Translations under genes and position numbers: made by a program
Part shown: one piece after another, positions 1 through 64,000 of the stretch
Numbering within the stretch: the stretch's first letter is position 1
How the letters are laid out: every line of letters begins with the position of its first letter
Source: Cladochytrium replicatum
Taxonomy: Eukaryota; Chytridiomycota; Chytridiomycetes; Cladochytriales; Cladochytriaceae
DNA length: 64,000 bases
NCBI GenBank assembly: GCA_025526935.1
Contig: JAHLKD010000053.1
Location: forward strand, 248,001 to 312,000
Direction: 5' to 3'
The notes under the pieces: model-generated
The model's input: the letters and a program-made list of their open reading frames with translations, nothing else
Database searches by the model: none
What the model was told of the DNA's origin: nothing

Positions 1-5
1 TCTAG

Positions 6-227
6 ACTGCTCATAAATTATCTCTATCGCTTTGCACGGTTCCAGAGCTGAATCTACGGGCAGCTGTATTCAACTTGTGCATGATGCATAATGATTTGAG
101 CATCTTCGTCATTAAATGCATTCCGTTCACCACCGCAAACCAAAAAGTGCGGCGGTCTGACGGCGTCTTTCTACTCAAAAACGTTAAAGAGTTTGTCGGA
201 TTCAATCTCAAACCAGAGGGTTGGTAA
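6..227 (+). CDS. 3' end of an unrecognised gene (partial)
   Basis: An open frame runs from the window edge (a TAG lies at 3-5, so any upstream exon joins after it) to a TAA at 225-227. It ends with the residues VGFNLKPEGW. The composition is protein-like, with a hydrophobic stretch IFVIKCIPFTTA. I do not recognise the family. It could be the last exon of a gene that starts outside the window. Nothing else supports it. Confidence 0.25.
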   Translation, partial: TAHKLSLSLCTVPELNLRAAVFNLCMMHNDLSIFVIKCIPFTTANQKVRRSDGVFLLKNVKEFVGFNLKPEGW

Positions 228-358
228 ACAGCAAGTAAAGAACTGGTCATTCTGATTATATGCGCTCAGTGGATCTGTTAAAACCATGCACCATCGAAAG
301 TTGCACCATCGATGTTTTACAGCAGCAATTTTGAAGAAGACGGTTACAGCGGAAGATA

Positions 359-860
359 TTGCAAAGGTTCCTAGAAACCAAGTTTCCGCGTGTTTGGATC
401 AACGAACATCATTTCAATTCCCGCGAATGGAAGCCTTGTGTCCTGGTTTATTCCAATCGCATAGCTGTCTTTGAGGATCTTGCAATGAGAGAAGTGGGCG
501 ATGTTATTGTGGATGCTGCGGTGATGAAAGGTGAGAACAAGCGAATGCTTGTTTCATCTGTGTGTGAATAATGCTAACAGCAGCGCAGGACAGTCGCTGT
601 TCTTGGTAAACCAGAAGCAGAGTTTTGACATCGATGGATAGTGTCGGCACACACACACACACCGCATGCATTCGATGGTTCTATTTCAACTCCGTTATTG
701 ATCACGATCAGTTGCTAACATACACGTAGGCAAGGTATACTTGTGCTCCATAGCTGCACCACCAGCATCCGTAAGAGTCGGCTCCAACAGGAAATCATGG
801 AGCAATTGGACGAAGTTGGTTCAGGTGACTCTGGCACCATCACCACGGCACACATTGTGA
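359..860 (+). CDS. Unrecognised two-exon coding-like segment
   Basis: Two open segments join in phase across a GT-AG intron at 531-729. The first ends with VIVDAAVMK plus one base. The second starts at 730, reads GKVYLCSIAAPPASVR and ends at a TGA at 858-860. The start is not clear: no ATG opens the first segment, so an upstream exon is likely. A second frame at 743-925 is also open and cannot be excluded. No domain is recognised. Confidence 0.25.
648..662. repeat. (CA)n microsatellite
   Basis: A short run of alternating C and A inside the putative 199-nt intron of the preceding segment. Confidence 0.8.
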
Positions 861-1259
861 GCTACTTGAAGGTGTATCCACCTGATCCGTGCACGCAGTG
901 GATCACCGAGGCTACGGGCGAATACAGGTCCATAAACAGTTCCAGTGAGCATAATGGGAGTGGATCAGCAGCGGTTGAGACGGTTTTCGGTGGTGGTATG
1001 GTGATCGGGGAAAAAGAAGGACAGAAGAGATTTGATGCCAGAAGAGAGGGATGAATTTATGCGGACTCGAACGCATCGGCTGCAAAAGCACCTGGTGCGT
1101 AACGGAATGGAGCGTACCGTTCTGCCTCCCTTCCTATAGACATTGGTTGAAGGAAGTAATAAGGCGACGTTTGCACACGGCAGAAGCAGGTTGTGAGAAA
1201 CCAAACACATCTGAGACATAGAGAATAATAGGTTGGAGTCACTCAAAAATAGTCATCAT

Positions 1260-2300
1260 TCTTGCATCTTAAATCCCCGCCTACCGAGCAAATCGCGAAC
1301 CCAACTCAAACACAGAGACGCAGTATGAGATGACTGGGATGGCAATTCGAAAGCCAGTTGCAGTTTGCTGGCCCGAAAAGTTAGGCACAGCTGCTCTACT
1401 ACGATTGATCAGGTCCGCCCACACCGGGTACCTTTCTTTGGTGATAGGCACGAATACATGCTGCTGCATATCACTCTTCAGTCTGGACGATTCCCAGTTA
1501 GTGTTTGAGAATATCCCCAAGAATCTCCCAAGAATTAATTTCGGCGTCTTCAAGGCAAGACTGGTGCCTTGCCCGAGACAAGGTAGCATGGCATGGGCAG
1601 CGTCGCCGATCAAAACCACGTTGCCCTCCTTTGAATAAGGAGTTTCTAGCGGATCCGTATCGTGAATGATCCAGTTATATATTTTATTGCGTTCCAGTCG
1701 GGGACGAGATCCAGAGGATTCAAGAAGAGATTGTCAAACACATTAGCGAACACGGCGGCAATCTCCTTCTTTGTGGCTGCATCGATGTCCGCCCAACTTG
1801 TTTCCTCGTGTAGCCCAAAGTCTCCCCAGATTTTCCGACGAGCGTCATCGTTGAAACCGATTGCGATAGATATTCGATTTTTTCCAGAGAGAAGAACATG
1901 TTTGTGGTGATCTGGCCCATGTTGAACTGGAGGTACGAGCCGTTTGCGATTTCGCGAAAGTCTTTAGGCATGATCTCATCGTCTTGGGCTTCGACCAACA
2001 AGTACAGAATGTTGAAGGAATACTCCCTTACCACTGTCTGGATTGGGAATAGCTGACGACGAGCGGGTGAGTGTAATCCCTCGCACATGTCGAAAATCAA
2101 GCTTTCGCCTTCGCTATCTCCGGACTTTGATTTCCCCTGTACTTCAACTTCTCCAGAGTTGTAAATGTCAAGTCCAGTGACCCAGCGGCTCCGAAGGGTC
2201 TCGTACTTCGCAACTCCCCTTTCAAGATCAGCCATAAAATGCTGAGGGTACAATTTTTGAAGCCGACGATAAAATTGCGTGTCACAGATCCTGTCATTGG
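1260..2300 (-). pseudogene. FAD-dependent monooxygenase, frameshifted and N-truncated
   Basis: Pieces in all three minus frames line up with a salicylate hydroxylase-like FAD monooxygenase (FAD_binding_3). At 2253-1890 the text LHSPARRQLFP matches the substrate-domain motif that precedes the middle of the protein. At about 1858-1650 a second frame reads GFNDDARRKIWGDFGL. At 1619-1570 a third frame carries the FAD motif GDAAHAMLPCLGQG. Right after it, one missing base splits the conserved LALEDA. The N-terminal Rossmann GxGxxG region is not visible upstream, where a separate plus-strand reading frame lies. At least three frame changes within 1 kb argue for a dead gene, unless the assembly has indel errors. 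Role in life would have been hydroxylation of an aromatic or similar substrate with NAD(P)H. Confidence 0.65.
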
Positions 2301-2349
2301 TTGGAGCACATCTTATGCGTTAAAAACTCAAATACTTCTGGGCGAACTA

Positions 2350-2631
2350 ATGCTGAGTGCAGAGGTTGACGACTACGACTCCGACGAAGATGACCGCTAT
2401 CACAAATCGAAGCGCATGTACAAAGTTGGGCGGCCTTTTGGGGAAAGGATTGACGGCTGCTTTGTGTCAAAGGTGCTGCTTGCTTGCTCATCTTGTCAGC
2501 TACGTCCACTAATACCACGCCTTTATGTATCTTTTTCATTTCAGGTTGTAATATTCGTCGTTATCTTGGGATGGATAGGGTTTGTTATGTGGCTCGTGAC
2601 AAAGGATGTCAACACAAACGAGCCTACATAA
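2350..2631 (+). CDS. Small protein with C-terminal membrane anchor (unrecognised)
   Basis: Exons 2350-2472 and 2545-2631 join in phase 0 over a 72-nt GT-AG intron with a pyrimidine-rich acceptor (tttttcatttcag). They give 69 residues. The N-terminal half is acidic then basic (DDYDSDEDDRYHKSKR). The C-terminal exon is one hydrophobic helix (VVIFVVILGWIGFVMWLV) followed by a short hydrophilic tail, the layout of a tail-anchored or small single-pass membrane protein. ATG 2350 is the first Met near the acidic block; the frame stays open further upstream, so a longer form or an extra exon is possible. The family is not recognised. Confidence 0.4.
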   Translation: MLSAEVDDYDSDEDDRYHKSKRMYKVGRPFGERIDGCFVSKVLLACSSCQLRPLIPRLYVSFSFQVVIFVVILGWIGFVMWLVTKDVNTNEPT

Positions 2632-2819
2632 AAAATACCACTCAATACATGAATATTCGTGCATTTATGAGTTTATTTATTTCAACAGTTCTTCCGAAAG
2701 TTCATTAGTTCCCAAAGCTTCTGTAACGTTAGCAGCAGCTCTTCTGGAATTTCGATACAACTAGTGACAGTTCTTGAACCGAAATCGACAGACTTACCGT
2801 TGGAGTGTTTATTCTTCTC

Positions 2820-3400
2820 TCATTCAAGGACTGGCTGACCGGCTAGCTGATTCATTTTATCCGTGCCGTCTAGTTGTTCTCGTTTGGCCTGAACTACCAC
2901 TTCAATCTCCCTTCCGCTCTCCACTTCAATCTCCCTTCCGCTCTCCACTTCAGGTGCTGGCTCTCCTCGAGCGGCTGGTGCTGTGACGTACGTTGGTGCT
3001 GGTGGTGGAGGCATCAGCCATGGGTGGCCGTAAGGTTGGGGAAACACGAATGGCAGGTATGCAGGGGTGTTTTGTAATCGTGACTGTGTCGGTTCCGCTG
3101 TTGCAACAGGCCCGCTTTGACCTTTATCTGACAGACTTTCGCAATTCACTGTCTGAAGTGACGAAGATTGAGATCGAGCTATTTCGTGGACCTAGTTTCC
3201 AAACACTTACTTAATTTATGAATAGAGTCAATCTGTTCCTTCGTGCAAGTGTGGACACTTCTTGGCCTCCTGTACATGTTCTCGATAAGGAAGAGGGCAC
3301 AGGCGGCTTCGAGCAAACAAGATTTAGAAGAGGAAGCAGATGGCGTTGATAAGCTAGTGAGTTCAATGGTGCGGCAATATTGGTTTTTCGTTTTTGACAT
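2820..3400 (-). CDS. Proline-rich protein, two exons (unrecognised)
   Basis: Exon 1 (3400-3211) and exon 2 (3148-2820) join in phase over a 62-nt GT-AG intron with a gtaagt donor. The C-terminal part is rich in Pro, Ala and Glu (PWLMPPPPAPTYV) and holds a doubled ESGREIEV caused by a 24-bp tandem duplication. The first exon reads CALFLIENMYRRPRSVHTC. The start is uncertain because exon 1 overlaps the antisense of the ABCC pseudogene N-terminus. No domain is recognised; this could be a remnant. Confidence 0.35.
2900..2952. repeat. 24-bp tandem duplication
   Basis: The unit cacttcaatctcccttccg plus five further bases occurs twice head to tail with a partial third copy. In the minus frame it duplicates ESGREIEV without breaking the frame. 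Confidence 0.8.
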
Positions 3401-5212
3401 TCGTTGTCAGATTCCACCTGCACCGCAGTTTGCGTCCATCTGGTACGAATACCTCACCTTCTCTACATGAACGACCTCTCCAAGATCGGAACAAAGCAGC
3501 CATTGGAAGACAGCGACATTTATGCTCTTGAGGACGTGGTGGTTAAGCGTTACCGTGAGTTGCAGCGCAAACCGGGTACAAAGAAGATGTGGTGGGCCTT
3601 CTCTTCGCGCAGCATGGACGCAGAATGTTATTCTGTTGTTGATGCGGAAATTGTTGAACTTTATTCAGTGTCCTGATCGAAAGCGCATGTAAATGGGATG
3701 GTTGTATTTAATGTCCCAATCTTATAAGGGCGGTTTTGGATGGGGATGTCTCACCAGCGGTCGACAGTAAGTGAGGGAGATTGTTCTATTGCCTTCTCCC
3801 AACACTGTGCGCTTTTTATTCAGCGTTAGGAACAACCTCAGATCCGTACTAATATCGGAGATCTTCGCAAAGTCGATTTGTCGAGTACCGTAGCGCACAG
3901 GCAGTCTCGGACCAACTAGATGCATCCGCCTCGTCAACCGCGAAACTGTGAATTTAATGGCGACTGAAACGGAGCAGATTAGAATGCTGGCAACGTATTC
4001 TCTCACAATATCATTGACAGCTGCCCACTCTCGATAGTTCTGTGCGTTACAGCCTTGTTCCAAATTGTTGGACTTTCGGCTTTTGCGGCGATAGGCGTTT
4101 TGATGATATCGCTTCCGATTTCGGTAAAGCTCACGTCGTGGGCGAGAGATGTACAAAAGAAGTTGCTCGTTGCGAGGCGGTCGTGTCAAACTTATTAACT
4201 TGTTCCTGCAAGAAGTCCAGATGGTCAACAAATTTGCATGGTTTGTTCTGCCGTTGAATTTGTTCGTGACTTGCTAATATTATTGTCAGGGACGAGAATT
4301 TCATTTCGAGGACTACAAATCTAGCTTTCGAATCTCTTTCAGCGCTACATTGTCTATGATTTACTTGGAAACTTAACGAATGCTACATCTATCACCGTGG
4401 CGATAGTTTCCGTTGCTGTTTACACTGTTGTAACGGGCAACGAGCTTGATGCAGCGACGGCGTTCTCATCAATTCAGATTCTCAATACACTTCAGGGCAC
4501 TTTGCAATTCTTGCAATCATATTTCCCCTTGGCTGTGCAAGGGAAGGTGGCGTTCGATCGAATAGCAGAATTCTTGGACCAAGAAGACCTGGAGAAGTAC
4601 AAGTGTAAGGAACGCGTGGATGAAGTAATGCTGGAGGCGAGTCTGTGGGCCTGCGAGGTCGCGCGGCAGACTTTGGAGTTTGACCACGCAACGCTGCTTC
4701 ACTATGAACAAGCTTCTTGCTCGATTTTGAAAGTTGGCTATCGTCGCCAGATTCTCGATTTGTTTTGCGACATATTACGATGACGTGCACTCCAGGCGGG
4801 TTGACTGTTACTTCTGGTCCTACTGGGGCAGGAAAGTTGTTTTGATTTTGTTGGTATATTTTAGAGATGAAAAGGCTTACTGGGGAGATCCATCTTCCGG
4901 ACCCTCGGACTGTGAATGATGTTTTCAACTTCGTGACGGGCGACGCGCTGATCGCGGAGGACTTTTCAAAGTCGAAGACGATTAGGAAGCTGGTGAGGCA
5001 GGAAGAACGGTCCAAAGGCGCATTTGAGGGTTGGGTTTACCGGTGTTACCTGCGCGCGATGGGAGGCATTTGGGTTTTATTCCGTATCTTGCTGCGTACG
5101 GCGCCGTTATTGCTTCTCCCAACTATGGATGGAACTTCGTCGGGTATATTGCATTCAGCTTGCTACTTGAAACCTCGTGGCTGCGCTTGTGAGGTGCTGT
5201 CAGATACGTAGG
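3380..5212 (+). pseudogene. ABCC (MRP-type) transporter with NBD1 mostly deleted
   Basis: Fragments follow the order of a multidrug-resistance-protein ABC exporter but lie in several frames. Seen in order: the N-terminal signature FST-MNDLSKIGTKQPLEDSD (3460-3520), the cytosolic loop RVKLINLFLQEVQMVNKFAW (about 4180-4240), then TMD1 with LNTLQGTLQFLQSYFPLAVQ and AFDRIAEFLDQEDL (4397-4600). Next come the NBD1 start and Walker A, GGLTVTSGPTGAGK (4795-4835), and LTGEIHLPDPRTV. The text then jumps within about 60 bp to the NBD1-TMD2 linker (LVRQEERSKGAFEGWVY, 4990-5040). The ABC signature, Walker B and H-loop are therefore missing. TMD2 ends by about 5215. It cannot make a working transporter. 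Confidence 0.75.
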
Positions 5213-5454
5213 CTCACCCACGAATCAGTTCCGAACCGGATTGTTCAGCCAACATGAAGGTTCCCTTGTAAGTGGCGGGCTTGTTCGTGTGATATGTGAG
5301 GAATTGGGGGAGTTCGAAGATTCGTTTGCAATGGCGAGACTACATGCCAAGCGCTGTGGATTGATTTAATGAATAGCAATTCAATACATCCGTCATCTAC
5401 TATTCAATCTTTCAGGTTTCTGCAACCAAATTCTAACTCTTTTGAACTGCTCCT

Positions 5455-8400
5455 TCATAAGGCTGTTGACCATCCACTCTCAGACAGCCCTCTTATCCCC
5501 TCCAGTCTAGATTTCAATTCCTTCTCGTTTCGCCCAGTGGGTTCCCACACCTCGAACTTTCTCACTAAATCTTCCGCTTCTGCTCGCAGCTCCCCAGTCG
5601 ACGCTAAACACTGTCCAAGAAGCTTTCCTACCGCGAACGCAAGCACATAGAAGTTGTTTTTCAATCCGTAGTTAGTGTTCGTCTGAGCACTGCCGCTAGG
5701 ACTGCTGGCACTGCTGTTTACCGTCCCGCTGCTGACCGACCCTCCTGTATTTCCACCACCCTGCGAAAACGGTTCTGACCGGAACTGCATTGGCGGGAAC
5801 GGGTTTGGTATTCGGGCTAAAGTGTTACGCAAGTTTGCAGGAACTAAATTATCCTCGTCAATCACCGACTGGTCAGTACTGATCCGCGATTCAGTAATCG
5901 AAGCTGGGTGACGTGTTTCTCGATCAAGTTTTTTGATGGGAACTAGCCTGGGGGAGTTGCTTCCGACCACTCCGTTCTGGCGCTTCTCAGGCTCAAGAAG
6001 AGCGACCGCTAGGCCCGGGGAACCCTTCCCACCGGCGTCCGATCTCGATACGCTTCTCCTCACTGCTGTTGTTGCCGCCTTGACATTCGCTAGTCCGATC
6101 CCCGAAGAAACCCTTCCACGGATTTCATCGGCATTGGATAATCTTTCCAACGACACACTCCCATTTGTCCGTTCATTTTTCTTTCGTTCAAAGTGTGTCC
6201 CCATTGACGTCGAGAGCCGGTCTCGAGTCAACGCAAAAGAAAGCGCGAGCTCGTACGTCTCGACTTCCTCGTACAGCGTCGAGTGCCCGCTCGTAACGCC
6301 GCCATAGAAAGATCCAGAGACGTACTTTGTAAGATGCAGCGCCAAGTCCATATCGGACAGACCACGGTTGCGGAGGGAGATCGAGAAGAGAACCAGGGAG
6401 GTCAAGAAGTCTTCGGTACCGCGGTAGTCGGTGCTTTCGATGTAGATGGCGCGTAGGATGGAGGGATGGTCGAAACCATGCATGAGTGCAGAGTACAACT
6501 GATTCCAAATGAATTAAAGAATTTTAAATCGAACCAAAGATGAGCAAGAATCATACTCACCGGAACAACCTCGTCAAACCATGAGGCAACTGCCACCACT
6601 TTTATTCCTGCTTGCAAGATAAAGTCCATTGCACTTCTGAAGCGCTTGTGGAGATCATTATCTGCGCTGCAGAGCTCAAAGAGCTCTCGAGCCGCAGGTG
6701 TTTCGATGTAATTGATCAGTTGCTTGATGGCAGGGAATGGACCTTTTATCGGATTAACTTGCAAATTAAACAAAACAGATCACTGACGTATAGAACCGTA
6801 TCACGCACCATGGGCGATGCCCGCCATCGCAAGGAAAACGACACGCTGCTCCATTGGCCGCACAATCCCTTCTTGTACCAGCAAAGCAAGAAGCATCGCG
6901 GTAACGACGACACCCTGGCTATGTGCCGCGAACATGAGCAGATCCGCGGTCTCGATACGGTCGCGAATACTTTGAGGGGGGATTGGGGGCAAGTACACAT
7001 GAGCGTCCTTTGGTGCAAAGTAGGGCGATGGTGGTGGAGACGGAGACGTTGGAGGGGGCAGTGCAAGGTCGGGTAGTGATGACGAGCGGGAAAGCGGAGC
7101 GGAGTCCCGCCGGATAGGAGGTGGAGTTGGTGGTGCTGATTGATTCGGAAACGGAGAGCCCGGAGCAGCAGAATGTGGTCGTTGGGACGCCTCTTCCTGG
7201 AGTAACGTGCTCAACCGACGATTAGCTTGCTGTGGCCAGCAGCCTATAACGGGAGGCGAAGGAGGTGAAGTTCCGGCTAAGCCATCAATACTAGCTGGAC
7301 CCGGAAGTTCTAGATTGGAGAGACGAGGAGAGACTGGTTTGCCACGGTCACTAAGTGTGGACATTCTTTTGTTGGGTTGAGTGATCGATCCTGTAGAAGA
7401 TCGGAGAGAATCATCTGAACCTCGGATTGGAAATCCAAGAGGCGTCACTGGCTGGGAAATGGAGCGGCGATGAGGTTTGTTGGCGATTGGTGAGCCGGGT
7501 TTAGCTGAGGTCGAGCTGTCGTTTGTTTGAAAGCCGGAATCGACATGATCGTATCCAGTGATCTGCCTAAAATGAACCGCAACTCGCTCATCTACCTTCC
7601 CCTCGAATTCAAGAGGAATAGGCGATATTGCATCGTGTGGTAGCGCAATTCCGTGTTGCTGGAAAAGGTATTGGCGAACCGCACGGTTGGCAAAATAAGC
7701 AAACTTCGGCGACACTCCTTTCGGCGGACCAGTAACTGAATGAAGATATTTTTAGCGGAATCCAGCAAGCGAACGAGATGTTATTACTCGAATGTAGCCA
7801 TTTTTGTGGGAACCATCCATGAATCCCAACAATGGTGACGTGATGAATGTCGTTGGCAGGGTGACGTATGTGATCCAACCCATCGGGAGAGACTCTCAAC
7901 TCCACCTCCTTCTCGTCTAAAGCCGGCGGTTGTAATTCATCAGATGGAGGAATTTCTTCCTGGGGGTAATGTGTTGGTATTGGTGGGGGAGAAATGGCAC
8001 CGAGGTCAGAAACTTCATTCGGCATGGGATTTATCTCAAGCGACGAATTTTTAGGCGTCTTTAAAAATTTCTGCAATCGCTGGAAGATACGTCGCGTGGC
8101 AGACCGACGTCGAATAGTCGTATCTTCACCTTCGCTCTCTCCGTCGGTAAGGATGAGTGGGTCGATCTCAGGCGGAGTTGTGTATGGGGGGGAAGAGTTG
8201 ATGGCCTCCTCATCCAAAGGAAATAGAGCACCGTCAGAGGTAAATTCCGGTGATGCTGACAGTCCATCTGCAGAAACGTCAACCGTGGTTTCATCGGTTG
8301 GAGTAGACGTGCCATCAAAGAACCATGGCAATACGACACCACGACGACTTCTTGCTGGTGAGCCGAACGGAGAAGATAATCTCCGAATGGTGGGGGAAGT

Positions 8401-8692
8401 CGGAGGTGGGCTATATGCTATCGTTGTTTCGCCGGATGTTCGTGGTAGAGCCAACGCAGATGGTGGAAGCGGTGGAAGTTCAGAATGAGGGAACGGTATT
8501 TGGTTGGGGTATTGCTTATTGTTGAGATATAAGATTGTAGAATTCTTCAAGTTATCGAACAATACTTACCTCCTGAAGTGATGAACCGAGCGATGACGGC
8601 CCAAACATGGCTTCGCGTGCCTCCAGAGCTTCAGCAGTAGCGAATTCGCCGTCGGCCATGATCTTCTGAGACGGCCAGGACACCCACGACAT
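5455..8692 (-). CDS. Large alpha/beta-hydrolase (putative serine lipase/esterase), 5 exons
   Basis: Five exons join in frame: 8692-8570, 8514-7788, 7735-6809, 6742-6561 and 6498-5455. Introns are 52-66 nt. This gives about 1000 residues. The hydrolase core is split by long Ser/Pro-rich inserts. VGIHGWFPQKW is a typical oxyanion strand and loop. AAHSQGVVVTAM (Ser near residue 555) is a GxSxG-like nucleophile elbow with Ala-His in front. SWFDEVVPLYSALMHGFDHP carries the probable acid and His. The C-terminus holds two hydrophobic patches near a low-complexity Ser/Gly run. The start is chosen as the Met of MSWVSWPSQK. The frame stays open upstream to about 8821 with protein-like text (FPTCISYSE), so an earlier exon may exist. 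Fungal proteins of this design are known but the substrate is not evident. A membrane-associated lipid hydrolase is an inference. Confidence 0.75.
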
Positions 8693-9009
8693 CTCAGAGT
8701 AAGAGATGCACGTGGGGAAGCGATTGGGCAATCGCGGGTGGCGCGTAGTTGCCTTAAATGGAAGGTGTGGCTTGAGAGCAGGAATCTGGACACACAACTG
8801 CCAACCCATTCGAAAGCACACGCTCTGCCGTCAAGGGAAATCCGGTTACTTCGAATCTGCTCGCACAAAGGAAAGGAGTGGTCGTGCACCATCCTTTCTT
8901 TCCCCCTGCTCCTTCTAACACTGCATCTCGAAACAACAGCGCCGCTGACCAAAGAGCAACTCCTCGGAGTCGCTCAGAATCGACTCGACGCTGAGGAAAA
9001 GCTGAGTTT

Positions 9010-9634
9010 ATAAGCCGCTGAACGGTCCGCAAACCCTGTCTCTAGTGCCCCGTCTGCGAGCAGTGCTGCTCCAGCTACCACGACCAATCGCACATCTAGC
9101 GTTCCAAATGTATTGACAAAGTGCCGGCACACCTGCCCAGGCAAAGCCGAAGCAGAAATGGCGAGAGATAGATCTGACTGCTGGCGTTGATAGGGAATGA
9201 GAACACTCTTTCAGATGGTCCTTCAGGTAAGGAGGCAAATCCTAGCGTCCTGTACACATTACTTTCGCTGCCACAACCCAGATTTATACCGACTTCGATG
9301 GTGGCTGCTCCGCATGAGAGCTTCCCAAGCTTCAATGATAATCGTGGCTCCAAAAGTGCTAAAATCCTCACAAAAGAACCTGGAGAAGGTTGAAAAGTTG
9401 CGTAAACACAATGGAAAACTCGTTGCTTGATGTTTTCGGCAGCAATTTCGCTTTCCCGGAGCTGACTGTAATTGGTTCTGAACTATCCGTGATGAAGAGG
9501 CCACCGAGACTATTAATCAGGGAATTGTCATTAAAATTGTGGAAAACGAAGGATGGGCAAGCGGAATTATCAAATTGGCATATCAGAATCGATACAAGAA
9601 AAAGAAATCTAATTTGCTTACGCAGTCGGCACAA
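9010..9634 (-). pseudogene. Unrecognised protein, copy 1 of a tandem pair
   Basis: Two open segments in different minus frames (9634-9390 and 9371-9096) match the neighbour at 9882-10380. Shared text includes VFTQLFN, KLGKLSCGAATIEVGINLG and ERVFSFPIN. Differences between the copies fall largely at third codon positions (AAG/AAA, GTC/GTT, ATA/ATT), which shows that the minus strand was once under coding selection. The upstream part reads FNDNSLINSLGG, which recalls carbohydrate-binding modules of the CBM11 kind; this is only a resemblance. The frame change near 9380 may be an intron or a break. Confidence 0.45.
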
Positions 9635-9881
9635 CGTCCTTTGAAGAGAACATGTTCGCAGCCGTTGTCCCTTTCCAATCAGAAGAAGCTGTAGGCGAAT
9701 AATATATCCACTTATTTGCGCTTGAAGTGGTTGCTGTGATCGTTGGTGAGTAGTACACCAACATTTATTGGCACTGGATGCTGCATCGGCTTTCGGTAAT
9801 CTGAGTCTCCAAATCAGAAATTATAGTGATGATATTAAATTAAATTTAACAAACCCTCCATCATTGCAATTGAGTTCAACA

Positions 9882-10380
9882 TCATCTATCGTGAACTCGG
9901 ATCCGCTGGGAACAGCGGTTGATGCCACAAGTAGAATCGTTCGGATCGATGCCAACTCGTTTGGAGTGAACATTGATAGGGAAGCTGAACACGTTCTCCG
10001 AGGTTCGTTCCGGCAAATTTGCGAACCTCCAGCGTATAACCCAGATTAATACCAACTTCGATGCTGGCAGCGGCTTTTGAGAGTTTCCCAAGTTTCCCAG
10101 AAACAGCGGTCTTGGGGTTAAACAGGTGTGTGAATACTATTCCCAACTGGCGACGCACCCACTCATTGGAATTGTCCAGTATTTTTTTCAGCGACCGGTA
10201 TATATTATATATTATTATTAATATTCGTATTAATGCCGGAGCGTCGACTCGTCTCGATTGGTCTGTGGAGTCGAGAATGGATATCCTTCTTATTTTTTTC
10301 GCACAGCACGGTTGCACACATTTCACAAATTTGCCGCGTGTACAGTATTTGGTTATTGAACAATGCCCAAGCGAAAGCAA
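9882..10380 (-). pseudogene. Unrecognised protein, copy 2 of a tandem pair
   Basis: This is homologous to copy 1 about 0.7 kb away on the same strand. It reads VFTHLFNPKTAVSGKLGKL, AAASIEVGINLG and, after a frame change, ENVFSFPIN. Its high-coordinate end overlaps the start of the PARP-finger gene on the other strand (10363), so its own 5' part is probably lost. No family is recognised. Confidence 0.45.
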
Positions 10381-10947
10381 ACCGCCTCCACTGATTCAAA
10401 GGATGCGACCACTTCGTCTCCCTCCGCTCCCGCGACAAAATCCAAAGTTTCCAAACCAAACCCGACCCCCCGCGCGTTCATTGCGGAAAAAGCAACGCGC
10501 CACGCAATGTATGCGACCCTCGCATCCCGAGGCCAATTCTTCGTGATCGAATACAGCAACTCCAACCGCAGCAAATGTCGCGGCTGTTCCAAACTCATCC
10601 CTCTCAACGAACTCCGGTTGCGCCATGTTGTGTGCGGACGCCAATGCTGCACGCAGAAAAAATCAGGCAGGGCCGATACGTGCGGGAGATGGCATTTGCA
10701 GTGCTTGAAGACGAAGCAGGATGAGGATCCCGAGCGGTTTGTGTATACCAATGCGGATTGGACTCCGGTTTTGAGGGGTGAGCAGTTGTTGGGGTTTGAG
10801 GATATTAAGGAGGAAGATCGTGAGGTTATTCGAAAGATTTTTGACGGGGAGAAGAGGGGTTGTGCGAAGGCTGAAGACTATGAATTTGGTGAGGAGCCAA
10901 TGGTGAAACGATTGAAGGCAGAGGACGAAGAGAAGACGCCTTATTGA
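10363..10947 (+). CDS. PARP-type zinc-finger protein
   Basis: A single exon of 194 residues. The N-terminus is a Ser/Thr/Lys-rich basic tail. Residues about 60-115 form a PARP-type finger: IEYSNSNRSKCRGCSKLIPL supplies the CxxC pair and WHLQC the HxxC pair, with a CCTQKKSGRADTC insert between. This fold binds DNA ends or nicks in PARP1 and in DNA ligase III. No PARP catalytic domain follows, so a small nuclear DNA-binding protein is the likely product. The C-terminal third is acidic (KEEDREVIRKIF). ATG 10363 is the first Met and the next frame upstream is closed. An AT-rich stretch (10199-10225) lies about 140 bp upstream. Confidence 0.8.
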   Translation: MPKRKQTASTDSKDATTSSPSAPATKSKVSKPNPTPRAFIAEKATRHAMYATLASRGQFFVIEYSNSNRSKCRGCSKLIPLNELRLRHVVCGRQCCTQKKSGRADTCGRWHLQCLKTKQDEDPERFVYTNADWTPVLRGEQLLGFEDIKEEDREVIRKIFDGEKRGCAKAEDYEFGEEPMVKRLKAEDEEKTPY

Positions 10948-10949
10948 TT

Positions 10950-12580
10950 TGAATCATCATCATGCAGTGAACTGCAGTGGGCATCATTTGAATCTCGTTT
11001 CGATATTATCATAAGAGAAATTCTTTTAAGTATTATTTGGATCGTATGTTTTGTTCAGTATATTTCAACTTCTCGCTCTTGCCTTCCATCTTGTACTGCA
11101 CCAGCAACCGTGCAGTCAAGGTGCAACTTGGCAACTTGTGAGTTTCCGCAGGAGGGAGACCCCTGGAGTTCAGGTGGTTCTTCAAAATGGTTGTTGAGGA
11201 GTGTGCAGAACTTGTTTGTCTGTGAGATGAAAATGGAATACAATAGTTATTTCGCTGAACTGGCGTCAATCTTCCGACGATTTACACGTGCTAGCGGCAA
11301 GGAGTGTGGTTGCAAAACCCCGATTTGCTGATTCCACACAGTTCACCAGCACCAATTATCCGAATGCTACATATACCTGACGGAGAGGGGCAATTTATCA
11401 ACCATGAATTCTTGTATGGTGGTACAAACAAAACGAACCTCGATTGGTGGCGGCAACTTCGTCTCCGAAGACAAATGTTCAAGCGTTTGATGGTGGTGTT
11501 TCGATTGCAAGTGGAATGGCTTCGAAAGGTTCTCCTGATGGTCTGAGTCGGTACGTCGTCTCAACTCACACATGAAACTATTCACTTTTTGACGCAGACG
11601 TCAGTTCAATGCAAATCATACCGATTGAATGACCGGAGAAGACGACGGCGTACAAAAATCTGGATCCATCAAAAGCAATCTGATGTAAAGCATTCGCACA
11701 AAGAAGCACAGAGTGCCAAAGACACAATAGGCGGGAAGGTGCGGGGCGGGTAGTTACGCACATACAAAAACTTAGTCGGGCGTGTATGGGTCACGCATTC
11801 GTTGGCTTGCGAACCATGATGCGATGATTGAAGATCGTTGCGCTTCGAACGTACGACCCCAGTCACCAAAGACCCAAGTTCCGAGCATGAGCCCCTAGTA
11901 TCAATGGTACGGTCGATCATTCTTGAATGACAGCAATGCGAGGGACTCCGAAGCAGCCAGAAGTAGTTGCAATTCAGAGATCGCGGTAGTTGTCCAGTCA
12001 TGGACCGACAATGATTCCGCATAGTTGATGTGAGATCGCAAGGGTTCAAAGCTTCCTCCAGCCTCTTCAAAAGCCGTCGGATTCTATTTCCAGTGAGGAC
12101 ATCGATCGATTCTGCAAGAACAGCCAGTACCTGACGCTTATTAGGTACCGTAACTTAGCTGAATAATACATCAAGCCCGCGACAAACGACATAGGTATTG
12201 ATCTTCTTGAAGAGTAGAATCAGACAAAAAGTAGCGAGGATTCATCTCCATCGTGAGGTGGGAGACGTTCTGAGCAAACTCCAAAAGACGGATCAATGCA
12301 ATGAAATATCCTCCGAGAAGAATCGCAAGGGGTGCGCCAGCAGTCAAGGTTGAAATCGCCATGGTCCCAGATGAACTACACCAAGCATATCAGTATCGAC
12401 CAACTCCACACAATACGGTTTTCGTACCCCATCCGGCGAGTCTGCGCACCAGCTACTCATCATCTGTTGCTCCAAACTCCCAGCTTGTTTCCTTCTAAAA
12501 ACTTTGCGATCTGCAGGGCAAGCTTTTTGATCACATTATGGAAGAATTTTTTATGATCTGAAATGTGATGGAGCTCGAGT
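10950..12580. other. Gene-poor stretch with decayed coding text
   Basis: No intact gene is seen. On the plus strand at about 11310-11690 there are protein-like segments in shifting frames (FADSTQFTSTNYPNATY, VQAFDGGVSIASGMASKG, SSMQIIPIE) that look like the remains of a beta-rich secreted or propeller protein. On the minus strand 12362-12171 is a short open frame that starts with a hydrophobic segment (LTAGAPLAILLGGYFIALI). Neither can be assigned. Confidence 0.3.
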
Positions 12581-12586
12581 TTACAG

Positions 12587-13180
12587 CTAAAGCTGAATGG
12601 AGTACCCGGACTGGCTCCCTTGCTGGTTTCGCCCAAATTGGCGGCCTTTTGGTGTCCTCCACCACTCCAGTACCTCAAATCTTCTTTTCGCTCGTGCCGA
12701 TTTCACTGCAACATAAGTCCATCTCATCTTGAGTCCGCTTTTTCTCCACCATTCCAGTACATCGACATGACCATTGTTGCTTGTTTTGTTCAAGCTCATG
12801 TCCGCTCCGTTTCTTCTACCACTCCAATACAGCAACGTGCCCATTACTGCTCGCCCTGCTCGCCCAATCCATCGCATGTCGTGTTCACTTCATTTCGTGC
12901 CCGCTGTTCTTCCACCAAGTCAACACAACGACACGTCCGGTCTTACTCGCACCGTCCATCGCCGAAGTGGTATATTTCGGGGGAGTCGACTCGCTTTCCA
13001 CCAATCCAAGACATTGATGTGACCGTGTTCGCTCGCACGTCCAATCCGCCTTCGGTGGGAGTATGACGGTGGAAGCGAAACCAAGAGTCGGGATAAGCAA
13101 ATATGTTGGACAAAGCACGAGCCAAGGGTTTGCAAAAGTCGAAGAGCAATATATCATTGCTTTGTGAAGCAAACATCCAA
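12587..13180 (-). pseudogene. Ankyrin-repeat protein remnant (VLEWW family)
   Basis: The minus strand holds at least four repeats of one pattern in broken frames: NNGHVDVLEWWRKSGLKMRW, RRFEVLEWWR, HGHINVLDWWKASRL and TGRVVVLTWWKNSGHEMK. Spacing and the GH-VLEWW-SGL core are those of an ankyrin-like repeat. The same family recurs at 24.2-25.3, 31.4-32.4 and 41.0-41.3 kb. Stops and frame changes separate every repeat, so it is dead. Confidence 0.65.
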
Positions 13181-13389
13181 AGTCAGCTCCCTTTCTTCAC
13201 CGCAATACCAAGAGACGGCACGTCCGCAGCAGAAATTCCCCCAGACTGGAAGCCATGCGGTCAGCCGTTCAAGTGTGTTGTAACAACTTCAATATGTGCA
13301 ACGTCGAGAGGAGTTCCAAAGTCAATTCCAGCTGCTTAACTCGTGCTATGTGATAATAGGCGTCCAAATCCCAGAAGTTTCACAGAAGC

Positions 13390-14940
13390 TCTCTCAATCT
13401 GAAGCATCCATCTTCCCGATATAATAACAAGTAGCTCGTTCTTTGGCCAATCCAACATAATTTATTGGACCGCCAGTGATTGCGAGCCAATACGAGCCAA
13501 TTAACCAAGATGATTTCCATGCAAAAAGCGTTGGTTTGGTAAAGTAAATCACGTACGTTCCAATTCTGATATGGTTGGAGTCATTGTTCCCACGACACAA
13601 GGGCGGGAAGTAACTTTGACAAGCATCCATGTAGCAAGGTATTTCAACTGTGTATGAATACGGGAGTCCCTTTAATCCCGCTCACGCTCATGGCAGCGTT
13701 GGGCGGTTGTCGAAGATTTTGCACAGTATCCCACTGTCCATAATGTTGTAAAAATACATGCTATCTCGCCCCAGAACTGCTATCCCTCTGACTCATAAAA
13801 CTGCATCAAACTCATCCCCCTGCGCAAGGGGTACAAGTTAGCCTTTCATACGCGCTATCGCGCACGTGAAATCTTTAGATTGGGATACCAAAGTATCCTT
13901 CCATAGTCATGTAGACCATCTTCGTATCCTCGAAATTTTTCACTAACTTTAAGCGCAACAATGGTCGTTATGATTTGACAGTGATTCGAGATCACCAGTT
14001 CGTTTAAGAATCTGCATGTCCAACCATTCACTCGAGAATGCGAATTGCACAAAAGGTATTAGTAAAAAATTTGTGTCAAGTTAGCTGTTCATAACCATCA
14101 TCATAGGATCGGCCAGGATTGTTGCTGTGGGTCCATTGGCTGTCCAATTATCCAACGGGATCGACATCTCTTCTGAGTACATTTCCAATCCGTAAAAGGA
14201 AATTCAGGCTTGAAGACACTTCTTTGCCCATAGAGTAGCTCGACGGCATTCCTTCAAGCACGCTTGTAGAGTAAAGCCGGGGTGGCAGAATTTCCAGTTT
14301 CCAAAGAGCGATCATGAGCTATCACCATAAGGAATCATGTGGATATTTCCCGTACGATCTGTTAACTCTCATGTAACGTAGAATTGACATACCTTCAATA
14401 AGCGTCTGACGGCCATCTTTGACAGTCAACTGCACGTTTGGGAGCAAAGGACAATAAGAACACTTCAATCACAGTCCCTTCCGAAAAAGCTTGATACGGA
14501 GTGATGTGTGCGAACAACATAGTGGCTAGATCTTCTTGACCGGTGTTTTGGTGTTTTGTGTTAAAGTTCGATTTATGAATTCAATTCTCTATCTAAAGTC
14601 AAATAACCCAGTGTGTAAGAGTCAGACCCAAACATCCGGTGCCTTCACGAAAATCGCGACATCAACCGAATGTACGCGAGGTAGTTCATCAAGATAAATG
14701 CTTAGAAGGAGTTGATTCTTAAAACAGATATCCAGTTGGATCATCCACTACCGCTTTAGAGTTTGATGATCTGCCCTTGTTGATTTCTCAATTGCGCATC
14801 AGTACACAACTCAACCGCAATAACTTTCTTGTCCCTTCTTGCTTATGATTCAAATTTTTCATGAACCATACTCGTGTTTCCAGAGATGTCCTGATGGGTC
14901 ATCAGTCCGGCAATCTCTGCGGCTTCCGTTCCGATCATGA
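13390..14940 (-). other. Exon-like segments of an unrecognised membrane or secreted protein
   Basis: Several minus-strand segments have protein-like text without a continuous frame. Examples are DELPRVHSVDVAIFVKAPDV (about 14690), AHITPYQAFSEGTVIEVFLL (about 14500), GKEVFKPEFPFTDWKMYSEE with NWTANGPTATILADPMMMV (14230-14100), ISNHCQIITTIVALKVSEKF (13980-13920) and a hydrophobic WLIGSYWLAITGGPINYVGL (13510-13450). They could be exons of one gene split by short introns, or a decayed gene. I could not build a consistent set of splice sites, so no product is named. Confidence 0.3.
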
Positions 14941-15046
14941 TCATGGGGCAAAGTTGTTTCCCGAACCCAAAAAATTTTCGACAGGTTAAAAGGACACAGA
15001 AAAGTTTTGTCCACGCAAATAGCAGTCCTTTCGCATATTCCCTAAT

Positions 15047-16459
15047 ATGCTATCGAAAGTGTGGATTGGTCTTACTCTCCTGTGTGCATTCGGAAGCCGC
15101 ACTGTCGAGGGCAACTTCTTCCCAAAGATAATCGAGAAGGATGTCGTCGTTCTCGGCGGTGGTGGTAGCGGAGTTTATCCCACCATCCGTCTTCGCGAGG
15201 ACTTCAACAAATCTGTGCTGATTCTTGAAACCAAGGACCGCCTTGGTGGCCACACTGAAAACTTCACGGACCCCACGACGGGGGTGGGAATCAGCATTGG
15301 TGTCCGTGTCTGGTACAACAACGAATTTGTGAAGAGGTACCTCGACAGGCTCGGCCTCCAGTATACCGTTTCAAGAGGTGGCGGAGGTGTCCAATCCGCA
15401 TTCGTTGACTTCAAGACCGGTGAGAATGTTTCCTCCCCCGTCATCACCCCCGACCCTGCGACAGTCCAGCTTGCGCTGCGCAACTATGGAGTTCTTGTAA
15501 ACAAGTACCCCGAGCTCGTGAGCGGATTCAACCTCACCTACCCAGTGGACGAAGACCTTCTTCTTCCGTTCGGTGATTTTGCACAGAAGTTCAATATCGA
15601 GCCGGCTGTTCGCACCATCTTCAACTACGCACAAGGGTTGGGTGACACCCTCGCACGCCCGACCATCTACACCCTCAAGAACTTTGGTTCGGCTGTTCTC
15701 AGCGGCGCAATCTCAGGCTTCTTGGCGCCAGTCAGTGGCGACACTAGTGAGTTGTACAGGAGGGCAACCACTCTCCTCGGGGACGATGTGCTCCTCAGCG
15801 CAAAGCTCCTCACAGTTCAACGCCGCATTCCCCCGGCTTTGAATAACGGATACCCCATTCTGATCGTCACCGCTACTCCCAAAGGCCTGGTCACCATCCG
15901 CGCAAAGAGGATCCTCGTCGCAATCCCGCCGACACCTCAAAACCTTTTGCCCTTCGATCTCTCGGAATCCGAGCGGAAAACATTGTTCAAGCTCAAACCC
16001 GCAGGTTACTATGCTGCAGTGCTCAACAACACCGGTCTCCCACCGGGAATCGCATTCGTCAATGCGGCCGCAAACACTTCGTACAACCTCCCGAAACTCC
16101 CCGGAATGTACTCGATACGTCCTACCGCCATCCAGGGGGCCTACGTTATCGTGTACGGAAGCAACGAGCCCATCTCAGACTCGGCCGTCAAATCAGATAT
16201 TATTGCATCGGTCAAGCGTCTCCAGAAGGCGTTTGGGCAGCCTGAGAAGACCTCTGACTTTTTGTACTACACCTCACACACACCGTTTGAGTTGAGCGTG
16301 AGCGCACAGCAGATCAGGGACGGGTACTACCGCGACATGTATGCTCTGCAGGGTTCTCTCAACACTTTCTGGACGGGTGCGGCGTTTCATACGCACGATT
16401 CAACGGCGCTTTGGGAGTTTGGCGACAACATTATATCGAAGATGTTGGCGACTCTCTAG
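15047..16459 (+). CDS. Secreted FAD-dependent oxidoreductase (beta-cyclopiazonate dehydrogenase-like)
   Basis: A single exon of 470 residues. The first 22 are a signal peptide (MLSKVWIGLTLLCAFGSRT, then VEG). The FAD Rossmann motif VVVLGGGGSGVYPTIRLRED sits at about 34-53. It ends in the ribose-binding acid of LILETKDRLGGHTENF, the LETKxRLGGH signature of the amine-oxidase/phytoene-desaturase superfamily. The C-terminal part (LNTFWTGAAFHTHDSTALWE) closes the FAD site. Several NxT/S sites fit secretion. The best-known relative is fungal beta-cyclopiazonate dehydrogenase, but no biosynthetic cluster is present here, so the substrate is unknown. The sequence is GC-rich and intact, while a decayed paralogue lies at 27.7-28.3 kb. 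Confidence 0.8.
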   Translation: MLSKVWIGLTLLCAFGSRTVEGNFFPKIIEKDVVVLGGGGSGVYPTIRLREDFNKSVLILETKDRLGGHTENFTDPTTGVGISIGVRVWYNNEFVKRYLDRLGLQYTVSRGGGGVQSAFVDFKTGENVSSPVITPDPATVQLALRNYGVLVNKYPELVSGFNLTYPVDEDLLLPFGDFAQKFNIEPAVRTIFNYAQGLGDTLARPTIYTLKNFGSAVLSGAISGFLAPVSGDTSELYRRATTLLGDDVLLSAKLLTVQRRIPPALNNGYPILIVTATPKGLVTIRAKRILVAIPPTPQNLLPFDLSESERKTLFKLKPAGYYAAVLNNTGLPPGIAFVNAAANTSYNLPKLPGMYSIRPTAIQGAYVIVYGSNEPISDSAVKSDIIASVKRLQKAFGQPEKTSDFLYYTSHTPFELSVSAQQIRDGYYRDMYALQGSLNTFWTGAAFHTHDSTALWEFGDNIISKMLATL

Positions 16460-16499
16460 AGCGATTCGCCGAATGCGATTAGGAATTCCAAGTTAGAGC

Positions 16500-16930
16500 A
16501 TGAGTATTAAATACCAAAGTTCATGGCACGATATAAAACTATGTAACGTCCACCGGCAGAATGTAATACTTTCTAATGAAGTCTTGAAAATGAGTTTACT
16601 GTTACTGATCGTCCGAGATGAACGAGTGCTCCAGGATGTTGGCTGGTTGTGTTTCAGCGAGCCCACCAATGAATGACATGAGTTAGATAAGCCAGCTAGA
16701 TGCCAGTTTTCTGGTCTTAATGTAACTATAAACTCCCGATCATATTCCAAATTCTGAAGTAGTGAATCAATAGGGGGGGTTATTTGTGCTTTTTTAAGCT
16801 AACGCCCTTGTCGCTTTCATGACTTATAACAAGACTGTTCTAATATTGGAAATTCTTCTAAATTCGTACGTCTGTCGGTCCTCCCATTCTTAGTCCTGGC
16901 CATCACCTCAATTTCATTGATACGATTTCA
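16500..16930. other. Intergenic, no gene seen
   Basis: AT-richer spacer between the FAD oxidoreductase and the small secreted protein. Minus-strand open frames here have no protein-like features. Confidence 0.5.
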
Positions 16931-16934
16931 CAAA

Positions 16935-17295
16935 ATGCGACCAAGTTTCGTAGTCGTTTTGCTCGCTTGGACTGTTTTCGCATTCATTTCAGAGATTGCG
17001 AGCGTTGGAGCGAATGCCGCAGTGCTTGTAAAACGCCAAGACGGAGAGCCTATCGCGGTAGGGGATCCTTAGCTGCAGAGAGACAGTGTAGTACTAACAA
17101 TGTTCTGAATGTGTTAAGACAACGACGGTGACTACCACTGTCAGTGAATCACCTCAGATCGTCACTATCATGCAGACAACGCCAGTGGAAGTAGTACAGA
17201 CAGTCGAGGTTACAACCACGGTCTACGTGCATGTTACGCTCAAGCCCAGATCCAACGAGAAGGGACATGAGCACAAGGGCCAAAAGAAACGTTAG
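16935..17295 (+). CDS. Small secreted Thr/Val-rich protein, two exons
   Basis: Exon 1 (16935-17057) and exon 2 (17119-17295) are joined by a 61-nt intron with a perfect TACTAAC branch site at 17092-17098. They give 99 residues. The N-terminus is a signal peptide (VVVLLAWTVFAFISEIAS then ANA). A dibasic KR follows in VLVKRQDGE, a possible Kex2 cleavage site. The rest alternates Thr and Val (TTTVTTTV, VEVTTTVYVHVTLKP), typical of O-glycosylated fungal surface proteins, and ends in a basic tail. No known domain is seen. An extracellular or wall-associated role is an inference. The short second exon makes this gene easy to miss. Confidence 0.65.
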
Positions 17296-17669
17296 ATGCT
17301 TTCTGTGATCTGATGATGCCCGCAATAATACATACAGCGATTCAACAATCCAATATTGAGGTGAATCCCTCAACAAGTTATTGATTGAGCAACACAGCAG
17401 CCTTCCCAAACCTGTCCCATTCTCTGTGATCTGATAGTCCAAGAATTCTCCGTCCCCTTCGTGCTCACGTGGACACGAGATCATCTCGACTTTCCGGTGG
17501 TTGAAACCCTCAGACTCTCAGACTCATTAAACATCTGTCTGTACAACGACTTTGAATCTTAGCTGTCTGTGTATTGCTATTTTGTAAATCAACCAGCAGT
17601 ATGTTATCTCACTTCCTGTGCTAGCACACCTCTCACTCACCTCGCTCCCCCAGCTCTAAGGAAAAAAAG

Positions 17670-19925
17670 ATGGCCGTGAACCCCTCCGCAAACCCTTCCA
17701 CCCTGTACGACAAAGTCTGGGCTCACCATGTCATCGACGAGACCCCCGACGGCACTGCCCTCATCTACATCGACCGCCATCTCGTCCACGAGGTGACCTC
17801 CCCTCAAGCCTTCGAGGGTCTCCGCCAGGCGTCCCGGAAAGTCCGCCGCCCAGACTGCACACTCGCCACTGTCGACCACAACATCCCCACAGCCTCCCGC
17901 AAGACCCTGAAAGACGTCAGCTCATTTGTGAAAGAGCCCGACTCGCGTCTGCAGTGCATGACTCTCGAGCAGAATGTTGAGGAGTTTGGACTCACATATT
18001 TCGGGCTCAAGGACGCGCGTCAGGGTATCGTGCACATCATCGGGCCAGAGCAAGGTTTCACTCTTCCTGGCACGACCGTGGTGTGCGGTGACTCCCACAC
18101 TTCGACCCACGGAGCGTTCGGTGCCCTCGCTTTCGGTATCGGTACGTCGGAAGTAGAACACGTCCTCGCTACGCAGACGCTCTTGATGAAGAAGGCCAAG
18201 AACATGCTGATCAAAGTGACGGGTAAACTCTCCGAGGGTGTCACCAGCAAGGATGTGGTCCTTCAGATCATCGGCACTATCGGAACCGCTGGTGGAACTG
18301 GTCACGTTCTCGAGTTTGCTGGTGAGGTTATCGAATCGCTTTCGATGGAAGCGCGCATGTCGATCTGCAACATGTCCATCGAAGCCGGTGCTCGCGCCGG
18401 TTTGATCGCTCCCGACGAGACAACATTCGAGTACATCAAGAACCGTCCGTTGGCTCCGAAGGGAGAGGAATGGGACCGAGCAGTCGCGTTCTGGCGCACC
18501 TTGAAGTCCGACGATGGTGCCAAGTTTGACACGGTTGTCGTCCTCCGCGGCGAAGACATTCCCCCAACAGTCACTTGGGGCACCTCTCCACAGGACGCTA
18601 TTTCGATCACCGATAGCGTTCCTGACCCGGCTTTGGCACCCAACTCAGAACGCAAAGCTGCGATGGAGCGTGCTCTCAAGTACATGGGTCTTACTCCCAA
18701 CCAACCCATGTCGACAATCAAAATCGACAAGGTGTTTATCGGCTCGTGCACAAACTCCCGCATGGAGGATCTTCGTTCAGCAGCAACCATCGCGTACGGT
18801 CGCAAAGTTGCACCTCACGTGCAAGCAATGATTGTACCGGGATCCGGTCTTGTAAAGAAGCAGGCAGAAGCTGAAGGCCTGGACCGCGTGTTTATAGAGG
18901 CCGGATTCGACTGGCGAGAAGCTGGTTGCTCAATGTGCTTGGGTATGAACCCTGACCAGCTCAAGCCGCAGGAAAGGTGCGCGTCAACTTCCAACCGCAA
19001 CTTTGAAGGTCGCCAGGGGGCAGGTGGTCGTACGCACTTGGTGTCGCCGGCAATGGCAGCTGCCGCAGCCATAGCAGGCCACCTTGTCGACGTACGGGAG
19101 TATATCCCAAGGAGTTCAACAAGCGCTCCACTCACCATCTCCCCTCTCGACCCCAAATCGTTCCTTGCCAAAGAAATCCCGGTCCCTCCAGCGTACACCC
19201 GGGCCGCCAAGACATCCACCGCCGCGGCAGCACCCACGACCAAAGCCGCTGCAGCACCAGCGGCAAGCGGCATTCCCAAGTTCACAATCCTCAAAGGCAC
19301 TGCCGCGCCTCTCGACATGCAAAACGTCGACACCGACATGATCATCCCAAAGCAATTCCTCAAGACCATCCAGCGCACCGGGCTCGGCAAGGCGCTCTTC
19401 CACCCGATCAGGTACATCCCCGGCACCGACGACCAGGAAGACCCGACCTTCATCCTCAACACCCCCGCCGCGCGCCACGCCTCGATCATGGTTGCAAACG
19501 ACAACTTTGGCTGTGGCTCCTCGCGCGAGCACGCCCCCTGGGCCCTTTCCGATTTTGGCATCCGGTGCGTCATCGCACCATCGTTCGCGGACATCTTTTT
19601 CAACAACTGTTTCAAGAACGGCATGCTTTGCGTCGTGTTGCCGGGCGAGGAAGTGCGCAAGTTGCTAGACTCGGGTGTGCAGGAGCTGGAGGTGGACCTT
19701 GAGAAACAGGTCGTGAGGGACGGGAAGGGTGGGGAGTGGAATTTTGAGGTGGACGCGTTCAGAAAGTTTTGCTTGATCAATGGGTTGGATGATATTGGGC
19801 TGACGTTGCAGAAGGAAGGAAAGATCACGGAGTTTGAGAAGGTGAGGACGGAACGGTTCCCGTGGTTGGATGGGCCTGGCGTTCGCAAGTTTGTTGTGGA
19901 GCCTGCCGGTTCGACGGATTGGTGA
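17670..19925 (+). CDS. LEU1: 3-isopropylmalate dehydratase (fused large and small subunits)
   Basis: A single exon of 751 residues, close to the length of fungal Leu1. It interconverts 2- and 3-isopropylmalate, the second step of leucine synthesis. The large-subunit part (about 1-490) has the aconitase-family 4Fe-4S cysteines: C360 in IGSCTNSR, and C420 and C423 in [12 protein letters not shown]. It also has the substrate motif [21 protein letters not shown] Pro/Ala/Thr-rich linker (about 500-535) leads to the small-subunit swivel domain, with [16 protein letters not shown] and [14 protein letters not shown]. All key residues are present. Codon use is strongly C/G-ending, as in highly expressed genes. 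The start is the first Met, in an aaaaaaagATGG context. Cytosolic in yeast; no targeting peptide is seen here. Confidence 0.97.
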
Positions 19926-21483
19926 GTCTTTCTTTCGCCCTTGCCTTTCTCTCTTTTTTTGCCTCTGTTTTTCAGCAGGGCAACCGCACACTTTTTTTTG
20001 GGGATTCGGGCAAAATGTCAATATTTTCTTTTATTGTTAGGATAGCCCTATCATTCTTCCGAGTTCATATCCTTAGTCTTCGTTTTGTTTCGATGGAATG
20101 AACTGCCAAAATATATTCGGTTGCTTCCTGCCAAAAGCAGAGGAGACCTCATTAAATTACAGTGTCGGTGAATATGTTGGTTTACAAATGTGAATAGGAC
20201 CAAACTCACCAACTCAAAACAACATATTTGACGTTCAATTCAAGGAATACAGCTCCTTACTCGCAACACAACACCAGAACCTCACGTTAGGTTGCAAGCA
20301 GTTCCTCCTTCTCCAAATCAACTAACCAATACAATAATAACTGATTATGTGTTGATTAGCTCACAATTTCAACGATTAAGACTGCAGTACAAAGAGAGCT
20401 GTTCAACCAACTGCAGATCTGATAAACACCAAGCGATGCAAGTCAGCCATGTGTACTAATTGTTTAGCATTCACTTAAACAACAGTCAATCTCTGACGCA
20501 TTGTAAAACACTTTCTCGATTCACTCCAGCCATTACTCTTCTTCCCCTCTGTGCTGACAACCAAAACATGTCACTACCATATAATGCCCATCCATCAGGA
20601 TCTAGTTGCAGTACCAAATCGTTGCTTTCATATCCATCATCCTGGTCTGATAAACTCTCTTGATCAAGCTGCTGACCAGCAACTGTTGACCACACAATCT
20701 TTTTCCCTGCAAGAGGTCTAGACTCCACCATTATGTAATCATGAGACCACACAACTAAATAAACACATTGCTGTGATCACAAAATTGATCACCTGCTCTC
20801 CAGTTGTCACTGGCTGTAGCCTCAATGTCCTGTCAAGTGATCCTGATACGTCTCATCATGAGACCATCCTACAGATTGAAGTCCATAACTGTGACTATCT
20901 AGCTTCATGTCATGAAGACATCCTCCTTTACTCATTGGAATCTAGTAGAGTTCTGAGAGTGATCACGCGTTTGAGAAAGAATGTGATGCTAATCAGTTTG
21001 CTGCTGACAGTTATATCATAATCGAGTACATCTCGTATGATACTAATGCAAGGTACTACATATTTATTTCTCATAGAGAACATGTCATTGTAGACACGAT
21101 TATAGCTAATCTTCATGTTCTGCTCACAATGGTTATTGTGAACGATCACTGGGATCTATATCTCTCTATTCGAGAGAATAATGTTTATATTAGATATTCC
21201 TATAAATCTATAGCCACAGGTTAATTATAAAAGCCGAAACGACAGTATATTTGAATTGTTTGCACAATTCAAAGAGCCTGTGGCGATATGAGATTTTGGG
21301 TGGCTGTGGCGCAAGAGCGTGATTGGAGAAACACGAAACTCTGCACCTACACAGATCAACCTGAGGACTATCTCTAGCGCAAGTCCCAGATCAGCAGCAC
21401 TAAAACTGATCAAATCACATCGCCCTCAAACCAAACTTCGACACAATAGTTATTGCCACAAGGCGCTTCCCCCGATCAACACC
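19926..21483. other. Intergenic and copia 5' flank, AT-rich from about 20.1 kb
   Basis: After LEU1 there is a T-rich 3' region, then about 1.3 kb of AT-rich sequence that leads to the copia gag at 21484. A 5' LTR and primer-binding site would be expected in this stretch. I could not fix LTR ends (no second copy in the window to compare). The minus-strand open frame at 20752-20486 has no recognisable domain. Confidence 0.4.
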
Positions 21484-22504
21484 AGATCTCCAACGCTTAC
21501 AGTATGCCTAAGAATGACACCCGCGACGGAAAACCAAGGCCTTTCGCTGGGCAAACGCTTGGGGAGTTCGATAAATACATGAAGATCGTTCAGAATTATG
21601 CAAACTTGAAAGGAGAAGCTGGAACTTTGCTCACAAAGTCGCCCTACCCAAAGCCGGAAGACTTTGTGAAAGAAGAGAAACCTGAACCGGCCTGAACGAC
21701 CATCTGCACTCGAAGAATACGACACAACAAATGATTTTGATTATGCCGTTAAAGAGTACGACGTAGCGTTGAAAGAGTACAACGCAATTGTGAACGACAA
21801 TCATCAACGATTGCAATCACATCGCGCTGAATTACAGATGTACGAACGATCTCAAGGACACAACAACGTTGCAAACAGTTGTCTTGACCAAAAGACTACC
21901 GAAAGCTCATGCTGCTCATGAGGTTTGTGTTTTACATCCCAACTCTTCTCATTCTTCTGCAGAGTGTAAACAACTCAAATATTTGATTGAGAAACATGCT
22001 TCCTCACATAAAGGAAATGCCAACAGTAAGACTGCAAACAATCGTGCCGCGTCAAAACCTAAGGATGCGAAGAACAACAAATTATCTTGCGATTTCTGTG
22101 GCAAATCTGGCCACACGCAGAATTTCTGCAGGAAACGCAAACTAGCCAAAAGTTTGAATGACGAGGAATGGAAACAGATAAAAGCATCTCGTGCTTCCTC
22201 CTCAACATCCCAGAACATGGATATCGATTCTCAGGAATCAGAACGTGGAGGTTTATATTATCTTCATGGAAGTTTGGATACTACTAATCCATTACTTAAA
22301 CACTCTTCCAAAATAGGTGCAGCTATTTTGACGAATCTTTCTAATTCTGCACTCTCTGTTGGCAAACAGAATGTTTTACCTGGTACCACTACAAACACTG
22401 CCCAAGAGCAGCAGACAACCATGTCTGGTGTAAGGTTTGACACAGTGAAGGACAACAATGTTTTCCCAAAAGATTCTAACAAAACTAGAGATTACGGGGG
22501 GTGA
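21484..22504 (+). pseudogene. Ty1/copia gag remnant
   Basis: Three segments in different frames carry a copia Gag. The N-terminus at 21504 reads GQTLGEFDKYMKIVQNYANL. A frame change follows at about 21693 (RPSALEEYDTTNDFDYAV). From 21869 comes the Gag C-terminus, with CVLHPNSSHSSAEC and the CCHC zinc knuckle CDFCGKSGHTQNFC (about 22090-22130). The middle of Gag, between about 21850 and 21890, is missing compared with a normal copia Gag. No aspartic-protease DSG motif is found before the integrase, so that region is deleted too. Confidence 0.8.
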
Positions 22505-24239
22505 AGTTTTAGACGAAGCTTCATCTGCAACATTAAGTCTATACTCCCAAACAATGGCTGATAATGGAGTAAACAACATTTCAGCTGTGACCATTGACAA
22601 ATTAGCTAGATTATACCAGCGATTTGGTCACATACATTTGCGGAAAATCCTGCAAACTTTACATTCTCTGGGAAAGAAACTGCCCAAAGTCAGGAGTGAT
22701 GCACTTGATTTTGTTAACTCGTCTATTTTACAGAACTGCATAATTTGCAATCAGACTAAGGCTGTACAAACTCCAATTTACTCAACGCTAAGTCCAGCAC
22801 TGAGGAAACTATATCGCCTACATACTGATGCAGTACCGATTGTCAGAAATGGCAAAACAATAGGTCACTGGCAGATTATTGTAGATGAATACAGTTCTCA
22901 CATCACAATCTACTTCTTGCAACGAAAGAGCGAAGCCTCTGATAGTATGCTAAGACACATCGCAGATGTTGAAAATAGATTTCTGCCACTTCACGTCTAT
23001 GAAGTGAGATCCGATTCTGGAGAACTATTGTCAAACCAATTCTTGACTTGGTGCAGTAACAAGGTACCACACATATATGCGCATCCTTCACCTGCATCAG
23101 TCAAAGGGCTGAATGGTCTTGCTGAACGGAATGTCCGTTCAATGAAAGAGATGTACAGGTCTATGCTGAAAACAGCTGGTCTTCCACACACTTTACAGTC
23201 CATCAAATTTGCCATCCTTTATGCTGCGACTGTCAAAAATTGTGTTTACCATTCTAGAACTAAGAATGTACCACATGCTGTTTACTTTGACAAGCTGATT
23301 GATCCGGCAATCATTCATACCTTTGGTACCCTGGTTAGTCTCTGGATCTCTCCAGAACAAAGGTCTAGTCGCAAAGTATCAGAGAAGTCAGAGCTAGGAC
23401 TATTTCTGGGTTATAAGGGTGAAGATATGAAAATCATTCTGAATCTTAATTCCAAATGCATAAGCGAATATTTTCATTTTACTTTTCATGAGGGAGTATT
23501 TGTTGGCTTAAACCCAACATCACAAACTTTAAATGACCTCACCAAACACTATCCTATGACTCAGGGTCAACATTTTGATATTTCAAAGTTACCTGATATG
23601 AATAGCGATAATGACAATACTACAGACTCAGATTCTGATGATAGCGCTAACACCTCATCTGATGAGGAGTTGGATCCCAATCAACGATTTTATCATCGAA
23701 TGGATATCTCACAAATGCATGTTACTCCTATAGCCCAACATGATTCAAATGTTGATGACGAGCATGATACCACCAACGACTATGACCATTCGTTAGACAT
23801 GAACGATGACACTTATGTACCACTTTCTGTACAACACGTACAAGAACAAAGTGAAGATGATTCCCAAAGTGATTTGGAAGATTTACAATGGATTGGTGAA
23901 GATGATGACAACGATTATGGATTTGTTGCACACAAAGCCAAACATCGCAAACTTAAAGGCAAACAACCTATGGTTACTCCAACAAACAGATTTTATCCCC
24001 AGCGAAGACATCCCTTGTTGAGACGTAATATCCCCAATGTCAATGTAAATGAGAAAGCAAAATCGAGTACACCAGACGTTCCTATACCTCAAGGACACTT
24101 GAGAAGTATTCCCAAAACAGTCCAGGAAGCTATGTCGCGACCTGATGAATGGCCATACTGGCTTGCAGCCATGTGTGAAGAAAATCAACGCATCTTGCCA
24201 AATGGGAACAACCTTCTCACTGGTAACAGACTCGCATAG
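22458..24239 (+). mobile_element. Ty1/copia integrase and start of reverse transcriptase
   Basis: A 593-codon open frame. The GAG-pre-integrase HHCC finger is visible (RFGHIHLRKILQTLH and ILQNCIICNQTK). The integrase core follows with its three ac acids in LHTDAVPI, VRSDSGEL and NGLAERNVRSMKEM. Next come the C-terminal GYKGED box and a long acidic, Asp/Ser-rich linker. The frame ends just after VQEAMSRPDEWPYWLAAMCEEN, the conserved entry to the copia reverse transcriptase. The RT palm itself is not present: the following bases belong to an ankyrin remnant. The element is incomplete and not autonomous. Confidence 0.9.
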
Positions 24240-25289
24240 TTAAGAATTGGATCGTTCCATTTTAAATCAACCCCACTGTTCTTCCACCAGTCCAGCAAGT
24301 TGATACAATCCCTGCCGCATAATCAATTACTTTTTTTGAGTTGAGCGGAAATCCGGTTGATTTCCACCACTCCAGCACATTTTGAGCTTGCCATGTCCAT
24401 TGTTTTCACACTATACTGCATCAGCAACCCACTCTTCCTCCACCACTCCTATACATCGCTCCATCCAACGTCTCCTCCTTGTACTTTACCTTCAATGCGC
24501 GTCTCTCCCACCATTCTGGCACATAACTTTACCACGTTTGCTTGCATCATAAACTTCAACCCGCTCTTACACCACTATCTCAACATGTCCATTTGCCCTA
24601 AGTTGCCTCGTTGCGCTGGTCCAAAGTCTTAGTGTAACGAATTATCCAAAGTCTTAATGTAACCAGTCACCTATTCTGTGAACCGGAGCCCTAAACAACT
24701 CGATTTCCACCATTGGAGAACGTTTAGTTATCGCGTGGTGATGGCCTTGGAATGCCACATGAGTTCAAGGTTGCCGGGATTCCACCAGTGAAGAACGGCA
24801 ATGTTCTCGTGTCCGCTTGCGTAGTCAATGGCTTCAATGGAGTAGTGTGGTGTCTGGTGGGGGGACGAAACAAGGAGGTCGAAGAGGACATATGACAGTA
24901 CATGTCCATGATATTGTAGTATTTACACCAGATCCATCCAGATATCGTATTGTTAAGGATGAGTTGGATTCATCTTTTACTATTGCAAGTGATGATAAAG
25001 CAAAATGGATATTGAAAAATGGAAGTAGTAGAGGCGGAAGAAGGCTACGTGGAGGTCGACATGCCCAAGTCTTGAGGCTTCGTCAATGCATGTCAGTCGT
25101 CACACGAATTCCGCCTGAATGGATCTTCGTCGAAAGCAAGCTGCACATAAATATGCGAGCTTTGGATCGTCTGCCTGTGCCGAGGGCAAATAGAATTGCG
25201 TCGACGATCTCGAAGCGAATGTTTGGAGGCATATTTGTTGGGAAGTTGGTATCATTGAACTTTGTCGAATAGTTTAGAACTTGCTTCAA
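24240..25289 (-). pseudogene. F-box/ankyrin protein remnant interrupted by copia RT sequence
   Basis: Read on the minus strand from 25289, the head is F-box-like (IRFEIVDAILFALGTGRR), similar to LPFEIIEDILVQLP at 41.0 kb. The first ankyrin unit lies at about 24885-24730 (FDLLVSSPHQ, then EAIDYASGHENIAVLHWW). More degenerate units run to about 24240. Between head and body sits a short plus-strand piece of copia reverse transcriptase (24893-25023). Stops and frame changes are present throughout. Confidence 0.55.
24893..25023 (+). mobile_element. Isolated copia reverse-transcriptase fragment
   Basis: The plus strand reads VHVHDIVVFTPDPSRYRI and FTIASDDKAKWILKNG. This aligns with the RT piece near the right window end (IHVADILHFSTDP, FTVGSTSRAKWILKME). 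It corresponds to the region around and after the catalytic DD of copia RT. About 650 bp of ankyrin sequence separates it from the integrase frame of the same family. Confidence 0.75.
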
Positions 25290-25432
25290 TACGGTAGTTA
25301 TTAGGCAATTGCAAACAAAATTTTAAGAAACGAAAAGGCGAGATAAAGCAAATTCCCCTTTGTTTAACTCTTGCTTTCGATCCGCATAGGAGCAAAATCC
25401 TTGGCCGAACTCAAAGCACCAAAGAAAGCATA

Positions 25433-26615
25433 TCAGACTTTGGGGGGTACGGTAAACTCGAACCGTCTATCTTCCGTCAGTGGCCCCAGCTCCCAAAGTA
25501 CTGTTTCAGCACTGTCGAGCCCACGAATCACGAATCCCTTCAACCATTCACGATCCATATCCTGCCGATTGAACATCACCACGCGACTTACTACGGCATC
25601 GATCGTCACCTCCCAAAACGGGTTTTCTTCTTGCTTTGTGCGGCAGAAATTAACCGTCTCATATACGCCGTTGTTTCCCTTTGAGGCACCAAATCGGATG
25701 CGGAAAGCCGGAGTCAGGACAAATTCATAGACGGAAGATATTGTAGACGGCTTTCCCAGTGCCACGTTAATGTCGGAGTTTGGTTCGTAAGCAAGCAGCT
25801 GCTGGAAGTTCAAGAAGTATTTCTTGCCATCTGGTTCCCTGCATACTCTGATTTTGTGGACGTGATGATACTCTTGCGTATCACTGTGTTTCAGATTGTA
25901 GGTGAGACGCTGCTACGACAGATACATACTATATTCCACTTACACAGACTCGTTTGCTTCGGAGCTTTTCTCGTAAGCATTGATTTGCTTGGCAATCTCC
26001 TCATTCTGGTTAGGAATCTCAGGGTAAATAATGTCCGAGACATTCGCCGGCTTCGAAAATAGCAATCCAAAAGCGTCAATTCCAATATTACTTCGAAAAC
26101 GGGCCCCTAGAATTCGCATCAAAAAACGATTTCATTCGGCTGCCCATCAGAAACACTCGGTTCTACCAACTGACCAATTGGCACTCCTGATCCAACAGTT
26201 TCCCAATAATCCAGCGGAGTTCCATCAGTGAGACTTCCACAGCACCATGTTTTCTGAGTGGTTTTAATCCAGATGTACGAGATCGACCCCCGTGTGTCAG
26301 CGCTTTGATGGTATTCGAGTACTTTCTCGTCCTCGCCAAACTCCACTTCATTTCGTGTGCCAAAGTCAGCACTGCCATCAATCGTCTGACCTTTTACAAC
26401 CGAATCCCCGTTTGCCCATGTAAGCCTGTTCAAAACGTTAGTCCATGCTTTGGGGAGTACAGGATCGGAATTTCCTCCCTGATTGTTGAAATACTAAAGC
26501 CGCCGCCACCACTCCAGACTTCCATCTTGGAGATCCTTGATTGACTGACATGAGTTTCGAAAACACCGCCAGGACCACCCGTCATTCGGCCATGGCGAGG
26601 CATACATTGCGACGG
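25433..26615 (-). pseudogene. Jacalin-like plus F5/8C (discoidin) lectin, frameshifted
   Basis: From the high end: GGPGGVF and ISKMEVWSGGGG (about 26600-26500) look like a jacalin-type lectin start. NRLTWANGDSVVKGQTIDG follows at 26433-26380. The closing strand GIDAFGLLFSKPANVSD lies at about 26070-26020. A one-base difference in a T6 run near 26125 moves the frame between these parts. The last exon (about 25870-25433) is an F5/8C domain: INVALGKPSTISSVYEF, GASKGNNGVYETVNFC, NPFWEVTIDAVVSRVVMFNR and a C-terminal RFEFTVPPKV. A GT-AG intron (donor gtaagtgg, about 25944) probably separates the two domains. The product would be a sugar-binding protein. The frameshift may be real or an assembly error. 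Confidence 0.5.
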
Positions 26616-26633
26616 CGCTTCATGACAGCTAGA

Positions 26634-27281
26634 TTAGCATTGAGTGGGAACCACTGAAGCAACTACAATACCGCTTGGTGGGACGGTAAACTCAAACTGC
26701 TCAGCCGATGTCAATGGCCCGACAACCCACAGCACACGTCCACTCTTGTCGATGCCTTGAATCACGAACCCTTCCAATCGATACTGACACATATCCCCCC
26801 GATTCCATAGTTCCACTCGCTGCACAACCGCATCAACCGTCACCTCCCAGTACGGGCACTCTTCTTCTCCCGAATGACAGAAGTTGTAGAGAAAATGCTT
26901 GCCGTTGTTTCCGTTAGAAGCAGGGAACATAGTGGAATGGTAGAACGACGAGATGTAGCATGGCTTTTGGAGCGCTAGGTTCTCGTCAGAGTCAGGTCCG
27001 TAGACAAGCAGCTGCTGGAAGTGCAAATAGTGCATCTGCCCATCTGAATATCTGCAAACTCTTATTTTATGCACTTCGCTCCACTCTTCCATGTTGAGCT
27101 TTGTTTCAGAGCAGTCGATATGGCTTCCCGGAGTGAAGCGCAGTGTGGTGGTAGGGTGAGGAGATCGGTGAGTGGTCTTTTGGATGTAGGAGCAAAAATT
27201 TTCATCGGCGCTGTGGGTCTTCTCAATGGCGATGGTAGCAAAATCACAGGGCATTGCTGCTAACGTGTAGCCGGAAATCAA
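26634..27281 (-). CDS. F5/8C (discoidin)-domain lectin
   Basis: A single exon of 215 residues (or about 207 from the second Met, MPCDFATIAI). Residues 70-210 form a discoidin-like domain: KIRVCRYSDGQMHYLHFQQL, NLALQKPCYISSFYHSTM, SNGNNGKHFLYNFCHSGEEE, YWEVTVDAVVQRVELWNR and GFVIQGIDKSGRVLWVVGPL. It ends in FEFTVPPSG. It is a clear paralogue of the domain at 25433-25870, about 1 kb downstream on the same strand. No signal peptide is evident. Galactose or fucose binding is usual for the fold, but the ligand here is unknown. Confidence 0.7.
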   Translation of the reverse strand: MISGYTLAAMPCDFATIAIEKTHSADENFCSYIQKTTHRSPHPTTTLRFTPGSHIDCSETKLNMEEWSEVHKIRVCRYSDGQMHYLHFQQLLVYGPDSDENLALQKPCYISSFYHSTMFPASNGNNGKHFLYNFCHSGEEECPYWEVTVDAVVQRVELWNRGDMCQYRLEGFVIQGIDKSGRVLWVVGPLTSAEQFEFTVPPSGIVVASVVPTQC

Positions 27282-27289
27282 TGAGTAAT

Positions 27290-27735
27290 AATGTCATACG
27301 AAGAAAAAGAAATCTGATATTCGTTGAAACAGAACGCTGAATCCACCGAATCAGAATTTTGACTGCAGCAACAGGCGCACCACCTATCAAATTCTTGGTT
27401 CTCTCACGGCTTTAAAGCTCGGTTCCTAACGGATCTCGCTTAAAATCGCATCTTCAGAGACTCAACGCCAAAAAACATAACCGAGGTGTGCACACCAATC
27501 GAAATTAAAGCTAATCGATTGGCAAAATTCGCGACAGATAATGTCATATTGTTGATACCAAGTCCGGGAATCTAGGATTCGGGAGAGTGTGATCTGGTTT
27601 TAATGATGCAGTGTTGGATCCTGACAGTGGCTGCATTTGATGAAATCTTAATCAGCGAAACTGACGTTAAAAAATTGGACGACTGTGTGGATTGCTGCGT
27701 TCTTGTTCACTATACAGGCCAACTGCAATGTTTCA
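27290..27735. other. Intergenic, no gene seen
   Basis: Spacer between the lectin gene start and the FAD oxidoreductase pseudogene; nothing recognised. Confidence 0.4.
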
Positions 27736-28290
27736 ATGATCAGTGCCAGCAGGAGCGGCTACTGGTACCAGCCGTGCTGTCAACATGAAAGTTGTGAGGA
27801 GTTATCTGGATCGACTCTGTGTTCCTAGCGGTGCTGTTACTTCTTACGTGGACTTCAGGTCCGAATGTGTCGTCCCTGGAATTCAACCCCTATCCCACTT
27901 GGTTCTGCGCTCCACAATTTCCACCCGATTTACACGCTCAAGTACATCCACGGAATGATTATTGCCACGCTTTCACGCAAGAAGTCACTTTTCCAAGAAG
28001 CGATGACGCTTCAGAACTCGGAACTTTACAGGGCAGCCACTGTCCTTCTCCGCGACTCATGAGAGCATAACATCGTGTGCCACCGGCTCTAAACAACAGC
28101 GAAGCGATCCTGATCTTCGCATCGCGCGCAACACCACCGACAGGCACTTTGATCTGTGGAAAACTGCGATCCTCCGACAACCGAAACTCGACTTGACGGT
28201 GTCTGAGCACGGTATTTTCGCAGCTCAAGGCGGCGGGGTACTATCTTGACGTTTCTCAACAATACGGCTTACCTGCAACTATAGATTCTT
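27735..28290 (+). pseudogene. Decayed copy of the secreted FAD oxidoreductase
   Basis: Segments in changing frames follow the protein encoded at 15047-16459 in order. VVRSYLDRLCVPSG and SYVDFRSE match FVKRYLDRLGL and AFVDFKTG. PIYTLKYIHGMIIATLS and NSELYRAATVLL match TIYTLKNFGSAVLSGAIS and TSELYRRATTLL. ALNNSEAILIFASRATPP and LKAAGYYLDVSQQYGLPATI match ALNNGYPILIVTATP and LKPAGYYAAVLNNTGLPPGI. The N-terminal FAD motif and the C-terminal quarter are absent. Confidence 0.75.
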
Positions 28291-28900
28291 TTAAATGCTA
28301 ACGCAAACTCGAGCTTCAACCTCCGTTTCCGGGCTACTATATCTTCGTCCCATCCACAAATCCCGGCATCTGCCTAGGCTTCCATGGCACTCTGTGAACC
28401 AATCTCGGATGCGGACGTCAACAAAGGCTTTGTCGATGGAGTGAGGACTAGGTGTCAGTAGGTGCAAGAAGAAACCTACTTTCATTTGGTTTATTAAAAG
28501 GTTGATAAGAGCAATGGCAGGTATACGTTTCAGATCCGAAGGTCCCATGTTCGACACACCGATAACTTTGACCAGACCGTCACCAACCAACGCCTCCATG
28601 TCCTTCCAGACCAACTCGATCGTCGCGCCATTTGCGATCATGGCATCATAAGAATGGCGCATGGATCAGGAAGATAGACCGTTCGGCGACGCCTGGCATC
28701 CGAGATTCTCTGAAACGCTTTCGAGGTCACGAACAAGTCCGCACGTGTGGCCTCGGGGTGATTAGACAAGACGGAGCTGATGGCAACGCCGACCTCCAGA
28801 TCCGTGCCGTAGTTCGCTGCACCATCGAGGTGACAGAGCCAGGCTTCGTGTGCATCGGTGAGTCAAGCGACCAGGGCTGGGGATCGATTCACCTTTTGAG
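28290..28900 (-). pseudogene. Aldo-keto reductase remnant, copy 1
   Basis: The minus strand carries GAANYGTDLEVGVAISSVLS and DLFVTSKAF (about 28830-28720), then WKDMEALVGDGLVKVIGVSN and GPSDLKRIPAI (28600-28510). These are the catalytic-Tyr strand (D-A-x-x-Y-G) and the IGVSN cofactor strand of the NADPH-dependent aldo-keto reductase barrel. The pieces are in different frames and the C-terminal third is missing. Confidence 0.65.
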
Positions 28901-29179
28901 ATGCAGATCGTTGCATTACAACTTGCGGAGAACAGACACAATTAACAATTTGTGTGGTGGACCAAAAAAAGAAAAATGGATCAAGTCATTGAATCATTTG
29001 AACCATGGAGAACAAAGGACGTATCGCACATATATTCATGGAGTTTCCCAGACCTGTGTCTCCTGATTGCAATGGTGAAGTGGCTGTATTGGCAAACCTG
29101 TGGTTCTGCTTACACTAACACCGAGCAGAAGCATACTCGCTTAAACGCGGTTTGGTAAAACCTCTAGAAGCAGAAAAAC

Positions 29180-29350
29180 ATGGCAATCACCTCAACCAAG
29201 CATGACGCAATCAGTTTGGCGATCAGAATTATCTCGCCAATCTCATTTTTGGCATCATTGACTCTCATCTCATTGTTCTGGGGAATCAAGGGCTTACAGA
29301 ATGTTTTGTTGACACCCGTGGCAAGAGCACAAACATCGTCTTAGGTCATC
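29180..29350 (+). CDS. Short hydrophobic peptide (doubtful)
   Basis: An ATG-led frame reads MAITSTKHDAISLAIRII and then a hydrophobic LASLTLISLFWGIKGLQNVL before a stop. It recalls the first membrane segment of the unrecognised membrane-protein family at 34.7-40.4 kb, and may be another fragment of it. No further support. Confidence 0.2.
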
Positions 29351-29779
29351 TTCCAACACAGAATCGAGGCAGTTTATATAATGCGAACTGGGCAAACACT
29401 GTTCACTGCTCCCATTTGGTCAAACTAAATGCGTTTCTGTTCGTTACTTCCCTTTCCCTCGTCCAGTATGGCTTTGTGGGATCTGGCCGACTGTGAACAG
29501 AGTTCTGTAAGCCGTCAATCCGAACGATCAAATGTGCTACTTAATTCTCATGAATTGCAGACAGCACCAATCAAAGCAGAGAGCTTGTGAAGGCTGTCCT
29601 GTACCAGATCATGCGAAGAGATTTATGACCCTGGCAAGAGCCGATGGTCGTGCAATTTTAGTCCCTGAGGGACCAATCTTGGGGTTTTATTCCCCATCTT
29701 GCCACTAGAATCAGTCGACATTATTTTGGCAGTACTGACTCTTAAGCTTACCTCCACTTGATTCATGACAGGCGTGATA

Positions 29780-30290
29780 GACCGATGGCAAGAATACGCT
29801 TCAGATCCGAAGGTAGAAAGTTCGATACACCGATAGATTTTACCAAACCGTCATCCATCAACACCTCTGTATTCTTCCAGACCGGCTCAATCGTCGCCCC
29901 CGCGCAACCATTGAAGAACGGCGCATGAGTCAGGAACAAAATGGAGATAATCCAGACCCATGCGCGTCAGTGTGCAACCCCGCACATCGGGAACAGTCGG
30001 GAAGGCTTTCGACGAACAAGTCCACAAGTGTGGCATCAGGGTGGCCAGAGAGAAATGAGCGGATGACAACGCCGACTCCAAGTTCCGTGCCGTAGTTCTC
30101 TGCTCCGACGGAAACCGGCTTCGAGTGCACCCGAGGGAAGCAACGACGGTCGGGCTTGGATCGCGTTGTTCTGAGTTCTTTCCAGGTCCGGCGAACCATT
30201 TTGTGCCAGTGCCAAAGCCGATGACTGGAATCGAATGACCGTTTGAGACCGAGATCGTGGCCATTGTGGTGGAAATGCGGAAAGTTGCAA
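29780..30290 (-). pseudogene. Aldo-keto reductase remnant, copy 2
   Basis: The N-terminus is intact for about 24 codons (MATISVSNGHSIPVIGFGTG, from about 30264), the usual first strand of an aldo-keto reductase. A frame change follows to ENYGTELGVGVVIRSFLSGH and then to IEPVWKNTEVLMDDGLVKSI with GVSNFLPSDLKRILAIG (29910-29785). It is paralogous to the copy at 28290-28900 on the same strand. No complete reading frame remains. Confidence 0.65.
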
Positions 30291-30543
30291 ATGTGGAGTA
30301 AAGCAAGAGTTTTTACGCGCTATCAGCAGACAGGTTATTAGCCTCCAAGATCAAGTTCTGCTCCCGACATGCTCCGTCCTTAATGGGAGTCGGTGCCGAG
30401 CGAATCATTCGCTTGCTGAACTTGTGCTGAAGCATCTCGATGTTTGAAGGAATGAAAGAGAAAGTTTGTGACGCTATAGCTATCGCTTCAGATACTCCTT
30501 TTCTCTGCAGCTTGGCTCTTTATTCTCAGCATGAAGTCACCAA

Positions 30544-31197
30544 TCACGAATTGCATGTGTTCCCTGCCATTGATTGCATCACACTCGATATTGTGTCTAT
30601 CGCGATATCAAGAGAATCACGATCATCGTTTTCGACAGTCAGGCCAACCAAAGGATGTGACGAGTCCAAAGCGTTTTCACTTCTATGTGAATCAACAGCC
30701 AGATCAGGTTTCCAACCCCTCGCACGCCTAGCATCCTCGCTCGCTCGAACATAAACCACGAATACCCTCCCGCTCAATTGAGATCTCAAAAAATCAATCT
30801 CTTCCACGAGCCGAAGGTCGCTGATCACCACCGCCGAATGTGCATTCCGATCAACTTCGCTCAGCGAACGCACGGCGTCCGTCCACGCAGAACGGATCCA
30901 CACTTCTGGATCGCGCTCGCGTTCGAATTCTGCGAGGGCAATGAGTTTGGGTCGGATCGATTCTTTGATGGAGCGGTCCGATTCGAGGGATTGCAAGGTG
31001 ACTGCGGGGTCGTCGAGTGACTCTATGAAGCGGCGTTTGATTGCGGATGCGATGGCGGTTCGTTCGATGTGCCAAGATTTGAAGCGGAGGGATGCTGCGA
31101 GGGCGTCTGCGATGGTGTCTTTGCCAGCGAACCGCTTGCCTGCGAATGCCACAATGACACTGGGAGAAATTTGTTGGCGCATGATGAAAATTTGCAT
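30544..31197 (-). CDS. PMVK: Phosphomevalonate kinase, animal (PMVK) type
   Basis: A single exon of 217 residues (212 if the second Met, MRQQISPS, is used). The P-loop is FAGKRFAGKDTIADAL near residue 18. IKESIRPKLIALAEFERERD, VVISDLRLVEEIDFLR and VVYVRASEDARRARGW with HRSENALD correspond in order to the human PMVK blocks. The length also fits (human about 192). The enzyme phosphorylates phosphomevalonate to diphosphomevalonate in the sterol/isoprenoid route. Dikarya use the unrelated GHMP kinase Erg8 for this step. A general P-loop nucleotide kinase is the main alternative. No peroxisomal or mitochondrial signal is obvious. Confidence 0.7.
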   Translation of the reverse strand: MQIFIMRQQISPSVIVAFAGKRFAGKDTIADALAASLRFKSWHIERTAIASAIKRRFIESLDDPAVTLQSLESDRSIKESIRPKLIALAEFERERDPEVWIRSAWTDAVRSLSEVDRNAHSAVVISDLRLVEEIDFLRSQLSGRVFVVYVRASEDARRARGWKPDLAVDSHRSENALDSSHPLVGLTVENDDRDSLDIAIDTISSVMQSMAGNTCNS

Positions 31198-31439
31198 TAC
31201 TGAAGTTTACAAAGTCGTAAAATAGGTGAGGTTCCAGTTGCCAGAAAGAAGAAGCGAAGGATTTTAAAGTGCTGAGCATTATATAATATTTAAAAAAATA
31301 GACAATAATTCGGTATGTGCCATGAGGCAGGATCGGGGAATGCTTTCCACTAAAGACCGTCGATGCAATTCTTGTTGGCAAACGAACCCAAGCTCGCTTA
31401 CACATGGGCCGTTTACTTGGAAGGAGAACGGTCTAGTCT

Positions 31440-32420
31440 GATCTGATCGGCTTGCTTATGACTACTTGCGATCTCCTCGACCTGTTACGATCCACTCGAC
31501 ACCCAATCCCACCGTACACCACCTACGCTCTAGATCTCGCCGACCCCAAAGGGCACATCGACGTTCTCGGCTGGTGGAAGTTGAGTGCCTTTGAGCTGAG
31601 ATGGAGAGTTCTTGCCATTTGGAATGTGTGCCGGAAGTGACGAGTGAACGTGCTGGAGGGGTGGAAATCGAGCAGGATTGAATTGCTGTACATTTCAAAG
31701 GCGATGGGACTGGCGAGCCATGGGAGGGGCCATGCACATGTGCTGGAATGGTGGAAGAACTGAGGGGTGGAACTCAAGTATGGAGAACCGGGATGAACGA
31801 CGCCAGTAACAACGGACACATATCCATGTGCTGGAATAATGGGCTACGAGTGGGTTGGAGCAGAAGGGGGATACTAGGGCGATGAACTAGGCAAGTGAGT
31901 ACGGACAAGTCGAAGCGCTAGAATGGTGGAGACGGAGTGAGTTAGAAATCAAGTGGAGTAAAAAGGCGATGCATATGGCAAGTAGCAAGGGGATGATACA
32001 AGTGTTGGAGTGGTGGAAAAACAGTGGGTTGGAGATGCAGTGGACCGAGGACCTCGCACGCGAGAACGGAAAGTCGATGTGCTGGAATGGTGGAGGGCGA
32101 GTGATCTTGAGCTCAAATGAACTCGAAACGCGATGTACAAGGCGACTCGTTCCAACTGCATCGAGTCGATAGAATGGTTGAAGTGAGTGGGCAGGAAATG
32201 AAGTATGACTTCGCAATCTTGAAAAGTGCGAGTATGCGCAGCTGCGTCGCAACTTTGGATTGATGAAAGGCAGGATTAGTTTGGATTGACGATCCTATGG
32301 AGAAGGCAGCGGAGCTGGACTTGTCGATGTGCGCGAGTGGTGGAAGTCGAGCGGAAGGGACCAGAGCGAGAGAGCGATGGACAGAGCGAGCTGTGCGGGA
32401 AACTTTCTTTCCTTTTATTG
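31440..32420 (+). pseudogene. Ankyrin-repeat protein remnant (VLEWW family)
   Basis: Plus-strand repeats in broken frames: CDLLDLLRSTRH, then LDLADPKGHIDVLGWWKLS; SEYGQVEALEWWRRSELEIKW; ASSKGMIQVLEWWKNSGLEM; and several units where only a tgctggaatggtgga core remains. The first segment matches the unit that follows the F-box-like head at 41.0 kb. Every repeat is separated by stops or shifts. Confidence 0.65.
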
Positions 32421-32752
32421 ATGGAAATCATGCGGCCTCCAACTTCGGTGGTCAGAGAAACCGATTGACGATGCCCGTCGATCCGGTAAAGTTTGCCTCC
32501 CTTGATATGTGGAAATCAAGTTGTCTTGAGCTGAAGTGGCCCAAGAGAGCGATTGTGATGAGGTACAGAGACGGTGTTACGGAACACAAATGTTCGCCGC
32601 GGCGACGAGCTTGTGATGTGTCAGAAGGAAAACGTGGATTCGAATGCTTTCCCAAACTGAAATAATACTCGGTGGTGCAAAGATATAATGATATTAAAGA
32701 AAAAAATATCCTGTGCGGATAAAATCTGTGAAGAAAGTGCTCACGGCCGTGT

Positions 32753-33130
32753 TCATGCTTTCCTAACTGCCGTCTCCGCCGCTCTGTCATCCGCCTCCCC
32801 TTCATCGTCCTTATCGATCGGGTCCTCGTCGTCACTGCCCTCCTCGCCGTAGATTTCGGGGTACTCCTTGAAGCAGGCCTGCATTGCTCTGAACGCGTCG
32901 ACACAGTCGTAGCCTTTCGGCTCTGCTTCTGAATATACAAAGCACGAGAATGCTGCCTTGAACGAGTCGCCGCAGGGTGGTTTTACCATTCCCGCGATGC
33001 ACGGGCAGTCCCAGTTGATCTCGCCTGTTTCTGGGTTGTAAGCACCCTCTGGTGCTGACTGTTCTGGCTGTGCTGGTGGTTCATCTGTCTGCGATGCTAC
33101 ATGTGGGAGTGCTACGTCTGCCGATGCCAT
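32753..33130 (-). CDS. MIA40: Mitochondrial intermembrane-space import oxidoreductase MIA40
   Basis: A single exon of 125 residues. The redox-active CPC motif is in [19 protein letters not shown]. It is followed by a twin CX9C helix pair, [11 protein letters not shown] and [11 protein letters not shown], and then [11 protein letters not shown]. All six conserved cysteines are present. MIA40 oxidises and traps small cysteine proteins in the intermembrane space, working with Erv1. The tail is very acidic. The start [10 protein letters not shown] is chosen because it directly precedes the Pro/Glu-rich leader; a longer frame upstream is basic and less likely. There is no N-terminal membrane anchor, so the protein resembles animal CHCHD4 rather than the long anchored Mia40 of yeasts. 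Confidence 0.9.
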
Positions 33131-33139
33131 TGTGCTTTT

Positions 33140-33640
33140 GGTTCCGGGTGGGTTAAACAAACCCGAGTTTAAACTGGATTTAAAATTGATTTTTTCTATT
33201 CTCTTTTTTCGTTGTGAGCGGCGATGGCCTGTGGCTGGGATGACAAATCGGGCAGTTGCGCTCAATCGCGACTGGGTGTGGAGAAACTACTCGGTTGTCG
33301 TCCTGGAGAGCGCTGCATGGCTATGCGACACAGAAGTAGATTCTGATCCACCATCTGATCCGCCCACCAAATTGTCTTGACCATTCTCACCAGGTTCAAC
33401 CCAATCTTCCCCATCAGCGGCCCTGTGACATCGGCCCTCGGGACCAAAAAACCGAACACCATTCCCGATTGGAGTCCAAAATCATACTAATCCGCAAATC
33501 CGCGCACAGCAAGACTGCGATCGCGCAAACGTCCTCCGCGCACTAACACTCACCCTCTCCCTCACTCGTGACACCAGTATGTCCGCCTACCTCGCAACCG
33601 ACGCCGCAACTGTGTCCCGCATCGACAACGGTGGCGTCGT
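33140..33640. other. Intergenic, no gene seen
   Basis: 5' flank of MIA40 and spacer; a short plus-strand ATG frame at about 33580 is out of step with the methyltransferase text that follows. Confidence 0.35.
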
Positions 33641-34250
33641 TAGCGCATGTATCGGCCATATGTAAAGGATTGGCTTCGGGAAGCGTCACCGTCCTTACCG
33701 CAACGGATCCGTGGGAGGCTGAAGCATGTTTTCGAGGAATGGTTGGAGAGGATGAGAAACATGGAGTTGCTTGTGGAGCTCGAGGGGGCCGAAAGGTGGA
33801 GCGAGGAGAAGGCTCGGAGCATGACGGTGTGAGGGACGTTGGTTGTCACGTCATCCAGATTTGCGAGATGAGCGACGGATGTAGTATTTGGAAAAGAAGA
33901 AGCTTCCGCAGGTCATTTGAATGGTACAGCAAGCCAGTGCGCTAGCCGAAAAAATACGACCAAGATGATACTGGACGTGGGTGGAGGAAGAAGCGCTCCG
34001 GAATTTACAGTTGTTGTCTTGGATTCCAAAGCTGCATCATTGGAAGCGGTCAAACTGTTCAACTCTTTCTATTCAAGATAGAGTTGAAGACCGAATTGTT
34101 TTCCTCGCCGGCGACGCCCGCGATCCATCCGTTCTCTCTCAAATCGGCTCTCCATCCATCGCCACTGCTCATCATGCATACGGTGGACTAGCAGACCTGG
34201 CGATGGACATTAGAAGATGATATGACGCCTCGTGTCTCATCTGCAGGTGC
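33640..34250 (+). pseudogene. SAM-dependent methyltransferase-like remnant
   Basis: Plus-strand text in several frames: YVKDWLREASPSLPQRIRGR (33650-33720), MILDVGGG with FTVVVLDSKAASLEAVKLFN (33965-34065), and DRIVFLAGDARDPSVL with TAHHAYGGLADLAMD (34090-34210). The order glycine-rich loop, acidic strand end, then a His-x-x-x-G-G-L-x-D strand is that of Methyltransf_32-type enzymes (lHacGxLxD). Frame changes occur between the blocks. The substrate is unknown. Confidence 0.4.
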
Positions 34251-34666
34251 TATTTCCGCTCCACGGCGATGGGCTGGGAGGTCTACAGATCATGGGTTGG
34301 ATCAAAAACACGAAATAGTCAGGCTTTACGCATTCTCGAGTAGCTCGTGGTCAGTGATCATAATGGTGATGATGGAGAAGACAATTTGTGGAAATTGATG
34401 GGAGCGAAGGGTGTTGGGTCGCGGTGGGAAGAGTTTAAAACTAATCCAACCACTCGCAATGTCGCATGGAGATCCGGATGTGGTTGCTAGAGCAACACTG
34501 ATAATTTAATCTCTGCGGCTAAGGGCGGCAAGGGATGTGTGGCACGCAGAAGAATCTGGGAAGGGCTGCTGCAGTTCCCGAGGAGCGAAGGTGTGTGCGT
34601 TTGTCCTTCAACGTATAAATAGCATTGTTTCTGTTTCTGAGATACAGACCATTACATTAGTTCAAT

Positions 34667-36300
34667 ATGATCGCTCGACAAGAAAACTTCATTAAGACTT
34701 CTCGAGCTGAGGTCTTCACCACCGACTCGGACATCATCATGGTCTGAACAACTACTTTGTGAAATTTTCTTAGCCAGATTAATAATTACGAAGGGCTTTT
34801 GATGTTCTTATTACTAGTGGGCTCACTTCACTTTGTCTGGCGAAATGTCATCGAAAGCCAGAAAAACAAATCTCATCCGACCAATTATCCTTTTCCTCTT
34901 CCTTCTCCTGATCCGAACGTCGAGCTGCATATCATTCAAGCCGTGAGAGTCTTGCCAATATCGTCCCTGGAGCACTTCAACACATGGGCGACAATATTCT
35001 CGGATCTGCGTCCATTTCCAACTCCCCGGAAGTTCCTTCAAACCTCACTACACAATGCAAACAAAGGCTAACGCCCGACGTTGATAACCGCGTTCGTTTT
35101 ATCGACGATCCAACCATTATCACCGGCGCCGATCGGATCGCCGATGTACTGAACGAGTGGCACGTCTATCACGATGTCGTCGGTATGGCGATGTTAAACA
35201 CCAAATCTGCTGCTGTTTGTGATCATACGGATTCCAGCCATTGTTGTCGGATTTCAGTACACGTTAAACAAGGACAAATGAGTTGTGAAAGAAAAGGAAG
35301 GGGTTTTTTTGGCCGGGTCACTCGGATTCGTTGCATATCTGGTCACATCCATTCTGTTTGCAGCGATCCTCCGATATGTTAAGCCTGTTGCCGTCACAAC
35401 GTATGTGCTTCCCAGCAAAACACATTGAATTTCTCTGATCAGCCTGCTTGCATGTAATAGGCAAACTTGGATTGTCCTCGGTCTAAACATGTCTGCCTCT
35501 TTATACGGATATCTCGTGGCAATAGCTTTATGGAGCTGATCGAGGGCACACTCGACACAGAGCACCTGGTTTTGCAGAACATGCTTCGACCAATGGCTTC
35601 CCATTTATAATGAACTTTCTACAGATCACCGCTGTGGTTTTGAGCACGTTTACGAACGCAACACGACTGTCGACGGCTACCGAAATCTGGATTGGATATT
35701 TCGACGCTCAAATGTTAAAAGTGCATGTTCCTTCAACGACTGCGTCTCATTACATGAGAGTAAATTTGGGACCAGCAGTTACAAACGTCACTGGACTTCA
35801 GATTGCCGGGTGGGTTGACGGATTGAGCTCCTCGAGAATCAGCTACAACACTTTCACTTCGGTTGAATACTCAACGTATATGAGCGAGGGAAACAAGAAT
35901 TTGACGTGGAAGATGCTGGTTCGAGTGGCAGCCTGGTTCCCGAGTTCGTGCGGTGGAACATTGTCCTTGGTGCCAAGGGGCTGAGCAGCAGTGTACAATC
36001 CGATGGGCATGGCTAGAGCTTTGTGGTTCACGTAGTTGTGCGTGGTTGAAATGAAGCACAGGTGATTGCTGCAGCCAAGGCATCGATGTTGGTGGAGGTT
36101 AGAGCAATGTTTAATGATCTTGCGAGGTGATCACCGATCGTTGGAGCGCTTGTGGAAGCGGCGCCAGATTGGAAGACCTTGAGCACGTTCGACAACGGAG
36201 TGTTTGCCACCAAGTCGTTTGTTACGTAATCTGGTAGATCTCTTACACAATACAATGCTTTTGAGTTTTCTGCCATTTTAACTGAATCGCTAAGCTCTCA
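34667..36300 (+). pseudogene. Unrecognised multi-pass membrane protein, copy A
   Basis: ATG 34667 opens MIARQENFIKTSRAEVF. A hydrophobic segment (LMFLLLVGSLHFVW) and an exposed part (VRFIDDPTIITGADRIADVL) follow. Two more membrane segments come next: FVAYLVTSILFAAILRYV (35320-35375) and WIVLGLNMSASLYGYLVAIA (35465-35530). An Asn/Thr-rich domain follows (VHVPSTTASHYMRVNLGPAV, then SEGNKNLTW, 35700-35920) and then MFNDLA and VEAAPDW (36100-36190). Most blocks match copy B (38.6-40.4 kb) in the same order. Several frame changes and stops are present. A receptor or channel is possible but no family is recognised. Confidence 0.5.
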
Positions 36301-36563
36301 CTGACTAAATAGTTGAACGGCCATGTGAGTACCCAATTCCAAATGTCGTTCGGGGACGCTTTTGGCCAAATGTGGTTTGAAGATGCTTTTGGGAACGTCT
36401 CATATATTACCCGTGGGTTAACCAAAAATATCATCAATCTCGCCTCCAAAATTTTGTATTAGGAGACCGAAATTTTTTATAATTAGCCGGGGGTTTATGG
36501 GGATGGCGGGCTGCTCATAAAGCCCTTCTTCCCCACCACTCTTGCCCAGCTTTTGATTCAAAG

Positions 36564-38198
36564 ATGAAGTTCAGCTTAGCCGCCATTCTGGCTGTGCAGT
36601 CGCTCATCATCGCGACCGTCGCCAACCCTCTCCCACAGGCAGAGTCCACAACTGCTTCCGTCGTTGATGAGACCCCCGTGGAGCGCTACTCCACGCCACG
36701 CACTTCTCATGTGTACACCATCGAAGAGATTGTTGCATCATACAACGAAACCGACAGTGTTCTCGCGCGAGCCGACTCAAACCTCGGGCCCTATGCGTCG
36801 AAGTGGGGATTCAGCGGCAACAACTACCCCATTGTCATGGTAGGAGACAAATGGAATGGAACCGCCCAAGGTTTTGTGACATTAAACCCATCACTGTGTG
36901 TTGTGTAGGTTTATGGCCTCCTGGGATGGGGAGAGCCGAAGCTTTTGGGACTCTTCAACCAATGGGGTGGAATTGCTGGCTCGCTTGTCAAGGTTCTCCA
37001 GGATAAAGGTTACACCATCTTGCAACCCTCTCTTGCCCCTGCCTCCTCGAACTGGGAGTGAGTGTTTTCTAGAGGCGTGAGAACGGAGCTAATATCTGTT
37101 TTAGGCGTGCTTGTGAGGTCTACGCTCACTTGACCGGAACGGTCGTTGACTACGGCATTGCACGTGCCAAGAAGTTCGGACATCAACGATTCGGAAAGGA
37201 CTTCAGAGGCAAGGCTCTCTACCCCGACTGGGGTAAGGCCGGCAAGAAGGTCCACTTCATTGGTAGGCGATGCATTGGACTCCTTACACCATGTGTCTGA
37301 CCAAGTTTTCACTTTCTTTGCCACAGGTCAATCCATGGGTGGTCCGACCATCCAGATGCTTATCGCCATCCTTAACCAAGGCTCCGCTGAGGAAATTGCT
37401 GCAGCGGAAGCTGCAGGTGTCCCGGCGTCCCCTCTTTTCTACACTAACAAGACCGCGAGCCAGTTTGTCGGCGGCATGTTCTCCATCTCTGGAACTCTGC
37501 AAGGCACTCAGTGCGTCGAGATCATCGACAACTTTGCCGGGTTCATCATCGACCTGGTTAAGGTCATCGGTGGAATCAGCGACCTCTCGGACGTCGACGG
37601 CTTGCTCTGGGACTTCCAGCTGGACCACTGGGGTTTGGCCTACAAGAAGGGCGAGTCGCTCAAATCGTACTTCGACAGGATCTTCAACTCGGCGTTCTGG
37701 GCCGGCAAATCCAACGCAGCTTATGATTTGTCGATCCAAGGAAACAGGGACCCCAACATTTACCAAAATGTCGCACAACCAAACTCGGGCGTCTACTATT
37801 TCTCGGTACCTACTTCCATGACAAAGCAGGTCCTGAACATTGAGGTCGCCCCTATCGGAAGCAACATCTTCCTTGCTCCATTCGCTAACGCCATGGGCAC
37901 TTACAACAACAAGACCATGTTTGGGGATGACTCGGCTTCGTGGAGGGACAACGATGGTCTGGTGCCAGTCAAGTCGAGTGCCTCGGACAGGAATGGATAC
38001 ATTAGCTACTCCATGGACCTGCGCGCATCCAACCTTGTCGTGCCATCCAAAAAGCCCACCACCGGAAAGTACCACAACACCGGTATCGTGGAGCTTGATC
38101 ATATCAATGTTATCGGTCTGCTCGACGTCCTGTCGATCTTGCACCTGTCGTCGTTCTTCACCAACATGGCGAAAATCCTTCTCTCCCTTCCCGCTTAA
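36564..38198 (+). CDS. Secreted triacylglycerol lipase, bacterial family I.5 type, 4 exons
   Basis: Exons 36564-36839, 36909-37057, 37105-37262 and 37327-38198 join in frame over introns of 69, 47 and 64 nt and give 484 residues. A signal peptide (MKFSLAAILAVQSLIIATVA) is followed by a Thr/Ser-rich propeptide-like stretch. The core matches staphylococcal/Geobacillus lipases: YPIVM-VYGLLGWGEPKLLG, LAPASSNWERACEVYAHLTG, TVVDYGIARAKKFGHQRFGK and YPDWGKAGKKVHFIGQSMGG. The nucleophile is Ser197 (GQSMG). NDGLVPV supplies the acid and ELDHINVIG the His. The usual oxyanion His-Gly is Tyr-Gly here, and the elbow has Gln where bacteria have His. All four splice boundaries fall inside conserved text, which supports the model. 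It would hydrolyse triglycerides outside the cell. Confidence 0.9.
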
Positions 38199-38214
38199 AG
38201 TAGGTAGATCTTGA

Positions 38215-38585
38215 TATTCCCGGCAATAGATTCCGACCCTAGAACACAGTCACATGGAAGTAACCAAGGGAGCGTAATAACATCCCATCCCGTACATCCT
38301 ACACTTTTCTCTGTTTTTCTGATTTTGTAATATGTGTGAACATACCTTGCTGCTTCTTTTTTGAACTTGCCCTGTTTGAGTATCTGTTATTTCAAAAAGA
38401 AACTGCCACACAATAAATTGGCATCTTTTCGTCCTACCATCACTTCAATTTACAACACGCCTGCATTTGCATCATATTTGGTCCAATCTGTCCCGTAAAT
38501 GAATCACAGAACGCCAGTTCCCAATCATGCCATATCACAGCTCAACAACCCATGAGTTGTCGTTGTTCTATAGTATTTAACATAA
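38215..38585. other. Lipase 3' region, no gene seen
   Basis: T-rich sequence with aataaa-like elements (tacacaataaattgg near 38410) that could serve as polyadenylation signals. Confidence 0.35.
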
Positions 38586-38589
38586 TGGT

Positions 38590-40420
38590 ACTATTGTGAT
38601 TGACCTCTCAGGGTCTGTGTATGTGGTCGGCAGGGTTCTTGTGGTATCGCTCAGGTTCCTGGCGTCGTTGGTCACATCTATCCTGTTCGCCGTAATCCTT
38701 CGTACGTGAATCCCGTTGCCGACGTCATAACGTGTACCCGTTCCAATCTTCAATGACCAAGTTGATGCGATTTTGTGACTAGGCAAACTTGGCTAGTTCT
38801 CGGTTTCAACATGTGCACCGCATTGTGCGGATACCTCTGCACAATCGCATTGTGGGAGCTCGTGGATCACAATACGCAAGCTTTGCTGATTCAGCGAAGA
38901 GTCGTCGCGCTAGAAAATCACCAGTTAGCGATTCAACGAGTGTCGCATTGTACTGTGGGAAATCGCGCTCCTTATCTCGTTGATGATGCGTCTAGGATGC
39001 TGACGAAATGGTCTCAAACCGCCAGTCTTGAAACACGGACCAAGGAGTCTAACGTATATGCGAGTGTATGGGTGTCAAACCCCTGCGCGATGGTCGTAGT
39101 CCGATGCACCGCGCATTACTATGCACTTTGGTTCGGTGCATTCGGCGTTACTGGATGGATCATTGCCTATGTTTCCACGCTCATCTTGAACCGGAACGGG
39201 ACAGATGATTCGGTGCTTAGAATCCCATCGCTTTCGTGATTGGGACTTTTTCCCCGCTCCTTCACTTCGTTGACGTGGTGATAAGCTGCTCAACGTGGTC
39301 TTGGTCCTTTTGCCCTCATATCTGGTTTGTTTACTAAAGAATGTCTTCGTTACAAGGGCCGCAATTCCAGTTCTCTCCAACTCAGTGCTCGTTGAAAATC
39401 TGGCGGTTGAGTTCATATGGCGACTGCTATCCTGCTCCCATCCCGCTCCCATCCCGCCTATTCTTACGTTGCTTGGGGCGGCGAGCAAAGTGAGCATCCT
39501 CGTAACCTTATCCACCATCGTCCTCCTGATTGTCAGCGCTGTCGTTTCCAGCGCTTAGACGGGCAAGCTGCAACAAGCTCTGTCTGAGACTGTTGTGCCC
39601 GACTTCAAATGCTCGAGCTGCTGCCAGAACTTCAGAATCAGTGATCATCAGGAACATGTCCATGTCTACGGCTCGCGCACAGTGGGACTCTGCAGCACGT
39701 GCAACAAGTTCAATACGAACGCTACTCAGAGTGACTGGTTCTGTCGCACTTGCTATAACCCTGAACTTCCTCTCGTTCCCGATCAATCGTTCGACTACTG
39801 ATGCATGAGCTACATCCCGACTCCGCTCTAAACACCGTCACGAACGCAACGCGTCTTGTCAACTCATCTCGGCCACAGATCCGAACCGGAATTTACGCCG
39901 CTCGAGTAACGTTTAAGATTCATGTCCGGAGGACGACACGATACCATTACGTGTCTCTCGCTTTTGGTCCAGCTTTCACGAACGCCAAGGGTCTAAACAT
40001 TGCATCATGGGTAAATAGCATCAATTGCAACACAACCTTCGATCGATTACGATTCTTTGTTAGCGAGGGGAACAACAACGTTAACTGGAGAGACGCTGGA
40101 GAGAAAGGGGGTGCGTCGCGAGTACCCTTTCTTGTACATGGTACTCGGTGCCAAAGAGATCAGCAGCAGTGCACCATCGGATGACCTGGCAAAAAGCTTT
40201 GTGCTTAACGTCGATGTGCGTGGCGGAGACAAAATGCAGGTGATCGCGGCTGCAAAAGCTCCGATGGTTGTACAAATGTCTGGGCTTTTCAAACGACTTT
40301 GCGAAATTGGCACCGTTGTTCGGACAGTTTGTTGCTGCTGCACCGGACTGGGTGACGATGAGCGCGATCAACAAGAATGGAGTCTATGCGATTAAGGAAT
40401 TCGTTGAGTAATCCTATCGA
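38590..40420 (+). pseudogene. Unrecognised multi-pass membrane protein, copy B
   Basis: Same order of blocks as copy A: FLASLVTSILFAVIL (38655-38700), RQTWLVLGFNMCTALCGYLC (38778-38840), more membrane segments (ALWFGAFGVTGWIIAYVSTL, 39125-39185; SILVTLSTIVLLIVSAVVSS, 39495-39555), then VTNATRLVNSS and YHYVSLAFGPAFTNAKGLNI with SEGNNNVNW (39840-40085), and FVLNVDVRGGDKMQVIAAAK with a later AAPDW (40200-40360). Frame changes separate the blocks. At 39600-39790 one frame has three CxxC-like pairs (CSSC, CSTC, CRTC), which may be chance. It flanks the lipase gene together with copy A. Confidence 0.5.
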
Positions 40421-40986
40421 TATTCTTTTGTCAGTTTTGGTAGATGAACTTAGTGCGGCGGTTTCCTAGCTTCTGCTTGTCATACTATAATGCTCATTGA
40501 AATTTACACGCAGAACATCGCTCAACCTATATTCCTAACCTCTGCCTTATTTTTTTTTTCAAACGCTGGTGGTGTACCTTCCTTGAAAAAATGGTCGGAA
40601 GTGCTGTTATGAGAGAAGTTGGGAGATGGCACACATTTCTCGTCTTAAAATCGTAGAGTCTATTCCAGCTTGATGCAAGATCATCATTAAAAAGGTGAAC
40701 TGATCGACAACAAACTGATCCAGGATGAAGGAACGATATGGTGAGAGCGCAAAATCCCATGTTGTAGTGTTTGCCTGATCATGGAAGTCATGGTCTCAAG
40801 CTTCCTTCACCATAGTTACAGTTCCGGTGTAGCCACTAATCAGTCGCATGGGCCACTGGGAATGAAACTGTTGAAAACAGCCCCCTACTTTCCATTGTAT
40901 GAAATGAGTATTTTTATGAAAGTGAGTATTGTTTAATGCAGGGATCGATGTTGGTAGGGTGCTGAGTCCTGACGTAACGCACAAAT

Positions 40987-41300
40987 ATGTCTCTTCCTTT
41001 CGAAATCATCGAGGACATCCTCGTGCAACTACCGATTGGATCACAGCAGCCAGTCCTCGCCCTCCAAGTCGCCACGTTGTTCCGTACCCAATCCCTTCAA
41101 TCCAGACTGATCTACTTGGTCACGTCACTGAATAAAGCGAGCTCAGGGGGTTTGTTGACGCCTTCGACCTGTTGCTCGAATCCCCAAATAACAAGCTGCT
41201 CTGCACTCATCGAGTGATGGACAACGCAAGCTGCAACAGCCACGTCCACGTGCTGGAATGCTCTCACTCGTGACCCGCGACCACTTTGCGATCTGTCTTT
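40987..41300 (+). pseudogene. F-box-like head and first ankyrin unit of the VLEWW family
   Basis: ATG 40987 opens MSLPFEIIEDILVQLPIGSQ, an F-box-like helix, and ALQVATLFRT. A frame change leads to FDLLLESPNNKLL, MDNASCNSHVHVLEC and a stop. This order, a short head and then D-L-L with an ankyrin unit, is the same as in the remnants at 25.3-24.2 kb and 31.4 kb. The repeat body is missing. Confidence 0.55.
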
Positions 41301-41499
41301 CTATTGCTCCATCAGAACGTCTCTTCTCAGCAGGGGGTCTTACTTTGCAGAAGAACAGCCATAACATAACATATCCAGACGAACTTTAGGAGCAATCATG
41401 GGTCTGACAAATTGGTGGGCAGTTGGTGGACTTATGGAGCTCTTGGACAAGTTCAGATAGTCTGTGCAGGTTGCAGATGAGGGTTCTGTGAACAGGTCT

Positions 41500-42000
41500 T
41501 CACAACCTTAGATTTGTTGCATTTGCATGAACCAAATGCGCTACGATTTGATAATTCAAAATAAAGAAACTTGTGGAAAGGGTTGAATCATGGAAATATT
41601 TTCTGTAACCTACATACCTTTCAAGAAGCGCACCAAATGTGGCTCTTGTCAATGAAACCACGATCATAAACGCCCCGTCATCGGCACATTCATAAAACTT
41701 ACATGGGCTGTTGGACGGTGATTCAAGTGACTGAAACAACAGGTGATTTCAATTCCGTGAAGATGTTTGCACTCGGTAAAGTAGGAGGGATGTGTAGGCC
41801 AGCTTCAAGTGCTCTTGATTTTCCTCCTCCTCCAATATAGTGGCACAAATGATGAACTGCATGGATCGGCTTGTTGCCAAAATTGGATGTATTAAACAAT
41901 TTATACCTGCTTGTTACATGGGGTTTTTGGAGGACAGATTTGTTTGTTACCCATACCAAACCCTTCACAAAAATTTCGTCACAAAAGTGCCGAGCTCAAG
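41500..42000 (-). mobile_element. DDE-transposase-like remnant (possibly PIF/Harbinger type)
   Basis: The minus strand reads MQFIICATILEEEENQEHLK (about 41860-41800), then SPSNSPCKFYECADDGAFMI with VVSLTRATFGALLERY (41720-41620). The pattern, a short helix, an aspartate-rich turn and then F/L-x-x-x-x-F-x-x-L-L, resembles the N-terminal part of Harbinger-like transposases in fungi and plants. The catalytic triad is not visible. The assignment is weak. Confidence 0.3.
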
Positions 42001-42650
42001 CTGTGAATAGTTGTGAGATGTTCCGAGATGCTCAAAATTTCATATAGCCAGAACACTGGAATAACAATTAAAAAGGAAATAATGCTGCACTTTGCTCCAT
42101 TTTGAGAACAGCTTGAATGAAGAAGAATATCCGGAAAATCATAATCTTTGACACGAAGCGCCTGACTTTCACCAGTTTCATCTCTAGGCTGCTGGATTTC
42201 CAGAAAAATGACAACCTCTTTCATGTGTATCCTGGAGGATAGTTGCTTCGGCAACCTCAGTTGGTACAAATACTTTCCAACCTCCATGTTTCCCACCTAA
42301 ATGGAGCTGTGGAACACATACAAAGATATTCTCAGCTGAGAAGAAGGCTCTTTAATTGTGTAAATGGAGAGTGTGTAGTTAACTCATCAAAAATGTGCTG
42401 TATTTTGAGGTAGGCCAGTGCGGAAGAGCGCCTCTATCCTCGAAAACCACTGACACAAACTTCATACGACGATACTCTTAATCTTTCTGGGCTGGAAAAA
42501 CCACTTCTACCAGAGATGAGCTGCATGCGACATAAACCAGGATGACAGGACGATTTTAGAATGGTCCAACCAATCTCACCCCCAATTCCCACACTCTCCT
42601 CAATGGCTTGTGTGGCTTGCACTTCATTTTCTAGGCATTCGCCTCCCCAG
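42000..42650. other. No gene recognised
   Basis: Minus-strand open frames (42296-41979, 42622-42434) show weakly protein-like text but no motif. They may be further parts of the transposase remnant. Confidence 0.25.
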
Positions 42651-42679
42651 CCTCACGGTACGAAGTTTGTTTTCTTCCA

Positions 42680-43822
42680 ATGGTAAGAAATCGGCTGCGA
42701 TCCGCGAGTAAGAATTTTCTCGGGGACTCTCCGTTGTGGGCCTTAGGAGCTCTGGAAGGTGTCTGGTGATGCCGCGTATGGGCGTGTATGCAACTCGTGT
42801 TCATGCAGTCAGTTCGCGTGCGGAGGCCCTTCAATCTCCAATGACCCCTCAGCTCTTGTTTGGCTGTGCCAATCCGAGCTGGATGAGACGCCGTTGCTCG
42901 GATCTACAGGGTTCTTTCTCTGTGATTCCGCAAAGCTCGTGTGTACTCTTTAGCCAGGCCCACTCACTCGGTTTCGTTCTGACTCTGTAGCCGCCGAAAG
43001 CCGTCGCCGCCCTCCAGAAGAAGACCGCCGCCAAGAAGGTCAAGAAGGCCGTTCACCCCTTGGTCGAGAAGCGTCCCCGCAACTTCGCCATTGGTGAGTA
43101 ATGCGTAGAGCAGAATTTTATATTTCGGTGGTTCTAACTTATGAAATTTAGGCCAGGACATTCAGCCCAAGCGTGATGTCACTCGCTTCGTCAAGTGGCC
43201 GGAATATATCCGTCTCCAGCGCCAGCGTGCTATCCTTAAGTTGCGTCTGAAAGTTCCCCCGGCAATCAACCAGTTCTCGAAGACGGTTGACAAGAACACC
43301 GCGACCCAGCTCTTTAAGCTACTCGCGAAGTACCGCCCTGAGACCAAGGCCGAAAAGAAGGTCCGTCTCACCGCTGCCGCCGAGGCTGTCGCTGCCGGCA
43401 ACAAGGCCGACCAGGGAAAGAAACCCTACAACGTGAAGTACGGTATCAACCACGTTACCGCTCTCGTTGAGGCCAAGAAGGCCCAGCTCGTCGTCATCGC
43501 CCACGATGTCGACCCCATTGAGCTCGTTCTCTGGCTCCCCGCCCTCTGCCGTAAGCAGGGTGTGCCATACTGCATTGTCAAGTCGAAGTCTAGGCTTGGC
43601 ACCGTTGTTCACCAGAAGACTGCCACCGCTCTCGCTCTCACTGAGGTTCGCCCTGAGGATAAGCACGAGCTTGCCGCCCTCGTCTCTACCGTGAAGGCAA
43701 ACTACAACGATAAGAGCGAGGAGATCAGAAGGTCGTGGGGTGGTGGAGTCATGGGCAAGAAGTCTGTTGCCATGATGGCTCGCCGTGCCAAGGCTGCTGC
43801 TGCATCCAAGCTCGAGAAGTAG
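42680..43822 (+). CDS. RPL8: 60S ribosomal protein eL8 (L7a), 3 exons
   Basis: Exon 1 is only the start codon (42680-42682), directly followed by a gtaaga donor. Exon 2 is 42991-43093 and exon 3 is 43152-43822. Together they give 258 residues (yeast Rpl8 256). Visible blocks are [60 protein letters not shown], and [20 protein letters not shown] with [20 protein letters not shown]. The last two are the L7Ae RNA-binding fold. The protein sits on the large subunit surface and binds 25S/5.8S rRNA. An intron right after ATG and a pyrimidine-rich leader (tttgttttcttcc) are common in fungal ribosomal protein genes. Exons 2 and 3 are certain; exon 1 is inferred from splice phase. Confidence 0.9.
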
Positions 43823-43849
43823 ATGGCCGACAAAGAAACAAAATCTGAG

Positions 43850-44140
43850 CACATTCGTTTGAGATTGGTTACATGTTGCATCCGGAATAGATGTACTTCT
43901 CCGATTACAATTTATTTTAGATCCGGACAGTTTTTAGCGTGAAAACTCCGAACGTCTTAAGATCGAGCAAATTGATTAGACGTGTACCTGTAAATGTCGA
44001 ATGTCTCAGAACCCACAGATTTAAACTATTTCGTCCGCACTGAATGAATGATAACTTGATCCCCGGCAACTCATCCCAACAACGTTACTGACTGATAACC
44101 CAAAGATTCCCCTGAAAATCGACTTGGAAGGACTCACCTT
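43850..44140. other. Intergenic, no gene seen
   Basis: 3' flank of RPL8; nothing recognised. Confidence 0.4.
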
Positions 44141-45260
44141 GGTGAGGCGGTTCCCTCTAGTGGTCTCCGACACCACCTTTTTGCAGCCGATGGAATCGGT
44201 TGAGTTACGGGTCAATCTCTGCGTACCCGAAAACACTCGATTCTCAGATCCGACAGCCCCAACCACTTCATCCAAACCGGATCATTCTGAATAGTGCCCG
44301 GACGTCCAATAACCGCAAACCCACACTTTGCTCTTGTCAAAGCAACATTCAGCCTGCGATAATCCCTCAGAAACCCGACCTCCCCAATTCGTTCGCCCTG
44401 ACAGACGAGAATATGACAATGTCACTCTCACGACCCTGGAACCCATCGACGGATCGCACCTGCACCGCGATTCCCTCCGCGCTCAACGATCTCGAAATGC
44501 ATTCGACCTGAGCAGTGTATCTCGTCAACACGCACAGTTCGTCCTCGTGGTGTCCGAAGCTCGACGATCTTGGATGCCTCTACTTGGTTTTTTGAACGAG
44601 GTCCCCACGAGTGTTTCGACCCCTTGAACAGGAACAAAGACAAGGTGGTGGGTGCTGTTCCATGGCGCGGCTTTTGGAGGTTTTCGTACGGCGGGGAGAA
44701 CCGGTGCGTTGTTGTAAAGTTGCTCAGACGGAGTGCTATGAGCGAGGGATGGGCGTTCGATACTGGATGTCGAGCATGACGCATGGAACTTTCGCTCGAG
44801 ATACCGACGCTGAAAGTGACGATGACAATGACGATGACGAGGAAATTGAGATGGATACAGAGTTCTTGAAGAGTTTAAACATGCTCCGCTGAAGATCAAA
44901 CTTGCGAGCCTCCTCTTGTACGACCGGCTGAAGCTGCTTGTCATCTCCAACCAGCACAATCCGCTTAGTTGCTTTCGTTGTCCCGATCCGAGCGTTGCAA
45001 TACGTCAACTGGGCCGCTTCATCCACAATGACCGAGGAATCCCGTGTTGGCGCTAAGTACACCAAGACCAACTCCCGTGGCTGTAGAGAACGTCACTCTC
45101 GCTCTATCGATCAGAAACGTTACAGTGTTCGTCTTATTCAATGGGCCAATGTGCCGGATTCTTGGATGCAACAGATATCGTTGGGGGCTTCTTATCAATT
45201 TCTTTGCTGACGCCATTTCGAACAATGGATTTGACTCTGTCCAAGAAAAGTAAATATTGT
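44140..45260 (-). pseudogene. SF1 helicase (UPF1/IGHMBP2-like) remnant
   Basis: Helicase motifs appear in the right order but in different minus frames. They are ARVTFSTATGVGL (motif Ib region, about 45085), VIVDEAAQLT (Walker B DEAAQ, about 45025) and RIVLVGDDKQLQPVV (motif III, about 44960). Then come MLDIQYRTP (motif IV region, about 44770), VRSVDGFQGRESDIVIFSSV (motif V, about 44450-44390) and RRLNVALTRAKCGFAVIG (motif VI, about 44350-44300). A low-complexity Ser run lies between motifs III and IV. Walker A and the 5' part are missing. Members unwind RNA or DNA; this copy is dead. Confidence 0.7.
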
Positions 45261-45269
45261 TATGTATGA

Positions 45270-46240
45270 CTTCTTTATATGGTTGTGAAGTACTGCACCT
45301 TTCTGCCCCACCACGGAACATCAAATTCTCAAGCCCAAGTTTCAAGAATCTCTGTGCTCGATGCACTGAAAGAACGAAAAGCTGTCCCACCTTGACGAAC
45401 TCTGACCAGCTTATAAAGAATCCTGCAAGCAGTTAGCGTTCATTTGCACAAAAGATTACATACTCACTGTTCCTTTCCGCCAGTCAGAACGTTGTGCGGT
45501 GGGAATAGCTGCAGACCAATGACTGCCAATTTCTCTGACATTGACATTCCCATGTGGGGGGTCATGCGCTCAATTACCGGCTTGTCCCGGCGCACCATAT
45601 ACGACTTCTTGGCTTAGACATGCGACTGGTCGCAGCTGCCGCAATTCTTAAATATGGTGATGAGGTCGTTGACATTGTACCCCGCAGCTGTTTCATGATC
45701 TCGGCCACAGTAAACGTCCAAACGCATAAAGTTCGAGAAACCCCAGGTTGCAGATCATAGGTTCGTGTTGAATTATAAGTTTTCTTCAGAAAAGTTTTTG
45801 TTCAGCAGAAAAGGACTCGCAGTGCAAAAAGGTTTTACCGACTGCGAGGTTCAACCAAAACCCTCTCAGTGGTTAGGCGGATGTGCAAACACTACACTAA
45901 GTTTGTTCTGAATTCTGAACTCAATGGGAACGTGATGGAAACTTAGCGGAATGTGCAGGATTTTATGTTGGGGAAATTTCTAGCAATTTGGATTGATTTA
46001 AAAGCGGAGCTCATGCCGCTCATTATACTTGAAGATCTTCCACCCAATCCTCCATTCTCCAAAACCCAACAGTTCATCCGTTGGATGTCCAAACCACTTT
46101 TGGTGAATCCTTCATGCATGACAGCAACACACTGAGAACAGCCTGCCAAATTTGGAACAATCTCTGATCAGGATGATAACATCCAGGCAGCAGCGCCAAC
46201 AATTATGCAATTGGTCATAGAAATTTACATGATTTGCGGA
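45270..46240. other. No gene recognised
   Basis: About 1 kb between the helicase remnant and the acetyltransferase. Short open frames exist (for instance minus 46149-45943) but none has a motif. It includes the 3' flank of the acetyltransferase gene. Confidence 0.35.
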
Positions 46241-46246
46241 GGTTGC

Positions 46247-47843
46247 TCAGAAGTAATTCAAGCAAACAGGCTTTTCCTCGGCTGCGAAGAGCTTTGAAAC
46301 CGCAGCAACAGCAGACTCCGGTTCCACACTCGCCAGCCCAAGACGATGCAGCTGCTTGATTGTCAGCGTGCCAACCATCATGGACGACAAGTCCTTCACC
46401 GCAAGCGCAAGGGAAACATCAACCGCATCCTTGCTATCGCTGTCCAAAACTTTTGCCTTTCCATCCCCATCAAAGCGAATGGACACCGTTCCATCATTTT
46501 CAGGAACTAATGGATCCTTGCAAGTCACTGCAACGGTCCAGCTCGTGCGGCCCTGGAAAGCTTTTGAAAGGCCTCTGACATCGTACTCGCGTTCCGCCCA
46601 GCAGTCCAACAGCTTCTGGAAATTGACGATCCGCACCATGAACCCGTACCCGACCGTCCCACCGTTGTGTCCCAGCACTCCCACTGCTTCTCCATTCCTC
46701 TCGATCCCAACTCGATCGCGGTTATCCTGCTCCGCACACAGCTGCAGGACCTCATCCGGTCCAGTCATCGACACCAAGATCACGCTGCGAACCTGGTCCG
46801 CCTGGCTTCGAAGGAACGCACAGATCGCTAAGAGCACGTTTGGGTTCAGGTAAGCGTATTCCGCAACCCTGATGTCCTGCGTGAACGTGACCGAACCGCT
46901 CGGGCTCCGAGCCGGCACGATCTTGAAGATGATGTATCCTGCCAAACGGAGCTGCGAATCGGTGGATGTTTCCGCTTGGGTGTCGACGAAACCGATGTAC
47001 TGGAGCTCAGGATCGCCAAATCCAGACATTTTTGCAAAATCCTCCGCATTCCGGACGAAAAGTCCGTGTCGACCTCGCGAAAAAATCTCATAGCACTCCC
47101 TGAGCGCTTCGAGGTAAGTGTCTTCAGGGGCACCGTCCAGTCGAACAGGAAGAATCTCGGTTCGGTATCGCTCTTTCACCGATGTGGAAGCCTTTGGAAA
47201 AGCGGTCGGGGCAAGTGCGTGTTCAGAGACAGTCGCGCTGTTGCCGAAACCCATCGAGCCATAGAAATCTGGCCTGAATGCATACAGAGCAGTGAGCGGC
47301 TCACCGCGCCCACGCGCATCATAAAGGAATTGCTTCACGAGGTCATGAGCAAGGCCTCGTTTCTTGTTCAAAAAGTCTGCCCAATGCCCTCAGATTATAG
47401 AACATTCGCGTTGGAATGATATCAATATTACCTGCAGCGACACTCGACAACCCGCCAACGGGAGTCGTGATCCCGTAGTACATCACATCGAACTTCATGT
47501 GAGCCCAGAGGCCGACCATGACACCATGATCTGCGCTTTTGGCCGTAGCGTATTCGTTGGCGACAGGTTCGTTCGTCTCTTCTTTGTTCGCTTGTTCGGC
47601 CTTCTTTGCCCGAGACTTGAGAACGAGTTCCGCAAGGTTTGCGGAAGACGGGCGTCCCTCTTCGAACACACCATGGAACTGGTATCGACCCTTCATCCGG
47701 GTGCGAGTGCGCTCCACCAACTTATCTGTCTCATAGATGCCAGAAGTCACGAAGGTGGGGTACGCGCGTCTCAGCAGGAGGGCTGCCTGGGTGAGAGCGA
47801 GTTCATCATCAACGTCAATGGAGCGGAAAGTTCTGGCCGACAT
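46247..47843 (-). CDS. Eis-like GNAT N-acetyltransferase, 2 exons
   Basis: Exon 1 (47843-47432) and exon 2 (47376-46247) join in phase over a 55-nt intron and give 513 residues. The splice joins GGLSSVAAG-type text to DFLNKKRGLAHDLVKQFLYD. Together these form the acetyl-CoA loop of Eis proteins (V-A-x-x-x-x-x-R-x-x-G-L-A). LTALYAFRPDFYGSMGFG is the next Eis hallmark. A second GNAT-like part and a C-terminal SCP2-like domain (VSLALAVKDLSSMMVGTLTI) complete the three-domain layout. Bacterial Eis acetylates amines such as aminoglycosides or protein lysines; the fungal substrate is unknown. Such proteins are far better known in bacteria, so transfer is possible, but the intron shows it is a settled eukaryotic gene. 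Confidence 0.85.
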
Positions 47844-48049
47844 TTTTGCCAGTGGGACAGCTAGACGCCAGTTGCTTTTGAGGGCGGAAGCTGCGCAGAT
47901 TTGAGGATGAAATATTCTATTTCCAGTTGGTCATATTTTATAGCACAGCATTCTTTGCAAGTCAGAAGTTTGAGCTAATCTTAGAAAATAGAAGTCCATT
48001 AGCACACAAACTACCAATGAAAAGAAGGAATAACACATGAATACCTCCA

Positions 48050-48883
48050 TCAGCCAACTACCCCTCTCAGCGTCGTCCTTCGCAATCGAGTAAGTTTCTG
48101 TTTTGCTGAACGGCTCTGTTTCTTTGCTTTTGAAGGAGATGAGGAATTCTTCTTTTCGGTCAACTGGTTCGATAAAGGTGACAGATGACCGTCCAGCTGT
48201 TTGTTCCCAAACTGTGCAGGTACAAATTCCGTATCGCCAGCTTTCTCATTATTCAAGGATCGTAAATCTTCGATGGTCACTGATGCACGACGTTTGCGCA
48301 CCAGCGGGATCGGGTCAACGTCGACTTTCGGACCTCGTAAGCCCAAGATCTCGGAGGCGGCAATACCTCCAACCGGACTCGACGCTTCATCGCGCGACGC
48401 ACGAGTAAGAGCAAAGATCCTTTCCAGCTGATCTCCTGAGCTCCAGAACAAATCTTCCTCCTCTCGACTCTGTTCCGCTGCATTGAACTCGGATCTATTC
48501 TCGTTGTCTTTGATCCTTTTCGCCATATTGCTACAATCACTTTCCTCGAACGAGTTTGGAAGCATCATTCCATTCTCGTGATCTTTCGATGCCCGAGCCA
48601 TTGCCGCCCAAAATGGCGTCAGGCCTTCCTTCTTTTTCTCGGGACTGTCATGTCTCATTCTTTCAATGAGTGCAGTGAGGTTTGTTGATTGTGCAGTGAC
48701 CCGCCCACTACTGGCGGTTCGACGGGACTTTGGTGCTGAGGGTATGGCAACTGGATGCCATGGCGTGATGCATCGCGGAGGTGTTCTTGCCGCGTCGGTG
48801 TCGTCTTCTCGGCGGGCTTCGGTCGTTGCAGCACCTTGATCGCTCTCAGCTCCTGCGCTGTTCGGACAAGTTCCTTCGATCAT
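48050..48883 (-). CDS. Unrecognised basic, low-complexity protein
   Basis: A single open frame of 277 residues. It begins MIEGTCPNSAGAESDQGAAT, is rich in Ser, Arg, Glu and Lys, and ends in a basic cluster (KAKKQSRSAKQKLTRLRRTT). No membrane segment or known domain is seen. The basic tail suggests a nuclear or nucleic-acid-associated protein. It lies about 190 bp upstream of the FNT stop, on the same strand as both neighbours. The stop is followed closely by the 5' region of the acetyltransferase. Confidence 0.5.
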   Translation of the reverse strand: MIEGTCPNSAGAESDQGAATTEARREDDTDAARTPPRCITPWHPVAIPSAPKSRRTASSGRVTAQSTNLTALIERMRHDSPEKKKEGLTPFWAAMARASKDHENGMMLPNSFEESDCSNMAKRIKDNENRSEFNAAEQSREEEDLFWSSGDQLERIFALTRASRDEASSPVGGIAASEILGLRGPKVDVDPIPLVRKRRASVTIEDLRSLNNEKAGDTEFVPAQFGNKQLDGHLSPLSNQLTEKKNSSSPSKAKKQSRSAKQKLTRLRRTTLRGVVG

Positions 48884-49067
48884 GTTGGATCGCGTCTCGC
48901 GTGGGCAGCATTGGCTATAAGATTAAAATTATAAATCTCTCAAAGTTAGAAAAAAGGGATACGGTCATAATAGTAACGACATGAACCGCTGAGTAATTTG
49001 GAATACGAGCATAGATGGTGGTTGGGGAAAAAGGGGATGGAACCAGAAAATGTAGATCTGGCCAAGA

Positions 49068-50868
49068 TTAGGACGTTCGCTCCAATTCATCAGGCTGGGC
49101 AGCCTCCATGTCCTCCTCTTTGTCCTTTTTTGCAAACTTCCACCACGACTTCTTCTCAATGACCTTGGGGGCATCTGCCAACGACATCGAGCTCTTCCTC
49201 TTTGCCAAGATGGTGTTTCCCTTGTGGCGAGTCGGTTCATGGGAAACATGCCAGTGATACAGATAGTATTCACTTCCGCCAACGATGATCGATCCGCCAA
49301 TGATGTTTCTGAATTGCCCCAATCTCGTCAGCAATATACGGATGATATAACAAAACTACGACTTACCCAATCGCCACGAAAAAGAGGTTGGCGCAGAATC
49401 GTTCGGGTGGGATAGGTGCACCGTAAAATATTCCAGTGAGCATGAAGAACATGTTGGCAACTGTAAAATCAATGCTTAGTGATCACCATTGAGAAACAGA
49501 ATCATATGCTCACCACAGTGCTCCCATCCGGTGGCTGCAAAGCAAGCGATGGGTAAATAAAGTCCGAGAATCTTCCCCGTTACATCGCGGGCGGCAAGAC
49601 CCAAGAAAAAAGCCAAGCACACGAGTGCATTCGCTGGAATCCCCATCAACACCATCTTGTAGAATGGTAGGTTGGCCTTGCGCAATGCAAGGGAGACGAT
49701 GAACTCATGCTGCGGGTCGTTATCGAAAATACCCGTGAGATACGCGAGCAGGTATACAAAGAGAGCGATGGCACCGAGGTTGGAGAGGAAGACGACGAGC
49801 CAGTTGAGCAAAAGCTCCCCGATGCTAACTCGCTTGTTGAGCCATGCAACAACCAAAATCATAGTGTTTCCTAGTGATGGAGAATCAGGATCGAGTTGCT
49901 TTGATCGAATCGATAGAAAACTTACCAGTGAAGAGCTCTCCTCCAAACAGTAGAATAAATACAATGCCAATAGGAAAAGTGACAGCCACCAAGAGCTTTG
50001 TAAGAGCCGGATACATTGTCCTCACATCGAGCGGAACGCCACCAGCAACGGAGACGGTAAACATTCCCGCAAACGTAACGAATAGCCCGGACAATATTCC
50101 CAAGAAGATGGTCTTATCCAGCGGGTTGAGAACTTTCCTGACCGCCAAGACCTGGAAGACCTTCTCAATTTCTTTGCCGGTGTTGTATTCTCTTGGAAGG
50201 TTGTCGTTCTTCTCGACAAAGGACGTTTTCTGGAGGAAATCGACCTGTTGACGACGGAGTTTCAAATCCGCCTTTGCGTTGTGATGATGGTGATGGTGAT
50301 GATGATGATGGTGTGAGTGATCATTGGCACCAGTCGATCCTCCTTCTTCAGAGGCGATCTCTTTGATTTCTACACCGATTTCGCTTCCTCCAATGCGCTT
50401 TTCGGTCGAGTATAGTTCTGTGGTGTTCAGAGACTGCGAAGTGATGATATCGATATGTCTATTGTCAGCTGTAAGAGCTCCGTTTCGGGCGTCGGAAAGT
50501 AACGATGCAGCAGCAGCGGCAGACTGAGCGGCAAGAACCGCTGAACGGGTAATACGATCAAGCAGCATCAACGTGTCAGAGTCGAGGTGAGTCGATGACC
50601 AGTGCATCGGTGATATCTCGGATGGAGCGGCCGTTGCAGAGGCCAACGAATCGTCAAGTAGAGGTTGGGCGTTGGTTGGAGGAGCACCGAGGCGAGAGGC
50701 CACTGGCCCAGTCCGATGAACTACCCGCACTTGGTCATCCTCCTCTGAGGAACCCTGGGTCGAGTCCATGCCCGAAGCGAAAGGGTTGAGGTGAGTGGCA
50801 TGGGCAGGGTAGTGGGGGTACGGAAAGACAGCGTTGTGGCGAGACGAAGAGTCGTCTGAGGTGGACAT
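49068..50868 (-). CDS. Formate/nitrite transporter (FNT family), 4 exons
   Basis: Exons 50868-49926, 49870-49514, 49460-49367 and 49308-49068 join in frame over introns of 55, 53 and 58 nt and give 544 residues. The membrane core begins near residue 245. It shows KTIFLGILSGLFVTFAGMFT, the FTGN turn rebuilt across intron 1 (GELFTG-NTMILVVAWLN), GIPANALVCLAFFLGLAARD and GWEHC-VANMFFMLTGIFYG. The last helix, VAIG-NIIGGSIIVGG, is rebuilt across intron 3. These are the signature segments of the pentameric FNT channel for formate, nitrite or related monovalent anions. The first 240 residues are an unusual cytosolic extension with Ala/Ser-rich parts and a run of about eleven His. The C-terminus is charged. 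Plasma membrane location is inferred. Confidence 0.9.
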
Positions 50869-50869
50869 A

Positions 50870-51230
50870 GAGAAGCGTTTGCGTCGCTTTATTGAATGGA
50901 TAAGAAAAGAAACGCCGTTTGCAAAAGTTTTAAGGTCGGCAAGTCGGCGCTGTGAGTCACGATTGCACAGCGATCAGATCACAGAGATAAAAGTGCAAAA
51001 CAAAAAGTATTCTTTACTAGTGACAGTTCAGAAGGATCGGATGGAGCCTTTTGGCTCTATTCATTGCTGTGTCTCTCAGGATCATTTCTCCTCCGCCGCA
51101 AATAAATCAATCAACAAACTTATTCCACATGTCCAGTTCCCTCCGCTATACATCCCATCTTGCCCTACCATTTGTTGCTTCTCCAGTTCTGGCTACTAGT
51201 TTTACCTCTTCCTACGTGCGCTGATCAGGT
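50870..51230. promoter_or_regulatory. Upstream region of the FNT gene
   Basis: About 350 bp with no gene. No specific regulatory motif can be assigned. Confidence 0.3.
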
Positions 51231-51233
51231 CGG

Positions 51234-51395
51234 TAACGTGTGTCCGTTGGTGCAAGCTTCCTTTCAAATCCGTCAACTCTTGCTGCAAATTGCCATTCCG
51301 GGCCTTCATGAATGCAGACGACTTGAAGTCGTTTGGCGCATAGTTCCCCGGATGGAATTTTCGAAAGACGCCAAACGTGATATTCCTGTCGTAAG
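51234..51395 (-). CDS. Possible small exon with coiled-coil end (unrecognised)
   Basis: The minus strand is open for about 54 codons: NITFGVFRKFHPGNYAPNDF, then FMKARNGNLQQELTDLKGSL and a basic end before a stop. It looks like the last exon of a small protein, and an AG acceptor lies just upstream (catgcaag). The 5' exon could not be found in the 250 bp left before the UBA1 stop. Confidence 0.3.
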
Positions 51396-51652
51396 ACGTT
51401 CTCTTGCATGATCACTTGCTTGGCTGCCGTTACAGCTGGTGCTGGTCAAGAGCACCTGCTAACCAAAAAAACCATTAGTTTGTAATCATCTATTTTTTTG
51501 ACGATTCATTGATGGGCGGACAGGATTGAATGAATATGGAGATGGATTTACCAAGACATGATCAGCAAATTATCAGCTGATATATGTAAATTTGGATACA
51601 CGCTGAAGCACTTCCTGCAAAAGCAAGACAAGCAGGCATGATGCCCGCATCA

Positions 51653-54600
51653 CTAACGAATCACGATTCGAGCATATGGCACTTCAACCTGAAAGCAGTG
51701 TTAATGCCGTTGTCCAGTTCCAAAATCTCTATTCCTTACGTCCTCGCCACTGACATCGTTCACACACATCTCCAGCACCAACGCCTTCACGTATTGCGGG
51801 ATCGGCTTCTTCGACGTTGTTTCCAAAACCTTGGAAATCCTAAAACAACAATGTGTCACACATCATGGATCAAAAAAGAAGACAAGAAACTTACGGCATT
51901 GCCAACTTCTGCGGTTTCTGGACGGTGAATGACGAATACAGCATGCTAACGCCAGACGAGAGCATCGTGATTTCAAGCCCGTGCTCTTTCTGGAACAAAT
52001 CGATGAGCTGCTGCAACGAGATATCGCCGTTAATGTCGAAACGGTCCCAGAGCGTGAAAGTTTTGTCATTGTACTGATAACCACGGTTAGCTTAGGTCGC
52101 CTACGAGCGCGAATTTCGCTCTACCTTCATCGCCTGAGCCTTAATGGGTTCCGAAAATGTCAAGAAGGGAAGGGCAAGGTTCACGAACCCGTTTTTGTAA
52201 TCTTCAACATCCTTTTTACCATCGATCATCTACAAAACGGAAATACTCAGGACACACGCAAAGTTGTCGGCACTTGTACATACCTTGTATAACTCAAGAC
52301 AAACGAGACCGGTAACAAGTGCCGTCGTTGTAGCGATTGCAGGGATAATACGACCAGCGATCAGCTTAGTCTTGTGGCGATCAGCATTAACAATTCCGTA
52401 GTTCGTAGCACGAAGGTTCGATGCAGCGGTAATGAAGTCAATGTGGAAGTTCTCGTCATCATCCTGGCATATCATAAAGTTTAACATCCTGACATTCAAA
52501 GGACACCGAAGCACACCTTTTCAAAGTCGGCAGGGCTCAAACGCAGAGACCCGTATTGTTCGCGAGGAGGCAACGACTGAGCTACAATCTCAATCTCATC
52601 CCGGGCTTCCAAGAATGAGTCAAAACGCTAAACATGCAGTTGGCTATAATTTTAACTTACTGGAGTTCGCGCCAACGTTGTCGTTGTCGTTGACGGGAAT
52701 TCGCACACCCGAGCGCGGCTCAAACTCGGGAACAATGACGTTGGAGATCGCATTCTTGAAGTAATTCACGTTACGAGATCCCTCAATGCCATAGTTAAAC
52801 GCATGGAGGTTTGCAGCCGCGACAACAAAGTCGAAGTGCAGCTCCTAAAGGAAATCATCAGACCGGTTCCTTCTATTGTGTGACATACATACGTTGGTAA
52901 TGTCGAAGACAATTGGGTCAGGTGCCCTTTTGTAGCCAGACCAGAAAGGCTGTCCAGACGACGTGAGCTATAAAATGCTCGCCTGTCAGATAAAGCTGCG
53001 AATTTATCTTTCTGTCACATACGGAGTCTCTCGGGAATGTGTAGATCAACTGCTGAATCGCATTGTTAAAGTACTCCTCAAACTTCAACCGCCCCCAAAC
53101 AACGCAATCGTCGAATGTTTCAGGCTTTTTGGTCAAAGCAGTACGAATGTTGTCAAGCTGCTCTTTCTGTTTCGTCAAAAAGAAACTAAGCTCTCATATT
53201 TTGGTTAAGGGAGAGAGTGTTACCTGGTTACCTCCATGGCTGAGGACTTGATCAACATAGTTGCTCTGTGTGAGATACATGTTGGCCTCCTCCGCCTGCT
53301 GCTTGAAGAGACCTTCGAACAAATCTCTCGCCCACTGTTCTCCAAAACGGCAGTTAGCCACAGCAAACATTTATCCTAAATATTATACCTGAATGGTGTG
53401 CTCAATCTGGTGAGGGAAGTGCTTCAGTGTGCACATGGGGATGGACTTGTCAGCCGGGTCTTGGGATGAAGAGTACGACTCGGTGAGGTGGGGAACCACG
53501 ACCTGGGTGTTTCCTTTGGTTCCAAGAGTTCCGGACTCCAACAGCGGCTTGCAGAAGTACACGCACCGACGATCAACGTACTTTCGGGCATCGACATTAT
53601 CCAAGGCATTGGTCACACCAGTCAAAGACAACCAGAAATCTTCGTCAAACACGTTCTCTGTGTCTGGTCCGACACGGTCGTTGAAGGCCTGAATGTGATT
53701 GGCAAGCTGCGGATTCATAAGAGTAACAGCTGCAGCGGCAGTCGTAGACTTTTGCTTCGACAGGTCCCACGAGCGGAACAAGAACTGTCGGTTCAGGTTG
53801 CTCTTCTCAATGGTGTCCATGTCCGTAACATACACATAGCCCTCGGGGCCGGTACCCAAACCCATCATCGCCCAATTCTTCAGCATCTCACAACCGATAG
53901 CACCAGCACCGACCAAAAATTGACGTTGGTTGCGAACAAGTTGGGTGAACTCCCTCCCAAACACATGGATAGAACCGTCGTAACGGGTTCCAGTGCTGGC
54001 ACACAAAGCCTCGGTAAGTTGAACCGACTTGGGAAGGGATTCTAGCGAATCGAAGTACAGCCATTGGAAAATGGGGTTGAATTTACCACTGGCCGCTTTG
54101 AGCACTTCCTGAGCGACAAGACCACCAAAAAGAGCAGCCATGGGCGAAAGGTCACCGCGTGCCTGGTACGAAAGCTGTTTGATCACCCCTTCGGCCAACT
54201 CCGCTGGTTCTGCCGACTTCGAATTAATCTGCATTGCAATTTCCACAACCTGAAGCGCATCAGCCTCATTCCGTGGTAGGGGCAATCGACCATTCGCCTG
54301 AGTAAAGGCGTGAAGGGCCTGGAAGCCAACATGCAACGCGGCAGGCCGGTCAAACTTGGCAAAATCAGTAATTAAGAATTCAGGCTTCGCCAACGTGTCC
54401 CGCAGTGAAAGCTGAAACCAAGGATGTTAAAAAATTTAAAGAATTGCCCAGATAAATATGGACATACGAAATGAAGGACTTTCGGTTGCTTGACTTGCCG
54501 GAATTGCCCTCCAGTGCCACCGTTGCCGAACCTGCTGATATCCCCAATACGGAAAGTGTATGGCCCAGTAACGGTCACTTTGAAGGGACCAACAGATTCG

Positions 54601-55609
54601 CCGTTGATAGAGTCCATCCCCTTAACTTCCGTGAAGGTGACGAAGTCGCCATCTTCCAATCCGTGCCGTTGTTCGTCCAAGCAAGCGACCGTCCCGTCCT
54701 GTTAAAATAAATATCGATCCACGTCGAGTCGTGATTCTCGTACCGGTTCGATCGCAGCAATCATGCCGTGGATAGGTTCTTCGCCAGTTTGATCATGAAC
54801 AACGAAGTTGTTTCCGAAGTCATTGAATGCCACACTGGTAGAATTGGTTATACATTGGAAATTCGGAACCAAAGTAACGATTTACCCAAAGAGACCCCTA
54901 ATGTCCGCCACAATGAACTTAATGCCCAATCGACGAGTAATGTCATTGATTCGCAACTGCTGTTCAAGTGGAGTTTCGGTCAAAACAATAACCTAAGAGG
55001 AAAGTTCAGCAAAGGGGTAGCTTCATGCACTCCAACAATTTATCGTTACCTGGAACTTCGAAATTGCCTCTTCGGTAAGCTCTCCCGAAAGAACGCGCAC
55101 CGGCACGTAGGAGTTAAGTTCGGCCAAGCGCTGTAAGCTAGCGGCAGCTCGAGGCTTTCCAACATCCTCCTCTCGCAAAAAGAACTGTTGTGAATGATGT
55201 TAATCCTGAACAGTCTCCGCACTAAAAATCACCAACTTGAGATGAAAGGTCGGCGATTTGCGCTGGGGCTGGATCGTACAAAGTGACGGACTTAACACCG
55301 GCAAGAATAATATTTTTAGCTGTAAAGGGCTAATAGTGAGTCAAAATGCCATTTCAAACTAAGAATAACCTTTACCGATCTCCACGCCGAGGCCTTTTAG
55401 ACCAACAACTAAAATGTTAGATGCACTCATTTTTTTCATAGCGTCCGCGCCAAGGACATAGCTGGTTTCCGGTGACAAAAAGTGAGTAAAGTGATCTCGT
55501 TGAAATGGACAAAATGCGAAATCAGCAGCACATACACCTGGCGGGAGTAAAGTCCATAGTCGATGTCAGCGCCTTCAGACGCGGGCTGCTCGACGTCCAT
55601 TTTGTCCAT
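51653..55609 (-). CDS. UBA1: Ubiquitin-activating enzyme E1, 18 exons
   Basis: Exons (high to low): 55609-55536, 55461-55376, 55319-55237, 55184-55050, 54992-54886, 54834-54744, 54698-54468, 54411-53389, 53334-53224, 53166-53023, 52967-52893, 52844-52677, 52627-52517, 52463-52284, 52229-52125, 52073-51895, 51839-51740, 51688-51653. All phases agree and give 1012 residues (yeast Uba1 1024). Seen are the first adenylation half ([26 protein letters not shown]), the nucleotide loop [19 protein letters not shown], the catalytic Cys596 in [17 protein letters not shown], the closing [20 protein letters not shown] and the C-terminal ubiquitin-fold domain ending [11 protein letters not shown]. The enzyme adenylates ubiquitin and passes it to E2s. 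Introns are mostly 40-110 nt. Two introns use GTTGG donors; the one after exon 12 is the least certain. The last exon codes 11 residues. Confidence 0.95.
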
Positions 55610-56019
55610 TGTGTTTCTGGCTAGAGTTGTTGCGGTTGGATGGTTGGGATGTTGGTTGTACGTGGCTGGGAGACTCTTGAATTGAAATAAGCAATAAATA
55701 TTGATACAAATACATCCTTGGCCGTGCGGAGGAAACTAACTTGGCCGAAGAGCTTTATAAATCATGCCATCATCATATATAACTATACTAAAACTCAACG
55801 AGTTCGCTTTATTCTGTAACTCGGTAGGTGCAATGACTTAAGTGTTCATAAGCGTTGTGCAGTGCTGAGTTCGGATTCAAGCGTAAACATATAGACTATG
55901 TAACCTGTTTGGTTTGGATCCATCGCTACCATTCATGCCATCTCCCCTCGCCGATCATGATCTTCACAAGTAATGTCCACGTGAGTGCGCGAACTTCCGG
56001 ACCGAAGTCAAGTTAAAAA
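55610..56019. promoter_or_regulatory. Divergent promoter region between UBA1 and the glycine carrier
   Basis: A 410-bp spacer lies between two start codons that face away from each other, so both genes must be driven from here. No specific operator can be named. Confidence 0.4.
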
Positions 56020-57127
56020 ATGGGTCGAAGGGAGAAACCTCCACCCGGAATTCATTTGCTGGGTGGTGCCGCTGGGTCACTCACGTCAGTCTTGCTCGTC
56101 CAGCCATTGGATTTGTTGAAAACGGTCTGTGGATTTTATCTCAAGGCCGTTCACTAATATTGTTTTTCCCATTACATCAGCGAGTTCAACAGGAGCTCAT
56201 TCATGTCGATCGCGCTAATCTAATAAAGCTTCCTGCTTCACGGGCTGCCTCTGCGGCATTGGACAGTGTGGTTCTTTTGAAAGTGGGCAGACACGTTGTT
56301 CGAGAGAATGGGGTGATGGGGCTCTGGCGGGGAACGAGGGCAACCGTCTTTCGAAACGTACCTGGTTCAGCGGGGTATTTTTTTATACTGAATGAGCTAC
56401 GGACGAGGATGAAAGGTGTGCAGAGTCAGCGACTCTCCAATGACACAATCAATCTGGTCGCCGGTGCGTCGGCTCGGGGCATCGCAGCATTCTGTTTGCA
56501 ACCAATGAGCGTAATCAAGAGTCGCTTTGAAGTGAGCAAATCCCTTTGGTGGGATCGGCCGTCGAGTGCTTATCCTTCCTCCCAAAGAGCAATCACTACT
56601 CATACACATCGATCTGGGGGGCAACAAAGTCTATAGTGAAAACTGAAGGGATTCATGGATTATTCCTGGGACTCACGAGCACAATCTTAAGGGATTGCCC
56701 TGCTGCCGGATTGTTTATTGTATTCTTCGATAGACTAAAGGCGACATTCGGACAGCATTCCTTGCCGGGATCACCTTACCATGCATCCGTTACGGCTACC
56801 TCCAGCGCGACCGCAACTATCATAGTCACTTTTCTTACAAACCCCTTCGACGTACTCAGAACGAGAATACAGATAAAGTGAGACCGAAACCCCGTCCTTA
56901 AATTTTTCTACTCACCTACCTTTTCAAAATGAAACAGCCCAACGCAATATCCAAATATTCGAACAGGTTCCATTGAAATGTTCAAACAAGACGGCTTCAG
57001 AGCGTTTTTCTCTGGGATCTTACCAAGGTTGCTTCGGAAAACAATATCTGGCGCAATCACTTGGACTGTGTACGAGCAAGTGGTGCATCGATTAAATCGG
57101 AGGGACCGAGTTTCACTTTCCCACTGA
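56020..57127 (+). CDS. HEM25: Mitochondrial glycine carrier, SLC25A38/Hem25 type, 4 exons
   Basis: Exons 56020-56124, 56181-56531, 56588-56877 and 56938-57127 join in frame over introns of 56, 56 and 60 nt and give 311 residues (human SLC25A38 304). The three carrier repeats each show their signature: QPLDLLKT in repeat 1, QPMSVIKSRFE in repeat 2 (no acidic residue, as in this subfamily), and NPFDVLRTRIQ in repeat 3. Other blocks are GLWRGTRATVFRNVPGSAGY, GLFLGLTSTILRDCPAAGLF and FFSGILPRLLRKTISGAITW. The carrier brings glycine into mitochondria for the first step of haem synthesis. The first intron follows the LLKT motif directly. Confidence 0.9.
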
Positions 57128-57129
57128 TA

Positions 57130-57590
57130 CAACAGACAGTATGCAATTGCATTCATAAATTGCCCCACTGCGGCCAAAAACATTCTGCAAAACGTTGCTT
57201 ATCATCAGATTTTGTTCTATTTGTGGTGAAGCCGATAATCAGATGCCACTTGCGTCCACCATTCCACCCTTGAATTCGTGTGTGCGGACCCTGTCGATAA
57301 CGAAAATAGGTTGATCCGGAGCTTACGATTGATGTTGAGCACCTTGTCAACACGTTTCTTTCCTCTTTTTTTTTGCCATGAGACCATTAGCTTTATTCAT
57401 ACACTGAACAGGAAAACATTGCTGCACAATATCCCACGTTCCCCTTGCGAAACCAGCTTAACTCTGCCCACCTAGCGTACGGCTCTGGCATCTGTCAGCC
57501 GCAGCGATCTGCCACTAACAAAATACTATCCCACCCCCACTACTACTCACTGACTACAAACACGTTTCTTCCTACTGATCTAAATATATA
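57130..57590. other. Intergenic, no gene seen
   Basis: 3' flank of the carrier gene with T-rich patches (57364-57376). No coding text is recognised. Confidence 0.4.
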
Positions 57591-57975
57591 TGTAATAAAA
57601 GTTTATTGAGTTTAGAAAAAAACAAAACATCTAAACTGATGTTGCAAATTATTACTTCTATGAATCGTATTGTTTTTAATTGATTAATTAACTAAAATAT
57701 ATAATCTTACTATTAATAATTATTAAAACAAATAATAGAAATTATCCAGTAGCTGTGCTGATAAATTTGGCTGATACATTAGGTTATAAGGATTTATCCA
57801 AGTTGGGATTTAAAGGTTTTAAAATATGCGGAATTGTTTCCAGTTTAACAAGCTTATCTTTATTAGTAACCTTAGCATCTTGAATAACATCAGATTCATG
57901 CAGATTTAAGATTTAACCCTATTAAAGTTATACTTATTTGGGGGGTAATCCTTTTAATTATATGGAGAGATGGGG
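57590..57975. other. AT-rich island with one coding-like stretch
   Basis: About 380 bp of strongly AT-rich sequence unlike its flanks. Plus-strand 57740-57875 is open and protein-like (NYPVAVLINLADTLGYKDLS, then LTSLSLLVTLAS) with A/T-ending codons, and stops at a TGA. An organellar or plasmid origin is possible, since TGA is Trp in many such codes. I do not recognise the protein. Confidence 0.35.
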
Positions 57976-58295
57976 ATCGTTTGCCGCTGTAAATAGGTAT
58001 CCCAGTCTGAACTAGCGTCGGCAAAGTCGAATAGTTGTGCTATTTCTTGCATGTCTTTGTGATCAGGTCTGAGACCCTGGTTTGCCCTGGGATTATCTGC
58101 CATAACTAAAATTACATCCCCATAAATGAAACTGGATCTCCCGTGATACCGTTTGTGCCATAAATCCTTCTTCTAAATTGTTTTCGATAAGGTTGGCTAT
58201 GCTATCACCCAAGTTCAGTGCTTCAACTCTATTTAACATGCAACAAAATGTAGTTAGATCTTCTCTGCAGATCTTCGAATGGTAATCTGACAAGC
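57975..58295 (-). pseudogene. Gag-like remnant on the minus strand
   Basis: Minus-strand text in two frames: LTTFCCMLNRVEALNLGDSI and FMAQTVSREIQFHLWG (58260-58110), then DHKDMQEIAQLFDFADASSD (58050-57990). Helical, acidic, no stops for 66 codons in the first part. It may be the N-terminal part of a copia-like Gag in the opposite orientation to the next feature. The assignment is weak. Confidence 0.3.
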
Positions 58296-58329
58296 GTCAT
58301 ATGCCATTGCTCATGCAGATTCCATCTTT

Positions 58330-58765
58330 TTGATCCATTCCGCTGCAGCTAAACACACTGATTTAGACGATCCTTGCTCAATTCACAAAGATGCTGCTCA
58401 TTCTAATGCAAGGGAGCGTCCTTCAAAAGACAAAGGCAAACAACCTGCACACAAGTTTCAAACGCTCCATCTTCTTCTGCTCCTCGTTGTAAGACTGAAG
58501 GGAAGAAACAAACTTGCAATTTCTGTGGAAAGGAAGGTCATATCCAAATCCACTGTCGCAAATTGAGAAAGTTGATGGATCTCACTTCTGCAGATCTGTG
58601 GAACTTGCAAGCTGTGCGAGCTTCTAAGAGCAAACACAAAGATTATTCATCTGACTCAGATGAAGAATGTTCAAATAAGTCAGCTCCGGCCAAGGAGGTA
58701 ATCTCACAAGTGCTAACGCAAGAGAATGCTCCTTGTGTGTATCGCCATAGGCTCCTTAAATAAGT
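58330..58765 (+). mobile_element. Copia gag fragment with zinc knuckle
   Basis: The plus strand reads DAAHSNARERPSKDKGKQPA, then after a frame change CNFCGKEGHIQIHC, a CX2CX4HX4C knuckle (58517-58560), and LRKLMDLTSADLWNLQAVRA. The order and spacing match the Gag C-terminus of the 21.5-kb element (CDFCGKSGHTQNFC, then LAKSLNDEEWKQIKASRA). The 58774-62310 element is inserted just after it. Confidence 0.75.
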
Positions 58766-58773
58766 GTACTGTC
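58766..58773. repeat. Left 8-bp target-site duplication
   Basis: GTACTGTC, identical to 62311-62318, directly outside the inverted terminus. Confidence 0.9.
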
Positions 58774-58788
58774 TAAGGATCGGTGGGT
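58774..58788 (+). repeat. Left terminal inverted repeat
   Basis: TAAGGATCGGTGGGT pairs with the right end with two mismatches. Confidence 0.85.
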
Positions 58789-58925
58789 TTTAGGGTCTTT
58801 CGGGTCAGGTCCGGGTCCATTGACCAAATGTACCCGACCCGAGTGCCGGGTTTTCATGGAAAATTTTCGGGTCGGGTCCGGGACGGGTATCAGGTCCAGT
58901 AGGAAAACCCTTCTCGGGTCAAAAG
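58784..58925. repeat. Left subterminal GGGTC/GACCC repeats
   Basis: Short motifs of the type GGGTC and GGTCCGGGTC recur many times in both orientations (ttcgggtcaggtccgggtc, cgggtcgggtccgggacggg). Arrays of short subterminal motifs are typical transposase-binding regions of hAT elements. Confidence 0.7.
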
Positions 58926-58979
58926 TCAGACCTGAGTAAAACCCGATGTGATAGAGAAGCTAAAACGAAGATATTGTTC

Positions 58980-60180
58980 TTTCTGTCCACGCGGACACTT
59001 TCCAAGAAGACGCAATATAAGTTTTGTATGTATCAAACAACTTTGCATCACAACAGACATTGAGGCATGCATTTTCTGTCCACCCGGACACTTTCTTAAC
59101 TCATTGACGGTACTTGAGTGATCTCTATCAAGTACAAACTAACATCTCTATCAATGTTACTAGCAATAAGATTCTGTCCACCCGGACACTTTCTCAACTC
59201 ATTGACGTACTTCAGTTATCTCTACCCAATACAACTAACCTCTCTATCAATGTTACTAGCAATAAGATTCTGTCCACCCGGACACTTTCTCAACTCATTG
59301 ACGTACTTCAGTTATCTCTACCCAATACAACTAACCTCTCTATCAATGTTACTAGCAATAAGATTCTGTCCACCCGGACACTTTCTCAACTCATTGACGG
59401 TACTTCAGTGATCTCTATCAAGTACAGCTAACCTCTCTACCAATGTTACTAGCAATAAGATTCTGTCCACCCGGACACTTTCTCAACTCATTGACGGTAC
59501 TTCAGTGATCTCTATCAAGTACAGCTAACCTCTCTATCAATGTTACTAGCAATAAGATTCTGTCCACCTGGACACTTTCTTAACTCATTGACGGTACTTG
59601 AGTGATCTCTATCAAGTACAACTAACATCTCTATCAATGTTACTAGCAATAAGATTCTGTCCACCCGGACACTTTCTCAACTCATTGACGGTACTTCAGT
59701 GATCTCTATCAAGTACAGCTAACCTCTCTATCAATGTTACTAGCAATAGGATTCTGTCCACCCGGACACTTTCTCAACTCATTGACGGTACTTCAGTAAT
59801 CTCTATCAGGTATAGCTAACCTCTCTACAAATACTACTAGCAATACGATTCTGTCCCACCTGGACACTTTCTCAACTCATTGACGGCGGTACTTCAGTGA
59901 TCTCTACCCAATACAACTAACCTCTCTATCAATGTTACTAGCCATAGGATTCTGTCCACCCGGACACTTTCTCAACTCATTGACGGTACTTCAGTGATCT
60001 CGATCCAATACAACTAACCTCTCTATCAATGTTACTAGCAATACGATTCTGTCCACCCGGACACTTTCTCAACTCATTGACGGTACTTCAGTGATCTCTA
60101 TCAAGTACAGCTAACCTCTATATCAATTTTACTAGCAATAAGATTCTGTCCACCCGGACAGAATCCTCTCTATCAATGTT
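58980..60180. repeat. 97-bp tandem repeat array, about 12 copies
   Basis: The motif ttctgtccacccggacac starts at about 58981, 59074, 59172, 59268, 59364, 59461, 59558, 59655, 59752, 59849, 59950, 60047 and 60144. Spacing is 96-98 bp (one unit 101). Each unit contains GTCC-ACCC-GGAC, a small hairpin, and then a conserved tttctcaactcattgacg. The first copy is more diverged. Open frames through the array are a by-product of the repetition. Confidence 0.92.
60142..60165. repeat. Perfect 10-bp hairpin that ends the array
   Basis: GATTCTGTCC, a 4-base loop ACCC, then GGACAGAATC. The last repeat unit is cut so that the short hairpin of the other units becomes a perfect 10-bp stem. Confidence 0.9.
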
Positions 60181-60327
60181 ACTAGCCAGTTTCTTCCCTA
60201 GCTTATTATTATTTTCAGATCAGGTAGAAAACTATAGTGTCAGGGAAGTATTATAGCATACATTCCTGTAACATTCCGGCTAAGAACACCGGGCCAGTAT
60301 CTTCCCACGACAAACAGTACAAACACC

Positions 60328-62010
60328 ATGCCTCGAACTACAAAGAAGCGAGCGTTAAAACAATCCAGACCATCATCTGAAAGAGAATCAAGTGCAGAAC
60401 CTGTGACTGCACCTGAAACATCTCTGGGATCGGGTTCTGAAGTGGCAGAAGCAGAAGTTGGCCTTGATGTCAAATCGACAGATGTCAAATCGACAGCTCC
60501 TTCAAAGAAACCGGCGCGACGTGGTACTAAAGGGGATGCTGACTATTTGCTCATCGACGGACTCTGTCCTGCTTCAGACATATGACTTTGGTATCGAAAA
60601 TTCAAAGCAAGCGGCCACAGCTACGACTCGGAGGACTTCATCAGCAACTGTCAAACAAATCGTGATGAATGCGGCCCAAGATTTGTTCTTCAAGGGTTGA
60701 TCGACCGACTTAACTCTGACAGCCAGCTAGTTCGTCAAGCCCTGAAAGAAATTCACGATGAATGCAGTGGACGAACGGAGTTCATAACAGCAGCAAACGC
60801 CTATCGTATGGAGTGCTTGAAAAGCTCTTCCTTTCAGAAGGAAACAACATTTCTGGACTTTTACAGGCGGCAGGGACACAAGTACGGCATTTACAGAGGA
60901 ATGCCTGTCACTGCAAAGGTTGACGAGTTCCAAGCGACCATCAAACGAGCAGATGAGGACCGTGAAAGGACAAAACAGGTCCTCAAACAGTCAGAACGAC
61001 TGTTGAACATGACAAAAGATCTTGAAGAGACTGCAATGAACGAGAGAAGGACCCGCATCGCAGCAGAAGTGCGAGAGAAGGCTCTCATTGATGAATTGGG
61101 CAGGGCGGGTGCATTGATTAAGCACGGCGAGCACGAAGACCTAGCAAGATTCAGGGAGATCACCGCTGCAATGGAAAGGGAGAAGCAGGCAACTTCCCAG
61201 GAGATTTCACAATGGAAATCACGTCTGACCGCCCTGGAGGGAGAGCTTGCTGCTCTGAAACGACAGGCTGGTCATTCAGAAGCTGCAGCACCTGCGGCGC
61301 CAAAATCAACAGGCGGCCTAATAAGCATATCGTCGGCTATCAAGGGGATTGGTAGAATTCCGAAGGTACATCAAACCAGTTCTCCAACGAGTTCCCTTGC
61401 ATTGCTTAGCCTGCAGCAGCACCGTCGTACGGCTATCCTTTTGGTGAAAGAGGTCATCCAGGGTATCTGCTTCCAGATGCATAAGATCAATGAGGTTATT
61501 TATGACCTTAAATTGCCGTCTCTTCCACCATCAATCAAGTACGTCAACGTAAACTACAAAGTCCTCTCCCAAAATGAGTTTTAAAGGCCCATATTTGTTG
61601 AATCAGATGACCGCTCAAGCCGAATATCAACTTCAAGTAGCAGTGCTCGGAGCAGCCTTACTCTTCTTAGGGTGCACATTTTGCTCGGAAACTGGATACG
61701 GCACAATAATTCACTAAGTACGTCTGCCACTTTCTATCGCATGTTCAGGGCATTAGTGGATGCTTATCCTTCTGAGTGGCTAAGGTTCTGGACGACATAC
61801 ATCGGGCATCTTTCGTCCATAACACTCCCTGAGGTGGATTGGAAACCTTGGAAGACAGGTTTAGCCAAGGATTTCATGCTTTCAAATGACGACATTGATC
61901 GGTTCATCAGGACTGGGTTGGCGAAGGACGTAACCAGTGGTGGATGGGACTCTGACGATATGAACCAGATACAGAAGCTGATTTGGGCTGTTCCACCTAT
62001 CAACTTGTGA
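60328..62010 (+). pseudogene. Novel coiled-coil protein of the TIR element, two in-frame stops
   Basis: One frame of 561 codons runs from ATG 60328 to TGA 62008-62010, broken only by TGA at 60583-60585 and TAA at 61582-61584. The three pieces stay in the same frame. The N-terminus is basic and Ser-rich (MPRTTKKRALKQSRPSSERE). The middle part reads SEDFISNCQTNRDECGPRFV and FYRRQGHKYGIYRGMPV. A long charged coiled coil follows (about codons 205-320; KQVLKQSERLLNMTKDLEET, LTALEGELAALKRQAG), then an Ala/Pro linker. The C-terminal segment is Trp-rich (AYPSEWLRFWTTYIGHLSSI, VDWKPWKTGLAKDFM). No DDE, hATC or recombinase motif is seen. The stops may be mutations, or removed with introns of a length divisible by three. 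Confidence 0.6.
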
Positions 62011-62139
62011 TTGCTCAGTGGAGTTTTGTTTCTTTTTACGATAGTGTTTCTAAAATACACACTGTCCACACAGACACAAAGTGTTCATGTAAATATCCGT
62101 GGTCTAACTCCAAATTCAATCAATCCTCTCCTGGGCAGC

Positions 62140-62310
62140 AAAAACCGGGCGGGTCAGGGTCGGGTACGGGTTTCAACCACTTCGGGTCCGGGTATTCCCT
62201 TTGTACCCGTCAGTGACCCGGCGGGTCCCCAGACAAACACGACCCGACCCAAATGGTTTGGTGCGGGTCACCACTGAAACCCGGACCCGACCCGGACCCG
62301 CCGAACCTTA
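62140..62310. repeat. Right subterminal GGGTC/GACCC repeats and terminus
   Basis: Dense GGGTC and GACCC motifs (ggcgggtcagggtcgggtac, acccggacccgacccgg) mirror the left end. The last 15 bases (62296-62310) are the inverse of the left terminus. Confidence 0.8.
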
Positions 62311-62318
62311 GTACTGTC
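62311..62318. repeat. Right 8-bp target-site duplication
   Basis: GTACTGTC, identical to the left copy. Confidence 0.9.
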
Positions 62319-62509
62319 ATTTTGGCTTTTCCTTCCGGAAGATCTGGATTGCAGCGATAAGGTTTGACTCTTTCTTCTCACAGGCGTAGCGAAGCATAAT
62401 CATGCTAAGCTGTGCGTGAGATCTAGCTCTCCTCAACAGGATTGTCGTTGCACATGATTCCCGCGAACGCGTTAATCATATGTAAACCTTTGCTCTGATC
62501 TGATCCGGG

Positions 62510-62756
62510 CTTCACTTCTACAAGTGGATGATAGAAAAGGAGTGACAGTTTACTATACCTATGGCTGAAATAAATATAACCCATGAAGAAATAACCAGAG
62601 GTGTCCAAACTCGTAATAGATCATCATCTATATGCTTTAGTTCAATAGTTAGAAATGTTGCTAGGTGAAGAGTGACATTTCTGTATATCGGGCGGTTGTG
62701 TTTTGTACTATCAATGACTGGATTGGCCAAGTCCATCAATCGAAATACTTAACACA
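62510..62756 (-). repeat. Probable 3' LTR of a minus-strand copia element
   Basis: On the minus strand the purine run GACTGAGGGGG is followed by TGTGTTAAGTATTTCG, the usual start of a copia LTR (TGT). It lies just past the end of the RNase H frame. The far end of the LTR (near 62510) could not be fixed without a second copy. Confidence 0.55.
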
Positions 62757-62767
62757 CCCCCTCAGTC
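62757..62767 (-). promoter_or_regulatory. Polypurine tract of the minus-strand copia element
   Basis: GACTGAGGGGG directly before the LTR; primes plus-strand DNA synthesis in retroelements. Confidence 0.65.
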
Positions 62768-62934
62768 ATTAGATAGGTACAACCGAGAGTATCACTCAAC
62801 CGATCATAACTTTCTGTAAATGCTGAAGTTGATATTCCATTGAAATAAAGGTGAGTTGTATGGACATCGCCAGTCGGTCGTTCAAGATAGTATATTAAGT
62901 GAGGAATGACTGACTAGCCCCAACGAGCCCCTGT

Positions 62935-64000
62935 GTTTAAGGTATAATTTACTTCCAAGAGGTTTAGTTAAGATGTCCGCGATCTATCAGAAGTATCCAT
63001 ATGGTGTAACTCCTGATGTTTCTGTTCAACTTGGAGATTCACAAATCTCTCGCGAACGTCCATGTGTTTAGTCCGTTTGTTGTTGAACAGATTGTTTGCG
63101 ATGGATTCGGTGGATTGATTGTCTTGCCATAAACAGAGCGGATTGAGCGACGTAATTCTGATACCCGTCATAAGATTTTTCATCCACTTCATCTCACGCG
63201 ATAGTTTGTTCAGCGCATACAGTTCGGCTTCCGACGACGAGGCTGCAATAGTCTGTTGTGGAATCGACTGCCAACTGATTGCCGCATTGGCGAACATTAC
63301 CACGTAACCGGTTCGTGAGTATCTATCTGCATCGCCCGCCCGGTCTGCATCGGCATAACCTTGTGGGTTGTTAGCCGAATCAAACGTGTAGAGACTGTCG
63401 GGTCTCAGCATCAGAGACATGATACCAGTCCGTGTATAGTGTAAACTGTAATCCCAAGTACCGAGTAAATATCGCTGTAATCGATAGAGAGCCATTGCTT
63501 CTGACTGTCGAGGATCAATCTGATGTTGTGCCAAAATATTGACTGCGTATGAAATATCCGGTCGTGTCTTAGTCGCCACATACGATATCTTCATTAACAT
63601 TGATCGAAATTGTGTTGCCTCGGCATCGGACAGTGTTGGTGTGGTCTCATCAAAGATATATGATTTCGACATCGGTGTTTTTGGTCGGTTTGATGTTGGT
63701 ACCCCATAAATTCGCTTCTTCGAGAATCTTCTTTACGTACAATGAATTGCTAAGGAAATATCCTTCCGTTGTCTGCAATAACTCCATTTTCAGAATCCAT
63801 TTCGCCCTCGAAGTACTGCCTACTGTGAACGAAGTTTCCAAATCAGTCTGAAACCGATGATATGCGTTTGGATCTGTGGAAAAATGTAGTATATCAGCAA
63901 CATGAATGGTAGTGTGTTCGCGGGTATTATTTGTTGGATTGTATCGCCAGAAATGACAGATGTTTGCAATATTCCTCACGAAACCAACACTGAGATATTG
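62935..64000 (-). mobile_element. Ty1/copia reverse transcriptase end and RNase H (continues past window)
   Basis: The minus strand from the window end reads the RT C-terminus (IHVADILHFSTDP, AKWILKMELLQTTEGYFLSN). After a frame change near 63660 come FRSMLMKISYVATKTRPDIS with YAVNILAQHQ and the RNase H-like domain: GYADADRAGDADRYSRTGYV, AASSSEAELYALNKLSREMK and LWQDNQSTESIANN. The tail ADILTKPLGSKLYLKHRGSL, typical of copia ends, is one base out of frame at about 62985. Two frame changes within 1 kb suggest an inactive copy. It is related to the element at 21.5-25.0 kb. Confidence 0.9.

What the first reader, a model, noticed from the sequence alone, without database searches (positions are those of the whole stretch)
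58766..62318. Complete TIR element with 8-bp duplication but no recognisable transposase
Seen directly: 15-bp inverted ends (13/15 identical), an exact GTACTGTC on both sides, and subterminal GGGTC-rich blocks. Known: hAT and KDZ transposons make 8-bp duplications, and hAT ends carry short subterminal motifs. Inference: a non-autonomous unit that moved recently enough to keep its duplication intact. It carries a minisatellite and an unknown protein, which is not the layout of a simple internal-deletion derivative.
Basis: partly seen in the sequence, partly recalled or inferred. Interest (0 to 1): 0.85.

Follow-up and report, generated by a model that had tools for sequence, protein, structure and literature searches.

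The report
Transposase-less copy of fungal hAT transposon
The segment is a jumping piece of DNA that has lost its own jumping enzyme but belongs to a large, recently active family whose complete members carry that enzyme plus a second, unknown gene that natural selection appears to have kept working.

Summary
The element lies at 58774-62310, with 15-bp ends (13/15) and an exact GTACTGTC on both sides; 12 of 12 empty-site copies read carry one GTACTGTC with continuous flanks. The 50.5-Mb genome (apparently a chytrid-like fungus) holds 279 left-end and 296 right-end matches, control 0. In 36 of 36 loci compared, similarity stops at the proposed ends.

Complete relatives (7,110 bp in L049) encode an 819-aa hAT transposase, so this is hAT, not KDZ, and the window copy is a deletion derivative lacking the transposase. 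The 'unknown protein' and minisatellite are parts of the complete element: opposed 97-bp arrays flank the transposase gene, and a second gene (ORF2, 560 aa) follows. A 2,958-bp copy of the same layout has its own perfect duplication, so this class moves.

ORF2 has no relative in the libraries searched, yet differences shared by three or more of 44 copies are strongly synonymous (N/S 0.25 of neutral) while private ones are near neutral. Array units hold the palindrome TGTCCACCCGGACA. My best guess, an inference, is that ORF2 binds it as an anti-silencing or regulatory helper. New variant of a known kind.

The parts
58766..58773 (.). left target-site duplication GTACTGTC
   Evidence: single copy of GTACTGTC in 12 of 12 empty sites read
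58774..62310 (+). non-autonomous hAT element, 3,537 bp
58774..58788 (+). left terminal inverted repeat TAAGGATCGGTGGGT
   Evidence: 279 genome matches to the 24-bp left end with up to 2 mismatches, control 0
62296..62310 (-). right terminal inverted repeat (reverse complement TAAGGTTCGGCGGGT)
   Evidence: 296 genome matches to the 26-bp right end with up to 2 mismatches, control 0
58793..58920 (+). left subterminal GGGTC-rich block, candidate transposase-binding repeats
   Evidence: positions; binding is inference from maize Ac (passages)
62151..62299 (-). right subterminal GGGTC/GACCC-rich block
58984..58997 (+). palindrome TGTCCACGCGGACA at the left edge, before the array proper
59074..60160 (+). 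minisatellite of 97-bp units, each starting with a palindrome of TGTCCACCCGGACA type
60139..60165 (.). end of the array, a longer palindrome (GATTCTGTCC/GGACAGAATC) leading into the DNA upstream of ORF2; same junction in L049-L051 and L114
60328..62010 (+). ORF2 pseudogene: ATG at 60328, TGA at 60583-60585 (CGA in L049), TAA at 61582-61584 (TTA in L049), normal stop at 62008-62010
62063..62076 (+). isolated palindrome TGTCCACACAGACA just 3' of ORF2
62311..62318 (.). right target-site duplication GTACTGTC
58704..62479 (.). dispersed host repeat interrupted by the element (58704-58773 continues at 62319; 62479 is only the end of the query)
   Evidence: 42 matches; 12 of 12 read are empty sites

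Best explanation
The segment is a non-autonomous member of a high-copy hAT cut-and-paste transposon family. The complete element (7,110 bp in L049) is: TIR and GGGTC-rich end, forward 97-bp array, 819-aa hAT transposase, opposed 97-bp array plus a short forward stretch, ORF2, GGGTC-rich end and TIR. The window copy keeps both ends, a forward array and ORF2 but has lost the transposase and the opposed array. The likely route is recombination or slippage between forward units on either side of the transposase gene (inferred). It was then pasted into a dispersed repeat with an 8-bp duplication (shown), by transposase supplied from complete copies (inferred). ORF2 is broken at two codons. For ORF2 the best reading is a helper kept for the transposon's own spread, perhaps binding the array palindrome (purifying selection supported by data; binding inferred). 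The confidence given is for the element's identity and origin; for the ORF2 helper role it is about 0.55, for palindrome binding about 0.3.
For: Exact duplication and unique structure. Single GTACTGTC in 12 of 12 empty sites read. Similarity stops at the ends in 36 of 36 loci. 279 left and 296 right ends, control 0. L049-L051 have the same ends and both genes. Transposase: PF05699 72.6 bits against cut-off 21.4, Hermes chains E 2e-12; D362, R469, W470 invariant and D294, C394, H397 nearly invariant in an alignment with 10 of the 24 relatives found; a glutamate aligned with Hermes. 44 of 55 scored transposase matches have no stop. Perfect 8-bp duplications, all different, in 10 of the 14 two-gene elements whose two ends were both read (20 probed of 30 listed), and in L049, L061, L114 and the window. 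Transposase-to-ORF2 gap varies in about 97-bp steps. L114 is a second transposase-less copy with its own duplication. Of 49 pairs of exact ends, 6 are 2.2-3.54 kb and 33 are 5.4-7.8 kb.
Against: The deletion breakpoints cannot be placed: the window array holds unit types that in L049 lie in the opposed array, so more than one step is likely. Of 20 two-gene elements probed, 4 have non-matching flanks and 6 had no left end in the stretch read; L050 and L060 also lack matching flanks and L051 matches at 7 of 8. No excision or transposition was observed. ORF2 binding to the palindrome is untested, and other parts of the array unit vary as little as the palindrome.
Confidence: 0.94

Rival explanations
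1. ORF2 is a passenger: a host gene caught by the hAT element and amplified with it, without a role for the transposon.
For: Fungal hAT elements are known to have caught and amplified histone H3 (PMC6710886, abstract and passages). ORF2 has no known domain. The ORF2 5' part is missing in L060 and L061, and L061 has a perfect duplication, so ORF2 is not needed in cis.
Against: Variants shared by 3 or more of 44 ORF2 rows are 10 N, 16 S, 0 stop against 17.5, 7.0, 1.5 expected (P 0.00015); without CpG changes 7 N, 8 S (P 0.011); singletons are near neutral (142 N, 66 S, 12 stop; P 0.10). Source copies thus seem to have been selected for a working ORF2. No host homologue was seen, but the genome search scores only the best candidates and could not have ranked a weak one.
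Confidence: 0.25
2. The arrays and palindrome are by-products of slippage and concerted copying, with no bound protein.
For: Units are homogenised and copy number varies. The array end is itself a palindrome. The palindrome ranks only 8th lowest in variation of 84 14-bp windows of the unit.
Against: Palindromes outside the arrays in L049: 2 found against 0.02 expected in 4,882 bp (the one at position 211 was left out of that count), all near a gene or array border. The palindrome is intact in 66 of 71 units found without using it, though units are related and not independent.
Confidence: 0.35
3. The window copy is a KDZ element or an unrelated MITE-like unit mobilised by some other transposase.
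Against: Copies with the same ends and a right half 97.8-98.2% identical encode a hAT transposase.
Confidence: 0.01
4. Assembly artefact: collapsed or chimeric repeats made the structure.
For: Long opposed arrays are hard to assemble; some copies show swapped flanks.
Against: The 8-bp duplication, 12 of 12 empty sites and a second copy of the same layout with its own duplication are not expected from mis-joins.
Confidence: 0.02

Closest known systems
Maize Ac/Ds, Ds-del and Ds2 derivatives (PMC3260210, passages seen)
   Same: Non-autonomous copies sharing TIRs and subterminal short repeats with an autonomous hAT element; 8-bp duplications.
   Different: Ac encodes a transposase; here the complete element encodes two proteins and the derivative keeps the second gene and an array.
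TET+ hAT7 elements of Puccinia (PMC12730594, abstract, section 4.2 and passages)
   Same: Fungal hAT elements with a transposase and a second gene, mostly undisrupted, proposed to counter methylation-based silencing.
   Different: hAT7 make 7-bp duplications and carry a TET/JBP gene; here duplications are 8 bp and ORF2 has no TET or other Pfam domain.
Arabidopsis VANDAL elements with VANC anti-silencing proteins (PMC5735166, abstract part and passages)
   Same: A non-transposase protein encoded by a DNA transposon, with short motifs amplified as tandem repeats in its non-coding DNA.
   Different: VANDALs are Mutator-like (recalled; PMC6446971 seen in a listing only); no sequence relationship is known; no binding or demethylation is shown here.
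Fungal hAT elements with captured histone H3 (PMC6710886, abstract and passages)
   Same: High-copy fungal hAT with 8-bp duplications carrying an extra gene.
   Different: In P. fijiensis the amplified H3 copies are inactivated by RIP; here 91 of 123 matched ORF2 stretches have no stop and shared variants look selected.

Membership tests
hAT superfamily (as a non-autonomous member) | 8-bp target-site duplication | tested here: met
   window exact; 10 of 14 two-end elements exact; L049, L061, L114 exact; 12 of 12 empty sites
hAT superfamily (as a non-autonomous member) | short terminal inverted repeats shared with an autonomous-type partner | tested here: met
hAT superfamily (as a non-autonomous member) | partner transposase with hAT dimerisation domain | tested here: met
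   PF05699 72.6 bits, cut-off 21.4; PF14372 23.6 bits, below its cut-off of 27; Hermes E 2e-12
hAT superfamily (as a non-autonomous member) | DDE catalytic residues, CxxH and RW motifs in the partner | tested here: met
   D362, R469, W470 invariant; D294, C394, H397 in 90% or more of the 11-row alignment; E aligned with Hermes. The roles of these residues are recalled.
hAT superfamily (as a non-autonomous member) | subterminal repeats bound by the transposase | not testable with these tools
   GGGTC/GACCC clusters present; binding not testable
hAT superfamily (as a non-autonomous member) | mobilised in trans by the partner | not testable with these tools
   needs an excision or transposition assay
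KDZ | KDZ transposase in the complete element | tested here: not met
   only the two hAT families match the transposase at E <= 1 in Pfam
Internal-deletion derivative (Ds-del type) | sequence colinear with the complete element apart from deleted internal DNA | tested here: met
   left 1,000 bp and right 2,367 bp align to L049 at 93.1% and 97.8%; array unit order partly rearranged
TET+ hAT7 | TET/JBP dioxygenase gene | tested here: not met
   no Pfam family above cut-off in ORF2
TET+ hAT7 | 7-bp duplication | tested here: not met
   8-bp duplications
VANDAL/VANC-type anti-silencing | VANC sequence relationship | tested here: inconclusive
   no Pfam family above cut-off and no homologue at E <= 1 among the 7,998 candidates scored; VANC sequences were not compared directly
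VANDAL/VANC-type anti-silencing | sequence-specific binding to tandemly repeated motifs and loss of methylation | not testable with these tools
   repeated palindromes present; binding and methylation not measurable here

The most novel reading that the evidence does not exclude
ORF2 is the founding member of a new class of transposon-encoded, sequence-specific DNA-binding proteins: a coiled-coil dimer that binds the TGTCCACCCGGACA palindrome repeated every 97 bp in opposed arrays around the transposase gene and shields the family from CpG methylation (a fungal hAT analogue of VANC, evolved independently). Transposase-less copies such as the window's would then keep ORF2 and the arrays because they remain protected and help protect the family.
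Probability: 0.25. Interest if true: 0.8.

Novelty: new variant of a known kind. Interest (0 to 1): 0.5.

Why it matters
The window copy alone is an ordinary deletion derivative. The family is not quite ordinary: a hAT element in an early-diverging fungus with two genes, the second without detected relatives yet apparently selected, and palindromic arrays next to both genes. With 279 left-end matches, many near-identical copies, documented empty sites and CpG-type decay, it is a system in which the question 'how does a DNA transposon escape methylation-based silencing in fungi?' could be tested directly. The opposed arrays also make a natural experiment in deletion and flank exchange between copies.

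Tried and rejected
ORF2 function by sequence: Pfam gave only sub-threshold coiled-coil hits; PDB none at E <= 1; 5.8 billion proteins none at E <= 1 among the 7,998 candidates scored, while the transposase found 24 at E <= 1e-5 in the same library, so the library holds fungal hAT relatives but not this species' transposase. Viral contigs: none for either protein. PHROGs, NCBIfam and PADLOC were not searched. ORF2 structure (window copy, both stops read through as arbitrary residues): mean pLDDT 45.3, pTM 0.27, only 78 of 560 residues at 70-90, about residues 221-310; too poor for a fold search, so none was run. A deeper ORF2 subfamily: querying with the most decayed copy L115 (5.2% from L049) returned the same family at 91-94% and one 83% stretch (C32:7550-8393) among 42 rows from 40 scored of 533 candidates, so no old subfamily was seen. 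Rfam on the window: 0 matches. A transposase selection test was not made: too few distinct full copies were held. Target-site consensus: looked at by eye only, no claim.

Literature: nine of ten searches used. I saw no paper describing this element, or a hAT with such arrays and such a second gene, in the listings of those nine searches; the library lacks most subscription journals, and Repbase was not available.

Notes against outputs: a note says 9 perfect duplications and about 46 stop-free transposases; searches show 10 of 14 and 44 of 55, and the report uses those. Searches were scripts that stopped with an error; they were corrected (the L114 duplication and length were printed before it stopped). 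In one search the two second stretches of the ORF2 list (121 of 123 rows used) were left out; the hAT-domain list was entered without the rows already in the transposase list (98 of 150).
Full report
WHAT WAS CLAIMED AND WHAT IS THERE. The 8-bp duplication GTACTGTC flanks 58774-62310 exactly, the ends match at 13 of 15 positions, and no other pair of this kind exists in the window or in 30 Markov versions of it. The GGGTC/GACCC blocks and the 97-bp minisatellite at 59074-60160 are as described. No transposase was recognised inside.

COPIES, BOUNDARIES, EMPTY SITES. The left 150 bp and the right 172 bp (each with its 8-bp flank; the right query runs 7 bp further) each find 40 scored places, out of 363 and 407 first-look candidates. 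Pattern counts are whole: 279 left ends (24 bp, up to 2 mismatches) and 296 right ends (26 bp, up to 2 mismatches), with 0 for each reversed-pattern control. Similarity stops at the proposed ends: mean inside/outside identity is 0.993/0.286 for the 29 right-end loci held and 0.957/0.295 for the 7 left-end loci held; over these 36 the outside value never exceeds 0.47 and the inside value is never below 0.80. The joined flanks of the window copy find 42 matches from 40 scored of 576 candidates. I read the 12 loci returned; 12 of 12 cross the junction with one GTACTGTC. So the copy inserted into a dispersed repeat.

THE COMPLETE ELEMENT. L049 (7,110 bp between the ends, duplication GCTCTCAC), L050 and L051 carry the same ends and two genes. 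Only L049 of the three has both open: in L050 the ORF2 frame is split, and in L051 the transposase has a stop and ORF2 is interrupted by other DNA. Gene 1 is an 819-aa stop-to-stop frame with a hAT dimerisation domain (72.6 bits, cut-off 21.4), similarity to Hermes (E 2e-12) and conserved catalytic-type residues (10 of the 24 relatives aligned). Its best relative is a Rhizophagus protein at 32% identity. Of 55 scored places (of 1,127 candidates) 44 have no stop. Gene 2 (ORF2) has a 590-aa frame, 560 aa from its first ATG. With the 332-aa piece of the window copy as query, 91 of 123 matched stretches (121 scored places of 815 candidates) have no stop. A forward array precedes the transposase gene; an opposed array of 11 units in L049, 9 in L050 and 3 in L051 follows it; then a short forward stretch leads into ORF2. 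The distance from transposase to ORF2 varies in about 97-bp steps among the 30 of 55 places where both were scored. Two further copies (L060, L061) keep the transposase but lack the 5' part of ORF2.

WHAT THE WINDOW COPY IS. Its left 1,000 bp and right 2,367 bp align to L049 at 93.1% and 97.8%; the transposase and opposed array are gone. L114 has the same layout in 2,958 bp, with fewer array units, its own perfect duplication GTAGACAC, and no stop in the ORF2 query region. Among 49 paired exact ends, 6 are 2.2-3.54 kb, 33 are 5.4-7.8 kb, 1 is 4.5 kb and 9 are longer, up to 14.3 kb. The pairing used the 100 listed exact left ends and 83 of the 100 listed exact right ends (those on C1-C53), so it is not the whole family, and the longest pairs may hold nested elements. 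Four of the six short ones (C9, C10, C50 and the window) have a scored ORF2 match inside. The simplest origin is loss of the transposase between forward units on either side (inferred). The window array also contains unit types that L049 has only in the opposed array, so breakpoints cannot be fixed and more than one step is likely.

TRANSPOSITION. Of 30 elements with both genes scored, I probed 20. Both ends were read in 14, and 10 of these have perfect 8-bp duplications, all different; 4 do not match, and in 6 the left end was outside the stretch read. L049, L061, L114 and the window also have perfect duplications; L051 matches at 7 of 8; L050 and L060 do not match. L050 and the opposed element at C101:189-196 kb carry each other's flank (GCCAGTAC and GCCGTATC). 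That is what an inversion between opposed copies would leave, or an assembly error.

IS ORF2 A WORKING GENE? I aligned 50 rows (the L049 reference plus 49 loci) and dropped 6 rows of the same places, leaving 44, many of them partial. Variants in one copy: 142 N, 66 S, 12 stop against 151.0, 57.4, 11.6 expected (P 0.10). In two copies: 19 N, 10 S, 2 stop against 19.6, 9.3, 2.1 (P 0.46), which is neutral-like; 20 of those 31 are CpG changes that can recur. In three or more copies: 10 N, 16 S, 0 stop against 17.5, 7.0, 1.5 (P 0.0004, 0.00015 with more trials). Without CpG changes: three or more copies 7 N, 8 S (P 0.011); two or more 13 N, 13 S (P 0.004). Without the three most decayed copies, three or more: 6 N, 10 S (P 0.002). 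Copies decay nearly freely after insertion, but source copies seem to have been selected to keep ORF2. The null model treats sites as independent, insertions were dropped from the alignment, and the sample leans to well-conserved copies, so the size of the effect is rough. Of 16 premature stops in 12 distinct copies, 9 are CGA to TGA. Single-copy CpG transitions are 56 of 166 possible, against 26 of 648 for other GC-to-AT transitions. That fits CpG methylation of these elements (inferred). The window copy's ORF2 is broken by TGA at 60583 and TAA at 61582.

THE PALINDROME. Array units begin with TGTCCACCCGGACA or a close form. In 71 units of six elements found by their far 30 bp, the following palindrome is intact in 66, has one mismatch in 4 and a 1-bp insertion in 1. 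In L049 three copies lie outside the arrays: at element position 211, at 1066 (about 40-50 bp before the transposase ATG) and at 6863 (about 50 bp after the ORF2 stop). For the last two, 0.02 were expected in the 4,882 bp scanned; the one at 211 was left out of that count. The 19-bp extended form occurs 2,454 times in the genome, control 0. Against a special role: other stretches of the unit vary as little (the palindrome ranks 8th of 84 windows). ORF2 has a predicted long helical stretch (residues about 195-316; mean pLDDT 67-80 over 221-310, in an otherwise poor model), which would suit a dimer on a palindrome. Binding is inference only.

HOST. The window's 3-isopropylmalate-dehydratase-like protein (17625-19922) has its best species-named relatives in chytrids (Spizellomyces 69%, Powellomyces 67%, Gaertneriomyces 67-68%; 120 of 8,000 rows listed); a higher-scoring 60% match bears a marine transcriptome label. 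The genome is therefore probably an early-diverging, chytrid-like fungus. The genome itself is unnamed.

COMPARISON. As a non-autonomous hAT member the copy meets every feature that could be tested. KDZ is excluded. What it works like: Ds deletion derivatives of Ac (PMC3260210). What the family resembles: hAT7 elements with a TET gene in rusts (PMC12730594), VANDAL elements with VANC proteins and tandem target motifs (PMC5735166), and fungal hAT elements with captured histone H3 (PMC6710886). No sequence link of ORF2 to TET or histone domains was found; VANC was not compared directly. I saw abstracts, passages and one section of these papers, not the whole texts.

VERDICT. Ordinary as a single copy; a new variant of a known kind as a family, because of the apparently selected second gene without detected relatives and the palindromic arrays.

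Noticed in passing
L050 (C101:172100-180000) and C101:189304-196429 (L088, L089): Two opposed elements carry each other's 8-bp flank (GCCAGTAC/GCCGTATC), as an inversion of about 10 kb between them would leave; an assembly error is not excluded.
   Followed up: partly
L060 (C8) and L061 (C23): Two 5,911-bp copies with an intact transposase, the same ORF2 5' deletion and the same right flank but different left flanks: segmental duplication or recombination.
   Followed up: partly
window 58407-58773 and 62319-62479: The insertion target is a dispersed repeat (42 matches, some 300-360 bp apart); a CCHC zinc-knuckle open frame of retroelement type (by eye) ends just upstream at 58763.
   Followed up: partly
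L062-L101 (flanks of two-gene elements): By eye, several elements have flanks that look like the family's own DNA: the 97-bp array (C56, C13, C14) and the region upstream of ORF2 (C104), so nested insertions seem common.
   Followed up: no
C32:7550-8393: An 83% identical ORF2 stretch, the most diverged relative seen; may belong to an older subfamily.
   Followed up: no
window 22449-24236: 596-aa open frame with a weak retroviral-polymerase SH3-like match (26.3 bits, just under its cut-off of 27), probably a retroelement fragment.
   Followed up: no
L114, element positions 302-597; window 59850-59950: Array units with three or four extra bases (GACGGCGGTAC) occur in the two transposase-less copies but not in the arrays printed for L049-L051 (the opposed arrays of L050 and L051 were not printed), hinting at shared ancestry of the transposase-less class.
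   Followed up: no
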